Positions 1 to 64,000 of a stretch of DNA of 64,000 nt are shown here, piece after piece (the first letter of the stretch is position 1; every line of letters begins with the position of its first letter). Source of the stretch: Rhodothermales bacterium (lineage in GTDB: Bacteria; Bacteroidota; Rhodothermia; Rhodothermales; UBA10348); contig JANQQV010000020.1 of the NCBI GenBank assembly GCA_028284865.1, positions 372,001 through 436,000 of the forward strand, read 5' to 3'. Position numbers and translations under genes: made by a program. The notes below the pieces were generated by a model, which saw only the letters and a list, made by a program, of their open reading frames with translations, had not been told where the DNA came from and searched no databases.

Positions 1-1
1 T

Positions 2-304
2 GAGACCGCACCACACGACACCCTTTTCTGGAAGATGCAGTGGGGTGCTGCTGTCCGCGCTGGAAAATGGAAGCTCGTTCGCACCCCGTCCGAAGAGCAC
101 TGGCTGTTCAATCTGGATGAGGACGTCGCAGAAGCCAATGACCTGTCCGAGGATCATCCGGAAATCTTGGAACGTCTTCGATCATCACTGGAAGCCTGGG
201 AAACGACGCATCCGGCGCCCATTTGGCTAATCGACGATGGCTGGCACGCTCGAACCCTCGAGCGGTACGACCAGACGGTGGTGGACGGCTTCGTCAGGAA
301 CTGA
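2..304 (+). CDS. Sulfatase (arylsulfatase family), C-terminal part, truncated by window start
   Basis: Frame open from base 2 (ETAPHDTLFWKMQWGAAVRAGKWKLV...); 'AVRAGKWKLVR...LFNLDEDVAEANDLSEDHPE' is typical of the sulfatase C-terminal subdomain. Confidence 0.8.
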   Translation, partial: ETAPHDTLFWKMQWGAAVRAGKWKLVRTPSEEHWLFNLDEDVAEANDLSEDHPEILERLRSSLEAWETTHPAPIWLIDDGWHARTLERYDQTVVDGFVRN

Positions 305-347
305 TCGGTCAGGAAGCGAGGTCGGCGCGCCGTACACCTAGGACCAT

Positions 348-2150
348 CTACTCCTCGAGGTCCGACCCGTTCATCGCCAAACGATGGGCATCGTGGTAGT
401 GATGGATCAGCTGCGCCCAATCAAAATGCTGGGCGAAGTTCTCGGCACGGTTTCGCTGCGCGATTCGTTGGCGCTGACTCTGCTGGCAGAACTTGAACAT
501 CATGTCCGCCAACTGCCGAGCAGATTCGTCGCGCTCTTTTCCTTTCCGATCAACTACATACAGGCCCGCCCGTTGATGCAGGCGACGATACTCAGCTGCG
601 TACGCACCGAATCCTGCCAGGTCTGAGCTGATCGCAGGAATACCCAGAGCCAGTGTCTCCAAAGGCGTGTAGCCCCATGGCTCGTACGAACTCGGGAAGA
701 CACCCAGGTGGCAACCGCGGATGAGCTCTTCGTAGTCCATTCCGAACAAGGGGTTGGCTGAGTCAACGAAATCGGGGTGGTAAACGATTTTGACCTTGTC
801 GTGGGCATTGTTGAACAGCTCCAGCTCTCGAAGCTTGTTCAATACTTCGTCTCCTCCATCGTCCAATACGTCATGGGTAACAATGGGCGGAAGCCAGTCC
901 CGATTCCAGGCATGCTGCGCACGGCGAATACGCAGCTTCCAGTAGTCAGGCACCATCTCATTCAAGTCGATATTTCCTCCCGACGCCAGCCGCTCCGTCA
1001 GCGTTTTCTGCACCTCATCCGTGACGCTTCGGGCAATGACTTCGAATTCCCTGAACATGTTTGCATATTCCAGCGAATGGACGGCCATGTTCCGAACCGG
1101 GCGCTTGGTGATCAGGAGGAAAATCACCGTTTTGGGCGACTTGAGATCCTGGAGACGTTGATTGAGCATGGACAGCGCCTCGAGCGTGAGGTCCATGCCC
1201 TTGTTCTTGAACTCGAATCGACCCGATGTGAAGAAGTACAGCGTTTGGGAAAGGTCGAAGGAGTACGATGGAAAGAAGTATCCCATCGTGAATTTGTGCA
1301 GCTTGGAGCGATTCTCTGCATGGCGCTGCTGCAGGTAGTGCAGCGCCTGGAAACGTTTGGTATTCAGCCCGTTCGGAACCAACACATCGGGCTTTCTTTC
1401 CAGGAGATGGATGCATTCCTGACCCGTGATACCCGAGACGGTCGTGAACACATCTGCGCTCTGTGCCGCGGCTTTTTCCAGTCCATGCTGAGCCGCGATC
1501 CCGAATTCCTCTGCAGAGGCCTCGGCGTCAAATTCAGGTAGCCGGCTGTAGAAACGCTCCTCGTTCATTGCCAGATAGCGTCCGATGAGCGTGGCGTGCG
1601 TGGTGAATACCGTCCCCCCCTTCCATCCCGCATCTTTCATCAGAGGTAGGGCGACAGCCGCCATCCACTCATGGAAGTGCGCAAGAATCTCGGATTCATC
1701 GTGGCAGGCAGCAAAATGTTTGAAAAAGGCCTCGACGCCCACCGACAACGCGACGACGTCCATCACCAGTTCATCATTCCTGGGGATCTCGATTCCAAGA
1801 AGGGTCTCGATGCGTTGTGCCTGCGATTCGGCTTGAGGCCGCAGCGGGTCCAATCCGAGGAGAATCGCACGTGGTTGACCGGAGACCTGCCATCGCCCGA
1901 CCCTCACTTCAAGCCCATCGTTGCGAAGGGCTTCGGCAGCCGTGTCAATCGCGTCCCCAAGGATCTCGTCTTCGAACTCGATGGCGGCTTGCGAGTCGTT
2001 CAGGGGACCGAGGAGCGCATACTGTTCTCCCCACTCCTCCACCATGTTCGGCGCCTTGGAGCGAAGCACTGTGTAGATCCCGCCTACTTTATTGCAGACT
2101 TCCCATCCGGCCTCGATGAGGTATGTACTTGCTGATCGTTTGGCTGTCAT
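348..2150 (-). CDS. Glycogen synthase, GT3 (eukaryotic/GYS-like) family
   Basis: YLIEAGWEVCNKVGGIYTVLRSKAP N-terminus and FPSSYEPWGYTPLETLALGIPAISSDLAGFG C-terminal motif; start taken at MTAKRSAST rather than the longer ORF. Confidence 0.88.
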   Translation of the reverse strand: MTAKRSASTYLIEAGWEVCNKVGGIYTVLRSKAPNMVEEWGEQYALLGPLNDSQAAIEFEDEILGDAIDTAAEALRNDGLEVRVGRWQVSGQPRAILLGLDPLRPQAESQAQRIETLLGIEIPRNDELVMDVVALSVGVEAFFKHFAACHDESEILAHFHEWMAAVALPLMKDAGWKGGTVFTTHATLIGRYLAMNEERFYSRLPEFDAEASAEEFGIAAQHGLEKAAAQSADVFTTVSGITGQECIHLLERKPDVLVPNGLNTKRFQALHYLQQRHAENRSKLHKFTMGYFFPSYSFDLSQTLYFFTSGRFEFKNKGMDLTLEALSMLNQRLQDLKSPKTVIFLLITKRPVRNMAVHSLEYANMFREFEVIARSVTDEVQKTLTERLASGGNIDLNEMVPDYWKLRIRRAQHAWNRDWLPPIVTHDVLDDGGDEVLNKLRELELFNNAHDKVKIVYHPDFVDSANPLFGMDYEELIRGCHLGVFPSSYEPWGYTPLETLALGIPAISSDLAGFGAYAAEYRRLHQRAGLYVVDRKGKERDESARQLADMMFKFCQQSQRQRIAQRNRAENFAQHFDWAQLIHHYHDAHRLAMNGSDLEE

Positions 2151-2336
2151 GTGCCTTCCCAGGTCTGTGTTCGGCTCGAGATTCTGATTGACGGGAATCT
2201 TTGTGCAAGCACGAAATGCGGGCCTTGATGATCCCAGTCCCGAGTGTCCGATTTCACGTATTCGCCACAGCTCCAAGGTAACACGGCGAACGGCATCCGG
2301 ACTCAGGGATACCGCAGAAAAGATGCCATCAGCGCC

Positions 2337-3074
2337 ATGAACAACCTATCCAACTCACCCATCCTGTCCGTCTCTGATTTGAGCAAGTCCTACCAGGAAG
2401 GCTCAAAGTCCCGTGATGTTCTCCAAGGGCTATCCTTCGAGATCAATCGCGGAGAATTGATCGTGTTGCTCGGACGCAGCGGCTCGGGCAAAAGCACACT
2501 GCTGAACATGATCAGCGGGATGGACGCGCCGACATCAGGCTCGATCCGGTTTCAAAACACCGATCTGACATCCCTGACCGAGAGCCAGCGCACGCTCTTC
2601 AGAAGGCACTCGATCGGCATCATCTTCCAGTCCTTCAATCTCATCCCCACACTTACAGTCGAGGAGAACATCCTGCTGCCCCTCGAGCTTGATGGCTCGG
2701 TTACCCCAGAGCAGCGAAAGAAAGCACTGGATGTTCTGGATGAGGTTGGCCTCGGAGATCGCAATCGCAGTTTTCCCGATCTCCTTTCGGGTGGCGAACA
2801 GCAACGAGTAGCCATTGCTCGGGCGTTGGCGCATGATCCCATGCTGATACTGGCGGACGAACCAACCGGAAACCTGGACTTCAGGACGGCCGAGGTGGTC
2901 ATGACCATTCTTGAGCGCATCGTCCACGACAAGGAGCGCACCATGCTCATCGCCACGCATGATCGCGACATCATCGGTCTGGCAGATCGCGTTCTGGAGC
3001 TGCGCGAAGGCGTGCTTCACGAGATCGACCCAACCAGTTACGCGACTCACCAGTCCGGCTCGCTCGCCGGCTGA
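2337..3074 (+). CDS. ABC transporter ATP-binding protein (LolD/MacB type)
   Basis: Walker A GRSGSGKST, signature LSGGEQQRVAIARAL, Walker B LILADEPTGNLD; followed by an FtsX-type permease. Confidence 0.92.
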   Translation: MNNLSNSPILSVSDLSKSYQEGSKSRDVLQGLSFEINRGELIVLLGRSGSGKSTLLNMISGMDAPTSGSIRFQNTDLTSLTESQRTLFRRHSIGIIFQSFNLIPTLTVEENILLPLELDGSVTPEQRKKALDVLDEVGLGDRNRSFPDLLSGGEQQRVAIARALAHDPMLILADEPTGNLDFRTAEVVMTILERIVHDKERTMLIATHDRDIIGLADRVLELREGVLHEIDPTSYATHQSGSLAG

Positions 3075-3108
3075 TGGGGGCTTTGAACTACTGACCCGCA
3101 GACTCGTC

Positions 3109-5691
3109 ATGTCATCGCAGCCATCGATCCCACCCTTCTGGCCACGACGCATCCTTCGAAGGAGCAGTCGCCGATATCTGGCTCGGCATCCCCTCCTCAT
3201 GGCCCTCTCCATCCTGGGGGTCGCCGTGGGCGTCGCTGTGGTTGTGGGTATTGATCTGGCGAATACAAGCGCTCGAACGGCCTTCAAGCTGTCCACGGAA
3301 ACCGTCGCCGGGAGAGCGACTCACGCTCTCGTGGCAGGCAACGGGCAGCTTTCAGACTCGGTGTTCACCAGCCTGAGAGTGGACGTCGGTTACCGTGATT
3401 CTGCTCCAGCCATTGAAGGATCTGTCCGCATGGGCGCGCCCGATGGGCAGGTCGTGCAGGTACTCGGGATTGATCCCCTGGCCGAAGAACCTTTCCGCTC
3501 CTTTACCGGCGGTCCCCAATCCAACCTGAATCTGGGCCGCTTCATGGGCCAAGTCCCCGCGGTACTCCTCTCTGAGCCCACCGCTTCTCGACTTTCCCTG
3601 TCGGAAGGGTCTTCATTCTCCGTGTGGAAAGAAGGTCGTGAAGTCGAGTTGGTTATCGAGGGCTTCCTTCCTTCTGACTCCGACCTGGACGCCGCAGCGC
3701 TTGATAATCTGCTGATCACGGATATCTCGACGGCTCAAGCCCTCTTGGCCATGCCAGGCGAATTGACCCGCATTGATCTCATTTTGCCGGACTCGCCCGC
3801 AGACGAAGCGGTCATTCAGGAGATCAAATCATGGCTACCTGCTAACGTCGAACTTCGGGCCGCGGCAACGCGAACCGGAACGCTCGACCAGATGACACGA
3901 GCCTTTTCCCTGAACCTGACGGCCATGAGCCTGCTGGCGCTGGTCGTAGGCATGTTCTTGATCTACAACACCATGACCTTCTCTGTCGTGCAGCGTCGGC
4001 CCCTCCTCGGCAGACTACGCGCGGTAGGGGTCACACGGCGGGAAATGGTGTGGATGGTGTTGGGAGAAGCGGCCATGATCGGCACCGTGGGGTCCATCAT
4101 CGGTGTGGCAGGTGGAGTGCTGTTGGGCAACGCCCTGGTTGGCCTCGTCACGCAAACCATCAATGACCTCTATTTCGTCGTACGCATCCGGGAATTGGAT
4201 CTCTCGATGTGGACGCTCCTCAAAGGTATGGCCGTAGGCCTTGGTAGCACGATTCTGTCGGCGTTGCCACCCGCTCGTGAAGCCACGCGAACCTCTCCAA
4301 GCATGGTGCTCAAACGGTCGACGTCCGAATCGAGTACCCGCGAGAAGATCCCCAGCCTTCTCATCGCAGGACTGGGCCTCTTGGTACTCGGGGCCGCCAT
4401 CCTGTGGCTGTCTGGCCAGAGCATCGCATGGAGCTACCTCGGTATCCTCGCGGTGATTCTTGCCTTCGCTTGTTGGACACCTCCATTGGTACTCTGGGGA
4501 GCGCGTTTGATGCGACCCGTTCTGGGTCGATTCTTCGGAATCATTGGCCGCATGGGAGCCTCCGGCATTGAGCAGTCCCTGAGTCGATCTGCCATAGCCG
4601 TTGTGGCCCTTACGATTGCGGTTTCAGCCACAACAGGCGTTGGAGTCATGGTGGACTCCTTTCGGACGACCGTGAACACCTGGCTGACGTATTCGCTTGA
4701 AGCGGACATCTACATCTCTCCTCCCGGGGATGTATTCCGCAGGAACGACGCCACCATTCTGAAAACGGCAGAAGAGAGCATCCGCACGGCCCCGGGCGTA
4801 GCCGAGGTCTACTCGGTTCGAACCGCTCGCGTCACGATCGATGGCCGCGAGTCGGATCTGATCGTCACGGAGCCCCGTCCTCGTGAACTTGAGCCCGGTC
4901 GGTACAAGAGTCGCATGTCGGGGGATCATCGCTCAGCCATGCGAGAGCGTGATGTAGTGATGGTTTCGGAACCCTATGCGTTCCTCTACAACGTGGATGT
5001 CGGCGATACGCTGGAGATTGTGACGAAAACAGGACCGACACCATTCGAAGTCGGTGCGATTTACTACGACTACGCTTCGGACCTGGGACTCGTGCAGATG
5101 ACCCGGTCGCGATACGACATTCATTTCGATGACCCACTGGTATCCGGTCTGGCTGTTTACGTCGAAACGGGCCTCGACCCTTCCGCGATCACAGAAGACC
5201 TCCGGACCCGCACCGCCTCCATCCAGGGGCTGAATATCCGATCGAACCGCGATCTGCGTCAGGCTTCGCTCGATGTGTTCGACCAGACCTTCACCGTCAC
5301 GACCGTCTTGCGACTGTTGGCCATCCTTGTGGCTTTTGTAGGCGTGTTGACCGCATTGATGGCCCTCCAGCTGGAGCGTTCCCGGGAGCTGGCGGTGCTT
5401 CGGGCCAACGGTATGACCCCAGGGCAAGTCGGACGGATGATCACCGTCCAGACCTCCTCGATGGGACTGCTGGCAGGGATTCTGTCTGTGCCACTGGGTT
5501 TGGTCCTTGCATGGCTGTTGATCTATGTGATCAACCAACGCTCGTTCGGCTGGACGCTCCAATTCCAGATCGACGGCGCGATTCTGCTGCAGGCTGTCCT
5601 CTTGGCCATTGTAGCTGCTGCTCTCGCGGCCATTTATCCCGCCATCTCCATGGGGAAAACGAACCCGACCGAGGCATTGCGAACAGAATGA
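3109..5691 (+). CDS. FtsX-like/MacB-type ABC transporter permease
   Basis: MSSQPSIPPFWPRRILRRSSRRYLARHPLLMALSILGVAVGVAVVVGIDLA N-terminus; two FtsX-like domains, C-terminal AIYPAISMGKTNPTEALRTE. Confidence 0.9.
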   Translation: MSSQPSIPPFWPRRILRRSSRRYLARHPLLMALSILGVAVGVAVVVGIDLANTSARTAFKLSTETVAGRATHALVAGNGQLSDSVFTSLRVDVGYRDSAPAIEGSVRMGAPDGQVVQVLGIDPLAEEPFRSFTGGPQSNLNLGRFMGQVPAVLLSEPTASRLSLSEGSSFSVWKEGREVELVIEGFLPSDSDLDAAALDNLLITDISTAQALLAMPGELTRIDLILPDSPADEAVIQEIKSWLPANVELRAAATRTGTLDQMTRAFSLNLTAMSLLALVVGMFLIYNTMTFSVVQRRPLLGRLRAVGVTRREMVWMVLGEAAMIGTVGSIIGVAGGVLLGNALVGLVTQTINDLYFVVRIRELDLSMWTLLKGMAVGLGSTILSALPPAREATRTSPSMVLKRSTSESSTREKIPSLLIAGLGLLVLGAAILWLSGQSIAWSYLGILAVILAFACWTPPLVLWGARLMRPVLGRFFGIIGRMGASGIEQSLSRSAIAVVALTIAVSATTGVGVMVDSFRTTVNTWLTYSLEADIYISPPGDVFRRNDATILKTAEESIRTAPGVAEVYSVRTARVTIDGRESDLIVTEPRPRELEPGRYKSRMSGDHRSAMRERDVVMVSEPYAFLYNVDVGDTLEIVTKTGPTPFEVGAIYYDYASDLGLVQMTRSRYDIHFDDPLVSGLAVYVETGLDPSAITEDLRTRTASIQGLNIRSNRDLRQASLDVFDQTFTVTTVLRLLAILVAFVGVLTALMALQLERSRELAVLRANGMTPGQVGRMITVQTSSMGLLAGILSVPLGLVLAWLLIYVINQRSFGWTLQFQIDGAILLQAVLLAIVAAALAAIYPAISMGKTNPTEALRTE

Positions 5692-6902
5692 GACGATCAT
5701 TGAACAAGATGCAGAATGCGCGTCTGCCGATGGCTGGTATGGCCGTGGCTTGGCTGCTGGTTGTGGGAGTCGTTATTGCGGGCTGCGGTACAGCACCGAC
5801 GCCGGAAAACCAGGATGAACCTCTCGAGCTCGCCGCAGCGATGGGCGGCGACACGTTGGGATACGCACGCGCGGACCAGGTTCGGGAATTTGATTTCCCG
5901 ACGGACTACGGCGCGCATCCGGACTACAAAACCGAGTGGTGGTACTTCACGGGAAACCTGTTCTCTGACGAAGGCCGCCGATTTGGCTACGAAATGGTCG
6001 TCTTTCGCACCGCCATGGCGCCGGAGGACACCACTCAAACGCCAATTGCATCCGACTGGACCACACGACAGCTTTATATGGGTCACTTTTCGCTGGCTGA
6101 TCCTGAAACGGGCGATTTCCACGCGTTTGAGCGATTCAGCCGCGGTGGTGCTGGGCTGGCAGGGGCTGAATCTCCTCCCTTCCGGATCTGGCTGAACGAC
6201 TGGACGATGGCTTCGATGGATGCATTCAATCCTGACGAACTGTTCCCTATTCGCTTGCAGGCTCAAGAAGACGGTGTTGCGATCGACCTCACCCTGAACG
6301 CGATCAAGCCTATCGTCCTTCAGGGAGATCGTGGCTGGGACCCGAAAGGTGCTGGCGCAGGAAATGCCAGCTACTACTACTCATTCACCCGAATGGAAAC
6401 GACAGGGACCGTCACGATTCCGGATGGCACGTTCGACATCACCGGGCAGAGTTGGAAAGACCACGAGTGGAGTACGTCAGCGCTTGGTCCAGACGAAACG
6501 GGTTGGGACTGGTTTGCCCTTCAGTTGGACGACGGTCGAGACATCATGTACTACCAGCTGCGTCGTGAAGACGGATCGGTCAGCCCATTTACGGGCGGTT
6601 CATTCATCGAAGTGGACGGGTCGAAGCGGCACTTGACCACAGGCGAAGTGGAGCTGATCGTGCTGGACACCTGGCAAAGCGATGTCAGCGGCGCTGAATA
6701 TCCCGTTCGCTGGGAGCTGAACATCCCGGCCGAAGACCTTGCATTGGAGATTAGTGCTGTTCAACCCAACCAGGAGCTAAACGTCTCCGTGCGATACTGG
6801 GAAGGGGCCGTGGACATTTCCGGCAGGTATGGAGACCAGCCCGCAAGTGGCGTCGGGTACGTTGAGCTGACGGGGTACGACACACAGCAGCTCCCGCAGT
6901 AG
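5688..6902 (+). CDS. Lipocalin-like/CrtC-type secreted hydrolase family lipoprotein (AttH-like)
   Basis: Lipobox VIAGCG; FPTDYGAHPDYKTEWWYFTGNL and GQSWKDHEWSTS motifs; start codon overlaps upstream stop (ATGA). Confidence 0.85.
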   Translation: MRRSLNKMQNARLPMAGMAVAWLLVVGVVIAGCGTAPTPENQDEPLELAAAMGGDTLGYARADQVREFDFPTDYGAHPDYKTEWWYFTGNLFSDEGRRFGYEMVVFRTAMAPEDTTQTPIASDWTTRQLYMGHFSLADPETGDFHAFERFSRGGAGLAGAESPPFRIWLNDWTMASMDAFNPDELFPIRLQAQEDGVAIDLTLNAIKPIVLQGDRGWDPKGAGAGNASYYYSFTRMETTGTVTIPDGTFDITGQSWKDHEWSTSALGPDETGWDWFALQLDDGRDIMYYQLRREDGSVSPFTGGSFIEVDGSKRHLTTGEVELIVLDTWQSDVSGAEYPVRWELNIPAEDLALEISAVQPNQELNVSVRYWEGAVDISGRYGDQPASGVGYVELTGYDTQQLPQ

Positions 6903-6948
6903 GGACGGTAAGCCCTGGCGCAACCCTGGGCAAACCCCCACAGAATGC

Positions 6949-6985
6949 AAAAAGCCGGCTCTTCGCAAGAAGAGCCGGCTTTTCC
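6949..6985. terminator. Bidirectional intrinsic terminator
   Basis: AAAAGCCGGCTCTTC-gcaa-GAAGAGCCGGCTTTT between a + CDS and a - tRNA. Confidence 0.85.
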
Positions 6986-7015
6986 TTTGCTTCGCAGCAT
7001 TGCTGATCGGCAATG

Positions 7016-7099
7016 TGCCCAGGAGAGGACTCGAACCTCCACGTCCTAATGGACACTAGGTCCTGAACCTAGCGCGTCTACCAATTCCGCCACCTGGGC
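7016..7099 (-). tRNA. tRNA-Leu (CAG anticodon)
   Basis: Reverse complement GCCCAGGTGGCGGAATTGGTAGACGCGCTAGGTTCAGGACCTAGTG...GGTTCGAGTCCTCTCCTGGGCA; long variable arm, CAG in the loop. Confidence 0.93.
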
Positions 7100-7344
7100 C
7101 TGTAGACTTCCGTTCCCGTCCGGAGAACAGCGAAACGGACGCCAATGGTACGACAAAAAGCGGGCGCAGGTCAACCCGGATTCCTCTTTTCGCAACCCCT
7201 TCACGACTCATACGATACACGCAGAAGTCGGAACTGCTGGTGCTGTATGTCCGACAACCGTATCATTGCGGCGAGGCAAACGGAATGCACGCCTCGCCCT
7301 GATCGTCTCCGACTTGTAACCCTGCTCACCCCACTCTCGATCGC

Positions 7345-9561
7345 ATGCGTCGTCTATCTCCGCTCCTTCTGCTGATTCTCATTGTTTCGCCGGCCTTCGG
7401 TCAGTCGCAGATTCCTGAAGCTCCATCGTTCGAAGCCGTTTTCACCGATGCTGCTCCTCGCGTCGATGGTCACCTGGACGACGCAATTTGGGATCAGATT
7501 TCGCCCATGGATGATTTCGTCCAACGCTGGCCCAACGAAGGCGCCGAGCCGACAGAATACAGCTGGGCAAAAGTGGCTTACGACCGCGACAACCTGTATT
7601 TCGCATTCAACTTCACGGACAAAGAGCCGCATTTGATCCGCGCCAAGAACATGGAGCGCGGCGGACGAAACGACCGCGACGATCACGCCTACATCGGGAT
7701 CGACACCTTCCTCGATGGACGCAATGCCTTCCTGTTTGAGATGAATGCCCTGGGCACGCAGGATGACGCGCTTATCGCTGACGAGAACATGACAATCGAC
7801 TCCTATTCGTGGGATGCCGTGTTCGCCAGCGAAACGCAGATCACGGACAAGGGATGGACGATGGAAGTACGGATTCCTTTTCGCCAATTGCGATTCCCGG
7901 AGGGTGATGAACTGACATTCGGCCTGTTCATGCGTCGTACGGTCAACCGCAAGAATGAAATCCAGAACTGGCCCCTCATCCCGCTTACCTATGGTTCGGG
8001 CTATTCGGACGACATGAAGACAGTATCCCGTTATGGGCGACTGACTGGCATCAAGAATATTCGCCGAGGCAAGAACATCGAGTTCAAGCCGTATATCATT
8101 ACCGGTGCACAGGAAGTCCGTCCCGATCTTCGCTTCGAGCGAACCGAGTCAGATAATAGCTACGATGCGGGATTCGATGTCAAGTACGGCATCACGTCCA
8201 ACCTGACGCTCGACTTCACCGTCAATACGGACTTTGCCCAGGTCGAAGCTGACAATGCGCAGGTCAACCTGACACGTTTCTCCCTCTTCTTTCCTGAAAA
8301 ACGAGAGTTCTTCCTCGAGCGTTCAGGCATCTTTGAGCATGGCGATTCCCGTCGCACACAGACGTTCTTCTCCCGTCGGATAGGATTGACGGAGTCGATT
8401 CTGGCGGGGACACGGCTGACCGGACAGGTCGGACGCTTCAACGTCGGTGTATTGAACATCGAAACGGGTCCGGCGGAAGGTACGCTGGGTGAAAAGCTCG
8501 GCCGAATCTTCGGCGATGAGTCGGCAAACAACGCCGTCGCACGCGTCCAGACAAACTTCGGCCGTCGAGGCTCGGCAGGTGTGATCCTGACCAGCTACGA
8601 TCGCGGTGACGACTGGAACAGAGCCATTGGATTCGATGTGCGCCAGCGCTTCGGATCGGCATCCAGCGCCGATGTGTGGTTCACCAACGTGACGGACGAC
8701 AATCCGGACCATGAGGACTGGGCAGGATCGGCAGCCGTCTCGTTCCGCAACGACATCTACGGCGCCTCCCTCTCCTACACGAGCGTTGGTGAGAACTATC
8801 GCCCTGCGCTCGGCTTCGTACGCCGTCGCGACATGCGACAGACGATCAGTACGGCCACGTACTCACCGTTCTTCGATAATGGCCCATTCCGCCAGGGAAC
8901 GGCCCACGTGATGGGTATTCACACGAATGGACAGGACGGTGAATTGCAGTCCTGGTCCGTGAATCCATCCATCGGGCTCACCTCCCAGGCTCGGATGCAG
9001 GTCCGCCTTTCAGGCTCCCATGAATTCGACCGATTGGAAAGTGGTTTCCGGATTCGTCCTGATGCTGAAATCCGTCCGGATGACTACACGTTTACGCGTA
9101 TCGGTGCTCGCTTCAATACCGACCCCGGCAAGCGCCTTTCAGGTGGTGCCAACTTCGAAACGGGTGGCTTCTATGGTGGTGACCGCTTTGACTGGGGCGT
9201 CAACGCCGGCTGGCGTCAGTCGAAATACCTCACGCTGGGTGCAAACCTCAGCAAGAGTGACGTGGACCTGCCTATCGCGAACGGTGAATTCAGTGCTACC
9301 ACGGCGTCTGTGGACATCCTGGCCAGCGTGAGCCGCAAGCTGTTCGCCAAGGCCCTGATCCAGTATGACAACTTCTCGCGCGATGTGAATGCGAACATTC
9401 GCATCAACTGGATCCATACGCCGGGCTCGGACCTCTTCCTCGTGCTGAACACGTCCTGGCACGCTACCGGCGACAATGAGATGCTCTTCGACCCTCGTGC
9501 TGACTTCCTGATGAACAGCACGGTCGGGGTTGCCAAGCTCACGTATCTGATCTTGCTCTAA
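7345..9561 (+). CDS. CBM9-like (DUF5916-type) N-terminal domain plus outer-membrane barrel protein
   Basis: Signal peptide; VDGHLDDAIWDQISPMDDFVQRWPNEGAEPTEYSWAKVAYDRDNLYFAF; C-terminal alternating beta-strand pattern. Confidence 0.82.
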   Translation: MRRLSPLLLLILIVSPAFGQSQIPEAPSFEAVFTDAAPRVDGHLDDAIWDQISPMDDFVQRWPNEGAEPTEYSWAKVAYDRDNLYFAFNFTDKEPHLIRAKNMERGGRNDRDDHAYIGIDTFLDGRNAFLFEMNALGTQDDALIADENMTIDSYSWDAVFASETQITDKGWTMEVRIPFRQLRFPEGDELTFGLFMRRTVNRKNEIQNWPLIPLTYGSGYSDDMKTVSRYGRLTGIKNIRRGKNIEFKPYIITGAQEVRPDLRFERTESDNSYDAGFDVKYGITSNLTLDFTVNTDFAQVEADNAQVNLTRFSLFFPEKREFFLERSGIFEHGDSRRTQTFFSRRIGLTESILAGTRLTGQVGRFNVGVLNIETGPAEGTLGEKLGRIFGDESANNAVARVQTNFGRRGSAGVILTSYDRGDDWNRAIGFDVRQRFGSASSADVWFTNVTDDNPDHEDWAGSAAVSFRNDIYGASLSYTSVGENYRPALGFVRRRDMRQTISTATYSPFFDNGPFRQGTAHVMGIHTNGQDGELQSWSVNPSIGLTSQARMQVRLSGSHEFDRLESGFRIRPDAEIRPDDYTFTRIGARFNTDPGKRLSGGANFETGGFYGGDRFDWGVNAGWRQSKYLTLGANLSKSDVDLPIANGEFSATTASVDILASVSRKLFAKALIQYDNFSRDVNANIRINWIHTPGSDLFLVLNTSWHATGDNEMLFDPRADFLMNSTVGVAKLTYLILL

Positions 9562-9567
9562 ACGGAG

Positions 9568-9596
9568 TTGGGCGGCGGATGAAATCCGCCGCCCAA
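9568..9596. terminator. Hairpin between convergent genes (terminator-like)
   Basis: TTGGGCGGCGGAT-gaa-ATCCGCCGCCCAA, perfect 13-bp stem, no strong U tract. Confidence 0.55.
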
Positions 9597-9642
9597 ACAG
9601 CTTCCGTCGAGGTCTCAACTGCGCGCACGAGCCGGTTTGGCG

Positions 9643-10056
9643 CTACTGGATGTTCGACTCTTCCTCGACAGACCGGAGATCTTTCGTCTTTGGATGAGTC
9701 GCCATCAGCTCTCCAGTGGGTTCATAGAAGGACAGGCTGACGATCTTCCCGTCTTCATCCCTGTTGAACTGAAACTCCGGGATGGAGTGGCCTCCCTGTG
9801 CTTGGACGACGGCTCCAGGTGGAATAACGATTTCGAATCGATCATCGCCGAGATATCCCAGCTCGACTGAATTCTGCATTCCCGTTCGGAAGTAAGTAAG
9901 CACGCCGTCGGCGAGCTGCACGTCGCGGCCTTCGTAGGATCCCTGGTATTCGGCTAGATCAATCTTCTCTTCTTCAGCGTCCTGGGCGAGGACTGTGCCG
10001 GGAATGAAGGCAAGTGCCATCAGCACGGCAAACAGGATGGATGTGAATCGATACAT
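9643..10056 (-). CDS. Small secreted protein (DUF3471-like)
   Basis: Signal peptide MYRFTSILFAVLMALAFIPGTVLA then YQGSYEGRDVQLADGVLTYFRTG. Confidence 0.6.
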   Translation of the reverse strand: MYRFTSILFAVLMALAFIPGTVLAQDAEEEKIDLAEYQGSYEGRDVQLADGVLTYFRTGMQNSVELGYLGDDRFEIVIPPGAVVQAQGGHSIPEFQFNRDEDGKIVSLSFYEPTGELMATHPKTKDLRSVEEESNIQ

Positions 10057-10161
10057 CGTCAGTGTTGGAATGGTTGTGGTTGATACCACCCCACAATATG
10101 ACCGCAACATGCGCGTTAACCTGACGAATACCTCTCGGAAACCAGTTTTTCCGCCGTTGTT

Positions 10162-10938
10162 ATGGAATCGTCAGCTTCTCCCTCGGGCTCATCCCCCTTC
10201 ACGCCTTTCATTCTAGGCGGTGTCCGCGTAGATCCCGGTCTAAACGCTGTGTCGTGCGGGTCTACTATCGTCACGCTCGAACCTCAGGTGATGCGTTTAT
10301 TGCTTTTTCTGAGCGATAACGTGGACGCCACGTGCAGTCGTGAGAATATCATGAGCTCGGTGTGGCCTGAGAGCGAACCCAATGAGGAAGCCCTCACCCA
10401 GGCCATTTCGAAACTGAGGAAGGCGCTTGGCGATGCTGATCGCTCAATCGTCACGACTGTCCGCAAGGTGGGCTATCGATTGAACGGGCCCGTGACGCGA
10501 GACAACGCGATCGAGGGAGAAGGCGAAGACATTGAAGCTGCTTCTCGCACGGATTCCCTTGTCACCGATGACTCGCCGCCGGCGAATGAAGACCGGGCCG
10601 CCAGCGGCAGCTTGCGTCGCGCACTTACCCCTAGACACTGGATTTGGAAAGCGGCTGCAGTAGTCCTCGTTGGCTTCGCCATCAGCCGGTTCAAGGTCGT
10701 GGCCGTTCATCATGACGGCGTTGATGGACCGCGTATGGTCGCTGTTCGCATGATGGACGACGGCACCATGATCCGGTCTCACACGATCACGATTGATGCT
10801 GACTCTCTGGACGGACAGACGATGTCGTGGACGGCGAAGAAGTCGATTGTCCTTCCCGCAGATGCTACCGTTCTTCCGGAGCTTCCGCTGCACATAATGG
10901 AATTCGAAATCGAACGGGACGGTGAAGAATCTGACTGA
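10162..10938 (+). CDS. Membrane-anchored winged-helix (ToxR/CadC-type) transcriptional regulator
   Basis: Trans_reg_C-like domain (SVWPESEPNEEALTQAISKLRKALGDADRSIVTTVRKVGYRL), single TM (WIWKAAAVVLVGFAISRF), short C-terminal domain. Confidence 0.82.
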   Translation: MESSASPSGSSPFTPFILGGVRVDPGLNAVSCGSTIVTLEPQVMRLLLFLSDNVDATCSRENIMSSVWPESEPNEEALTQAISKLRKALGDADRSIVTTVRKVGYRLNGPVTRDNAIEGEGEDIEAASRTDSLVTDDSPPANEDRAASGSLRRALTPRHWIWKAAAVVLVGFAISRFKVVAVHHDGVDGPRMVAVRMMDDGTMIRSHTITIDADSLDGQTMSWTAKKSIVLPADATVLPELPLHIMEFEIERDGEESD

Positions 10939-10966
10939 CCCCTTTGATGACTCAGGGATAAACAGA

Positions 10967-11005
10967 ACGAGCGGGGCGCAGCTGATGCTGCGCCCCGCTC
11001 GTTTT
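10967..11005. terminator. Bidirectional intrinsic terminator
   Basis: ACGAGCGGGGCGCAG-ctgatg... CTGCGCCCCGCTCGTTTT between convergent genes. Confidence 0.82.
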
Positions 11006-11022
11006 AGCTACCTCATTTACGA

Positions 11023-11580
11023 TCAGTCCGTCGATTCCTCCGGAATGAATCGCGTCATGCGCATGATGTCGTCCGAGAAGAATCCCGGATCGCCCATGTG
11101 TCGCTCAACATACTGACGGACGTCCCGCGAGCGAGTCATTTGTGCCATGGCATCGCTGTAGTGAGCATCCTCAATGCCGCGGATCAGCAGGACATCGGGA
11201 GATTCGAGCTCATACTGGAAAAAGAACCACTCTCGACGATCATCCTCGTCACAATTGACGCACTGCATGTTGGCAAACAGATAGGTGTCCAGATCGGACG
11301 AGAAGACACGCATACGAGCGGTGTCGTCTTCGTCGTCCTGGGTCTCCCATTCGACATAGTACTCGTGGTCATTGAAGGCCCAGATCCGAAGCCACGCCGC
11401 GTCGTCGCCTTCGCCAGCCGCGTACCACGTACCGGTTACGGCCATATCGACCGCCATTTCGTCTGGTTCGCCAAGAGGCGCACCTGCCCCCTCGCATCCA
11501 GTCAGGACAAGTCCTGCAATCAGAAATGAGGTCAACGCCAGCCGGCGAACGAAGGAGTGATGGGTGGAAGTGAAACTCAT
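11023..11580 (-). CDS. Hypothetical lipoprotein
   Basis: Start at MSFTSTHHSF; lipobox LVLTGC; good coding frame ending at terminator. Confidence 0.6.
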   Translation of the reverse strand: MSFTSTHHSFVRRLALTSFLIAGLVLTGCEGAGAPLGEPDEMAVDMAVTGTWYAAGEGDDAAWLRIWAFNDHEYYVEWETQDDEDDTARMRVFSSDLDTYLFANMQCVNCDEDDRREWFFFQYELESPDVLLIRGIEDAHYSDAMAQMTRSRDVRQYVERHMGDPGFFSDDIMRMTRFIPEESTD

Positions 11581-11719
11581 GAACAAACATCCGCCCTGAT
11601 TGGGGCATTGGTTATACGGTTCCACTCACTAAGCCGCTAACGTCGCTTCAGCGGTAACCCCCCACGGGAGAATTCATCCAGGAGCGTTGTCCGGGGACGA
11701 ATCGAGCCACTAGGTCCGA

Positions 11720-12103
11720 CTAGTCTTTCGCGAACGGGCCGAAAGGGATGTCTTCCTTGTGCAGCCAAAGCGTAACAGCGCTGCAGATGGTGACGACAAT
11801 GGCCATGCCGAAAAGCGTACCGCCATCTCCCTGTACTTCGATGCCGAGGACGAACAAGTGGCTGAGAATGGCTCCAGCCATGACGCCGAGCGCGATGCCT
11901 GCCCCCATCCAAGCACGAGACGGTACCAACAGTAGAAGGCCAGCTACGAGTTCGACTATTCCGCTACCAATGCGGCCCCACGGTTCGGCTCCCATCTGCT
12001 CGAAAATCCATACGCTCTCGGGCGCTCCGGTGAATTTGAAGAACAGAGTCTGGAGGAGAATGACCGCAGCGACGATTCGAACGATCCAATCAAGAGCTTT
12101 CAT
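11720..12103 (-). CDS. DoxX-like small membrane protein
   Basis: MKALDWIVRIVAAVILLQTLFFKFTGAPESVWIFEQMG...; four TM segments. Upstream part of the longer ORF is antisense to tRNA-Asn. Confidence 0.75.
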   Translation of the reverse strand: MKALDWIVRIVAAVILLQTLFFKFTGAPESVWIFEQMGAEPWGRIGSGIVELVAGLLLLVPSRAWMGAGIALGVMAGAILSHLFVLGIEVQGDGGTLFGMAIVVTICSAVTLWLHKEDIPFGPFAKD

Positions 12104-12202
12104 GGAAGTGACGGGATGGTGATGATTGACGGGTTCATGCAACGAGCTTGGGTGTCCCTTCTCGGAAATCTGTTGCAGAAGTTGAAAAGGTCGCAAAGAG
12201 GG

Positions 12203-12233
12203 TTGTCCTCTGCAAAACAACGTCCTATCTTTG
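12203..12233 (+). promoter_or_regulatory. Bacteroidota-type sigma-A promoter of tRNA-Asn
   Basis: TTG-N20-TATCTTTG matching TTG-N(17-23)-TAnnTTTG, ending 28 nt before the tRNA. Confidence 0.65.
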
Positions 12234-12261
12234 CGCCCGCTTCCGCTACTACGAAGCACAC

Positions 12262-12336
12262 TCCTCGGTAGCTCAGCGGTAGAGCATGCGGCTGTTAACC
12301 GCAGGGTCGTAGGTTCGAATCCTACCCGGGGAGCCA
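12262..12336 (+). tRNA. tRNA-Asn (GTT anticodon), CCA encoded
   Basis: TCCTCGGTAGCTCAGCGGTAGAGCATGCGGCTGTTAACCGCAGGGTCGTAGGTTCGAATCCTACCCGGGGAGCCA. Confidence 0.95.
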
Positions 12337-12337
12337 A

Positions 12338-12377
12338 GAAAGGCAGACCAGCATTCGCTGGTCTGCCTTTCTTTTTT
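12338..12377 (+). terminator. Intrinsic terminator 1 after tRNA-Asn
   Basis: AAAGGCAGACCAGC-ATTC-GCTGGTCTGCCTTTCTTTTTT. Confidence 0.88.
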
Positions 12378-12385
12378 ACAGGTAG

Positions 12386-12415
12386 GGAGATCGGCATTCG
12401 CCGGTCTCCTTTTTT
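12386..12415 (+). terminator. Intrinsic terminator 2 after tRNA-Asn
   Basis: GGAGATCGGC-ATTC-GCCGGTCTCCTTTTTT. Confidence 0.82.
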
Positions 12416-12517
12416 GTTTAATGGAAGGGTCGAGAGCTGTACCCGAGCGAAGGATATCCCCTCCGCCCCCTATCTTCCAGAATCACAAACCCTTCGGTTC
12501 CTACCCAAAACTCCGGA

Positions 12518-14818
12518 ATGGAGTCTTCGACTTCCACTGACACCTCCAACTCGACAGCCACGAACGCCGATTCAGGCTCGTCCCGGGGCGATTCTGCCAA
12601 TCTGAATGGCGGCCACGGGTTCGGAACGCTTCCCGTTTTCTTTGCGGGTATCAGCACGATTCTCGGCGCAGTCATGTTTCTGCGGTTCGGGTATGCGGTT
12701 GGAAACGTAGGCTTGCTGGGCGCACTGGCCATCATTTTCCTCGGACACCTGGTCACAATCCCGACCGCCCTGGCCATTGCGGAGATTGCCACCAACCGGA
12801 AGGTGGAAGGCGGCGGTGAGTACTTCATCATCTCCCGCTCGTTTGGTACCTCGATTGGTGGGGTAATCGGAATCTCGCTTTTCCTGTCCCAGGCGGTGTC
12901 GGTGGCCTTCTACATGATCGCCTTCGCCGAGGCGTTCAGTCCGGCTGCGCCGTGGATTGAGGAGACGTTGGGCTTCGGCTATGACCCGCGATTGATCTCC
13001 TTACCAGCTACCCTGGCCTTGATCGGTCTGATGCTTACAAAAGGCGCTGCTCTTGGCGTCAAGGCGCTCTACACGGTGGTGGCGACTCTTACGCTATCCC
13101 TGATCATGTTTTTCCTGGGCTCGCCCGTCGAGGGATTTGACCCCTCTCAGGTCAGCCTTTCCAGCGGTCTGGCAGACGCCGATCCATTCTTCCTCGTGTT
13201 CGCTATCGTCTTCCCTGCATTCACGGGAATGACGGCCGGCGTCGGACTTTCTGGAGATCTGGCAAACCCTCGAACCTCCATCCCACGCGGTACGCTGGCC
13301 GCGACGGTCGTGGGCATGCTGGTCTACATCTTCATCGTGTTCAAGCTGGTCTATTCGGCGCCCGCAGAATTGCTCGACTCCGACCAGCTAGCCATGTCCC
13401 GCATCGCAGTCTGGGGCCCCATCATATTCATCGGGCTGGGTGCGGCTACCCTCAGCTCGGCCATCGGCTCCATTCTGGTTGCACCGCGCACCCTGCAGGC
13501 GCTCGGTGGTGATGGCAGCGTTCCGTTCCGCAGTGCGAATCCATGGCTGGCAGCCGGTAATGGTCCGGTCAACGAGCCACGAAATGCCACGCTGGTGACG
13601 GGCGCCATCGCCATGGTCATCGTGCTCCTCGGAAACGTGGATATCGTGGCGCGGCTGATATCCATGTTCTTCATGGTGACGTACGGTGCTCTCTGCGCCA
13701 TCAGCTTCCTGGAGCACTTCGCAGCACGTCCCTCCTATCGACCGAGCTTCCGCTCACGCTGGTACATCAGTTTGTTTGGAGCCGTCATGTGTGCGCTGAT
13801 GATGTTCCAGATGGATCCCATCTTCGCGCTGGCGGCCATCCTCGTCATGACAGGGCTCTACCAGGTCGTCAAACGCTCTCACGTTGGCTCAGACGACCTC
13901 GCTGCCATGTTCCAGGGTGTGATGACACAGACATCGCGCTACATGCACATCCGGCTGCAGCGTCGTCGCAGGCGGGTCAATGACGATGAGTGGCGGCCGA
14001 GCGTCATCATGGTCAACGACAGGACGTTCGACAGACGCAGCCCACTCGAGTTCATGCGATGGATGTGTCATCGCCACGGATTCGGGACGTATCTGCATTT
14101 CATCAAGGGGACGCTGAATTCGAAGTCGTACCGCGAGGCCCAATTGGTCCAAGCCAAGCTGGTCAAGATGGCCCGTACCCAGAAGTCACCGGTATACATG
14201 AACACGATCATCAGTCCTTCGATGATCAGCGCGCTGGCGCAGAGTCTTCAGGTACCTGGGGTTTCCGGACTCAGCAATAATGCGGTGATGTTCGAGTTTT
14301 CGCAGAACGATCCGCCCGAAGTTGTCACCGATGTGGTTAAATGGTGTGATTTCGCCGCATCCACCCGGATGACGCTCATGGTATTGCGCCACGGCGACCT
14401 GCATTTCGGCGAACACAAGACCATCCACATCTGGCTCACCTGGAACGATCAGGAAAACGCCAACCTGATGATCCTGCTCTCCTACATCCTGCTGGGACAT
14501 CCGGCCTGGAATGAGGCTGAAATCGAGGTATTCGTGGCCCTTCCAAGAGATCAGGTCGATGAGCGTCGCGAAGAATTCGAACGCCTCATGACACAGGGCC
14601 GATTGCCCGTTTCGGAGAAAAACATTCGCTTCTTCCCCACCAACAACGTGGATGCTTTCCGACGACTGGTTGTGCGCTATTCCGGCTCGGCCGACCTCAC
14701 CGTGGTCGGATTCGACATGGAAGGTCTCGAGGAACGCAAGGAAGACGTGTTCCGGAATCACCCTGATCTGGGTGATATCCTCTTCGTGCACACGCCGCGC
14801 CAGATCGCGATGGAATAG
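12518..14818 (+). CDS. SLC12/cation-chloride cotransporter-like amino acid permease family protein
   Basis: GTLPVFFAGISTILGAVMFLRFGYAVGNVGLLGALAIIFLGHLVTIPTALAIAEIATN; ~12 TM plus a long cytosolic C-terminal region. Confidence 0.85.
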   Translation: MESSTSTDTSNSTATNADSGSSRGDSANLNGGHGFGTLPVFFAGISTILGAVMFLRFGYAVGNVGLLGALAIIFLGHLVTIPTALAIAEIATNRKVEGGGEYFIISRSFGTSIGGVIGISLFLSQAVSVAFYMIAFAEAFSPAAPWIEETLGFGYDPRLISLPATLALIGLMLTKGAALGVKALYTVVATLTLSLIMFFLGSPVEGFDPSQVSLSSGLADADPFFLVFAIVFPAFTGMTAGVGLSGDLANPRTSIPRGTLAATVVGMLVYIFIVFKLVYSAPAELLDSDQLAMSRIAVWGPIIFIGLGAATLSSAIGSILVAPRTLQALGGDGSVPFRSANPWLAAGNGPVNEPRNATLVTGAIAMVIVLLGNVDIVARLISMFFMVTYGALCAISFLEHFAARPSYRPSFRSRWYISLFGAVMCALMMFQMDPIFALAAILVMTGLYQVVKRSHVGSDDLAAMFQGVMTQTSRYMHIRLQRRRRRVNDDEWRPSVIMVNDRTFDRRSPLEFMRWMCHRHGFGTYLHFIKGTLNSKSYREAQLVQAKLVKMARTQKSPVYMNTIISPSMISALAQSLQVPGVSGLSNNAVMFEFSQNDPPEVVTDVVKWCDFAASTRMTLMVLRHGDLHFGEHKTIHIWLTWNDQENANLMILLSYILLGHPAWNEAEIEVFVALPRDQVDERREEFERLMTQGRLPVSEKNIRFFPTNNVDAFRRLVVRYSGSADLTVVGFDMEGLEERKEDVFRNHPDLGDILFVHTPRQIAME

Positions 14819-14865
14819 TCAGGTGAACTGACGCGGGTGATACGCTCGTCACGCGAATCCTCAGA

Positions 14866-16656
14866 TCAGGACAGGCCGACCGTCTTTCCGTCCTCATCGA
14901 TGTCGATGCGCATGAACGCCGGAATGGCTGGGAGGCCCGGCATGGTCATCATGTTGCCAACCAGCGGATAAATGAACCCGGCACCCGCGCTCGCCCGAAC
15001 TTCTCGAATCGGCAATGTGAATCCTTTCGGCGCACCTTTCAGAGTCGGGTCATGAGACAGTGAAAGGTGGGTCTTGGCCATGCAGATCGGGAGGTTGCCG
15101 AATCCCCCATCCTCATAGGCCTGGATCTGCTGATTCGCTTTCGCCTCGTACGACACACCGTCAGCTCCGTACACCTCGCGCGCGATCAATTCAATCTTCT
15201 CCTTGATGGACAGTTCGACGTCGTAAAGAAGGCGGAATTCGTTGGGCTGCTGTCCTGCCTTGACGACGGCACGCGCCAGGTCTTCTGCACCCTCACCTCC
15301 CCTGACGACGTGATACGAAGCTACCGCATCAGCAGCGCCCGCTTCGATCGCAGCGTTGCGCACCATGTCGATCTCGGCCTGCGTATCGGTTGGAAATACG
15401 TTCACCGCACACACGACGGGGACCCCGAACTTGCGCGCGATTCCGATGTGCGCCTTGAGGTTGGACAGGCCCGCCTCGAGTAGTCCGAGATTCTCCTCAA
15501 CATACTCGCGAGGCAGATCCCAGCCTGCAACCACCTTGGAGCCGCCCCCGTGCATCTTCAGCGCTCGAATGGTGGATACCAGCACCACGACGTCAGGCGT
15601 CAGACCCGATGCCCGGCATTTGATGTCGAAAAATTTCTCCATGCCGATATCCGACCCGAAGCCCGCTTCCGTGACCACGTAGTCCGCGAGCTTCAGTGCG
15701 ACCTGGTCCGCAACCACGGAATTCGTACCGGTCGCAATGTTGGCGAAGGGTCCCGCGTGCACGAAGGCCGGCTGACCTTCCAGGGTCTGCATGAGGGTAG
15801 GATTGATGGCCTCCTTCATGAGGACCGTCATGGCCCCTGCCACTCCCAGATCTTCGGTGGTGACCGGCTCTCCTGTGTGGCTGTAGGCCACGACAATGCG
15901 ACCAATTCGCGCTCGCATGTCTTTGAGCGCGTCCGCGTACGATTGTCCGGTGACCAGCGCGAGGATGGCCATGATTTCCGAAGCCACGGTGATGTCGTAG
16001 CTGGCTTCGCGCAGGAAGCCATCGGCTTTCCGACCTTGACCAATAGTGATGTCACGCAGCGAGCGATCGTTGGCGTCGACAACGCGATTCCAGGTGATGG
16101 AATGTGGGTCGATATCCAGACGCGGCAATCCATCCGGGCGTTCGTCGCTCTGGGTCCGCTGCTTCCACCGATCTCCCGGATAATTGCGCTCGTGCATCAT
16201 CCGGGTGTCGAGTGCGGCGGCGCACAGATTGTGCGCCGCCGTGATGGCGTGAATATCGCCCGTGAGGTGCAGGTTGAAGTCTTCCATCGGAATCACCTGC
16301 GAATATCCCCCTCCCGCTGCGCCACCCTTGATCGAAAAGGTGGGCCCCATGGAAGGCTGACGCAGACAGACAATGGATGACTCACCAATCTGGCCGAGGC
16401 CTTGCGTCAGGCCAACAGCAGTGGTGGTCTTGCCTTCACCCAATGGTGTGGGTGTGATGGCCGTCACGACGACATATTTCCCGTTCTCACGATCCCGAAG
16501 CCTGCTGATCACGTCGAGGTGCACTTTGGCTTTCTGCGTCCCGTACGGGATCAGTTCTTCTTCCAGCAAGCCCATGCCTTCGGCGACCGAGCTGATCGGC
16601 TTGATGTCGGCCGCCTGGGCGATGTCGATGTCAGAAGGAAAGGGCTTCGAACTCAT
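14866..16656 (-). CDS. fhs: Formate--tetrahydrofolate ligase
   Basis: [60 protein letters not shown]; start at [21 protein letters not shown]. Confidence 0.95.
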
Positions 16657-16863
16657 GGTATGGTGTGCTGGGTGGTCGGGTACGGATTCTCGACGGCCAA
16701 AAGTCGGCCAACGGCCATGGGGTGTATAGCGTTGCGTTGCAAGGCACGCAAGCTTACGTCTTTTCCACGTCGAAGACTGTAGGGAATCCAACCACAGTAT
16801 CCGGAAGTCGCCAACACAGGTCAGGATTCCCTTCTAGCGGAAGCTGCTGCAGACCGGACTTGC

Positions 16864-18534
16864 CTACTGGAGCGCCGCGATTTCTTCCATCAGGCGCTCG
16901 TTGATGGTGATCGACGCTCCTTCCCGTAGCTCCGCGACCAGCTCGTACTCCGCCACAAACGGCCGGAGACGGCGAGCGATATCTGCTTGATCGCGCTCCC
17001 AGTCGGGGGTGATCTGCTGCCGGTCAAGAATGCGGATAGCGGCCCAATCGTCGCGCCGACCCACAAACACGGTCGAATCGACGGGCACCGTCGCTACATA
17101 GGGGGACCACTCAGGAATCGTCTCCAATCGCACATCGCGCATCTGGATGGGCCAATCGACTCCCGATTCGACGGCCGCCTGCAGTGCTTCGGGCGAAACG
17201 GCGGTCACCGCGTCAAAGGACAACGATGCCATTCGGCGATTGGCCCAGCCCAGTCGATCAAAGGCGAGTCGGATGAGAGACGTGTCCACCTCGACCTCTT
17301 CAGTTCGAAGAGCCTCCCTCAACTGACGCGCCTTTTCCAATCGGACGCGCCGATCCACCTCAATCTCCCACTCTTCATCCCGCAGACGCTCTTCCTCTCC
17401 GGCTCTCGCAAGAGCTTCATTCCGTAGTGCACGACCCACAGAGGCTGCTGTTCGCTCCCTGGCTTCCCGCTGAGGGAGTGACTCGAACCAGAAGGCATAG
17501 TCACCGGCGGTGAAGGCTTGCATCTCCCCTTCCCACTCATAGGTCAGGAGCGGCGTGGAAGGATCGACGTCCCGTTTCCATGAGTCGTCAATCCGTGAGA
17601 CAACCATCCCTCCCAGATCCTCAGGAGTCGGGTCAATCGCATTGATGAGGTCATTCAATGCTCCGATGGCAGGCGCGTTGACGGTGACGTCCAACTGGGA
17701 CATGAACGACTGCACGAACCGGTCACCTTCGAGTCTGCGCCGACGTTGACGGTACTGACTGGATAGCCCGCTCCTCCGGGTGAGGTATGCTGATTCTGTC
17801 AGAAGCGGTTCCTGGATGATGTTCTCCAGGAAAATGATGTGATAGCCATAGCGCGTCCGTACAGGAGCAGACCATGTACCCGGCTCCATGCTGAAGGCCA
17901 TCTCGGCAAAGGCATCGTCGACCGAATAGTACCCGACAGGGCCCAGGTATCCAGCCATGGAGTCCACGTCCGCCAGCCCGTACACATCACGCGCTTCTTC
18001 CAGAAAAGGCACACCAGACTGAAGCCGTGCATAGGAGGCCTGAGCTTGCTGAAGGGATGTGAAATAAAGGTGCCGGACAACCCGTTTCGACTGGTCCTTG
18101 ATATACGCCTGGCGAAGCTGGACGTCCGTCGGAGCCGTCATCGTGTCCAGGAGCGCCGTTTCAAAAAAGCGGGATCCCAGCTCTTCTTTCTCAATCCGAA
18201 GCAGCGTCTCGCGGAATGCTTCCGTAGTGTCCCGTCTCTCGACTGAAAACTGCTGGGCCAACAGAATGGCATCGATCAGCTGCTCCAGATGAGCGGCCCG
18301 GGCCACGGCCGTGTCATTCGAGCCCGATCGAACCAGAAAGTCGATGTACGTCTGCTCGAACCAGGAAACACTGATTCCAAAATCATCGACCGTAGCCACA
18401 ATCCTGGGATCGCGATCCGGACCCGGTCCGGCATCGCCTGATCCACAACCGGCGATGAACAGCAAAAGCGCCAGGCACCAAATAGGTGCCTGGCGCGAGA
18501 TGATGCCGTTATGGGGGGCGCGTTTCGTGCTCAC
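16864..18534 (-). CDS. PpiC/SurA-type peptidyl-prolyl cis-trans isomerase lipoprotein
   Basis: Probable GTG start overlapping the porV-like stop; lipobox FIAGC; RVVRHLYFTSLQQAQASYARLQSGVPFLEEARDVYG...GYLGPVGYYSVDDAFAEMAFSMEPGTWSAPVRTRYGYHII. Confidence 0.82.
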   Translation of the reverse strand: MSTKRAPHNGIISRQAPIWCLALLLFIAGCGSGDAGPGPDRDPRIVATVDDFGISVSWFEQTYIDFLVRSGSNDTAVARAAHLEQLIDAILLAQQFSVERRDTTEAFRETLLRIEKEELGSRFFETALLDTMTAPTDVQLRQAYIKDQSKRVVRHLYFTSLQQAQASYARLQSGVPFLEEARDVYGLADVDSMAGYLGPVGYYSVDDAFAEMAFSMEPGTWSAPVRTRYGYHIIFLENIIQEPLLTESAYLTRRSGLSSQYRQRRRRLEGDRFVQSFMSQLDVTVNAPAIGALNDLINAIDPTPEDLGGMVVSRIDDSWKRDVDPSTPLLTYEWEGEMQAFTAGDYAFWFESLPQREARERTAASVGRALRNEALARAGEEERLRDEEWEIEVDRRVRLEKARQLREALRTEEVEVDTSLIRLAFDRLGWANRRMASLSFDAVTAVSPEALQAAVESGVDWPIQMRDVRLETIPEWSPYVATVPVDSTVFVGRRDDWAAIRILDRQQITPDWERDQADIARRLRPFVAEYELVAELREGASITINERLMEEIAALQ

Positions 18535-18535
18535 A

Positions 18536-19588
18536 TCAGAAGTAAATGCGGAAGTCCATGGTCTGCGAGGAGTCCAGAAGATCGAACGGGACGTATGCGT
18601 AGTCAAATCCGAAGCGCACACCGGAGAGCTGCAGATCGAGGCCCGCACCATAGGACAGGTGCGAATCGACATTGTCGATGAACGCGTCCTTGTACCCCGC
18701 ACGGGCGTTGAACGTCAGCATCCGGGTCATGTACTTGAACTGAGCGCCGAAGTCACCATTGAGGTTGTTGTCGTTCGTCTGGTTGGCATCAGCCAGAATG
18801 ACCAGCTCGGTAGCGTCGGTCTTGATGACCGGGAGCGAAATCCCAAACTTGAACGACATGGGCAGATCCCACGCATCCATCTTGATGCGCGCGGGGATGC
18901 TTTCTGACGACCCGTCATGCTGCGGATCGAGATCGACCTGGATCTCAGAGTTGATGCCGCGCATCGTCATCTTCCCGCCGAAGTTCATGATGGAGGCAGC
19001 CACCTTGAGACCATTGAAGTAATCCGTCAGCAAGACGAATCCGACATCAATGGCCATCGTGCGTGCCCGCATGTCCCGAATGGACTGGCGAACAAGCTTC
19101 GTGGTACCACCAAAGTAGAAGTTCGGCGTCAGCGGCATGGCGTAGGTCAGACCCACGCTGAGGTCGGCCGCGCTGAAGGTCTCTCCCGTTCCCTCCGGGC
19201 GAGCGATCGTGCGGACCTTCATGGAGCCGTAATCGACCGAGGCGATGCTCAGACCAACTACACCGGATCCACCGGCCGGAATGGTCAATCCAGCTGTGTT
19301 GTAGGTGATGCCGGCAATCCACTCGTTGTTGGAGAACATCAGGCCACTGCGCTGGCCAGAGCGATGCGCAATGGCAGCTCCTCCCGGATTCCAGAACAGG
19401 GCGTCTGCGCCCGTTGCCGTGGCTGTGTACGCGTGACCGAGCGAAAGACCCGGTGCTCCAGCTCCAAGCGTCAGGAACGTCGCAGCCGTCGTGCCGACAC
19501 GACTCTGATCGTCACTCTGCCCCGAGTCCTGGGCATATGTCGATCCAACGAGGGCAAACAGGATCAGTAAAGAGATTGTACGTCGCAT
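18536..19588 (-). CDS. PorV/PorQ family outer-membrane protein
   Basis: FLTLGAGAPGLSLGHAYTATATGADALFWNPGGAA motif; beta-barrel pattern; next to a T9SS-sorted protein. Confidence 0.82.
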   Translation of the reverse strand: MRRTISLLILFALVGSTYAQDSGQSDDQSRVGTTAATFLTLGAGAPGLSLGHAYTATATGADALFWNPGGAAIAHRSGQRSGLMFSNNEWIAGITYNTAGLTIPAGGSGVVGLSIASVDYGSMKVRTIARPEGTGETFSAADLSVGLTYAMPLTPNFYFGGTTKLVRQSIRDMRARTMAIDVGFVLLTDYFNGLKVAASIMNFGGKMTMRGINSEIQVDLDPQHDGSSESIPARIKMDAWDLPMSFKFGISLPVIKTDATELVILADANQTNDNNLNGDFGAQFKYMTRMLTFNARAGYKDAFIDNVDSHLSYGAGLDLQLSGVRFGFDYAYVPFDLLDSSQTMDFRIYF

Positions 19589-19599
19589 GATGAGCCTCC

Positions 19600-22500
19600 C
19601 TATTTGACGACGGCAAATTTGCCGACGTGCTCGCCGATACCGGGAGCCTTGACGTGATAGATGTACACCCCGAATGCAATGTCCTGTCCTCCGCGGGTCT
19701 GAAGATCCCAGAACACAGAACCATTGTCTTCGGCCGAATTATGCTCGATCTCATCCACCAGTTCACCCCGCAGGTTGAAAATCGAGATGGTTGCCTGCTG
19801 AGGCAGGTTGATGAACTGCAAACGACGTTCGCCGCGACCGGATATCTGGCTACGCTGCTCAAAGCCGGAACCACCCACATAGGGGTTTGGCACAACGCCG
19901 ATATCATCGAGCTCTTCCTCCGCCAACTGCACGTCCACAAAGGGCTCACGCAGCGTGAACTGGAAGTAGTCGCCCGTGTGGAATTCCTTTTTTGGCGTGA
20001 TGCGCAGGACAGTCCCGGGCCCAGGGGCTGTGGGAGTAGCACCATCCGGAGTTGAGAAGGACACACGATGCCTGAACTTGCGTTGGAATCCTTCACGATC
20101 CACAACGATCAAGTCGTCCTCGACGTCGAATTCGCGGTTGTTGTTGAGATCCTGGATCAGCAGCTCGACCACCTGATTGGTGGTGGCATTCAAGGCGAAG
20201 ACCGGTACTGTTCCGTTGAGGAACCCGATTCCGAAACGCGGCAAGCGATACGTCGAATCCGCCGGGTTCACCCAGTGGACCTCGTAATCGTAAGTCGTTG
20301 GAACGTGCAGGCTGGTTGAATCAGGGCGAACATTGGCAATCCAGTTCGTCGAGACACCGTCCAGCGTTGTGGGGTCAAGGTTCACAAGCTCTGAAGCGGT
20401 GCCTGCGCTTCCCACGTAGCCCGTCTGCTCTTCGACAAACTCCAGGGCACCGGCCTGAACTTCGTAGTTCTCCACTTCGACGATGAAGCCATCCACCATC
20501 GGGGGCTCATCGATCAACGCGTTGTTGCGAACGCGAATCTCGTTGGTTGCCATGTCCACGATGTCGAATGTCGTCGTCACCTGGATATCCGCATTCGGAT
20601 TGTCGCTGTCCTCACTCTTGAAGACGACGCGGTACGGATTGTTGGCCTTGATGTCGGCTCCTGAAATGATCCGGACTCCCATGCTTCCCGCTCCGACCCC
20701 TTCAGTGATCTGGGACAGATCCTCATTGACGGTTCCATCGACGAAACCGGCAGGTTTGCTTCGAGGAACGACGATAGCCGCATTTTGGGAGACACCGAGG
20801 ACGTTCCCAGCCAGGTCCACGGAGATGTTGAAGATGTTCTCCTGTGGGTCAATTACCGGCTGACCGTCCTCCTGGATACCCCGATCGTACGCGACGAGTG
20901 CGTAGTAATACGTCATCCCGTTGCTCACGTCATCATCGACGAAGAAGAATGAAAGACCGGAGTTGTCGCCAAGGTCGTAGACGGCCTCATTTTCCAGGAC
21001 CGTCACCGGACCTGAGATGTCATTGACCAGATCCCACTGCCCGATCGGCTCCATGAACGTCGGCGTACCGTCGACATTGGTGATCGTGCGGGCATCGGTC
21101 AGCAGTGGGTTCGTTCCCTTGTAGAGGCGGTAGCCCTCGAAGTCGAACTCCTGGCTGAACCGGTCGAAGCTGGCCACGGAAGTCGTATCCCACGTGAGGA
21201 CCACACGACCATCACCCGGAATGGCCGTCAACGTCGGCAGGAATGGAGCCTGAGCAAAGTTGTAGTCCGCGTCGTAGATGCTCTGGACCGTGCGGCGATT
21301 CTTGAAAAAGTCCTGCTCATCCTCACCAAAGACCCAGGCCGTCGAGAAGAAGTCCGTACGCCCCGCAAACAGGTTGACAGGTCCCGAAACGAAGAGCAGG
21401 AAGGGCTCGATGTCCGCCTCAAAGGCATCTGCAGGCGTTCCGAGTGGGAACTGGGCGAAGTTCAGGATGCGGTCGAACATCCACGTGTCCTCGCGCAGGT
21501 TGTCCCCATTCTCGTAGAATGGACGCGATGAAAGGTCGAACCCAGTCAGACCGATCATGTCGGATTCTGCCACGTCGAGCTCATCGAAGTTGGGCTCTCC
21601 CGGATCGGGCATGCCGTTGGCTTCTCCTTCATCCGGACCCGGATAGTTCAGGTCGAACGGCCCTTTCCCATCAAGTCCAACGTCGTTGTTCACGGATTCC
21701 CCTGCATCCAGGATGCCGTTACCGTTGACATCGTCAAACGCCAACCAATCGAGGTTCTCATCACCTGTCCACCACCGGCCGGCCTTGTAGGCTCGGGTTT
21801 CGGTCAGCGGGCCGTTGACAGCCTCAAAATTGATCAGGTCGTAATTGTTGGATACGTACAGCTGGATGGCATCCTGACCTGCAATCAGCTGGCCCGGTCC
21901 ACCGAACCGCTGCTCATCGATGATGCCGTCCTCATCGTTGTCCAGACCGTCTTCAGCACGCGTCGGGCTCTCAAGGAACGCAAAACCCGTGTATCCCAGG
22001 TCATACAGCGTTCCATCCTGACGCTGACCGATTCCGTCCTGGTCCCAGCCATACGTGACATCCTCCTGGGCGTTGAATGCAGCGGTCTCATCACCTTCCT
22101 CGTTCCCCAGACCATAGTCCATGATCTGGGTGAAGAACATTCCTTCTGTACCGTCCAGGTTATAGCGATAGTCCGTCTCTGACGTGTTCGACATCCGATA
22201 GAGGATGAACATGACATCCTCAGCAAGGATGTTTGCCCACTGGAAAATGCGGACCTGAGTCTGCAGTCCCATTCCGCCGATGGTTGAATCCGATGGCGAC
22301 GGATAGAACACGCCATACTGGGAGTTCGGCTGGCCCGTGACTCGGGAGACGTGATACTCCCGGTCAGAGTAGTCATCCATTACATAGAAGCTCTCCAGGT
22401 CGGCATTGAATACACCACGGCCGAAGAATCCATTCCACTGACCACCCCAGCCCGGATCATCGGGGTTGTCGAGGCGATCTGGCCAGATTCCGGGCCAGGA

Positions 22501-23031
22501 ATCCGGATCGTCAGAAAGGGCCGGTACTGGCTCAAGAAGACCAAGCGCGTTGATTCGACGCGTGTTGTGGAAGCCGTCAAGAGGCAACCATCCCCAAAGC
22601 TCGCCGCCTGGTCCAAGACGCTTTCCAGCCTCTCGATACGTCAGGATGACCGGGTTGACGAGGCTGTCGGGAGCACCATTGTAGAATGGCCACTTTTCAC
22701 GCTCGGCCCGTACACGTCCAGCGGCCATGATGCCGACACCGTCAATGTGACGACCACCGATTCCGCGAGGCCACACTCCCCAAGGGAGGTCATTCCAGCG
22801 CGAGAGTTCTCCGTGATTGCGGAAGTTGGTCTCGATCAGGTTACCGTCGAGAATACCGCGAGCGATCATCTCTTCGCTTCCGCGATATTCGGGAGGAATC
22901 TGCGTCTGGGCAGCTGCATCCATCGCGATGATTGACATCACGAGCACGCCCGCCAGCAGCAGGGAAAGAACGGAGTGGTGAGAAGCATGTCCCACCTGAT
23001 TGCGCATCGTGCGTTTCATGAAGTTTGACAT
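19600..23031 (-). CDS. Large (1143 aa) secreted protein with C-terminal T9SS/FlgD-Ig-like sorting domain
   Basis: Signal peptide; VVPNPYVGGSGFEQR...LQFINLPQQATISIFNLRGELVDEIEHN...VYIYHVKAPGIGEHVGKFAVVK at the C-terminus; acidic Asp-rich loops (DDVNGNGILDAGE). Confidence 0.82.
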   Translation of the reverse strand: MSNFMKRTMRNQVGHASHHSVLSLLLAGVLVMSIIAMDAAAQTQIPPEYRGSEEMIARGILDGNLIETNFRNHGELSRWNDLPWGVWPRGIGGRHIDGVGIMAAGRVRAEREKWPFYNGAPDSLVNPVILTYREAGKRLGPGGELWGWLPLDGFHNTRRINALGLLEPVPALSDDPDSWPGIWPDRLDNPDDPGWGGQWNGFFGRGVFNADLESFYVMDDYSDREYHVSRVTGQPNSQYGVFYPSPSDSTIGGMGLQTQVRIFQWANILAEDVMFILYRMSNTSETDYRYNLDGTEGMFFTQIMDYGLGNEEGDETAAFNAQEDVTYGWDQDGIGQRQDGTLYDLGYTGFAFLESPTRAEDGLDNDEDGIIDEQRFGGPGQLIAGQDAIQLYVSNNYDLINFEAVNGPLTETRAYKAGRWWTGDENLDWLAFDDVNGNGILDAGESVNNDVGLDGKGPFDLNYPGPDEGEANGMPDPGEPNFDELDVAESDMIGLTGFDLSSRPFYENGDNLREDTWMFDRILNFAQFPLGTPADAFEADIEPFLLFVSGPVNLFAGRTDFFSTAWVFGEDEQDFFKNRRTVQSIYDADYNFAQAPFLPTLTAIPGDGRVVLTWDTTSVASFDRFSQEFDFEGYRLYKGTNPLLTDARTITNVDGTPTFMEPIGQWDLVNDISGPVTVLENEAVYDLGDNSGLSFFFVDDDVSNGMTYYYALVAYDRGIQEDGQPVIDPQENIFNISVDLAGNVLGVSQNAAIVVPRSKPAGFVDGTVNEDLSQITEGVGAGSMGVRIISGADIKANNPYRVVFKSEDSDNPNADIQVTTTFDIVDMATNEIRVRNNALIDEPPMVDGFIVEVENYEVQAGALEFVEEQTGYVGSAGTASELVNLDPTTLDGVSTNWIANVRPDSTSLHVPTTYDYEVHWVNPADSTYRLPRFGIGFLNGTVPVFALNATTNQVVELLIQDLNNNREFDVEDDLIVVDREGFQRKFRHRVSFSTPDGATPTAPGPGTVLRITPKKEFHTGDYFQFTLREPFVDVQLAEEELDDIGVVPNPYVGGSGFEQRSQISGRGERRLQFINLPQQATISIFNLRGELVDEIEHNSAEDNGSVFWDLQTRGGQDIAFGVYIYHVKAPGIGEHVGKFAVVK

Positions 23032-23033
23032 GC

Positions 23034-25790
23034 TTAGAATGAGTATTGGAGTCCGAGGCTGACCTGACGAGGACCGGATACCCAGTCCGGACGAGCGAAA
23101 TACTCGTCGAGGGAGTTCAGCCCTCCGATGGCAGCACCAGTAGCCCGGAATTGCTCTTTTTCGAGGGCTTCATCCCAGCTTCCCGTCGTGGCATACACCG
23201 CAAACTGGTTGGCTCGATCCCACAGATTCTGCACCTGAAGGAAGAGCTGGACATCCTGTTCGATGAATGGCGGCGTGTAGTAGGCTCGCAGGTCCGTCCA
23301 GAATTGAACGGGGCGATTGGCATTGTTCGGGCGCGTTGATCGCACGAAGCCGCGGACTGTCGTGTACGGCTCACCGGAACGCAGCCTGTTGACCATCGTC
23401 AGCGAAAGTCCTTCAATTGGAGCGATCGTGACGGTGCTGTTGAACACGTGGCGTCGATCCCAATTCAAGCGAACCAATGACAAGATCGGCTCCAGACCTG
23501 ACTGGGCGCGCCCAAAGGCTTCACCCGGGTCAGAAGACGTTCCCTCTGCAAACTGCAGGGTGTAATCAAATGTCCAGGAGAGCATTCCGCCCGGACGATC
23601 GAACATCGAGAACGTGAAGCCGCGGATCGTTCCGAAGTCGCGGTTGATCCACTGCACGACCTGGTCACCGGTTGGCGTCCGATCGATCTCCTGCCCCGTC
23701 AGATTGCGGACGTCCTTGGAGAAAATGGTGAGTTCCATTCCAATATCATCCGAGAGTCCCTGCTGCAGCCCCACTTCGAATGCGAGGGTACGCTCCGGCT
23801 CGAGCGCTGCGTTGCCGAACTGCACGCTGCTGGCCTGCGGATTGACCTCGTACTCTGGATTGGTGTAGAGCAATGCAAGGGCAGGAATCTGGAAGAAGAG
23901 TCCTGCGGAGAAGCGCATCACCCCTGTCGATGAGATCGGGAAGGCGATTCCGATGCGTGGGCTGAGCTGCATGTCCGGATCCGGCTTCACGCGGTTCGAG
24001 ATTGAATCCTGGGATGCAGGATCGAAAATGCGCTCCTGCTCTGCCTGGCGCCATTCGACTGGCACATCAAAGTTCGAATTGAAATAGTCGAAGCGCAGAC
24101 CGGCGTTCACGATCAATCCAGTGAACTCCATTTTGTCCTGGATGTAGGCGGCGAACTCGGTCGGCGTGGCATCCAGTCGGTTGTCGGCGAAACGGTCAGG
24201 CGAGATGGCAGGCTGATTTCCCGTGCGGGCCGAACGCTCGATACCGAATGAGCGGTTCTGCAATTTGTGCAGACGCGTCATGACCCCACCTTTCACGAGG
24301 TGACGTTTGTTGATCTGACTCGTGAAATCAGTCAGTATCGTGTGGGTGATCGTCAGCTGATCATCCGTGAACAGATCGTTCCCTCCAACATCGAACGCAT
24401 TCTGGCCGTCCAGATTGCGTTTCTGGGGCCACTGGTAGCGAGGATCCGTCGGGTCTTCGAACAGATAGTTGTCCCACTTGTCACGAAGCAGGCTGTAGGA
24501 AAGCTGTCCGAATGATTTGGTCCCAACTGTGTAGCGAAGAGCAGCGATGTGCGTCTGGCTGCCATAGTAGCCCGTGTTCAATCCACCAGGCACGTATTTG
24601 GCATCGTGACTGTACGGGCTTGTCTTGCCGTCCTGCCAGAACAGGTTGTATTCGAAACGGGTGTTGCCTGAAAGTCGGGCCGTCAGACCCGTATTGATGG
24701 AAAGGCGCTGATTGGTGCCCATGGACACGAAATCACCGTCTCCATTCGATTCAATATTCCACTCGGCGGAGTCGCGTCCGGTGTTCAGACCTACCGATGA
24801 GTCGGCTGGCGCAAAGAGACGGCGGCCAAACTGATTACCATTGTCGTCCAGCCAGCGGGTCGTGACCTGAAGCCCGACCTTTTCATTCAGGAGCGGGCCA
24901 CCAAACGAGAACTGGACATCTGTCAGATTCCGCATGGGAGCCAGCTCGTTGTAGGTATACGTGTCCGAAACGAAATCAGAAGCGCGCAGGTTGTCGCCAG
25001 GACCGGTCGTCCGATTCATGAACTCAAGTTCGCGATCAGAAACAAGCGATCCGGCATACGCCAGTACGTTTCCTGACCATGAATCGGGAATATCTTTGGT
25101 GACGATGTTTACGACTCCAGACTGGGCCTGCCCGTACTCCGCGTTGAAGACCCCGCTGATGACCTGCAGGTTCGAGACCATGTTCTGCTCGATTTCGAAG
25201 GAGGCCTGATTGTTGAATGCGTTGTTGATCGGAATACCGTTGATCAGGTAGGCCACCTCGCCGGAACGCCCACCGCGGAAACGACCATCCACGACACCCG
25301 CCTGCAGGTTGATGGCATCGTTGATTCCCAACACAGGAAGGGCTTCAAGCTGCTCCTCTCCCACGACAGCAGTTGTCGTGGTTCTGTCCGTCTGCACGAT
25401 GGGGCGCTCAGCCGTGACGACAATCTCCTCCCCTTCCAGAATCTCCTCTCCAAGACGGAAGTCGACGCGCGTCGTCTGGTCGATGATCACCTCGATGTTC
25501 TCGATGAGCTGGGTCTGGAACCCGATGAATTGGGCCCTCACGGCATAGGTACCCGGACGAACGCGGATGATCACGTACTCCCCGTCCATGTCTGTAGCCG
25601 TTCCCTGGGTAGTGCCGTCGATGACCACGTTGACGCCTGGCAAAGGGTCTCCAGTGGCGGCGTCCACTACGCGCCCAGCAATTTTTCCGTAGATGGCGGC
25701 ATCCTCCTCAGAGGGACTTGCTGTTGCCGTGAATCCGGTGCCAAGCAAGAGGAATAGCAGGGCGCCGAGAAGGGGTGACTTTGAAACCAT
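23034..25790 (-). CDS. TonB-dependent receptor with carboxypeptidase-regulatory-like domain
   Basis: GKIAGRVVDAATGDPLPGVNVVIDGTTQGTATDMDGEYVIIRVRPGTY...; plug domain; C-terminal GPRQVSLGLQYSF. Confidence 0.92.
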   Translation of the reverse strand: MVSKSPLLGALLFLLLGTGFTATASPSEEDAAIYGKIAGRVVDAATGDPLPGVNVVIDGTTQGTATDMDGEYVIIRVRPGTYAVRAQFIGFQTQLIENIEVIIDQTTRVDFRLGEEILEGEEIVVTAERPIVQTDRTTTTAVVGEEQLEALPVLGINDAINLQAGVVDGRFRGGRSGEVAYLINGIPINNAFNNQASFEIEQNMVSNLQVISGVFNAEYGQAQSGVVNIVTKDIPDSWSGNVLAYAGSLVSDRELEFMNRTTGPGDNLRASDFVSDTYTYNELAPMRNLTDVQFSFGGPLLNEKVGLQVTTRWLDDNGNQFGRRLFAPADSSVGLNTGRDSAEWNIESNGDGDFVSMGTNQRLSINTGLTARLSGNTRFEYNLFWQDGKTSPYSHDAKYVPGGLNTGYYGSQTHIAALRYTVGTKSFGQLSYSLLRDKWDNYLFEDPTDPRYQWPQKRNLDGQNAFDVGGNDLFTDDQLTITHTILTDFTSQINKRHLVKGGVMTRLHKLQNRSFGIERSARTGNQPAISPDRFADNRLDATPTEFAAYIQDKMEFTGLIVNAGLRFDYFNSNFDVPVEWRQAEQERIFDPASQDSISNRVKPDPDMQLSPRIGIAFPISSTGVMRFSAGLFFQIPALALLYTNPEYEVNPQASSVQFGNAALEPERTLAFEVGLQQGLSDDIGMELTIFSKDVRNLTGQEIDRTPTGDQVVQWINRDFGTIRGFTFSMFDRPGGMLSWTFDYTLQFAEGTSSDPGEAFGRAQSGLEPILSLVRLNWDRRHVFNSTVTIAPIEGLSLTMVNRLRSGEPYTTVRGFVRSTRPNNANRPVQFWTDLRAYYTPPFIEQDVQLFLQVQNLWDRANQFAVYATTGSWDEALEKEQFRATGAAIGGLNSLDEYFARPDWVSGPRQVSLGLQYSF

Positions 25791-25827
25791 GGGATCCGGG
25801 GATTCCAGTTGAAAAGAACCGTCAACG

Positions 25828-25861
25828 ACGCGGGGCCTGCCTGAGAAGGCTGGCCCCGCGT
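25828..25861 (-). other. Strong intercistronic hairpin
   Basis: ACGCGGGGCC-A-GCCT-TCTC-AGGC-A-GGCCCCGCGT (minus strand): 14-bp stem with one A/A mismatch, no adjoining U tract. Confidence 0.65.
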
Positions 25862-25886
25862 ACACTCGACGGAATGTGCGATGTGC

Positions 25887-28127
25887 TTACTTCAGCAGCA
25901 TCATGGTCCGCGTCTGGGTGAATTCACCTCCAGCCTGCAGACGATAGATGTACATACCGGAGGTCAGCTGCGACGCGTCAAACGTGACAGCGTGCGTGCC
26001 GGCCGGCATGGTACGTCCGTTGACCAGCGTGGCAACACGCTGTCCAAGCACATTGTAAACGTCCAGGCGAACGTCCGAGGCGTTCGGGATGGAGAATTCA
26101 ATGTTCGTGCTCGGGTTGAACGGGTTCGGGTAGTTCTGCTCAAGGGCGAACTCATATGGAAGAGCCGAATTGGCCTCTTCGATATCCGTAGCCGTCACAG
26201 CCGTACCAGCGATCGCGACAGGCTGCCAGGTCGACGGGTTGTTCCAAGCGCCCGGGCCGCCAAAGAGCGTCCAGTTGACCTGGGCTTCACGTCCACCACC
26301 AGCGTCCCGATCTCCCAGGGCGAGGTTGAATGGAATGACCTTGAGAGCGTCGCTTGCTGGGACAGCAAGTGGCTGGTCAGTCGTCGGATCCAATACGGAT
26401 TCCAGCGGAATGGCGACGAGGAAACGATAGCCAGTGGCCGTTTTCTCAGCAGCTCCACCAGCACCCTGAACAGGACCGGATGCCGTCGAGCCCGTGGCAC
26501 CAGCCGGATCAGCGTGAGACCAGATTCCGATACCCAGAACGTTGCCCGCTTCGTCAGCTTCCACCGCCATGCGGATCTGGAAGTCAGCGGTGTTTCCGCG
26601 GCCATACTGGCCATTCGGAGAGCGATTCAGCAAACCGCCACCGGGGACTTCGCGAACATCGTAGTTACCGAAGAAGATTTCGAACGAGTCGAAATTCCAG
26701 GTGCCTGCGCCGTCGGCGTTGGCGCCAGGGAAACCAGCAACGTCATCTGTGACTTCTGCATAGACATACAGGAATCCGAATTCGTCGATGGCCACTTTGG
26801 CCATGGCCGAGATATCGGCGGCCGCACCGTCACCAGTCGGTGCTGGAGCATCACCCGATGTCCAGTGATCAGGGGTGATCATGAACGGCGCGTTGCCCGG
26901 GAATCCATCGTCGGAAATCGTGCCAGAGGCGACGTTATCGAAGATGGTCGTCGACTGCGCTTCCGTCAACACGCGAATGAACGGTGCTTCCGGGAGGTTC
27001 GGGTTGGCCACTTCACCTGAAGAACCGCCCACAAACGTGTTTTCAACGCCGAAGAGGCTCTTGGAGGTCACCGCGTAGTAGAACGGATCACCCGCCAGGG
27101 AAACGTGTGGCAGCTCAACCTGGTGGTCGATGGAAAACTCTGTGTCGTTGAACGATTTCGAGCCAATCAATGAGACGCTTCCAGCCAGAATATCCTGCGA
27201 TGTAATCGGGCTCTCGGAGGCGTAAACGTTGTATCCACCAAAATCAGGATTTGGCGTCCAGCTGATCGTGTTGACATCGCCGTTGGCAGCAAATGACGCG
27301 CCACTCATGGCAATAGGGCCCTGTGTGGCCACCGACACGTCGGTGTTTGGACCACCGATGTAAACGTCGTCGAGGTAGATCGGGCCGCCACCGGTGTTGT
27401 TGTCAAAGAAGACCGTCAGGCTGTAGACACCGTCCCACTGGAATTCTTCGAAACAGGCGTCACCGTTGCACTCGCCTGGGCCCCAAACGCCGAATCCACC
27501 AACGGACCAGGCACCGCCGTATGTCCACTGGGCTGCGTTGTCATCCAGCGGAGTCGCGAGGGCATTACCGTTGATGTCCTTGCCGACTTTGGCAGAGTCG
27601 AGTCCAGCGACAGTCGTCGGCGGCAGCGGAATGGCCAGATCGTGCCACTGTCCGTTGCGCATGGCTTCTGGAATGGTCCAATTGAGACGGGACTGGAGAT
27701 CAGCCGTGCCATCGTTGGCCGGGCTGTCATCCGTTTTGTCGAACATGGTGATCCAGACACCTGGCTGACCCGCATTGGCAGGGTCAACGAGAAGCTTCAT
27801 GTAGAGCGTGTCTCCTTCCCCAGCACTCATGCCCACGTTCTGGGACATGTCAATGCCTTCCGACTTCGAGAACCGGTAGCCGTTCTCCGACCAGTTACCG
27901 TAGTCGTACTTGTGGACACGGTTGCCAGAAGTCGGATCCAGGGGATCAAGGACGATGGGAGCCGAGGCTTCAGGAATGAGGACGTTAGGTCCGTCGAAGA
28001 AGAAAATGAAATCGTCGCCGAGCTCAGTCATGCCGCTCTGGGCTGATGCCGGGACCGCAATCATAGCGGTCAGGAGAAGCATCATGAACGGCAGCACAGC
28101 GACGCGCGTGGTAGCACTCGTGTTCAT
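25887..28127 (-). CDS. Secreted CBM9-like protein with T9SS type A sorting domain
   Basis: Signal peptide MLLLTAMIAVPASAQ; CBM9-like region; C-terminus YEFALEQNYPNPFNPSTNIEFSIPNASDVRLDVYNVLGQRVATLVNGRTMPAGTHAVTFDASQLTSGMYIYRLQ. Confidence 0.85.
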   Translation of the reverse strand: MNTSATTRVAVLPFMMLLLTAMIAVPASAQSGMTELGDDFIFFFDGPNVLIPEASAPIVLDPLDPTSGNRVHKYDYGNWSENGYRFSKSEGIDMSQNVGMSAGEGDTLYMKLLVDPANAGQPGVWITMFDKTDDSPANDGTADLQSRLNWTIPEAMRNGQWHDLAIPLPPTTVAGLDSAKVGKDINGNALATPLDDNAAQWTYGGAWSVGGFGVWGPGECNGDACFEEFQWDGVYSLTVFFDNNTGGGPIYLDDVYIGGPNTDVSVATQGPIAMSGASFAANGDVNTISWTPNPDFGGYNVYASESPITSQDILAGSVSLIGSKSFNDTEFSIDHQVELPHVSLAGDPFYYAVTSKSLFGVENTFVGGSSGEVANPNLPEAPFIRVLTEAQSTTIFDNVASGTISDDGFPGNAPFMITPDHWTSGDAPAPTGDGAAADISAMAKVAIDEFGFLYVYAEVTDDVAGFPGANADGAGTWNFDSFEIFFGNYDVREVPGGGLLNRSPNGQYGRGNTADFQIRMAVEADEAGNVLGIGIWSHADPAGATGSTASGPVQGAGGAAEKTATGYRFLVAIPLESVLDPTTDQPLAVPASDALKVIPFNLALGDRDAGGGREAQVNWTLFGGPGAWNNPSTWQPVAIAGTAVTATDIEEANSALPYEFALEQNYPNPFNPSTNIEFSIPNASDVRLDVYNVLGQRVATLVNGRTMPAGTHAVTFDASQLTSGMYIYRLQAGGEFTQTRTMMLLK

Positions 28128-28187
28128 TGCATTGCTTGATGGTTAGTTGTGGAGTACGGGTCCGGCAGGGGTTCAACCGGCCCCTCC

Positions 28188-28201
28188 TGAAAACCTTTTC
28201 A
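28188..28201. promoter_or_regulatory. Predicted LacI-family operator
   Basis: TGAAAACCTTTTCA, 60 bp upstream of the 28127 start codon. Confidence 0.75.
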
Positions 28202-28230
28202 CGATGAAGGTATTAACGCCCTCTCATAAA

Positions 28231-28244
28231 TGAAAACGTTTTCA
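28231..28244. promoter_or_regulatory. Predicted LacI-family operator (perfect palindrome with central CpG)
   Basis: TGAAAACGTTTTCA. Confidence 0.8.
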
Positions 28245-28278
28245 GGCCATTTTCAGTTTTCAGATCGTCAGATTTTCG

Positions 28279-30156
28279 TCAGCGCAACGGGACGCCGTCG
28301 CCAACCCGGATTACGGGCCGGGAAATGGTCCCTGTATCTGTTTGTACTACAAGGAAATACATGCCCGGTGAAAGTCTGGTTGGCAAGTCCAGTCGGATGG
28401 TATCACCCTCGCGTCCGAGGGAATCGAATTCACGATTCATGACCTCCCTTCCCATGACATCAACGAGTCTCACCGTCGCCGGATGATAGGCTTCACTTCC
28501 CAGTTCTACTAGCAGTCGATCGGTGAACGGATTTGGGTAGACTGAACGCATCAGATTGACGCGTTCCGGATGCGTCTCCGTGGAGGTCGATGTTCCCAGT
28601 TGGAGCTCATATCGATTGATGTACACCCCGAAGCTCCTGTACCCGATTCGCAACGTCCGGATACCCTCTTCCAACCAAACACCGTCCAGGACTGCGTTCC
28701 GGAAGAATGTTGTCGAATTGGTAGACGAGTAGGCCAACTCCTCTCCCCAATCCTGTCCATCGATGGCCAGGGTAAGCGAGCCATCCCGGGTCGCCGCCAG
28801 GCGTGCGATGAGGCGATAGGTTCCGCTCTCCGTCACGTTCACGGTGTATTCCGTCCACTCACGCAGGGTCACATTTTCCACGTTGTATCCCCCGCCGATA
28901 TCGGCAGAGACGCCTATGTCCACTCCCTCATCTGCTCGTAGCGCTCCGACCGTATTCAATGGGGTCAGTTCGAGGTAGGCTACACCGGGACCACCAAGAT
29001 CATAGTATTCCGCTTCAAATTGACCGGGGATATCCGGCGCTTCCATCAGATAGGGAGCCTGACCACATGTATCTCCGACCTGGATATGAAGGGTGTCCGA
29101 TTGTGCGGTCCATCCATCCTCGTCCAATGCATCAGCGCGGAGTTCATAGCAACCTGGATGCACGTTTTCGAGCGACAGGTCGATGGAAGGACCACTTCCC
29201 ATGGCAAGCAGACCGTCACCCTGATACAAAGCCAGAGAAGCGATTTCGGATACCGGATCGGTGGCTGTTGCCGTCAGGCTTACTGATTCACCGACATCAT
29301 ATTGCGTCTGCTCTCCTGCTGAAGCCACCGAGACAGACGGAGGGCCATGGGCGTCGGCATAAACCCGTACGTAGTCAACCTCGAAGCTCGTTGGAAAGTC
29401 ATTCGGCTCAACGCCTTGAGCACCACCCCACGTTCCACCGACCGCCAGGTTCAGGATCAAGTGAAACGGTTTGTCGAATGGCCAGCGGGTCCAGTTCGAA
29501 AGCCCTCGTTCGTACACCAGATTGACGTTGCCATCAACGTAGGTCGTAATACGCGTGGGCGTCCATTCCAGCGCGTAGACATGAAAGTCGGAGCGCGAGG
29601 TCGCGTTCATGAAAGTTGACGCCGGGTTATTGTTCAGCTGGTGATTGAGTGCATTCATGTGAACGGCCGAATGGGTCCGGTCCGGCTCATGGCCGACTCC
29701 TTCCATGATGTCAATCTCGCCGTTGTCCGGCCACCCTCCGTCTCCGTAGTTACTCTCGGATGGCATCATCCAGATGGCTGGCCAGGTACCCAATCCTTCC
29801 GGAAGGCGTGCTCGCACCTCAAAACGACCGTACAACCAATCTCCTTTGCCCAATGTCCTCAGCCGGGCCGAGGTGTAGGGTGCTCCTGCAAATGATTCAG
29901 GGCGCGCCTCAATGATGAGCACACCATTCTCGATACGAGCATTCTCGGGGCGAGCGTCGGTGTAGTATTGGAGTTCTTGATTCCCCCATCCCCCACCACC
30001 AACTTGATAGGACCATTTGGTCTCATCGGGTTGGGTACCGGAGTCGAATTCATCACTCCAGACCAATTGCCAGTCCTGGGCGTGCGCGGACATACCAAGC
30101 AGCACGCATGTCAGACCCGCAATCAACCTTTTCACTCTGTTCGACCTCGTCATCAC
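28279..30156 (-). CDS. GH16 beta-glucanase (laminarinase-like) with CBM6-like module and T9SS sorting domain
   Basis: WSDEFDSGTQPDETKWSYQVGGGGWGNQELQYY; catalytic GEIDIMEGVGHEP; CBM6-like GGYNVENVTLREWTEYTVNVTESGTYRL; C-terminal MRSVYPNPFTDRLLVEL. Confidence 0.93.
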   Translation of the reverse strand: MMTRSNRVKRLIAGLTCVLLGMSAHAQDWQLVWSDEFDSGTQPDETKWSYQVGGGGWGNQELQYYTDARPENARIENGVLIIEARPESFAGAPYTSARLRTLGKGDWLYGRFEVRARLPEGLGTWPAIWMMPSESNYGDGGWPDNGEIDIMEGVGHEPDRTHSAVHMNALNHQLNNNPASTFMNATSRSDFHVYALEWTPTRITTYVDGNVNLVYERGLSNWTRWPFDKPFHLILNLAVGGTWGGAQGVEPNDFPTSFEVDYVRVYADAHGPPSVSVASAGEQTQYDVGESVSLTATATDPVSEIASLALYQGDGLLAMGSGPSIDLSLENVHPGCYELRADALDEDGWTAQSDTLHIQVGDTCGQAPYLMEAPDIPGQFEAEYYDLGGPGVAYLELTPLNTVGALRADEGVDIGVSADIGGGYNVENVTLREWTEYTVNVTESGTYRLIARLAATRDGSLTLAIDGQDWGEELAYSSTNSTTFFRNAVLDGVWLEEGIRTLRIGYRSFGVYINRYELQLGTSTSTETHPERVNLMRSVYPNPFTDRLLVELGSEAYHPATVRLVDVMGREVMNREFDSLGREGDTIRLDLPTRLSPGMYFLVVQTDTGTISRPVIRVGDGVPLR

Positions 30157-30225
30157 TCCTACCCTCCTGGGGCGCTTCTACAGTGAATGGTGTTCTGTCA
30201 GTCCCGATCGATCATCTGGCGACAC

Positions 30226-31224
30226 TCAGGAGGACGCACGGATGCGAAGCTCCACCGGCAGTTCGCTGGCATAGCTTTGCAGAACGTCGTCGCTTTCATT
30301 GGCGATGACCGCTTCAAGAAGCTTGACCGATCGCCGTCCCAGCTCCCGAATCGGAACGTGAACAGTGGTTAACGGCGGGAACGTGAATGCCGAACTGGGA
30401 ATGTTGTCAAACCCGGTCAGCGATACATCTTCTGGAATCCTCAGCCCGGCGTCGCGAATCGCACTCAAAGCGCCGACAGCCGCATCATCATTCGATGTCA
30501 TGATGGCCGAAGGCGGCTCAGGCAAACCCAATAGGTATTTGGTGCCATCGTACCCGGCCTGCTGGGTGAACTCACCCTCGAAAATCAAGTCCTCATTGAC
30601 AGGAATGCCTGAGACACGCAGTGCTTCCAGGAACCCTCTGAACCGTTCCTGAGCGTCATAAGCATCGCGCGGACCCGTTATGAATCCGATTTTGGAATGT
30701 CCCGAAGCGATCAGATGTTCAGCCATCTGTCGCATTCCGCCAAAATTGTCGAATGAAATGGTCGGCACTCTCTTACCCTCGGACCGGGTGTTGAGGAATA
30801 CCAATGGGATCCCGCTGGGCGCGCGGTCCAGTACGGATTCCACGGTGAGCACGGGAGCCATGACCAGAATGCCGTCCACTCTACGGTACATTCCTTTCAA
30901 AGCAGCTTCCAATTCGTCAGACGAGTTGTGCGAGGACGAAATCAAAAGCATCCGGCCGTCCTCTTGAGCTGCGCTGTCTATGCCATTCAGCAATTCGGCA
31001 TAGAAGTCTCCGGATACATAGGGCAGTAGAATACCGATGGCCCCTGTTTGCCTGGAGTGCAAACTCTGTGCAGCCGGGTTGGGCGTGTACCCCAGCTCTG
31101 CCGCCGCCTCCAGCACACGTTCACGTTTGTCCGCGCGAACGTTGCAGGTGTCGTTGAGTACACGGGAAACCGTCGAAATCGATACCTTTGCTCGCTCTGC
31201 TACGTCCCGTATCGTTGCTCCCAT
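30226..31224 (-). CDS. LacI family transcriptional regulator
   Basis: MGATIRDVAERAKVSISTVSRVLNDTCNVRADKRERVLEAAAELGYTPNPAAQSL LacI HTH plus periplasmic-binding-like effector domain. Confidence 0.96.
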   Translation of the reverse strand: MGATIRDVAERAKVSISTVSRVLNDTCNVRADKRERVLEAAAELGYTPNPAAQSLHSRQTGAIGILLPYVSGDFYAELLNGIDSAAQEDGRMLLISSSHNSSDELEAALKGMYRRVDGILVMAPVLTVESVLDRAPSGIPLVFLNTRSEGKRVPTISFDNFGGMRQMAEHLIASGHSKIGFITGPRDAYDAQERFRGFLEALRVSGIPVNEDLIFEGEFTQQAGYDGTKYLLGLPEPPSAIMTSNDDAAVGALSAIRDAGLRIPEDVSLTGFDNIPSSAFTFPPLTTVHVPIRELGRRSVKLLEAVIANESDDVLQSYASELPVELRIRASS

Positions 31225-31264
31225 CGTACCTCGTCATTGAGGCGGTTTCGCAACCGCATCATGC

Positions 31265-31286
31265 ATTCTGAAAACCTTTTCAGAAT
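31265..31286. promoter_or_regulatory. Predicted LacI-family operator in lacI/SGNH divergent intergenic region
   Basis: ATTCTGAAAACCTTTTCAGAAT, 10-bp inverted arms around CC. Confidence 0.78.
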
Positions 31287-31315
31287 GATACACTCTTGGC
31301 ATTTTGAACGCAAGC

Positions 31316-33115
31316 ATGCCCAAATCGTCCAAAGAACGGGTTTTCACCGTTCTGCTTGTTCTCATCCCCGTCTTTCTGCTTCTTGCTCTGGAGATGGGTC
31401 TTCGGCTGTCCGGTTTCGCCGAATCGCGACGTAGTGCGCTCAAGCCGATCGATGGTGAACCGGGATGGGTCGGGCTCAACCCAGAATATCCGGGCCGGTA
31501 TTTCAGAGGCTTTCTTCCGGCAGTGGCTTTCACTCCATTTCGCGAAGTCAAGCCGGACAACAGTGTTCGCGTGGTAGTCCTCGGTGGGTCTTCGACTGCC
31601 GGATTCCCTTATCAATGGTACCAAGGCTTCCCTTCGGGCTTGGAACGACGATTGACGGACCAGTATGCAGGCCGCCCGGTCGAGGTCATCAATCTGGGGA
31701 TGACGGCTGTCAACAGTTACACACTCTGGGACCTGGGGCGTCATGTTATCGACATGGACCCCGACCTGGTCGTCATCTACGCTGGCCACAACGAATTCTA
31801 TGGCGCATACGGTGCGGGCACCACGGCAGCGTGGTATCCGAAGTCCGCGTGGTTTGGACGCATGTTGCTGACGCTGAAACGGTCGGCCATCGTCATGGGT
31901 ATCGAGCGCATCCTCTTCGGGCCGCCTGACTATGGCCTGGACGCAGATCCGAACGAGCGCACTTTGATGGCCCGCGTGGTGCAGGACGCGGGAATCGTAC
32001 TCGATGAGGATGTCTATTCCGCGGGAATCGCCCAGTTCGAATCCAACATGGAGCGGGTCCTGTCTTCCTATCAGGAAAACGGCATTCCGGTTGTGGTCGG
32101 CACTCTCGTCGCCAACCTCTCCGAACAGCATCCGCTCTCGCAGACAGTCGACGCTGTAGAGGCATTCGAAGCAGGCCGCCAGGCTCTTCAGGATGGGGAC
32201 GTGGAAGAGGCACGAATTCGATTCATCGAGGCGCGGGACCTGGATCAGATACGATTTCGAGCCTCAACCGATATCAACGACATCATTCGGTCCTGGTCTG
32301 GTCGAGACGGCGTTTCGGTTGTAGACCTTGAGCCTGCATTTGAGGAGGCATCCACAACAGGAATCCCTGGATACGATTTGTTCACGGATCACCTCCACCC
32401 CACCGCGCGCGGATATGATTTGATTGCGGAGGAGCTTACTCCATCGGCGGTTGCGGCTCTCGAACAACGAGGGATTCGCCCCCGACCGCTGAATCTGGAA
32501 TGGGACTCGACCATTCTGTTGGACGGCCTGTCGGAATCGGAGGCGGGGATTCTGATCGACCGCCTCCTGTCAGACTATCCGTTCAATCTGGACGACGAAC
32601 CGGGGGCGGCCACATCCAGATACCAGGAACTGATGGACGCTCGGCGTCAGTCCGGCAGCATCTCAGATTCCCTTGCCATCAGTGTGATGACAACGGATAT
32701 GCCCACACAAAACGCCCTTCTGGAGGGTGCGCGTCTGTACGAGTCCTCAGGCGACTCCCTGCAAGCCCTGCAATACTACCATTCGCTCTTCTATTGGCAG
32801 CCCTTCAATGCCACCTTGATGGAAGAGGTCATCGGGAGATACCTGACGGCTCCTACATGGGATGCCGTAACGGAAAAGCTGGCTTTGTACGGCGCCGCCC
32901 GATCAGATCAGCTGTACTTCTGGAACGCACTCGCGGTAACGCAGATACGCCAGGAGCGTTGGGAGTCAGCAGCCGTCGCCCTTCAACAGGCTGAGCGTCT
33001 TGATGACCGGTCGCCGGTCATGCTATACAACCGTGCTCGCCTGGAATTGGCCCAGGGCGATACGCTCGCCGCACGCTCCACGTTGGAAGCTTACCGCTCT
33101 GCCACGCAGAACTAA
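31316..33115 (+). CDS. Membrane-anchored SGNH/GDSL hydrolase with C-terminal TPR-like region
   Basis: VVVLGGSSTAGFPYQW, VIYAGHNEFYGAYG, DLFTDHLHPTARGYDLIAEEL (SGNH blocks); C-terminal helical repeats. Confidence 0.83.
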   Translation: MPKSSKERVFTVLLVLIPVFLLLALEMGLRLSGFAESRRSALKPIDGEPGWVGLNPEYPGRYFRGFLPAVAFTPFREVKPDNSVRVVVLGGSSTAGFPYQWYQGFPSGLERRLTDQYAGRPVEVINLGMTAVNSYTLWDLGRHVIDMDPDLVVIYAGHNEFYGAYGAGTTAAWYPKSAWFGRMLLTLKRSAIVMGIERILFGPPDYGLDADPNERTLMARVVQDAGIVLDEDVYSAGIAQFESNMERVLSSYQENGIPVVVGTLVANLSEQHPLSQTVDAVEAFEAGRQALQDGDVEEARIRFIEARDLDQIRFRASTDINDIIRSWSGRDGVSVVDLEPAFEEASTTGIPGYDLFTDHLHPTARGYDLIAEELTPSAVAALEQRGIRPRPLNLEWDSTILLDGLSESEAGILIDRLLSDYPFNLDDEPGAATSRYQELMDARRQSGSISDSLAISVMTTDMPTQNALLEGARLYESSGDSLQALQYYHSLFYWQPFNATLMEEVIGRYLTAPTWDAVTEKLALYGAARSDQLYFWNALAVTQIRQERWESAAVALQQAERLDDRSPVMLYNRARLELAQGDTLAARSTLEAYRSATQN

Positions 33116-33119
33116 CGGG

Positions 33120-33548
33120 CTATTCGCCAGAAGCTTGAGCCTTCTTGGCAGCCAGCCACGCATCAACCGAGTACTTGCCCGGGCCCGTGAACACAAAGGC
33201 CAGCAACACCATCATGTTCTTGAAGGAGTGGCCTGGGTTGCCATTGCCCGATACGACATGGCCGATCCAGGCAACGAGCATGGTGAACGCCAGCAGAAGC
33301 GACATCGGCATGAACAGGATGCCGAAGAGGATCAGCAGTGCACCAATCGACTCGGTGAAGGCGGCCATGAATCCCCAGAAAGTGGGCCAGAATTCGATTC
33401 CGAAGCGAGCCATCGCTCCTCCGAGACCTTCCCAGCGTTCTGGGCCACCAACCAGCTTGTCCCAGCCGTGGTAATAGATGAATCCAGCGCCGATACCGAT
33501 GCGCGCGATGAGAAGTCCAAGGTCTAGGTGCTTGTAAATCGCTTTCAT
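33120..33548 (-). CDS. DoxX family membrane protein
   Basis: DLGLLIARIGIGAGFIYYHGWDKLVGGPERWEGLGGAM...ESIGALLILFGILF. Confidence 0.87.
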   Translation of the reverse strand: MKAIYKHLDLGLLIARIGIGAGFIYYHGWDKLVGGPERWEGLGGAMARFGIEFWPTFWGFMAAFTESIGALLILFGILFMPMSLLLAFTMLVAWIGHVVSGNGNPGHSFKNMMVLLAFVFTGPGKYSVDAWLAAKKAQASGE

Positions 33549-33636
33549 GACGGGGAGAGAAAGTGGGGAAGTTTGAAATGTGTACCGATGGACCTGCTGG
33601 TGTTACGGCTTTTCCAACGGACATCCTTTCGGTTGG

Positions 33637-34515
33637 TCAAAACGCTGTGGGATACGCTGCCTGAATCATGGGTCCATCGGTCAATAGCCACTTGGACCGT
33701 GCTGAACTCTCAAGGAGAAGTCTGATGTCTTCTTCCTTTCCATTGACCAGAACGCTTCGAGCTACCAATCGGACACCGTGGCTATAGTCCACCCATCGAT
33801 CGGTATGCCCTGTGTAGAGCGGCTGAATCGGACTTCCGTCCACTTGATGCCAGCCGTAGATGGCAACGCGTCCCTCCAGATCATTCAGTCTGCCAGTCAA
33901 CACGATGTCTTTCTTGTGCCCCGCAACCCAGGACCCGGACTCGATTCCCAAAGAGTCCCGCTGAGCCAGCAGCATGCCTGTATGCTGTGCGAAAACCGGT
34001 AAAGTGGTCATGGCATCACTCGGAGGAATCGGACGAGGTGCTACTTTTCGATCAGCCATTGAGTGAATGAGATCCACCAACAACGCTGTCGGTAGAGTCA
34101 TGTCCGTAGCGTCGGCAATGCGCTGGGCCGCCTGAGGAGACATCGGCATGAACAGGAAGTCGTCATCAGAACCAACGGCCAGATAGTCCGGCAAAACCCT
34201 GAATTCGAGCGATATCCAGTCTCCGCCATCCGGTCGCTCCGTCGTCAGACTTGATAAGCTCCGCAACCAGGACGGCACGTTTCCAGCCAGGATCTCAGCC
34301 ACAACCTGCTCGTCGCGCGACTCGAGTGGTAGTGCGCTCCATCGTTCGATCAATTCACTCGCAGACCGGGCATCCGGGCTTCGAGCCGGTATCTCCCACA
34401 CGGCGGGAATCGCGTCGGCGGAACTGTCACATCCCGACCACAGGAAGACGAGAAGTACACCGCAAAACCCGCACGTGAGCATCCGTAATCGATATGCGTG
34501 GATACCATCGATCAT
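33637..34515 (-). CDS. Hypothetical lipoprotein
   Basis: Signal sequence LLVFLWSGCDSS; uninterrupted 292-aa ORF overlapping the next start. Confidence 0.6.
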   Translation of the reverse strand: MIDGIHAYRLRMLTCGFCGVLLVFLWSGCDSSADAIPAVWEIPARSPDARSASELIERWSALPLESRDEQVVAEILAGNVPSWLRSLSSLTTERPDGGDWISLEFRVLPDYLAVGSDDDFLFMPMSPQAAQRIADATDMTLPTALLVDLIHSMADRKVAPRPIPPSDAMTTLPVFAQHTGMLLAQRDSLGIESGSWVAGHKKDIVLTGRLNDLEGRVAIYGWHQVDGSPIQPLYTGHTDRWVDYSHGVRLVARSVLVNGKEEDIRLLLESSARSKWLLTDGPMIQAAYPTAF

Positions 34516-34883
34516 ACATGTTGATCGATGAGAATCGCGTTTCCATCGGGATCCAGCAATGTGAAACTTCCCGGCCCTTCGCTCGACTCGTCGACTTCAG
34601 TCGTAAGCTCCACCCCCCGTCGCTTGAGCTCGCTCTGTAGCGATCGAACGTCCGTAAAGCCTTCCAACGGCTGATTCTTGGCATCCCAGCCTGGATTGAA
34701 GGTCAGCACATTGCCTTCAAACATCCCCTGGAACAGACCGATCGTGTGGGATCCGTTTCGAAGGATCAACCAGTTCTGCTCTTGCACGCCACCAATCACC
34801 TCGAATCCAAGGTTCTCGTAAAACGAACGTGACTTCCCGATATCCTTGACGGACAAGCTGACGGAGAAAGCGCCCAGGTCCAT
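34512..34883 (-). CDS. VOC (glyoxalase/bleomycin-resistance) family protein
   Basis: FSVSLSVKDIGKSRSFYENLGFEVIGG...FTLLDPDGNAILIDQH. Confidence 0.88.
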   Translation of the reverse strand: MDLGAFSVSLSVKDIGKSRSFYENLGFEVIGGVQEQNWLILRNGSHTIGLFQGMFEGNVLTFNPGWDAKNQPLEGFTDVRSLQSELKRRGVELTTEVDESSEGPGSFTLLDPDGNAILIDQHV

Positions 34884-34887
34884 TATT

Positions 34888-35403
34888 CTATCCTCGTTCT
34901 TTGGTTGGATTCTTGTTGTAAGCTGCTGTCTGTCCCGGCGGGATGGTCATGAACTCCCATGTTTCCGCCTTACCCATTCTCGCCATGACTACCATCTGCC
35001 CGACATGGTAGCTCAAGTGTGCCAGACTTCTCAGCAGCGCCGCTCGTACCGTCAACGGCTGTTGGCGGATGGTGATCATCCGATCCAGATCCGCATCCGA
35101 CAACGATGAAATAGCGCCTTCCAGAATAGACCACGCTTCATTCCATAGGGCTTCGGCCTCCACGATTGACAGGTGAGCGATCGCAAACTCTCCTTCCCGA
35201 TCCCGCCACTCTTTTTCGCCATCGCTTGTCAGAAAATCGGTGAACCGCGACAACAGGTTGCCGTGAAGATGTCGAACGAGCATCCCGATCGAATTTCCTC
35301 CTTCCACAGGGATGCGATTCAACACGTCATCATCCATCTGGCCCAGGATGGAGGTGATGTAGCCGGCATATCTTCGGAACTCGGCGTGGTAGGTATCAAT
35401 CAT
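34888..35403 (-). CDS. DinB-like/DUF1572 family protein
   Basis: GGNSIGMLVRHLHGNLLSRFTDFLTSDGEKEWRDREGEF...AHLSYHVGQMVVMARM. Confidence 0.82.
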   Translation of the reverse strand: MIDTYHAEFRRYAGYITSILGQMDDDVLNRIPVEGGNSIGMLVRHLHGNLLSRFTDFLTSDGEKEWRDREGEFAIAHLSIVEAEALWNEAWSILEGAISSLSDADLDRMITIRQQPLTVRAALLRSLAHLSYHVGQMVVMARMGKAETWEFMTIPPGQTAAYNKNPTKERG

Positions 35404-35483
35404 GAGCTGTGGGTTGGGTAGATGGGTATGTTACGCAAGAATCCCCGTGCGAGTGAAACGTCCGCTTTTCTGCATCGGCACTT

Positions 35484-35669
35484 TCAGGACAGATGGTTCT
35501 TTCGCCTGATCTTGATACCCAACAGCCATACTGCGCTGCCCAGAATCATCAGTACGGGGATCCCCCCCGGCTCGTCTTCAATCATGATCATCGGGACCAT
35601 GAGCGAGGCTCCCAGAATCCCCAACCCGGCAGCGATACCGGTCTCAATATGGGTGAACAGGTTTCTCAC
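35484..35669 (-). CDS. Small membrane protein
   Basis: 61 aa, two hydrophobic segments; 4-bp overlap with the upstream ORF. Confidence 0.45.
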   Translation of the reverse strand: MRNLFTHIETGIAAGLGILGASLMVPMIMIEDEPGGIPVLMILGSAVWLLGIKIRRKNHLS

Positions 35670-36151
35670 GCAGAAGCCTCAAGAGTGTCATCAGAAGACT
35701 CATTCTCTCTTATCGCGGCCTGCTTGAACAACCAGGCGGCAAACAGGCATAGTCCCGAGAAAAACACCGTAATCCAGACCACGTCCCAGGGCCAGACCGG
35801 GCCGGAAACGCCAAGACCGCCCACCAATGCGACCAGGGCAATCATGATCAATGCAGCCGCAGACAGAGACATGATCCACGTCATATGCGCTGGACGAAAT
35901 CGGATGGCCACTGCCGAAAAGAATGCGACCACCAGGACGACGAAGTAAAGCATGTTGACGTCATTGTTCTCGGAGCCGATGATTCCCACCGCACCGTTTA
36001 CCCAGAACAGCAGAAAGGCGGAAATCATGGTGACGGCCAAGCCGAAACGATAGTGACGGTTCGATGGAAGGCGTGACGCGAGAAACCGGAAAATGCCAAA
36101 CAGGGCCAGACCGAACAGGCCCAGTAACAGGAATTCGAAAACGAGAGGCAT
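35666..36151 (-). CDS. Hypothetical multi-TM membrane protein
   Basis: Start MPLVFEFLLLGLFGLALFGIFRF; several TM helices; upstream part of the ORF (to 36622) is antisense to the next gene. Confidence 0.6.
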   Translation of the reverse strand: MPLVFEFLLLGLFGLALFGIFRFLASRLPSNRHYRFGLAVTMISAFLLFWVNGAVGIIGSENNDVNMLYFVVLVVAFFSAVAIRFRPAHMTWIMSLSAAALIMIALVALVGGLGVSGPVWPWDVVWITVFFSGLCLFAAWLFKQAAIRENESSDDTLEASA

Positions 36152-36289
36152 GACAAGAGGATGGTTGGTTGATCGTATGTTGACATTTGAATCGAAAACC
36201 GAGTGCCTTTTTCGATGGGGACTGCGGCTCGATCGACAGTCCCAAACTGCAACCTGATGCAGTGAGGGACGTGAGCACCTTGTGATCAG

Positions 36290-37438
36290 TTGATGAGCAT
36301 TCGCCATTTCATGAGTTCCGGTCCGGAAAAAACACCCGAATCTGCTGAAGCCTATCACTTTGAAGGATTCCGCCTCGACGTGGAAGACCGGCAACTTTGG
36401 AGGGGACACGACCGGGTAGAGTTGAATGCCAGGTATCTCGACGCCCTTATCCTGCTCGTGCGGGAAAGCCCCAAACTGGTCGAGAAGGATCGCTTCTTTG
36501 AAGAAGTATGGCAGGATGTAGTCGTCAGCGACAGCGCGCTGTCCCAGTGCATCAAAGAACTGCGCAAAGCTCTGGATGACGATGCTTCCAATCCCGGATT
36601 CATCCAGACGGTACCCCGACACGGGTATCGATTCATCGGAGCCGAGAACGCGAATCCCACAGAACCCATCACTTCGGAGTCAGCCACTTCGAACTTGACC
36701 GCCTTGAAATGGGGTGGCGCGTCGACGGCCAACGTGAATCGAGCAACACTTCTGGCTCTGGCGGGCACCACCGGTGGAGCCCTTGCCGGACTTTTCGGAG
36801 GGATGCTTTACGGATTCAGCCTGTCTTCCCCTGAAGCAGGTATCGGGACACTTTCCACGCTCCTGGTTCTCGTTGGCATCAACATGTTGATGGGGCTGGC
36901 GGGTGCTGCAGGAATCAGCACCGGATGGGCCTTGGGTGTCTTGAAATCCGGCAAAGGGTCCCCGGCTGTTTCATGGATGCACGTCCTTGGAGCAACCTTG
37001 GGGGGCATGTTGATCGGATCCGGAGTGAAAATGCTGGGTGTCGATGCCTTCAATCTGTTTTTCGGGATTGCGCCTTCCGGCATCACCGGGGGTGTCGAAG
37101 GAGCTATTCTGGGAGCCGCAATCGTATTCGGAGTCTGGCTGGGACGCGGTCTTTCATTCGTTGCGGAAGCCTGGCGAAACGCGGCAGGTGCCGGAGTCGC
37201 TGGAGCCCTTGCCGGAGCCGTCATTCCGTTGACGGGAGGCAATCTGATGGGTGGCAGTTTGCGGCTGCTTGCCGACTCATTTCAGGAGTCGCGTCTTCCG
37301 GAGGATCCCTTCCATTCCCTGTTCGGGTCAATGGCTGTTGGACCGGCATCCGAGGCCATTCTGGGCTCCGTCGAAGGCCTTGTTTTTGCTGCTTGCGTGG
37401 CGGGAGTCATCTCCTGGGCTGAGCGTCGATTCGCCTAG
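36290..37438 (+). CDS. Winged-helix (Trans_reg_C-type) regulator fused to Gly-rich multi-TM domain
   Basis: FEGFRLDVEDRQLWRGHDRVELNARYLDALILLVRES...SALSQCIKELRKALDDDASNPGFIQTVPRHGYRFIG followed by ~6 Gly/Ala-rich hydrophobic segments. Confidence 0.83.
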   Translation: MMSIRHFMSSGPEKTPESAEAYHFEGFRLDVEDRQLWRGHDRVELNARYLDALILLVRESPKLVEKDRFFEEVWQDVVVSDSALSQCIKELRKALDDDASNPGFIQTVPRHGYRFIGAENANPTEPITSESATSNLTALKWGGASTANVNRATLLALAGTTGGALAGLFGGMLYGFSLSSPEAGIGTLSTLLVLVGINMLMGLAGAAGISTGWALGVLKSGKGSPAVSWMHVLGATLGGMLIGSGVKMLGVDAFNLFFGIAPSGITGGVEGAILGAAIVFGVWLGRGLSFVAEAWRNAAGAGVAGALAGAVIPLTGGNLMGGSLRLLADSFQESRLPEDPFHSLFGSMAVGPASEAILGSVEGLVFAACVAGVISWAERRFA

Positions 37439-37520
37439 AGAGTTGCGGCCAATTCGAGCTTACCTCTGATCTCGTTCTGGTAGTCGTCCCAGGCGGCATG
37501 TCAAGTCGCTGTTCTGCAAG

Positions 37521-38723
37521 GTGGACGCTATACTGTCCGCTCACCTATCCAAGCGATTCATGCCCCTTCCCGACCTTCGTGCCCAGGCCACTTCGAGAAC
37601 GGCCGACGAGCTGGTTAAGCATCTGAATGCGTTCGAGCTCGATCTCAAGTTCAGTGCAGGTATCTGGTTTCTCTCCCCTGCAGACAGCCGATTCCACGGC
37701 AAATACAAGCCCGACCTGCCCATCGAGGCCCGTCTGGAGGTTGCTGCCAGTCTGAAGGATTATGGCCTGGGTGCGCTCGAAGCTCACTATCCGAACGAGA
37801 TCAACGAGGACAACGTGGATCTCTGGATGGACTTTCAGAGGGATACCGGGATTCGTCTCGTGACGGTCATTCCCCTGCTTTTCTACGATCCGCAGTTTGA
37901 ATTCGGCTCCCTGTCGAACCCGGATGCTGCACCCCGCAGAGTCGCCATCGAGCGTGCAAAAGAAGCCTTCCGTATGGCTCAGCGTGTTGGCGCCGATTTC
38001 TCGGTCATCTGGGCGGGGATTGATGGCTACGAGAATCCGTTCGGCATTGACCTGGCCGGGATGCGACAGCGATTCGTCGAGGGGATGGCCGAAGCGATTG
38101 ACGAGGTGCCAGGGACTCGAGTCGCGTTCGAGCCCAAGCCTTACGAGCCCAGAGGTCGCCTTCTCTATGGACTGACACCCGAAGGCGTATTGCTTGGTCA
38201 TCAGGTTGAAGCCCAGCTCAGCAACCCGCAAAATCGATCCCTCCTGAACGACGGACACAAGTTGGTGTGCATGAACCCGGAAGTGGGCCATGTCCTGATG
38301 GGCTTCGAAGATCTACCCTACGCACTTTCCTGGCCGCTCTCGGAAGGTCGCCTGGCCCACACGCACTGGAATAGCCAGCCACTTGGCAACTACGATCAGG
38401 ATCTGAATGTGGGCGTGATTTCGCCCGAACAGATGGAAGCGGGGCTCTATACCCTGAAGATGCACGGGTATTCGGAGTGGTTTGGAATCGACATCAATCC
38501 AGAGCGCATGCCGGTAGATGTCGCTCTCAAGAATTCCATGGATGCCCTCCGGGCGGCGAACGATCGCATCAATGGACTCGACCATGCGGCTGTCATCGAG
38601 GCGGCAGAGAATCCTTCGAAGCATCGCGGTTGGCTCGAAGCCTATTTGATCCGTCAACGAGCTCCCCGTGGATCGTCACTGCCGCCGATCGATCAGGCGC
38701 TTTCCACGTCAACGGGCGACTAG
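37521..38723 (+). CDS. Xylose isomerase-like TIM-barrel sugar isomerase
   Basis: FSAGIWFLSPADSRFHGKY, WAGIDGYENPFGID, FEPKPYEPRGRLLYGLTPEG; 3 bp upstream of a xylulokinase gene. Start could be 37560. Confidence 0.8.
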   Translation: MDAILSAHLSKRFMPLPDLRAQATSRTADELVKHLNAFELDLKFSAGIWFLSPADSRFHGKYKPDLPIEARLEVAASLKDYGLGALEAHYPNEINEDNVDLWMDFQRDTGIRLVTVIPLLFYDPQFEFGSLSNPDAAPRRVAIERAKEAFRMAQRVGADFSVIWAGIDGYENPFGIDLAGMRQRFVEGMAEAIDEVPGTRVAFEPKPYEPRGRLLYGLTPEGVLLGHQVEAQLSNPQNRSLLNDGHKLVCMNPEVGHVLMGFEDLPYALSWPLSEGRLAHTHWNSQPLGNYDQDLNVGVISPEQMEAGLYTLKMHGYSEWFGIDINPERMPVDVALKNSMDALRAANDRINGLDHAAVIEAAENPSKHRGWLEAYLIRQRAPRGSSLPPIDQALSTSTGD

Positions 38724-38726
38724 ACC

Positions 38727-40202
38727 ATGTGGCTGGGCATTGACGTCTCGACAACGGCCAGCAAGGCACTCCTTCTCGATGAAGAAGGAGTCGTCAGAGC
38801 TGTTGGGCGATCCGCACACACGCTCCAAACGCCGCGGCCGGGCTGGAGTGAACAAAGTCCGGACGAATGGTGGCGCGCCACCCAACACGCCATCCGGGAA
38901 GCCTGCGAGGAAGCAGGGTGCACCGGAGATGACATTCGCGGCGTTGGTCTTTCCGGCCAAATGCACGGTCTGGTTGCTCTCGATGGAGACCAGAACCCGA
39001 TCCGGCCTGCCATCCTTTGGAATGATGGCCGTGCAGCCGACGAGTGCGATCTCATCAGGGCGCGCTTGGGTCTCGGATCTCTGATTCGACACACTGGCAA
39101 TGATGCGTTCGCCGGCTTCACGGCGCCCAAACTGCTGTGGATGCGAACCCATGAACCCGACTTGTTCGATCGTATCCAACACGTTCTGCTTCCCAAAGAT
39201 TACATCCGCTTGAAGCTGAGCGGTGAACTGGCCACGGATCGAGCCGGAGCCGGTGGTACGTTGCTGCTCGACCTCGAATCACGCGATTGGTCCGAGCCGG
39301 TCCTGAAAGCCCTGGAGCTACCAATGGAGTGGTTTCCAAGAACATACGAGGGTACGGACATGACGGGACGGGTCAGCGCCGACGCCGCCCGCTTGACCGG
39401 CCTCAAAGCGGGCACGCCGATTGTTGCTGGCGGCGGCGATCAGGCCGCGCAAGCGGTCGGCGTCGGCGCCATCAAACCTGATGTCTTCGCGCTCACCATC
39501 GGGACTTCTGGCGTCGTATTTGCCCCGACCGAACAGCCTTTCGTGGACCCTCATGGCCGGGTTCATGCCTTTCCTAATGCGATCCCGGACATGTGGCATG
39601 TCATGGGAGTCATGCTTTCTGCCGCAGGCAGTTTGCAGTGGTATCGCGATACGCTGGCACCAGGAGTCGGTTTTGACGAACTCATTGCAGAAGCAGACTC
39701 CATTTCTCCTGGATCAGAGGGTCTGACTTTCCTGCCGTACCTCAGCGGCGAGCGCACGCCGCATGCCAACCCGAATGCCCGAGGTGCCTTTATCGGTCTC
39801 TCGTTGGCCCACTCCCGCGGACACCTGACGAGAGCTGTCCTGGAGGGCGTGGCGTTCGGCCTGAAGGATAATCTCGAGTTACTTCGGAACGCAGGACTGG
39901 CGATGCCCGCCGAACTTCGGGCCAGCGGAGGCGCCATGGGAAGTGCACTTTGGGGACAAATCCTGTCTGACGTCCTAGCCATCTCGCTGGTTACCGTGGA
40001 TGCCTCGGAGGGCGCCGCCTTGGGCGCAGCCATGTTGGCCGGCACGGGCTGTGGCGGTTGGGCAAACATCGATGAAGCTGCGAAAAACACAGTCCGGACT
40101 GGACCGATCATCGCGCCTTCAGCAACCGGGTCTGCTTCTTACTCCGCCGCGTACGAGCGATTCACATCGTTGTATCCGGCCTTGCATCCCTCAACTGATT
40201 GA
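38727..40202 (+). CDS. xylB: Xylulokinase (FGGY family)
   Basis: MWLGIDVSTTASKALLLDEEG, GLSGQMHGLVALD, ILWNDGRAADEC, LPYLSGERTPHANPNARGAFIGLS. Confidence 0.93.
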   Translation: MWLGIDVSTTASKALLLDEEGVVRAVGRSAHTLQTPRPGWSEQSPDEWWRATQHAIREACEEAGCTGDDIRGVGLSGQMHGLVALDGDQNPIRPAILWNDGRAADECDLIRARLGLGSLIRHTGNDAFAGFTAPKLLWMRTHEPDLFDRIQHVLLPKDYIRLKLSGELATDRAGAGGTLLLDLESRDWSEPVLKALELPMEWFPRTYEGTDMTGRVSADAARLTGLKAGTPIVAGGGDQAAQAVGVGAIKPDVFALTIGTSGVVFAPTEQPFVDPHGRVHAFPNAIPDMWHVMGVMLSAAGSLQWYRDTLAPGVGFDELIAEADSISPGSEGLTFLPYLSGERTPHANPNARGAFIGLSLAHSRGHLTRAVLEGVAFGLKDNLELLRNAGLAMPAELRASGGAMGSALWGQILSDVLAISLVTVDASEGAALGAAMLAGTGCGGWANIDEAAKNTVRTGPIIAPSATGSASYSAAYERFTSLYPALHPSTD

Positions 40203-40351
40203 GTCAGCGCGTCCAATCCGCTCAATGGACGACGTGACGAATTGATGGTTCGATCCTAGATTTGAGGTTCGTTCTCGCTCCTGCATGCATAATTGCTGCG
40301 CGCGGGATCGTGATGCGTTCGCTTCGCCCCTCAAGGATCCTCACCCAGATC

Positions 40352-41221
40352 ATGCGAAAACACTCTCTGATTCATTCTTCGCTAATGGCCATCGTTCTCC
40401 TCGCGCTCACCGGCTGTGGACCCGTAGACGAGGCCCTGTCCGATGAGGACCCATCTTGGGAGACCACCTTCTTCGACGATTTCGACACGTTCAATCCTGA
40501 GAACTGGCAAGATCAGATCCTTTGGGTGAACGACGAAGATCAATGCTACCTGCGTGACGGGGAGCATGGTACGCGCGAAGTCTCGGACGGCACCCTCAAG
40601 GTGAGAGTCATTGATTTGGGCGAGCCCGTTGAATGCGACAACATGAGCAAGACGGGAGAGCAGCATCCACCCACTCGATATGTGGCCGGCCGGATTGCGT
40701 CCAAGAACTTGAAGGAATTCTCCGAAGGCCGGTGGACCGCCCGCCTGAAAGTTGAAGGCAGTGGTTCGGACGGGATGTTTCCGGCCTGGTGGCTACTGGG
40801 AGCGCGCAACAACGAGCCCCCGGTCCAGGAGGATGATGAGACGGTTTGCTGGCCTCAATTCGGGTCAGGGGAAATCGACATTTTCGAGCATCATGGGACG
40901 GCCGCTCCTGAAGACAAGTATGTTGCTCGATCCATCATCGAATTGACCGATGAGCCCTGCAACGGAGATTGGTGGACCTACCAACGAAATCTTGAAGCGG
41001 ATTTGGACGAGTTTCAGGAGTACGGAGTCGAATGGGCCGGTGACGATCTCATCTTTCTGTTGAACGGTCAGGAGGTCGCCCGAAACGATAGCCTTGGGAC
41101 CGTGATCACGGAGCCCATGTTCGCCATCCTGAACTTTGCCAAGATCGACGCCTCACCCATGGACACCACCTGGACCATGGAAGTCGATTGGGTCAAGCAC
41201 GAGCGACGCATCGCCGATTGA
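40352..41221 (+). CDS. GH16 family glycoside hydrolase lipoprotein
   Basis: Lipobox LALTGC; FFDDFDTFNPENW; FGSGEIDIFEHHG catalytic motif. Confidence 0.88.
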   Translation: MRKHSLIHSSLMAIVLLALTGCGPVDEALSDEDPSWETTFFDDFDTFNPENWQDQILWVNDEDQCYLRDGEHGTREVSDGTLKVRVIDLGEPVECDNMSKTGEQHPPTRYVAGRIASKNLKEFSEGRWTARLKVEGSGSDGMFPAWWLLGARNNEPPVQEDDETVCWPQFGSGEIDIFEHHGTAAPEDKYVARSIIELTDEPCNGDWWTYQRNLEADLDEFQEYGVEWAGDDLIFLLNGQEVARNDSLGTVITEPMFAILNFAKIDASPMDTTWTMEVDWVKHERRIAD

Positions 41222-41283
41222 GAATCGAGCGTGGCTCGAGGGCAAAGTCGTCAATCGACCCCTGCCCTACTTGGAGATCTGCG

Positions 41284-41820
41284 TCACCAGTACTCCGGGT
41301 GATCAAACCCAGGCACGCATTGGCCACGCTCGGTGATTCGGGGAAGGGCTGAGCCATCCAGGGTCTGCCCCAGCCATCCGTGGGGCAAAGACAATGGATG
41401 TGGCGCAGCAATCAGAGACTCTGTGATCGGTTCGTATCCAAATCGCTTGTAATAGGATGGATCGCCATACGTGATGGTGATCACCTTGCTTTGTGAGCGT
41501 AGTTCGTCCAGGCCGTGTCGGATCAGACGCGACCCAACTCCACTGCCTTGGAATTCCGGGTGCACGGCCACCGGTGCCAACAACCAGATCGGATCCCGAT
41601 CCGCATAGCTGACGCTGGAGAAGAAGATGCCCCCAGCCAGCTGCTGCTGATCCACTGCCACGAATCCGAATACCTGCTGGCCATCTTCTGCATCAACAAG
41701 GTCTTGAGTCAACTTTCGGATGACGCGCCCCTCCTCCTCTCCTTCCGAAGCAGTAAACGTGTCGGCGAACACCGTGACGACTTCGGGGCCGTCGGGTGTG
41801 ACGAATTGTCTGAGTTCCAT
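41284..41820 (-). CDS. GNAT family N-acetyltransferase
   Basis: LAPVAVHPEFQGSGVGSRLIRHGLDELRSQ...YGDPSYYKRFGYEP. Confidence 0.9.
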   Translation of the reverse strand: MELRQFVTPDGPEVVTVFADTFTASEGEEEGRVIRKLTQDLVDAEDGQQVFGFVAVDQQQLAGGIFFSSVSYADRDPIWLLAPVAVHPEFQGSGVGSRLIRHGLDELRSQSKVITITYGDPSYYKRFGYEPITESLIAAPHPLSLPHGWLGQTLDGSALPRITERGQCVPGFDHPEYW

Positions 41821-41899
41821 GCGATCTGAAGTGCGTACAACGGTCCGAAATGACCCGCCTTCTGAGGGGCGATGGCAAGGTCACATGGCTAAAATGGGG

Positions 41900-42397
41900 T
41901 CAATGATCGTCCAGATCAAGCTTCAATTGAGGCAGAAATCGCCCAGGGATGCTGCCAGACGCAGTTTCGCCAACCCGAATAGCGCCAAATGCTTGGTAGA
42001 ATGCCTCTGCGCCGGGGTCACTCTGAATATGCAACGTTGTGATCTGCTCATTCGCAGACCAGGAAGTCACGGCCTCCATCAGCGAACGTCCCACGCCTTT
42101 TCCCACATGAGCCGGGGCAACAAACAGAGCATCTAGATCGCCCGACCCGTCCTCAAGACGCTCAACGGCCGCATATCCGACTAGACCTTCGTTCGATTCC
42201 GCCACCAAATAGTGGTACCGCGGATCTTCCAATTGCGAACTAGGAACGGTCAGCTCTTCGCGACATGCCTCCATGAAGGCATCCGAATAACCATGAATGG
42301 CCTTGGAGCGTAAGGCAATATCGCTCAAGGTCTCGGCGTCGTCCGGCCGCCCTTTACGGATAATCCAGTCCCCTCGTGACTCCTTCTCGCTGTCCAT
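41900..42397 (-). CDS. GNAT family N-acetyltransferase
   Basis: LDALFVAPAHVGKGVGRSLMEAVTSWSANEQITTLHIQSDPGAEAFYQAFGA. Confidence 0.9.
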   Translation of the reverse strand: MDSEKESRGDWIIRKGRPDDAETLSDIALRSKAIHGYSDAFMEACREELTVPSSQLEDPRYHYLVAESNEGLVGYAAVERLEDGSGDLDALFVAPAHVGKGVGRSLMEAVTSWSANEQITTLHIQSDPGAEAFYQAFGAIRVGETASGSIPGRFLPQLKLDLDDH

Positions 42398-42415
42398 TTC
42401 AGAAGAACCGTGATG

Positions 42416-42754
42416 CTACTCAATCCACATCCAATCGATCAACGGACCGTCATCCGACGCGGCCACGCTGACCTGGACCAGTATTTCGTCATCGTGCGCT
42501 TTGGATGTCAGCACGTACAGGAATACCGGTTGGCCTGATCGCATGAACGAGCCGAGGTAACGACGACGCTCAATGGCTCTGAGCGGACCACCCAGGTCGC
42601 GGGAGGCGTTGACGAATGCCTCTGCTGAAACCTGTTGCCGGAAAGACTCCGAGACAATGTTGCTGAAGAGCGCATAGTCCCCCGAAGCGTGTGCTTTCAA
42701 TGCCTCGACAACCAGCGGGTCGACTTCCGTATGATGTATGGGTTCGATGCTCAT
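42416..42754 (-). CDS. Hypothetical small protein (DUF3887-like)
   Basis: 112-aa ORF in series with neighbouring genes. Confidence 0.5.
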   Translation of the reverse strand: MSIEPIHHTEVDPLVVEALKAHASGDYALFSNIVSESFRQQVSAEAFVNASRDLGGPLRAIERRRYLGSFMRSGQPVFLYVLTSKAHDDEILVQVSVAASDDGPLIDWMWIE

Positions 42755-42764
42755 GGCGCACGTC

Positions 42765-42911
42765 TTATTCGCCGGACATCAACTGCTCCCGACGATCATA
42801 CCCCAAACCAAAAACGATACCAAGAGCAATCCCCAGTCCGACATTGCCGAGCGCTGCACCCAGCGCAACGCCAAGGGCAAGGCCGATTCCAACTCCTTTG
42901 TTCTTCTGCAT
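42765..42911 (-). CDS. Small Gly-rich (glycine-zipper-like) membrane protein, 48 aa
   Basis: MQKNKGVGIGLALGVALGAALGNVGLGIALGIVFGLGYDRREQLMSGE read directly from the minus strand; below the ORF track length cut-off. Confidence 0.6.
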   Translation of the reverse strand: MQKNKGVGIGLALGVALGAALGNVGLGIALGIVFGLGYDRREQLMSGE

Positions 42912-43019
42912 GTCAACTTGCTCAACTGATTGATTCAATGCTAGGCCTACGATGTCCGACGCAGCGAAGTTACCCTTATGACCGAGGCGGGAGTCGATTC
43001 GACCTTGAACATTGAATCA

Positions 43020-43385
43020 TCAAATCTCGCCCGCCTGCTTCTCATCAATCAGCGAGAAGATGTTGCCGGAAGGATCCCACACGGAGCAGGTCCTTCCTCC
43101 CCATTCGTGGACTTCAATGCCGGAAGTCTTGAACCCAGCGGAGACAACACGCTCGATCACCTCATCAAGGGCATCCGTCGCGATGAATAGGCCTGAGTGA
43201 CCCGAACCGAAGTACTCTTCCGTCCACTCGTAGACTTTCAACACCATCCCGCCCAGGTTGTAGTTCGTAAATCGGTGCGGGGTACTTGCGAAATCACGGT
43301 CGACGCTCAAACCGATCACGTCCTCGTAGAAAACCTTGGAAGCCGCGTAGTCTTTGGCATGGAATGACGTGAATAGAGCTTTCAT
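43020..43385 (-). CDS. VOC (glyoxalase) family protein
   Basis: MKALFTSFHAKDYAASKVFYEDVIGLSV...CSVWDPSGNIFSLIDEKQ. Confidence 0.87.
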   Translation of the reverse strand: MKALFTSFHAKDYAASKVFYEDVIGLSVDRDFASTPHRFTNYNLGGMVLKVYEWTEEYFGSGHSGLFIATDALDEVIERVVSAGFKTSGIEVHEWGGRTCSVWDPSGNIFSLIDEKQAGEI

Positions 43386-43478
43386 GGCGTGCTTTGTTCG
43401 ATGAACGGGACGGCACCGCGTTGGTCGCGATCGTAGCTTTCTCAGGTTAGTCTTCGCCAAGCCACTCCGCAACCGTCC

Positions 43479-44600
43479 ATGGGCCGTTCATTCACATACC
43501 TGATTCTGCTCTTGCTGGCGATTCCTATGGTGGCCTGCTCAAGCTCTCCTACCGACTCGGGAGATTCGGACGAGCCTGACTTCCCAACAGCTGAGCAAGT
43601 CTTGGCCGCCATGGGAGACGGTTTCAACCTGGGAAATGTATTCGAGAATGGAGGCAATCCACCCACATTCGGAGCGTCTCAACCTGTCATAGCGGCTTAC
43701 GAATTGGCTGGCATGCAGCACGTGCGCATCCCGGTGACATGGATGGACGAGTTCGGTGGAGATCATCTTGCCGATCAGGACGGAAACGTCAATTTCAGCC
43801 ATTCCCGATTCCAGGAGCTCAAGCGAACCATCGATTTCGCCCTGGCCCGTGATCTGTACGTCATTATCAACGCCCATCACGAGCGATCCTTCAAGGAGCA
43901 CTACGACGGAAGCGCAGCATTCGACAACCGGTTCACGACGCTCTGGACGAACATTGCCAACTACTTCGCGGACTACGACCACCGGCTGGTTTTCGAGTTG
44001 TTGAACGAGCCTGAAGGAGCTTTTGGTGGTTGGGGTGGCTCGGTCGGACCCACGGATCCACTGGGATACGAGCGAACCCGTCACATCTACCAGATCGGCG
44101 TCCAAGCCGTTCGCGCTACCGGAGGAACCAATGCGCAGCGGACGATTCTCATCGGTACCAATGTGCATGGAAATCACCAGTACATCGACGAAGTCTATCC
44201 GACTATCGCGGCCGTGCCCGGTGGCGGCAGTGATCCCTACATCGCCATCGAACTCCATACCTACGATCCGTGGGAGTTCTGTGGTCAGGATGGCAGCAAC
44301 AGCGCCTTTCCAGGTGTCCAGGCCATTGAAAGCGGGATGCGCAGCGTCATCGCTCATGCCCGGACACTGGGCGTGCCGGTCCACTATGGCGAATTCGGGG
44401 TCGGACGTCGCGAGGATCAGTCAGCGCGCAATACGGACCTGGTCAGAAGCTTCTATCGCACCATCGCCCGTGTTGCCCGCGAAGAGAACATTCCGCATTC
44501 TGCCTGGGACGATCGCGGTTGGTTCGGCCTCGTGACCGGCAATAGCCAGTCAGGCTACGAATTCCTGTACGATATCGTACCCACCATGCTGGAAGACTGA
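43479..44600 (+). CDS. GH5 family (cellulase-like) glycoside hydrolase lipoprotein
   Basis: Lipobox PMVACS; FNLGNVFENGG, HVRIPVTW, YVIINAHHER, VFELLNEPEG, PVHYGEFG. Confidence 0.93.
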   Translation: MGRSFTYLILLLLAIPMVACSSSPTDSGDSDEPDFPTAEQVLAAMGDGFNLGNVFENGGNPPTFGASQPVIAAYELAGMQHVRIPVTWMDEFGGDHLADQDGNVNFSHSRFQELKRTIDFALARDLYVIINAHHERSFKEHYDGSAAFDNRFTTLWTNIANYFADYDHRLVFELLNEPEGAFGGWGGSVGPTDPLGYERTRHIYQIGVQAVRATGGTNAQRTILIGTNVHGNHQYIDEVYPTIAAVPGGGSDPYIAIELHTYDPWEFCGQDGSNSAFPGVQAIESGMRSVIAHARTLGVPVHYGEFGVGRREDQSARNTDLVRSFYRTIARVAREENIPHSAWDDRGWFGLVTGNSQSGYEFLYDIVPTMLED

Positions 44601-44618
44601 GCTGGATGAGGCATTCAG

Positions 44619-44699
44619 CCGGCCAATTCTGTGCTCATCACGTTGCCGGCCGATTCTGGGCTCGTCACTTTACCGGCCGATTCTGGGCTCGTCATGCGA
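44619..44699. repeat. 27-bp tandem repeat, 3 copies
   Basis: CCGGCCAATTCTGTGCTCATCACGTTG / CCGGCCGATTCTGGGCTCGTCACTTTA / CCGGCCGATTCTGGGCTCGTCATGCGA. Confidence 0.92.
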
Positions 44700-45987
44700 C
44701 CAACTGCTTCAGCGCATCGACCAGCTTGGCGAGATCCGGGGGCAAGTTGTAAAGGGCCGGAGTCACGCGAACACAGTCGCCCGCGGCAACTCCAGTCCGC
44801 GCAACGGTGAATATTCCAAAGTCCTCGACCAGTTGACGAACCAATGCACGGTTTGCATCCCCTGACGTCCCGCCGTTCAAGCGGAAACTGGTGATGGCAC
44901 CAATCAGCTCGTCGTTTTCCGGTGTCAGGACATCCACACCTTCAACATCCCGAACTTCCTGAACCCATAGGTCGCGCAGATAGCGGATGCGTGCGTACTT
45001 GTTTTCCCAACCGATCGATTCCTGGAAATCCAGGGCGTCTGGCACAGTAAGGATGGTGGCGAAGTTCATCGTGCCCGTATGCAAGCGGCTGTAGATCGAA
45101 TCCAGACTTCCTGGGTCGCCATGCGCCCGGTCGATGCCACTCAGACCAGCTTCGCGGATCACCATGGCCCCGACACCAATAGGCGCACCGATCCACTTGT
45201 GCAGATTCAATCCCACGTAGTCGGCACCGAACCCGTCGATATCGAGCGGAATGTGGCCCCAGGAATGGGCGGCATCCACTACGACATCGATCCCTCGTGA
45301 ACGAGCGAGCGCTGTGATCTCTCGAACCGGATGAATCAGGCCCGTCTTGTTGTTCGCGTGGGTCAGAAGCAGAAAACGCGTTCGCGGGTGCGCGTTCAAC
45401 GCTTCCCGATACGCCTCAACGATCTGCTCCACCGTCTCAGCAGGCTCAGGAATGACCAACCGAGCTACTTCAGCTCCCTTTCTGACGGCCAGCTCGTCCA
45501 TCGCCTGCTGCATGGCCGGATAATCCAGATCGGCATACATCACCGTCTCCCCTGGCTCCAGACGATTGTACTGACTGATCAATGCCTGAAGGGCTTCTGT
45601 CGCATTCCGTGAGAAGGCGATTTCGCCTGATGAGATGCCCAAAGCTGCAGCTACGCGTTCCGTGATGTCCCGGGCTTCCCGGTTGAAACGGGTACGTGCG
45701 TAGTAAGAACTCTCCCGATTAACGCGGATGGTGTTGCGATGGAATGCTTCCAATACCGGGGTCGCCATCATGCCCCAATAGCCGCCCTCTAGATTGGTGA
45801 CCTCGTCGGTGACGTCGTATTGAGCGGCGACCTGCTCCCAGTACGTTTCGTCACGTGCAACGACTGCCGCCGCATCGTGGCGTGCTGCAGGCATCGTCGG
45901 TCGGGGCCGTCCCGAGGCTGGGACCGGGAGAGCGAGCGCAGCCGAGGCCAGGCCAGCGCGACGTAGGAATTGGCGACGAGAGGTCAT
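44692..45987 (-). CDS. Aminotransferase class V-fold PLP-dependent enzyme with Tat-type signal
   Basis: MTSRRQFLRRAGLASAALALPVPASG; VVDAAHSWGHIPLDIDGFGADYVGLNLHKWIGAP (PLP-lysine motif). Confidence 0.9.
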   Translation of the reverse strand: MTSRRQFLRRAGLASAALALPVPASGRPRPTMPAARHDAAAVVARDETYWEQVAAQYDVTDEVTNLEGGYWGMMATPVLEAFHRNTIRVNRESSYYARTRFNREARDITERVAAALGISSGEIAFSRNATEALQALISQYNRLEPGETVMYADLDYPAMQQAMDELAVRKGAEVARLVIPEPAETVEQIVEAYREALNAHPRTRFLLLTHANNKTGLIHPVREITALARSRGIDVVVDAAHSWGHIPLDIDGFGADYVGLNLHKWIGAPIGVGAMVIREAGLSGIDRAHGDPGSLDSIYSRLHTGTMNFATILTVPDALDFQESIGWENKYARIRYLRDLWVQEVRDVEGVDVLTPENDELIGAITSFRLNGGTSGDANRALVRQLVEDFGIFTVARTGVAAGDCVRVTPALYNLPPDLAKLVDALKQLVA

Positions 45988-46009
45988 GGGTTGCGAAGAT
46001 TAGGCCGTG

Positions 46010-46888
46010 CTAATGGCGACGGAAAGCGAGGCCTTCCTTGAAGTCATCAGATCCGTCTTTCCGTACCAATTCCCCACCGCACATGTTGCAGCATCGTGCG
46101 TCATCCTCATGCCCCTCCTTCATGCAATGGGGGCACACACGTGGATTGACACCTCGTTTGGCGTTGATGAGCTCGGCGGACACGATCCCGGTGGGTACGG
46201 CGATGATCGCATAGCCGGCAATCATGACCAAGGCGGCCATGAATTGGCCCAAATTGGTTGTTGGACTGATGTCTCCGTACCCGACTGTGGTAATCGTGAC
46301 AATCGCCCAGTAAATGCTCCTAGGGATACTGTCGAACTGGCTGGCTCCGGCCCCCCTCCCTTCGATCAGATACATGAACGATCCGATGACGATCACGGAG
46401 AGCAGCACGAAATACAGGAAAACGGCAATCTTCTGGCGGCTACGCAATAAGGCCGCAGAAATGATATCTCCCTGATACAGAAAGTTGTGCAGCTTGAAAA
46501 TCCTGAAGACCCTGAGTAGACGAAGCACACGGATGACGGCTCCGACCTGGGATCCAGCAAATAGCAGACTGAGATAGGTCGGTAGAATCGAGAGGAGATC
46601 AATGACGCCGTAAAAACTCGTGATGTACTTCAGCGGCCGCAGCGCACAGTAGATCCGGATCGCGTACTCGATGGTGAAGAAGACGGTGAAGATCCACTCC
46701 AACGCATAGAAGAGCTCGTGATACTGCGCATCCAGCGACGGAATACTCTCCAGAAAAACCGTCGTCACACTGGCCAGGATCATCACCAGGAGCCAGATAT
46801 CGAAGGTCCTCCCCGTTGACGAGTCGGCCTCGAAAATGATGTGATACAGCTTCGCCTGCAGGGGCGACAGTCGTCGTTCGCTTTTCAT
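46010..46888 (-). CDS. Kv-type potassium channel / ion transporter with C-terminal zinc ribbon
   Basis: Selectivity filter TVGYGD; S4-like RVLRLLRVFRIFKL; C-terminal CPHCMKEGHEDDARCCNMCGGEL. Confidence 0.92.
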   Translation of the reverse strand: MKSERRLSPLQAKLYHIIFEADSSTGRTFDIWLLVMILASVTTVFLESIPSLDAQYHELFYALEWIFTVFFTIEYAIRIYCALRPLKYITSFYGVIDLLSILPTYLSLLFAGSQVGAVIRVLRLLRVFRIFKLHNFLYQGDIISAALLRSRQKIAVFLYFVLLSVIVIGSFMYLIEGRGAGASQFDSIPRSIYWAIVTITTVGYGDISPTTNLGQFMAALVMIAGYAIIAVPTGIVSAELINAKRGVNPRVCPHCMKEGHEDDARCCNMCGGELVRKDGSDDFKEGLAFRRH

Positions 46889-46937
46889 GACGAAATGGCT
46901 AGATCGAGCACTTGTATTTCCGGCATCCCCCACGGCA

Positions 46938-47008
46938 GCCGTCCTTTCTCGGCCTTTCAGCTGAAAAGGACGGCCCTTGGGCATCATGCCCGGAATGATG
47001 CCCAAGGG
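46938..47008 (-). other. Two abutting hairpins in the leader of the ion-channel gene
   Basis: CCCTTGGGCATCAT-7nt-ATGATGCCCAAGGG immediately next to GCCGTCCTTT-17nt-AAAGGACGGC. Confidence 0.75.
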
Positions 47009-47050
47009 TAGGGTCCTTCCCCAAGTAGCGCAACCGGGGATTCTCGCACA

Positions 47051-47458
47051 TCAACGAGCAAACAATCGCTCAAGCGCATCCTGCTGCGTCTTGGACAGTC
47101 CCTCGAGCATGCTGTCCGCGACATGCTCTACGGTTGTCGTCGAATCCTCCAACAAGGTTTTGCCGGCATCGGTTAATGCGACGAGACTCTTGCGGGCATC
47201 CCGGGGATGCGATTCTTTGCGAACCATGCCGAGCTTCTCCATGGGAGCGAGAATGCGGGTCACTCCTGATGCAGTACGTCCAACAGAACGAGCCAACTCT
47301 ATGCGCGGCATCGTGGATGTCGGGCTCTGCGATAACTGGAAGAGCACTTGGTACTCGGTATAACTGATACCATGGATGCTGAGATTGGCATCCATTCGTT
47401 TCAATGCGTCGGTACTGAATTGCACCATCGACATGAAAATGAAGTCTGAATTACTCAT
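47051..47458 (-). CDS. MarR family transcriptional regulator
   Basis: SYTEYQVLFQLSQSPTSTMPRIELARSVGRTASGVTRILAPMEKLGMVRKESHPRDARKSLVALTDAGKTLL. Confidence 0.93.
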   Translation of the reverse strand: MSNSDFIFMSMVQFSTDALKRMDANLSIHGISYTEYQVLFQLSQSPTSTMPRIELARSVGRTASGVTRILAPMEKLGMVRKESHPRDARKSLVALTDAGKTLLEDSTTTVEHVADSMLEGLSKTQQDALERLFAR

Positions 47459-47476
47459 GATCTTATTATTGCTTTA

Positions 47477-47494
47477 TACTTGACCGCTCAAGTA
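47477..47494. promoter_or_regulatory. Predicted MarR-type operator
   Basis: TACTTGA-CCGC-TCAAGTA perfect inverted repeat 18 bp upstream of the marR start codon. Confidence 0.68.
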
Positions 47495-47511
47495 CACCGC
47501 AATTTTGATCA

Positions 47512-47952
47512 TTACCCAAGTGGGCGCTGCATGGTCACCATGTCCCACCCAGGTCCGTATCCGTCCTTATTCACTGCGACGGTTTGAAAGCCGAATTGCT
47601 CGAAGAATCCCATGACGCTTGGGATGGTCCTGAGTCGAGCATACTGGAGGCCCTCAGCACCTGACATATCCTTCAAGCGATATGTCATCAGTGCCTTACC
47701 CAGTCCCTGACCGTGATGATCACGATGGACTATGCCCCAGGTCAGCGCAGCGATTTCAGATGAGTCCTTTGCCCACCCTCCGCAGGCTACGACGGCATCA
47801 CCCTGTTCACCGACGAAGTACACACCCGGCAATTCGTCGAGGAATTGCTCGAACTCGGAGCGATCGGCCACTGAAAAGAATTCCGGAGTGTTGCTAGTCA
47901 GCAATACCAGACAGGAATCCCGGTCCTCAGGAGTGTATGGTCTGATTTTCAT
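47512..47952 (-). CDS. GNAT family N-acetyltransferase
   Basis: LTWGIVHRDHHGQGLGKALMTYRLKD...VMGFFEQFGFQTV. Confidence 0.9.
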   Translation of the reverse strand: MKIRPYTPEDRDSCLVLLTSNTPEFFSVADRSEFEQFLDELPGVYFVGEQGDAVVACGGWAKDSSEIAALTWGIVHRDHHGQGLGKALMTYRLKDMSGAEGLQYARLRTIPSVMGFFEQFGFQTVAVNKDGYGPGWDMVTMQRPLG

Positions 47953-47997
47953 AGGTACCGTGTCCTTACGGAATCGACTAGGATCTTCGCCTCGCGC

Positions 47998-48342
47998 CTA
48001 CACCAGGCAATCTATCCAGTCCAAGGCCATGTGGATGAGAAGTCCCAGGCTGGCAAGGTAAATCACCCACCATACGTTGCGCGGTTTCTCATCCCGCATC
48101 CGTCGGTGCATCAACAGGGAAACCACGAAAGCAACGACGTAGGTAGCAATCAGCGGCTCCGCATGAAACGGGTGGAAGCCGATTGAACACCGCTCAGGAT
48201 CGTAGATCGGATCTGCAAACAGATGGTCCAGATCAACCGCCATCGTGGCAATCATGATTGTGAACGCAGAACGCCACAGCTTCCGATAGAAAACGCCCGC
48301 CACTACAAGCGGAATGATGAAGTGAAGTGCAATGTGAACCAC
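47998..48342 (-). CDS. DUF6122-like small membrane protein
   Basis: MVHIALHFIIPLVVAGVFYRKLWRSAFTIMIATMAVDLDHLFADPIYDPERCSIGFHPFH. Confidence 0.75.
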   Translation of the reverse strand: MVHIALHFIIPLVVAGVFYRKLWRSAFTIMIATMAVDLDHLFADPIYDPERCSIGFHPFHAEPLIATYVVAFVVSLLMHRRMRDEKPRNVWWVIYLASLGLLIHMALDWIDCLV

Positions 48343-48345
48343 GAA

Positions 48346-48966
48346 TCAGCGCTCCTGAGCACCTTTACCGGCAATGATCTTGTCCCGGAATTTCGCGATC
48401 CGGGCGATGCGCGTTTCGGGCTTTTTAGCCCCATTCAGATTGATGACATAGCTGCGCTGTCGGCCTGGTGTCAATCGATTGAACGCTTCGGCCAATTCAA
48501 CATCAGCATCCAGTGCTTCGGACAACTCTTCAGGGTAATCCAGTCTGATCGCCTCCTTTGGCGGCTTGCTGCCCGCTTTCGCGTAGCCAATGGCTTCGTC
48601 CAGATAGGAAAGGACGATGGGCTTCAACTCCCGCACCTGGTCATTCCGGGTAAACCGAATCATGTCTGGATGACGCGTATTGGCGCCTTGCTTTTCCAGC
48701 ACTTGGTGGGTATCGGTCATGAGTGCGGCATTAAAAAAGCTCAATCGAAAGTCCTTCCGGAAAGCGCCGATGATCACAATATTCCGACCCGCCGCCATGT
48801 AGCATGGGTGCGCCCATTTGAGCGTTTCCTCCAACCCAGCTTCCAGACAGAGCTGTCGGAGAGCCTCCAGTCCGGAAGTCCAATGTCGGGTTGAGCAATC
48901 AGATGTGGCATACCGCTCACATCGACCACAGCCATTGACAAAATACTCCTCGATGTCTGTGATCAT
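48346..48966 (-). CDS. YdeI/OmpD-associated (DUF1801-type) family protein
   Basis: EETLKWAHPCYMAAGRNIVIIGAFRKDFRLSFFNAALM...RQRSYVINLNGAKKPETRIARI; start MITDIEEYF overlaps the upstream stop. Confidence 0.85.
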   Translation of the reverse strand: MITDIEEYFVNGCGRCERYATSDCSTRHWTSGLEALRQLCLEAGLEETLKWAHPCYMAAGRNIVIIGAFRKDFRLSFFNAALMTDTHQVLEKQGANTRHPDMIRFTRNDQVRELKPIVLSYLDEAIGYAKAGSKPPKEAIRLDYPEELSEALDADVELAEAFNRLTPGRQRSYVINLNGAKKPETRIARIAKFRDKIIAGKGAQER

Positions 48967-49745
48967 GCCGCGTTGTCCCCATCGGATGACCCTGGTCGTG
49001 GGCTTGCTTGCTCCTGAACCTCCACGTTCTTCCGAATCGCCACGTTCTTCCGAATTTCCTGGCCCATCGCTGACGCCCACAATCGGTAGATGCCTGGCCC
49101 AGGATGAAAACCATCCGTCGCCATCATGGATTCGTCCGCCTCGAATTCAATAGGCACAAAGGTGCATCCTTCCTCGGCACACGCATTCCTCAGAGCCGCG
49201 CTGAAGGTGTCCGCCTTGCTTCCCAGAAACCACCTCAAAGGCTGCGGGAGGGCCGGAAATGACTTTACCGGAGGCAGCCCTGAGACCACAATGAGCGGAT
49301 CCTCGAAGCGGTCCCTGATGATGGTGAAGAGTTGCCTCTGTTGATCCAGCCAATCATTGATCCCTATGCCGGAAGTAACGTCGTTGACACCGAACACGGA
49401 TACGACGACATCAAACGGCTGACGATCAATCCGATCGATACTCCGAAGGACGTTGGCGGTCTTGGCGCCGGTTCGGGCATGAAGATGCCACGCCACTCCT
49501 GACCACTCCGAAACCCGTGACAGCAGTACGCCCAGCAAGGCTTCATCTTGTGACTCCGCTCCTACTCCGGCGGCAGATGAGTCACCAAGGATAAGCAGAC
49601 GCAGGCGCGGCTCGGGGCCACTGGCCCCTTCCCGCTCTCCGGGTGGCTCCGGCAATCGCGGAATACTCTGCCGAACCCTCCACCCCTGGAGGAGAAGGAA
49701 CGGACCCAGAAGCACGGTCAGGATAGGGTTAGGCATGGGATTCAA
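48963..49745 (-). CDS. SGNH/GDSL hydrolase family esterase
   Basis: RLLILGDSSAAGVGAESQDEALLG, VVSVFGVNDVTS, DGFHPGPGIYRLWA. Confidence 0.9.
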   Translation of the reverse strand: MNPMPNPILTVLLGPFLLLQGWRVRQSIPRLPEPPGEREGASGPEPRLRLLILGDSSAAGVGAESQDEALLGVLLSRVSEWSGVAWHLHARTGAKTANVLRSIDRIDRQPFDVVVSVFGVNDVTSGIGINDWLDQQRQLFTIIRDRFEDPLIVVSGLPPVKSFPALPQPLRWFLGSKADTFSAALRNACAEEGCTFVPIEFEADESMMATDGFHPGPGIYRLWASAMGQEIRKNVAIRKNVEVQEQASPRPGSSDGDNAA

Positions 49746-50132
49746 TCAGGACAGCAGTCTGTCCCACTCATTCTGGTCGAAATGCCCCCTGGCAATACGA
49801 ATCAGCCCATGGTCGCCAAATTCCAGCGCTTCGTACCCGCTCAGGTGAATGGATTTGCCGGTGCCTCCGGGCCCGGTGTTCGTTCCTCGCATGGTCCAAT
49901 ACCACTTCGTTTCGCCCTCTTCCTCGATGATCCGGTCACAACGCACGTCCAAGTCTGGAAAATCAGTCATGAATGCGTTGGCGACTTCCGCGATCGCTTC
50001 GTGACCGACGGCGGGCAGGCCGTCATTGATGACAAGCACCCCATCCTTGGTAAAGAACGCAGCCACGGATGCAGGGTCGCCGCTGCTCCAGGCTTCCGCG
50101 TACCGGTCTCCGAATTCCTGCAAGGACTGCAT
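49746..50132 (-). CDS. NTF2-like / SnoaL-type protein
   Basis: FGDRYAEAWSSGDPASVAAFFTKDGVLVINDGLPAVGHEAIAEVANAF. Confidence 0.82.
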   Translation of the reverse strand: MQSLQEFGDRYAEAWSSGDPASVAAFFTKDGVLVINDGLPAVGHEAIAEVANAFMTDFPDLDVRCDRIIEEEGETKWYWTMRGTNTGPGGTGKSIHLSGYEALEFGDHGLIRIARGHFDQNEWDRLLS

Positions 50133-50143
50133 ATCACCCGCGG

Positions 50144-50632
50144 TCAAAACACGCCGTTCTGATTGCGGACCTGTCCGCCCGTCATGAGGACGTAGAATCG
50201 CATGAATGCGTCGAGTGGCTGAATGGCGTCCCAATGCTCAAGGATCTCGCCGTCCACCACCCGCCATGAATCGATGATGTTCAGCCCTTTTCCATCGTTG
50301 CCGCGATGGCTCTTGTTAACCGTGGCGTGCGAATGGAACGTCACCGTGTCACCGTCGGCGGTGATGCGCTTGACGTCGTATCCGTAATCCGGAAAACGAT
50401 TGGCAAATGCCTCCACGTAATCAATCAGAGCCAGAATGCCGTCCGGGATGTTTCGATTGTGCTGCACGTAGTTCGCATCACCGAATTCCTTGCGGACGTA
50501 ATCGAAATCGTGGTCGTTCATGAGATGCTGAACGAACTCCGCGATCCGTTCCGCATTGGTCCGTTCTTTCTCGGTCCAGTGATCTTGTTTGAGCGCTTCA
50601 AAATCGACGTTCAATGTGTTCATTCGGGTCAT
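50144..50632 (-). CDS. NTF2-like / SnoaL-type protein
   Basis: YVQHNRNIPDGILALIDYVEAF...HSHATVNKSHRGNDGKGLNIIDSWRVVDGEILEHWDAIQ. Confidence 0.83.
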   Translation of the reverse strand: MTRMNTLNVDFEALKQDHWTEKERTNAERIAEFVQHLMNDHDFDYVRKEFGDANYVQHNRNIPDGILALIDYVEAFANRFPDYGYDVKRITADGDTVTFHSHATVNKSHRGNDGKGLNIIDSWRVVDGEILEHWDAIQPLDAFMRFYVLMTGGQVRNQNGVF

Positions 50633-51603
50633 CCTCCTGGAAGGGCTTCTACCAATTCGACCATGCGCTTCAAGTGCTCTTCAGTCGGCATCTTGCCTCG
50701 ACCGGCGCCCAGGTTGTCAAGCATATGCTTCGGATTGCTGGTGCCCGGTACGGCCACGGTTACGGCTGGATGGGCCACCACAAATTTGAGCATGAATTGC
50801 GCCCAAGAGTAGGCGTCGAATTCAGCAGCCCACTCGGGCAACGGGCGATCACCGATGCGTGACCACATACGCGTGCGACCGAACGGCAAATACACCATCA
50901 CGCCAATCCCCAGCTCTTGAGCCAGCGGGAAAATCATCTCGGCAGCGTCCCGGTTGTCCACGGCGTAATCGATCCCGATGAAGTCGATCGGGTACGAGCG
51001 CATGACTTCTGCCAGGCTTTCGTAGTCCCGGGTCGTCGTGATTCCGATGTGACGAATACGCCCTGCTTCCTTGTACTCCTGGAGGATTCCCAGCTGAGTC
51101 GGAGGGTCTCCCATGTTGTGAACCTGATTCAGGTCGATGACGGGGACGCGCAGACGCTCAAATGAGCGCTCAATCTGTTCGCGAACCGCCGCCGGATCGG
51201 CAGCACCACCTCCGCGGCCCGCCACGTTGACTTTGGTCGCCCAGAAGATGTTTTCGCTGAAACCGTCCTCGTCAGCCCATTCCCCGGCGTAGATCTCGGA
51301 CCCACCACGACCGTATCCAGCCGCACTGTCAAAGACACGACCTTCCCCTTCCGCGCCTTCCGCAAGCGCCTGGAGCACAGCTCGATGGCCGTCCAGCTCT
51401 TCGTGCGTCGCGTCAATATTGATCCACCGCCCGCCGAGGCCAATGATGGGAATAGGGACTTCTGATGACGGAATCAGGCGCGTCATCAACGGATCGTCCA
51501 TCAACAACCGGAGGGTACCTGGATTCAGGCCGATTGCAGCGCCTGCAGTAGCCACTGAGCTCAGGCGAAGCCATTCTCTGCGAGTGATCATGAGTCCATT
51601 CAT
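50629..51603 (-). CDS. Aldo/keto reductase with Tat-like signal
   Basis: MITRREWLRLSSVATAGAAIGLNPG; VFDSAAGYGRGGSEIYAGEW; IDLNQVHNMGDP; AVPGTSNPKHMLDN. Confidence 0.87.
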   Translation of the reverse strand: MNGLMITRREWLRLSSVATAGAAIGLNPGTLRLLMDDPLMTRLIPSSEVPIPIIGLGGRWINIDATHEELDGHRAVLQALAEGAEGEGRVFDSAAGYGRGGSEIYAGEWADEDGFSENIFWATKVNVAGRGGGAADPAAVREQIERSFERLRVPVIDLNQVHNMGDPPTQLGILQEYKEAGRIRHIGITTTRDYESLAEVMRSYPIDFIGIDYAVDNRDAAEMIFPLAQELGIGVMVYLPFGRTRMWSRIGDRPLPEWAAEFDAYSWAQFMLKFVVAHPAVTVAVPGTSNPKHMLDNLGAGRGKMPTEEHLKRMVELVEALPGG

Positions 51604-51764
51604 TTGTGGGTGCACAACGGGCTGCCGCAAAGTACGTCAATGAGAAAAAAGCGTATACCGGAGGCGCCAAACCGTTCCTGATTGCATCCCTACACCATGA
51701 GAAACCCGCCCAAGAATGGTTAATCCGCTTGAGCCCAGTTCAAGGGGTTCATATTCTCCGGTCA

Positions 51765-53801
51765 ATGGCGGAGAAGGTTCAATTCAAGCGCAATGTCGGC
51801 CTGTTCATGGCCGTGATGATTGGTATCGGCGCCATGATGGGGCCGGGCGTGTTCGCCTTGCCCAGTGTCGTAGCCATGGACGCCGGGCCGCTGGGCATTC
51901 TGGCCTATCTCTTCATGGGCCTGCTCACGCTGTTCACGGCACTGAGCTATAGCGAACTCGGTGCCGCTATCCCCATTGCAGGTGGCGGCTACTCATTCGT
52001 CAGCCGTGGACTTCCCGATCCTGTGGCCTTCCTGGCAGGGTGGTTCTTCTGGATCGGCAATACGCTTGCCTGCTCCCTCTACGTGGTCATTTTCGCCCTG
52101 ACCATCCGGGACTATTTCTTTCCGGACGCGAGCATCATCCTGATTGTGGTGGTCACAACGCTGGTCTTTACGGCGTCCAACCTGCGCGGACAGGTCGAAG
52201 CGCTCAAGATGATCACGCTCATGAACATCGTTGAGCTCGCAGTACTCATCGGGTTGGGCGTGCTGGGCGCTTTTGCCATTGAGCCGGCCAACCTCGAGCC
52301 GTTCGCACCCATGGGATGGGAGCCGCTGATTCCGACGATGGGGCTCATCTACATCTCCTACGTCGGTTTCGACCTGATCACCGTGGCCGCAGAGGAGATC
52401 ATCGATCCCGCCAGGAATATCCCGCGTGCCATATTGATCACGCTGGGTGTGGGCATCGTGATCTACGTGCTGGTGCTCTTTGTCATGATGGGCGTCGTGA
52501 ACTACACCGAGCTGGCCGAGACCGACACGCCGTTCATTTTCGTGGCCGACTTCCTGTTTGGCGGCTGGGGCCGCACGGCCGGCATCATTGCCACCATCAT
52601 GGCCAGTTTGTCAGCATTCTCTGTCACCCTCGGAGCGAGCTCCCGTGTCCTGTATGCTCTTGGACGGGACGGGCACTTCCCCGGCGTGTTCTCGCGGCTG
52701 CACACGCGGTTCAAGACGCCCCACATCGCCCTTTTCGTTTGTGCGGCGCTGGTCATGGTGTTTGGAGCCACGGGCATCGTCAACATTCTGGCCTCCGCCA
52801 GCAGCTTCGGCTACCTCGTCGCCATCGGCATCGTCAACTACGCGGTCATCGCGTTGCACAACAAGATGCCCAATCTCAGGCGGCCGTTCAAAGTGATCAT
52901 GTACCCGGTCGTTCCGGTGCTGGGTATCATCTCTTGTTGGTTTTTCGTACCCATGCTGGAGCCCCAGAGCCTGCTTCTAGGCGCTGCGCTGGCCGGTGTA
53001 GGCGGCATCCTCTACTTCGTGATGCCTGCCAACAGGGACCTGGTCAAACGATTACCGGAACTTGTTCACCACATCAAAACACGACTTCGCATCTGGAGGA
53101 GACCCAACATGCAGGTACTCATCATTGGAGGCGGCAATCAGGGGATGAACATTGCGGATCGACTCATCAAGCAGGATGAGTTCCGCATGATCTTCCGATC
53201 CGCCGAATACAAAGTGACGTTTGTCGAGAAAGATGAGGCTCGATGCGAAGAGCTGGAGCGGCGCTACAGCGTGCCCATTTTCCACGGTGATGGGACCAAG
53301 CTGGAGATTCTCGATCAGGTGGAACCCCAGAAAATGGATGTGGCCATTGCTGCTACCAATCACGACGATCGCAACACGATCATGGCGTTGCAAGCACAGC
53401 GGTTGGGCATTCCACGGGTGATTGCCATCGCCCGGGATCCAGACTACGTCGAGTTACTGAAGTCCAGAGGCATCGTGTGTATCAGCGCGCCGTACGCTAC
53501 GGCGGCAATGGTCGAGAATCACCTGGATCGTCCGGGAGTGGCCGATCTGTTCGAATTTGAATCCGGTGTGGCCAGTCTGATCGACATGCGCGTGCCAGAG
53601 AATGCACGCGTCGTCGGGAAGCGCATCAGCGATATCAACATTCCGTCGCAGTGCGTCGTTGCCGCCGTGATCAGGGACAAGGAGTTTGTCGTCCCGAGAG
53701 GCGATACGGAAGTCAAGGGAAACGACTACGTTGTTTTCGTAGGCCCCGTCGACTCGGTCCAGTCCGCTCACGCTGTGTTCTCGGAGTCCAAGACGGCTTG
53801 A
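51765..53801 (+). CDS. APC family amino acid permease fused to RCK/TrkA-N and TrkA-C domains
   Basis: MIGIGAMMGPGVFALPSV...12 TM; then MQVLIIGGGNQGMNIADRL (Rossmann) and RVVGKRISDINIPSQCVVAAVIRDKEFVVPRGDTEVKGNDYVVFVG (RCK_C). Confidence 0.92.
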   Translation: MAEKVQFKRNVGLFMAVMIGIGAMMGPGVFALPSVVAMDAGPLGILAYLFMGLLTLFTALSYSELGAAIPIAGGGYSFVSRGLPDPVAFLAGWFFWIGNTLACSLYVVIFALTIRDYFFPDASIILIVVVTTLVFTASNLRGQVEALKMITLMNIVELAVLIGLGVLGAFAIEPANLEPFAPMGWEPLIPTMGLIYISYVGFDLITVAAEEIIDPARNIPRAILITLGVGIVIYVLVLFVMMGVVNYTELAETDTPFIFVADFLFGGWGRTAGIIATIMASLSAFSVTLGASSRVLYALGRDGHFPGVFSRLHTRFKTPHIALFVCAALVMVFGATGIVNILASASSFGYLVAIGIVNYAVIALHNKMPNLRRPFKVIMYPVVPVLGIISCWFFVPMLEPQSLLLGAALAGVGGILYFVMPANRDLVKRLPELVHHIKTRLRIWRRPNMQVLIIGGGNQGMNIADRLIKQDEFRMIFRSAEYKVTFVEKDEARCEELERRYSVPIFHGDGTKLEILDQVEPQKMDVAIAATNHDDRNTIMALQAQRLGIPRVIAIARDPDYVELLKSRGIVCISAPYATAAMVENHLDRPGVADLFEFESGVASLIDMRVPENARVVGKRISDINIPSQCVVAAVIRDKEFVVPRGDTEVKGNDYVVFVGPVDSVQSAHAVFSESKTA

Positions 53802-54220
53802 GCCCTGTCCATCCGCTCGAAGGCTTCCGTAGCCTTGATTTCTGCGACCTTTTCAGCCACCACCCAGCGTAGGCCCCAGCAGAAGAAATAGAAGGGCACG
53901 AATACACCGAGTCCGTACATCCAGGTGATCATGCGGGGATCCATTGTGATGCTTCTTGGAAGCAGATACCCGGCGAGAACCAAAACGACCAATGCTGCCG
54001 TCGTTTTGTACCAGCGCGCCTTGAAGAGCTCGACGACGATCAAAGGCACAAACACGATCATCAACAGATAGAGCGCCGTAATCACCAACTGGATGGGTGC
54101 AAAGAACATGAGCACGATGCCCCAGCCCGACTTCACTTCGTAGCTCAGCCATCGATCCAGGCGAACAAGCGCCTCTTCTTCCCGGCTGCGCATCCCGAGC
54201 ATGACGTGCGACTCATTCAT
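53768..54220 (-). CDS. Hypothetical membrane protein
   Basis: 150 aa with 2-4 hydrophobic segments; convergent 3' overlap with the permease. Confidence 0.6.
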   Translation of the reverse strand: MNESHVMLGMRSREEEALVRLDRWLSYEVKSGWGIVLMFFAPIQLVITALYLLMIVFVPLIVVELFKARWYKTTAALVVLVLAGYLLPRSITMDPRMITWMYGLGVFVPFYFFCWGLRWVVAEKVAEIKATEAFERMDRAQAVLDSENTA

Positions 54221-54807
54221 GGCGTGAGTCCTTCTCCACCCTGCTCCACCTCTCTGCCGGCTCGGGCATCCGGAAGCAAATCGTCGAGATCAACAATCTG
54301 CGCGATCTCGCGACCCAGGTACCGTAGCGTCACGTCATGGTGCTCGAGGTCCCACGAACTGACACAATCCTCCACGATGGTCACTTCCAGGTCCCGCTGG
54401 TACGCGTCGATGGCAGCCATGCGAACGCATGCATGGGTATTGATGCCAGCCAGGACCAGATGCGTAATGCCTGCATCTGCCAATTCGCTCTCCAGATCCG
54501 TTCCATGGAAGGCGCTGTAGCGCTTCTTGATGACTTCAGCGTCACTTGGATAGCGATCCAAATCGCTCAGGATCTCAGCGCCCGGCGTACCCGCCATTGT
54601 CATGCGGATCTGTTTCTGCCTCATCACGGGAAAGGCGTCGGACAGATCATCTTTAAACTCCTGCCGAACCCAGATGACCGGATGTCCTCGTTCCCTGGAC
54701 CATCGCACCAGTTGATTAATTGCGGCAACGAGTTCCTTGCGTTGGCTCCGCAAGGGATCGTCCTGGAAGAAATCCTCCAGCATATCGATGACCAGTAGCG
54801 CTGTCAT
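54217..54807 (-). CDS. Cysteine hydrolase (isochorismatase-like)
   Basis: MTALLVIDMLEDFF...VIKKRYSAFHGTDLESELADAGITHLVLAGINTHACVRMAAIDAYQRDLEVTIVEDCVSS. Confidence 0.93.
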   Translation of the reverse strand: MTALLVIDMLEDFFQDDPLRSQRKELVAAINQLVRWSRERGHPVIWVRQEFKDDLSDAFPVMRQKQIRMTMAGTPGAEILSDLDRYPSDAEVIKKRYSAFHGTDLESELADAGITHLVLAGINTHACVRMAAIDAYQRDLEVTIVEDCVSSWDLEHHDVTLRYLGREIAQIVDLDDLLPDARAGREVEQGGEGLTP

Positions 54808-54849
54808 TGCCGCGTTCGTTCCCCGGTTTTCAATGATCGACCGCTTCCA

Positions 54850-55353
54850 TCAACGGACGCGATCCGAAACAACAGGATGCAGCACCGCACCGGCATTCAC
54901 AAATCCGCGCAGCTCTGATGACGGGCGTCCCACATCAACTCGTGTGTAAGCATCAGAGTCGAATATGGCTCGGAAGATGACCTCCCTGTCGGCCCAGCGT
55001 GCTGAATCGGCGTATTCGGTCATGAGCATGATATCCCAGCCCAGACCGGAGTCCGGCTCAGCGATGAGTGCATTGAACGACAGCACATCGCCATTCGCCA
55101 AGGCGATTTCCCTCGCCTGCGCCCAGTTCTCACGAATATTCCGGAGATACAGCTCCTCGCCGTCGGGAAGCAGCCGGATGAAGTCCACTGCCCAAATGGC
55201 CGTGGAATGGTCCGCCAGATCTTCAGGTCCATTCACCTGCGACGACGGGCCAGCCGGCTGGTCGGTGCACGCACTGATCATCATGATGGGAATGATCAAC
55301 AAAATGGCGAACGCGCGTAGACGCTTGAGAAGGCCGAGACGTATGGAATCCAT
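54850..55353 (-). CDS. Hypothetical lipoprotein
   Basis: Signal sequence ILLIIPIMMISACTDQPAG; 167 aa. Confidence 0.6.
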   Translation of the reverse strand: MDSIRLGLLKRLRAFAILLIIPIMMISACTDQPAGPSSQVNGPEDLADHSTAIWAVDFIRLLPDGEELYLRNIRENWAQAREIALANGDVLSFNALIAEPDSGLGWDIMLMTEYADSARWADREVIFRAIFDSDAYTRVDVGRPSSELRGFVNAGAVLHPVVSDRVR

Positions 55354-55454
55354 GATGCTGTGAGCGGGTCAGTTGGAGAACAGGTTGCCGGGGAAGATCG
55401 ATGTCTTAGATTAGCCTTCGACCCGCAGAATATCCTGTCATTCGGTATCCAGAA

Positions 55455-55649
55455 ATGAAAACCCTCAAATGCGACTTGTGTGACGCGACGGCATCAGCCG
55501 ACACTTTCGAACAATGGATGCAGGCCTTGATGCCGCACTACAAGGAAGCGCACGCGGACGTCATGAACGATCCGACAAAGACCAAAGAGGATGGCGAACG
55601 CTGGATGAAGGAAAACCGGGTTCGATTCGAGGCGGCGCCAGAAGACTGA
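55455..55649 (+). CDS. Small DUF1059-like protein
   Basis: MKTLKCDLCDATASADTFEQWMQALMPHYKEAHADVM, CxxC plus His motif. Confidence 0.68.
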   Translation: MKTLKCDLCDATASADTFEQWMQALMPHYKEAHADVMNDPTKTKEDGERWMKENRVRFEAAPED

Positions 55650-55752
55650 GTAGTCACGAAGATGTGACACTTTCGGCACATCCGGGATGGAAGAGCTGGA
55701 GTAGGTTGTCAGCACGAACCATCACCCAGCCCCGTCCCTTCCTGCCTCAACC

Positions 55753-57363
55753 ATGCGTCGTATCTTTTTTCTATGCGCTTTTGTGCTCTTCGGCGGGTTG
55801 TCGAATCCCGTGCGCAATGACCGACCGAATGTCCTGATCATCATTTCGGATGACGTTGGACTGGACTCCTGGGAGCGAGCAGGCATTGGCAATTCGTTTG
55901 CCAGCACACCCAACCTGGACACCCTGGCCGATCAAGGGCTCACGTTCCGCAATGCGTGGACGACGCCGACCTGCTCCCCGACTCGAGCGGCCCTCCTTTC
56001 TGGCCTGATCGGCAGCAAGAACGGCGTACTGGAGGTAGGCGACCAACTGGACCCTTCCTTCGAGACCCTGTTTGAGGCCGTGGACCGGCACACGGGAGGC
56101 GAATACGCAATCGGTGCCTTCGGGAAATGGCACATCGGTCCCAACCGGGACCTCGACAATCCGAACGAACAGGGAGCGCACCATTTTCACGGATACATGG
56201 GTGGCGCGCCAAGTGACTACTCGAATTGGGATCAGGTCATCAATGGGTCTTCTTCGGAGACCACGACCTATCTCACAACCGACATCACCTCTGCGGCCAT
56301 CGACTGGAAACAGCAGCAGACCGGTCCGTGGATGATATGGATGGCGCACGCGGCCGCGCACACGCCGTTTCATGCGCCCCCTGATTCGCTCCACACGCGC
56401 ACATCCTTGGCAAGCGATCGGGATCAGTATCTGGCCATGATCGAGGCCTTGGACGCAGAGACCGGCCGGCTGGTTGATTCGCTTTCGCCCGCGGAAAGAG
56501 AAAACACGATCATCTTCTACGTCGGCGACAACGGGACGCCTGTTGGCGTTCTGGAAGGCTATCCGAATCGACGCGGAAAAGGCACCTTGTATCAGGGAGG
56601 AGTGAATGTGCCATTCATCGTTTCTGGTTTCGGGGTGACTCGCTCCGGTGAAATCGACCAGGCCCTTGTCCACACCATGGACATCCATGCAACGGTTCTT
56701 GATCTCCTCGGTGTGGAGCTGAATGGAGGGGTGAACAACAGCTTCAGCCTGGAGGAGCGCCTTCTCGATGCCTCCGGACGATCGCGTCCCTATCTGCTCA
56801 CGGAGACAGGAAATGGGGCCGACTACCAGGTGGCCATTCGCGACGATCAATACAAAGTGATCCGGCAATCCTCCGGCGAGACAACCTTCTTTGACCTCCT
56901 CGATGATCCGTTCGAGCGCACAGACCTCGCATCAATGACACTCTCGGCCGATCTGCAGTCCCGCTTGGACCAGTTGGTGGCCGAAGCCGACGTTCAGGTC
57001 AATGGATGGTCCTGCAATGATGGAATCCAGAATGGCGACGAAGATTCCATGACGTGTGCCGTGGAAACACGCACAGAGGAAGGCCTGCCGGGCTCAGGAT
57101 TTGAGCTGGGATCGGTCTATCCCAACCCGTTTGTCGATCAACTCACCATTGAATCGGAAAGCAGCATGCCGATTTCGCGAGTGACCATGTTCACGCTGAC
57201 GGGACAACGCGTTCAGTCGTGGGAGGCCTTTTCGCCCGAGCAAACAATGCAGCTGCACGTGAGCTCCCTTTCGGCAGGTATGTACGTGCTCCGCATTGAA
57301 AGCCACCTGGGCGGTCAGGGCAGCGTGCCGGCCGTGGAAACACGACTCGTCACGAAGCGCTGA
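55753..57363 (+). CDS. Sulfatase (arylsulfatase) with T9SS sorting domain
   Basis: TPTCSPTRAALLSGLIGSK (CxPxR formylglycine motif); C-terminal LGSVYPNPFVDQLTIESESSMPISRVTMFTLTGQRVQSW...AGMYVLRIES. Confidence 0.92.
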   Translation: MRRIFFLCAFVLFGGLSNPVRNDRPNVLIIISDDVGLDSWERAGIGNSFASTPNLDTLADQGLTFRNAWTTPTCSPTRAALLSGLIGSKNGVLEVGDQLDPSFETLFEAVDRHTGGEYAIGAFGKWHIGPNRDLDNPNEQGAHHFHGYMGGAPSDYSNWDQVINGSSSETTTYLTTDITSAAIDWKQQQTGPWMIWMAHAAAHTPFHAPPDSLHTRTSLASDRDQYLAMIEALDAETGRLVDSLSPAERENTIIFYVGDNGTPVGVLEGYPNRRGKGTLYQGGVNVPFIVSGFGVTRSGEIDQALVHTMDIHATVLDLLGVELNGGVNNSFSLEERLLDASGRSRPYLLTETGNGADYQVAIRDDQYKVIRQSSGETTFFDLLDDPFERTDLASMTLSADLQSRLDQLVAEADVQVNGWSCNDGIQNGDEDSMTCAVETRTEEGLPGSGFELGSVYPNPFVDQLTIESESSMPISRVTMFTLTGQRVQSWEAFSPEQTMQLHVSSLSAGMYVLRIESHLGGQGSVPAVETRLVTKR

Positions 57364-57384
57364 CCAAAACGCACTCCGCCTCGG

Positions 57385-57840
57385 TCACGACGACTGACGA
57401 CGCCAGACCAGGACCACCAGCCAGAAGAGAAACACCGCGACGGGAAACTTCACGTCGGTGCTCATCACCTCCATGGTCGCCTTCCGTGTCATTGGGCCGT
57501 TGGGCCTGATCGTTGCCGCCAGTTCGCCATCTTGAGCCACGATGAAGCTGCGACTCAATGCCCACTCGCTGGTCAACACCAGTGTGCCAGAGGCCGTCGT
57601 CACGTCAAACTTGCGCCGGAACGCGTTGGGCTTCCTGCCCGACACAATCACCTCTCCTTCCCGCTCCAGGGTCCACTGCCCGCTTCCTGGACCGTGCTTT
57701 CTGATCCGGTAAAGCTCACCATCGATCAACAAATCGCATTGTTCGCTGGACCACTTCTTGTCCAGGAATGCCTGGTGCTCGCCCGCTTTCAGGAAGAAAT
57801 CCCAGGAAAAGGGGTTGTCCGGTTCAGCGGAGATGATCAT
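57385..57840 (-). CDS. Hypothetical protein with C-terminal TM
   Basis: 151-aa ORF; C-terminal hydrophobic VAVFLFWLVVLVWRR; 1-bp abutment to next gene. Confidence 0.6.
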   Translation of the reverse strand: MIISAEPDNPFSWDFFLKAGEHQAFLDKKWSSEQCDLLIDGELYRIRKHGPGSGQWTLEREGEVIVSGRKPNAFRRKFDVTTASGTLVLTSEWALSRSFIVAQDGELAATIRPNGPMTRKATMEVMSTDVKFPVAVFLFWLVVLVWRRQSS

Positions 57841-59132
57841 CAGAATCGGTCTCGATTTCCAATGCCGCCGAAGCGCGGATTCACCACATTGTTGAGCACG
57901 GACCCGAACCGGTAGCGGAATCCAAAACTGATGCCCGCTTCGTAATTCGTCTCAAGCTGTCGCCTTCGCAAGAGGACTTCCTCGAGGTCCGCATCGCCTT
58001 TGGGCAGGTTGATCTGGTCATGGATGAGCTCAAGCGACCCGCCGACCTCCACCGACAGCCCGCGCGTAATGCGCACTTCGAATTCTGCATCGAATTCGAC
58101 GCTGTGCCGCGATAGATCGTGCAAGTACTGGGAGGCAATGAATCCGATTTCGATCTCACCCCAGGGCTGGACCACTTCGTACCCGGCATTGATCAGGTGC
58201 TGGGGCAAGACCTCCTGGATTTCATTGTAGATCGTCGTGTCCGCCCATGTCACATGGGACGCTCCAAGTCGGTAGGCCACCGTCAGCTGGCGACGATTGG
58301 CTTCGCGGTAGGGATACAGACTCCACTCAACGGCAGCCATGCCTCGGTATCGCCAGTCCACATTTGAAAACGTGGAGGTCAGCACATCACCGTAGCCCCC
58401 AATCGACCAATGCGGGGATATACTCTTGACCGCATAGCTGGTAAAGCCGTCACGACGAGCCGTACTGGTGATGATCCCGGAGCTTCGCTCGAACCGGTCG
58501 TAGTTGTAGTTGAAGAAGGGTCTCAACTGGATCTTCCACGCCTCGGTGACTCGGCTCACATACACACCGTAGCGCGTGTCAAACGAACGGCGCTGGGACT
58601 CGAAGTCGGCACTCCCGTCCGAGTACATCTCGATGGTCCAGTAGTCCCAAGGATCCTCCGTCACAACCTCCATCTCTTCTGACACCTCGGCAACGGGAGT
58701 CACGTCAATGCTCAACCTGTCGCGGACCGGTGTTTGGAGGAGATAGGGAACGAGCACGGCTTCCAGCGTCTCGAGAAACCCATCCCGCTGCTCAGCCTCG
58801 GTCGCGTCGGCCGTGAACGTGTAGACCGTCGAGTAATCCATTCCTTCGAATCGGCGAAGACCGTACACATCAAAGGTGTGTGCCTGACCACCTGAGCCTG
58901 TGTTCTCCCAAGTCACCAGAACGTGAACGTCGGCGACCTCCCGGTCCCGAACGTGATCGACGTACGGCATCTCTTCCCGAATGAACGTCTCGGGACATCG
59001 ATTGCAGTCCAGAAACAGTCCGAGTCGTGCGTTTTCAGCCGCCGTCTCCTGCGAGGCAGCTGGTTGAACAAAAGCGACGCTTACCAGGATCAGCACGAAA
59101 CCGATGATCCAGCATGGATGAACTCGATGCAT
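57840..59132 (-). CDS. Predicted secreted/outer-membrane beta-barrel protein
   Basis: Signal peptide IIGFVLILVSVAFVQPAASQ; LGLFLDCNRCPETFIREEMPYVDHVRDREVADVHVLVTWENTGSGG; alternating aromatic strands and GISFGFRYRFGSVLNNVVNPRF end. Confidence 0.65.
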   Translation of the reverse strand: MHRVHPCWIIGFVLILVSVAFVQPAASQETAAENARLGLFLDCNRCPETFIREEMPYVDHVRDREVADVHVLVTWENTGSGGQAHTFDVYGLRRFEGMDYSTVYTFTADATEAEQRDGFLETLEAVLVPYLLQTPVRDRLSIDVTPVAEVSEEMEVVTEDPWDYWTIEMYSDGSADFESQRRSFDTRYGVYVSRVTEAWKIQLRPFFNYNYDRFERSSGIITSTARRDGFTSYAVKSISPHWSIGGYGDVLTSTFSNVDWRYRGMAAVEWSLYPYREANRRQLTVAYRLGASHVTWADTTIYNEIQEVLPQHLINAGYEVVQPWGEIEIGFIASQYLHDLSRHSVEFDAEFEVRITRGLSVEVGGSLELIHDQINLPKGDADLEEVLLRRRQLETNYEAGISFGFRYRFGSVLNNVVNPRFGGIGNRDRF

Positions 59133-59254
59133 GAACGATTGCTTGTGGTTCGGGTGAGAATGGATCAAAGGCTGGGTTGGATGGGCAATAACCAGCCTCG
59201 GCAGGGCTTCTCAATGTACGCGAAAGCGAGGGATTCCTTTCCGCCAGCGCGTGC

Positions 59255-60547
59255 TCAGGCTGGCTTCGCTGCAGGGTACAACGAAGTACCCGCTACATAC
59301 CCGCTGGCCCAGGCCCATTGGAAATTCAGGCCGCCGATCGGGCCGTCCACATCGCAGATCTCGCCGCATAGGAACAGGCCAGGATGAATTCGAGATTCCA
59401 TGACCTTGAGGTTCACTTCGCTGAGCGGGACCCCACCTGCTGTCACTTCAGCGTAGCGATAGCCCCGATCCCCTGTCACGTCCAGTCGCATTTCGGTCGC
59501 AGCTCCTGTCAGGCGCTTGCGATCCGCTTTGGGCAGTTGATCTCCCATGACAGCGGCGTCGACATCCGCTACGGCAAACAGCATACTGACCATGCGATCA
59601 GGCATGTGCTGTCGCAGGTATCGGCGTACAGAACTGTGACCAAGCGATTGTAGCGCGACGTCCAGGTCTTGCCGAGTCAGTTCGGGCAACCAGTTCATCG
59701 TCAGATAGGCCTCGGGATCAGAATGAACCAGATCCAGATAGTATCGGCTGATATCGAGGACTGAAGGGCCTGACAAGCCGAAATGGGTACACAAGGTCGA
59801 GTCGGTGAATGCGATGATGTGCTTTCCCGTCCCTGAGTGCAGTCGGATCGTGGCGGGAACGGTGATCCCGCTCAGCCCGCAAACAGGGTCTTCGGGCGGC
59901 AGCGTCAGCGGAACGAGAGAAGGGAACGTCCTTGTGACCGTGTGACCGAACGCTTTTGCAAACTCGAACCCTTTCCCATCCGAACCTGAACGAGGAAGAC
60001 TCTTCCCTCCTGTTGCCAGCACGAGTTTGTCACACTCGATGCGCCCCCACTCGCCGCTGACCATGAATCCACCGCCGGTGCTTTCCCCGTCGATGGCATC
60101 GCTAGCACCATCCAACCTACTGACCGATTCAATCGATTCGACCCGCCGCGGATGCATCAGGTGAACGCCCGCACGGGCCACGGCGACCTTCAGCGCTTCC
60201 AGCACGTCGCGAGCGCTGTCGGTCGTGGGAAAGAGCTTTCCTGTCTCTTCCCGCTTCAGCTCCACGCCGAGTTCGCGGAAAAACTGCACCGTTTCAGGGA
60301 CGTCGAATCGACGAAGAACCTTGGCGATGGCCGATGTACTGGATCCGGCATATCGCTTCGGGTCCACTTCAAAGTGCGTGACGTTGCAACGCCCTCCTCC
60401 CGCTACCAGAATCTTGGCGCCGATTTTCTTCGCCCCATCCAACAGCAGGATCGATTTGTCGGGATACGTCCTTCCCGCCCAGATCGCTGTCATCAATCCG
60501 GCGGCACCCGCCCCCACAATCACGACATCATGTCGCTCTTCTGCCAT
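59255..60547 (-). CDS. NAD(P)/FAD-dependent oxidoreductase (HI0933/YhiN family)
   Basis: VVIVGAGAAGLMTAIWAGR, GAKKIGAKILVAGGGRCNVTHFEV, VTAGGVPLSEVNLKVMESRIHPGLFLCGEICDVDGPIGGLNFQWAWASGYVAG. Confidence 0.95.
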   Translation of the reverse strand: MAEERHDVVIVGAGAAGLMTAIWAGRTYPDKSILLLDGAKKIGAKILVAGGGRCNVTHFEVDPKRYAGSSTSAIAKVLRRFDVPETVQFFRELGVELKREETGKLFPTTDSARDVLEALKVAVARAGVHLMHPRRVESIESVSRLDGASDAIDGESTGGGFMVSGEWGRIECDKLVLATGGKSLPRSGSDGKGFEFAKAFGHTVTRTFPSLVPLTLPPEDPVCGLSGITVPATIRLHSGTGKHIIAFTDSTLCTHFGLSGPSVLDISRYYLDLVHSDPEAYLTMNWLPELTRQDLDVALQSLGHSSVRRYLRQHMPDRMVSMLFAVADVDAAVMGDQLPKADRKRLTGAATEMRLDVTGDRGYRYAEVTAGGVPLSEVNLKVMESRIHPGLFLCGEICDVDGPIGGLNFQWAWASGYVAGTSLYPAAKPA

Positions 60548-60583
60548 CTGTCTCCCCTTAGATGACCGGTAGTTTCTCGTTGG

Positions 60584-62008
60584 TCAGTTTTGCACGCGTC
60601 GTCCCGTCAGCCCCTCCACTTCGAAAGAGACAAACTCACCCGCGCCATTGGCGGAAAACGTGAACGTCTGACCGTCTTCGGGATCGAACAATGTGGATTC
60701 GTCTTCTGCCAGAAGTAGAAATGCCTCATCCACTGGCCCGCCTGCGTCCACGTACAGATTACCGTCACGGACAACGATGGAGATGAGTCCCACCTGGTCC
60801 ACGTTGTAGGAGCCGGTGAAAGCGGCCATGTCCTCTTCGGACAGATCGATGGTCGGTTTGAGCGTAGGCTCGAAACCGGGCCACTCGTAGTGCGCAAATA
60901 TGGCCTGCAGGATCTCGCCATACAGCTCGCCACCATTGGCTGAGTTAGTCATTATGGCTACCACGAACTCGCCGTCCTTGGAAGCCAGGAAGTAGCAACG
61001 GAAACCCTCGTTCGAGCCGCCGTGGGAAAACAAGGTCCCATCTTCGATGATAGCCGGCCCCAATCCCTGCGATTCCAGCCCCGGGGTCAGCATCTCCTCG
61101 ACAGTCTCCAGCTCGAGGACACCCGACTGACCTGCCAGGGTATTCTGAATGTCCACGGCATACTTGCCGATGTCCGTTGGTGTCGTCCAGAGCCCAGCAG
61201 CCGCCTGCTCCGGGTACACATGCCATTTTCCTTCCACTGGCGAGCCGTCGAAGGAATAGGCCGTAGCAGCCAGATCATGCAGGTTTTCCGGGAGAGGTTG
61301 CTCATACGTCGATGCACCCATCTGCAAAGGCGAAATCACCCGCTCTTCCATGATTTGTTCAAATGGCATCCCGGCAACATCACTCAAGGCAATCTGCATT
61401 ACTGTCGTACCGCCTCCAGAGTACTGCCAGCTTTCACCGGGAGTCTTGTAGACGTAGATCGAATCCGTATTTCCTTGACCGCTCACCACTCCGACCGCAT
61501 CAGGTATCTCGGCATCACGCTTGTAACCGGGGAATCCCCACACGGTCGTACCCGCGGTGTGATTCAGGAGCCGACGAATCGTCACCTTTTCTTCTTCCGT
61601 GACTGCGTTTTCGCTGAGCGCCCATGACGTGAGGTACATGTTGATGTTCTCGTCAATGTCGACCAAACCATCTTCGGCCATATCCAGGGCCGCCATGGCT
61701 GCAATCGGCTTGCTGATGGAAGCGGCTTGGAACAACGTGGTGGTCGTCACCGGAGTCTCGGATTCCACATCGGCATACCCGTACCCCTTTGCCCAGGCCA
61801 ATTCACCATTGCGATAGACCGCAACGCTCACGCCCGGGACATTGAAGTGGGCCATCCGCTCTTCAATCGTAGCAGCGGTTACCTCGACACCTTCGATCTG
61901 GACACGAGGAAGCAGACTGGACTCAATGACGGTGACGTCAGAGTCGGTCTGAGGCTGACAGGCCAGAGGCAGGAATGCCAGCGCGAACAAGAAACGGAGC
62001 CTAGACAT
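60584..62008 (-). CDS. Serine hydrolase, class C beta-lactamase-related
   Basis: LFQAASISKPIAAMAALDMAEDG (SxxK), WQYSGGGTTVMQIALSDV, C-terminal lipocalin-like region. Confidence 0.92.
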   Translation of the reverse strand: MSRLRFLFALAFLPLACQPQTDSDVTVIESSLLPRVQIEGVEVTAATIEERMAHFNVPGVSVAVYRNGELAWAKGYGYADVESETPVTTTTLFQAASISKPIAAMAALDMAEDGLVDIDENINMYLTSWALSENAVTEEEKVTIRRLLNHTAGTTVWGFPGYKRDAEIPDAVGVVSGQGNTDSIYVYKTPGESWQYSGGGTTVMQIALSDVAGMPFEQIMEERVISPLQMGASTYEQPLPENLHDLAATAYSFDGSPVEGKWHVYPEQAAAGLWTTPTDIGKYAVDIQNTLAGQSGVLELETVEEMLTPGLESQGLGPAIIEDGTLFSHGGSNEGFRCYFLASKDGEFVVAIMTNSANGGELYGEILQAIFAHYEWPGFEPTLKPTIDLSEEDMAAFTGSYNVDQVGLISIVVRDGNLYVDAGGPVDEAFLLLAEDESTLFDPEDGQTFTFSANGAGEFVSFEVEGLTGRRVQN

Positions 62009-62065
62009 GCAGGGAGTCAGGGATGAAATTGGAGAGGGCTATGGGTGTTCGTTCAAACGGCGGAT

Positions 62066-62419
62066 TCATGGAGTCCGGAGAATCTTCTCCATGGCTTTTC
62101 CTCTGGCCAACTCGTCGACCATTTTGTCCAGATAGCGAATCTCTCGCATCAAGGGTTCTTCGACTTCCTCGACGCGGATGCCACAAACGACCCCTTTGAT
62201 CAGTGTACGATCAGGATTGAGCGCTGGAGCCTCGGCAAAAAAGTCCTCGAAGTTCGTTTTCTGATCGAGAACCTGCTGGAGTCCGGCCTCATCGTAACCC
62301 GTAAGCCACTCAATGATATGGTCCACGTCGGCTTTGGTGCGTCCTTTCTTCTCGGCTTTCGTGATGTAATGCGGATAGACGCCCGCAAAACTCATGGTGT
62401 AGATGCGATGCTTGGCCAT
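62066..62419 (-). CDS. DUF2200 family protein
   Basis: [47 protein letters not shown]. Confidence 0.87.
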
Positions 62420-62583
62420 GATGACTGATCAGTTGGGAAACGGGTTCGGCGTGGCCCCATGATACTGCATAGATGCATCCGGCATGACCGCATCTGCCGA
62501 TGAACGTTCGGGGACGATTCAGCTTTAAGGCGTTGCCCCGACTGCATCACGCATTCGAAGAACTGAGAAGTGACACGCTGAAA

Positions 62584-63357
62584 TCAGTCTGTGGCTTCCT
62601 TCCCGTAGAAAAAGAGCAAAAGGTCGTCCAGAAGCGGTCCCCAGTTATCCCAATTGTGGGCGAACGGGACTTCGATGTACTTCATGGGATACCCCTTCCT
62701 TTCCAGAATGTCACGGAATGCGCGCGTACGCTGTTCGTTGTCCCTGTGCGTACCCGACGACAGAAAGATGCGAAGCGGTAGTTGGGCTGAATCAGCGTAG
62801 GCCGGGTGGATGTAGCGGACTGGGTGCGTCGCTGGCGATTGCATGGCGATGCCTTCCATGAAATCGTGGCCATACAACCCAAAACAAGCGGCGTTCAGCC
62901 CTCCGAATGAAAGCCCGGCGATGGTTCGAGCACTCCGATCAGCTCGGGTTTTGTATGCGCTGTCGATGGCCGGAATCAGCTCGTGTTCGTAAAAAGAAAT
63001 GAAGCGCTGATTGCAGAAAAACTGGGCATTGCGCCTGCTCAGATGCTCATGCCCTGGAATTCGAGGATCCAGAAATACGGCAATGATGGGCTCCATCAAC
63101 TCCGCAGAAATCAGTGAATCCAGGACTGCAGGCATGTTGCCGATCTCGGGATCCATGTACCAGGCTCCATCGGATAGAAACAGGACCGGGAGATCATCCA
63201 GCGCATCATACCCCTCCGGTGTGTAAACCCAGTACTGCAGCTCGTAGGTCAACGTATCGCTCTGAATCAGCTGGGTCGCGGATGTCCTGGATGGTTGCGC
63301 ATGGGCGCTCCCTGCTGACGAGAGGGCTATTAACAGAGCCAGGATGAGAAGACGCAT
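62584..63357 (-). CDS. Alpha/beta hydrolase, esterase D/enterochelin-esterase-like
   Basis: Signal peptide; PVLFLSDGAWYM; RTIAGLSFGGLNAACFGLYG (GxSxGG); VPFAHNWDNWGPLLDDLL. Confidence 0.88.
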   Translation of the reverse strand: MRLLILALLIALSSAGSAHAQPSRTSATQLIQSDTLTYELQYWVYTPEGYDALDDLPVLFLSDGAWYMDPEIGNMPAVLDSLISAELMEPIIAVFLDPRIPGHEHLSRRNAQFFCNQRFISFYEHELIPAIDSAYKTRADRSARTIAGLSFGGLNAACFGLYGHDFMEGIAMQSPATHPVRYIHPAYADSAQLPLRIFLSSGTHRDNEQRTRAFRDILERKGYPMKYIEVPFAHNWDNWGPLLDDLLLFFYGKEATD

Positions 63358-63376
63358 GGACACAACGGGAATGCTT

Positions 63377-64000
63377 TTACTCCGAGAGTCGGTAGAGCGC
63401 ATGATACACGTCAGTCTCCACCGGGACAGGGTGATTCCCGGTGGCCGCATCCAGTGCCGCTACCAGGGCATCAAATGCGGAAACTGACCCTAACTCCCTA
63501 GCAAAATGGTCGAGTCGGTTGGAATCAGAAAGGACTACGTGTGCAAACTCAAACGGTGACATTTCAACGACCAGTTTCTCCTGGATGACCGATTCCTCGA
63601 TGAATCCGTCATTACCTGAGAAGTTGATGGCGTGATCGTAGTCCGTCACTGGCAGCGTCCCTTCAAGACTCAACCCATGGAGAATGGGCTCCAGAAGCAT
63701 CTCAAAGTCGTAGACTAAAACAAGAGCTTCTTGTCGGGCAATCCGCAGCACCTCGGCCCGCGTAGCGGCTGAATCGGTGTAGAAGAGCGAACCTGCGAAG
63801 GTGACTATATCGGCTTTCTGGTCAGGTAATGGGATCGCTTCGCCTGTTCCGTGCAGGTAGGTGATTCGCTCGTGAGGCTCAGCTTGAGCAAGCATCGCAT
63901 CGCTCGGATCAATCCCGAAGACCTGCTGACAACGCGTGGCTAATGCGAGCGCGGACAGCCCGGTGCCGCAACCAACATCCACTCCGATCGCGAAATCCGA
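63377..64000 (-). CDS. SAM-dependent methyltransferase, 5' end truncated by window edge
   Basis: Frame continues to the edge (SDFAIGVDVGCGTGLSALALA); Rossmann motif DVGCGTGLSALAL. Confidence 0.87.
   Translation of the reverse strand, partial: SDFAIGVDVGCGTGLSALALATRCQQVFGIDPSDAMLAQAEPHERITYLHGTGEAIPLPDQKADIVTFAGSLFYTDSAATRAEVLRIARQEALVLVYDFEMLLEPILHGLSLEGTLPVTDYDHAINFSGNDGFIEESVIQEKLVVEMSPFEFAHVVLSDSNRLDHFARELGSVSAFDALVAALDAATGNHPVPVETDVYHALYRLSE

Follow-up and report, generated by a model that had tools for sequence, protein, structure and literature searches.

Predicted operators of a LacI-type repressor of laminarin-type genes bracket the promoter of a CBM9-TonB receptor operon in Rhodothermales

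LacI-type regulators have been surveyed extensively. Among 1303 regulators, even palindromes are the rule and CG centres are found in 1173; autoregulation applies to 72%, more than one site is present ahead of about 20% of the operons, and the intersite distances peak at 13, 22 and 32 bp (PMC4052901). The Bacteroidetes are not mentioned in the text of that survey. In the order Rhodothermales, the available sections of PMC6987092 describe the xylan locus Rmar_1067-1081 of Rhodothermus marinus, which is headed by a LacI gene, and report no operator for it. The gene clusters around GH149 enzymes contain GH16, a TonB receptor and a PF13347 transporter, and some of the proteobacterial clusters also carry a LacI gene (PMC5827456). 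In the literature searched, no laminarin or beta-1,3-glucan regulon of Rhodothermales was found.

The window, i.e., the whole stretch of 64,000 nucleotides analysed here, had been predicted to contain two LacI-type operators whose centres lie 43 bp apart, within the 151-bp gap upstream of a CBM9/TonB operon. Re-reading of the sequence located both palindromes at 28188-28201 and 28231-28244 (O1 and O2, Table 1), at that distance and inside that gap, which spans 28128-28278 between the GH16 and CBM9 genes. The claimed perfection of O2 (7/7 pairs) and the presence of TACCTTCA on the minus strand between the two palindromes (28212-28205) could likewise be reproduced. A third place for the motif in the window, O3 (31269-31282), had not been noted before. 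It forms the core of a longer, near-perfect palindrome of 24 bp, CATTCTGAAAACCTTTTCAGAATG (11/12 pairs). The central CG that had been expected is present in two of the four sites of this genome; the other two, and most sites of the family, have a CC/GG centre instead, so that the fixed central CG of the classical even LacI palindrome is not found.

Table 1. Positions of the predicted operators, promoter elements and genes in the window
Feature	Position	Strand	Remarks
Operator O1, TGAAAACCTTTTCA	28188..28201		6/7 pairs palindromic; operator on the downstream side of the CBM9 promoter, covering the expected start region; orthologous sites
Operator O2, TGAAAACGTTTTCA	28231..28244		7/7 pairs; upstream operator of the CBM9 promoter; orthologous sites
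Operator O3, TGAAAACCTTTTCA	31269..31282		44 bp upstream of the lacI start codon; conserved at the promoters of lacI orthologues
TACCTTCA, conserved TAnnTT (-10/-7 type) box of the CBM9 promoter	28205..28212	-	18 bp from O2, 11 bp before O1
TTTTCA arm of O2, candidate embedded -35 element	28231..28236	-	inferred from the fixed distance of 18-19 bp to the TAnnTT box
TATCAT, -10 type box of the lacI promoter	31285..31290	-	abuts O3
TTGCGT, -35 type box of the lacI promoter	31308..31313	-	17 bp spacer
LacI-family regulator, 332 aa	30226..31224	-	PF00356 and PF13377
Laminarinase-like GH16 enzyme; has a CBM6 and a type IX sorting tail	28279..30156	-	closest solved protein is laminarinase 3iln (323 bits)
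CBM9-domain protein with type IX sorting tail	25887..28127	-	opens the O1/O2 operon
TonB-dependent receptor, SusC-like N-terminal part	23034..25865	-	
1143-aa conserved operon protein, family unknown	19600..23031	-	kept downstream of the receptor in relatives
PorV/PorQ family outer-membrane protein	18536..19588	-	NF033709 142.6 bits, cut-off 90

A genome-wide scan for the motif, which had been suggested as a check on the original prediction, left the operator reading unrefuted: four exact sites were found, none of them random. The exact motif TGAAAACSTTTTCA occurs at these four places in a genome of 3.48 Mb (28 contigs), where 0.014 would be expected from base composition (Poisson probability of at least four, about 2e-9). 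With up to two mismatches allowed, 6 strand-matches at 3 places are found in the window; shuffled sequences gave an expectation of 0.39, and none of them reached 6. The reversed pattern has 0 exact matches across all 27 family genomes. Freeing the central two bases (TGAAAANNTTTTCA) does not add any place in the genome itself, which means that every two-arm occurrence at that spacing has either a CC/GG or a CG centre. On the genome scale, the two-mismatch scan returned 47 strand-matches versus 17 for the control; this was too noisy and the regulon was therefore not extended with such sites. A one-mismatch site at C23:101978 was set aside, as it lies inside a kinase reading frame. Another one, TGAAAGCGTTTTCA (C23:199704; L006:1501-1514), is intergenic and located about 120 bp ahead of a gene for a small secreted protein. 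It may belong to another LacI paralogue and is kept outside the claimed regulon.

Two of the four exact sites lie on either side of the promoter of the CBM9-TonB receptor operon and one is located at lacI. The remote fourth site (C23:3149) is found on the same contig, 397 kb away, directly ahead of a gene for a GPH-type sugar symporter that is followed by a GH149 gene. The latter encodes a beta-1,3-glucan phosphorylase of 1158 aa, scoring 1501.7 bits with NF058639 (equivalog cut-off 1150) and 1029 bits with 6hq6. Few palindromic operators at functionally linked genes, as in a local LacI regulon, are thus observed: all four exact places belong to lacI or to beta-1,3-glucan genes. Because the target genes comprise a laminarinase, the receptor, the GPH transporter and the GH149 enzyme, the sites appear to mark one pathway. 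This would run from an extracellular laminarinase via outer-membrane uptake and inner-membrane transport to the phosphorolysis of beta-1,3-glucan, the substrate being suggested by the enzyme families. In relatives, further sites are located near GH3, GH16, GH94-type, sodium-symporter and MFS genes, which fits this beta-1,3-glucan theme.

The GH16 gene is probably co-transcribed with lacI, and the PorV/PorQ gene likely belongs to the same operon as the CBM9 and receptor genes. The 1143-aa protein, for which the profile search returned no Pfam match, is encoded directly after the receptor gene in relatives as well, with identities of up to 88%. Divergent from lacI, a GDSL/SGNH-hydrolase-like gene (31304-33115) shares the intergenic stretch of O3 and keeps its position next to lacI in many relatives; it may also be under the control of O3. 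The lacI leader additionally contains a hairpin-forming inverted repeat, GCGGTTTCGCAACCGC (31242-31257), between O3 and the start codon.

The site is conserved at the orthologous lacI and CBM9 promoters, and at the transporter promoters of four species. By placement rather than by expression, the location of O3 in the lacI promoter and its conservation in orthologues point to autoregulation. Across 78 genomes of the order, 24 of the 26 with a LacI orthologue (E<=1e-85) also contain the exact site, compared to 9 of the 52 without one (Fisher p 1.1e-10, a value inflated by the relatedness of the genomes, which are not independent, although the pattern spans many genera). Some exceptions limit the reach of the motif outside the family. 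In G059 (L056, G059:C110), lacI, CBM9 and the receptor are kept and no site within 2 mismatches was found; the operator may have changed or been lost there. The sole site of G011 lies inside a reading frame, and that of G014 in an open frame whose coding status is uncertain. In LacI relatives at a greater distance (E about 1e-70 to 1e-80), the site is often missing.

The protein encoded at 30226-31224 has the domains of the LacI family (PF00356, 67.2 bits, cut-off 27; PF13377, 121.6 bits, cut-off 26.5). Most of the orthologues that have retained the site share its recognition stretch, VSISTVSRVLN, unchanged; L050, L057 and L060 differ from it at one or two positions. The genome also encodes two further paralogues with a LacI-type HTH, on contigs C22 and C17. 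Beside the C22 gene there is a perfect palindrome, TGTAAGCGCTTACA (L063:7750-7763), that differs from the motif of O1-O3, and the variants TGTAAGCGCTTTCA and TGGAAGCGGTTCCA (L063 3508 and 3419, C22) are found near a TonB-receptor gene. This suggests that there is a second LacI regulon, separate from the present one and with an operator of its own. No palindrome was found adjacent to the C17 gene.

For the promoter between O1 and O2, a comparison was made among 14 homologous operator pairs, whose centres are 43 (three pairs), 44 (two), 46 (three), 48 (three), 58 (two) or 60 bp (one) apart. In 11/11 short pairs, the TAnnTT box starts 18-19 bp after the upstream operator, and its distance to the downstream operator varies from 11 to 15 bp. 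The fixed spacing on the upstream side fits a role of the TTTTCA arm of the operator as the -35 element. A strict sigma-70 scan of the CBM9 promoter did not find a promoter, and its assignment therefore rests on conservation. The three long pairs have a separate TTGAnC-N17-TAAnnT between the operators. At the lacI and transporter promoters, TTGnnn-N17-TAnnnT ends directly at the single operator in 16/16 cases, which places the operator over the start region, in a blocking position. What is constant across the pairs is the promoter sandwiched between two operators. We tentatively propose, leaning slightly towards doubt, that in the short-spaced genomes the right arm of the upstream operator (TTTTCA) serves as the -35 element, repressor and polymerase competing for the same bases, and that a sister genus uses a separate TTGAnC -35 element, its upstream operator lying another 10-17 bp outwards. 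If true, two promoter architectures would share one conserved sandwiched-promoter logic, in which helical phase is irrelevant.

The original prediction had placed both operators on the same face of the DNA, about four turns apart. Two dimers on one face could then bind cooperatively, or a tetramer could loop the 43 bp of DNA between them. Indeed, 43 bp corresponds to 4.1 turns, both here and in two congeners, and cooperative LacI-family pairs at 22 and 32 bp are known (PMC4052901). The same-face claim does not hold, however, when the homologous pairs are considered: from 43 to 60 bp, they range from 4.10 to 5.71 helical turns without a conserved whole-turn spacing. With a phase drift of up to half a turn among the 14 pairs, helical phase is not the constraint, and the constant part is the distance from operator to promoter box. 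As for looping, the protein aligns end to end with the 332 residues of CcpA, so that nothing is left over for a tetramerisation tail like that of E. coli LacI. Helical phasing in either form is thus considered improbable.

The similarity to CcpA, the closest solved protein, also raises the question of whether a global catabolite regulator, rather than a pathway-specific one, uses the sites, all the more as CcpA sites have a similar palindromic form. The score of 194 bits with the NCBIfam CcpA equivalog is far from its cut-off of 442, and there are just four exact sites, all at one pathway or at lacI, so that this explanation is very unlikely. We give equally little credence to the idea that O1-O3-type sites are bound by some other protein, for instance either of the LacI paralogues encoded in the genome: the site tracks the promoter of this lacI gene itself and the lacI orthologues, and the palindrome adjacent to the C22 paralogue is a different one. 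The location in an AT-rich stretch between two co-directional genes might finally be thought to reflect chance or a transcription terminator. This is hardly credible at all, given the rarity and conservation found in the genome scans and the identical 14-mer ahead of lacI and the transporter. The terminator reading was rejected, as the palindromes do not have a terminator-like structure.

It is thus very probable that O1 and O2 are operators of the LacI protein, that this protein is a local repressor controlling its own gene and the use of beta-1,3-glucan (laminarin-type), and that its sites bracket the promoter. That the two palindromes are LacI-type operators for the neighbouring regulator, as originally proposed, is strongly supported by the autoregulatory placement, the conservation at orthologous promoters, the order-wide co-occurrence and the targets of the four exact sites. 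Judged from sequence, they are almost certainly docking sites of this predicted repressor. The sites, with their rarity and conservation, the geometry of the promoters and the content of genes are direct results of the sequence comparison. From these data we infer binding by the 30226-31224 protein and repression rather than activation; the inducer and the operon structure are predicted in the same way. Without inducer, one repressor dimer on O1 and another on O2 would bracket the promoter of the CBM9-TonB receptor operon. The -35 region would be covered at O2 and the start region at O1, and RNA polymerase could therefore not bind or leave; steric blocking is the likely mechanism. O3 would block the lacI(-GH16) promoter, resulting in negative autoregulation of lacI and probably of GH16 too, and the fourth site would do the same for the distant transporter-phosphorylase genes. 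An inducing sugar, most likely a laminari-oligosaccharide (beta-1,3-gluco-oligosaccharide) or glucose derived from it, would then free all sites.

This provides a predicted operator, regulator and regulon for the use of beta-1,3-glucan in Rhodothermales, and it connects a transporter-GH149 unit located far away with the laminarinase cluster. It also illustrates that a near-whole-turn spacing should not be read as cooperative binding before the relatives have been checked.

Compared to described systems, the regulon resembles the surveyed local LacI sugar regulons in several respects: the palindrome is even, the regulator is predicted to control its own gene, the sites are few and lie ahead of start codons, some operons have tandem sites, and the targets come from one sugar pathway. 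It differs from them in the mixed centre (CC/GG or CG) and in the wider pairs, which span 43-60 bp where the survey has its peaks at 13, 22 and 32 bp (PMC4052901). As far as the available sections of PMC6987092 show, Rmar_1067-1081 is similar in that a LacI gene adjoins extracellular glycanases and a TonB receptor in the same bacterial order. That locus, however, contains xylan instead of beta-1,3-glucan genes, as well as a SusCD pair and sigma/anti-sigma genes. The combination of GH149 with GH16, a TonB receptor and a PF13347 transporter is shared with the known GH149 clusters (PMC5827456), whereas here GH149 and the transporter are 397 kb away from lacI and tied to it by the shared operator. 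BglR from Thermotoga maritima likewise controls an operon with laminarinase, beta-glucosidase and transporter, its binding being affected by cellobiose and glucose, but it belongs to the ROK family and not to LacI: a similar job done by an unrelated protein (PMC3750489). From CcpA, the regulator is set apart by its score and its small regulon. Mixed centre and wider spacing aside, the sequence evidence thus describes what appears to be an ordinary and well-supported local sugar regulon of a known type.
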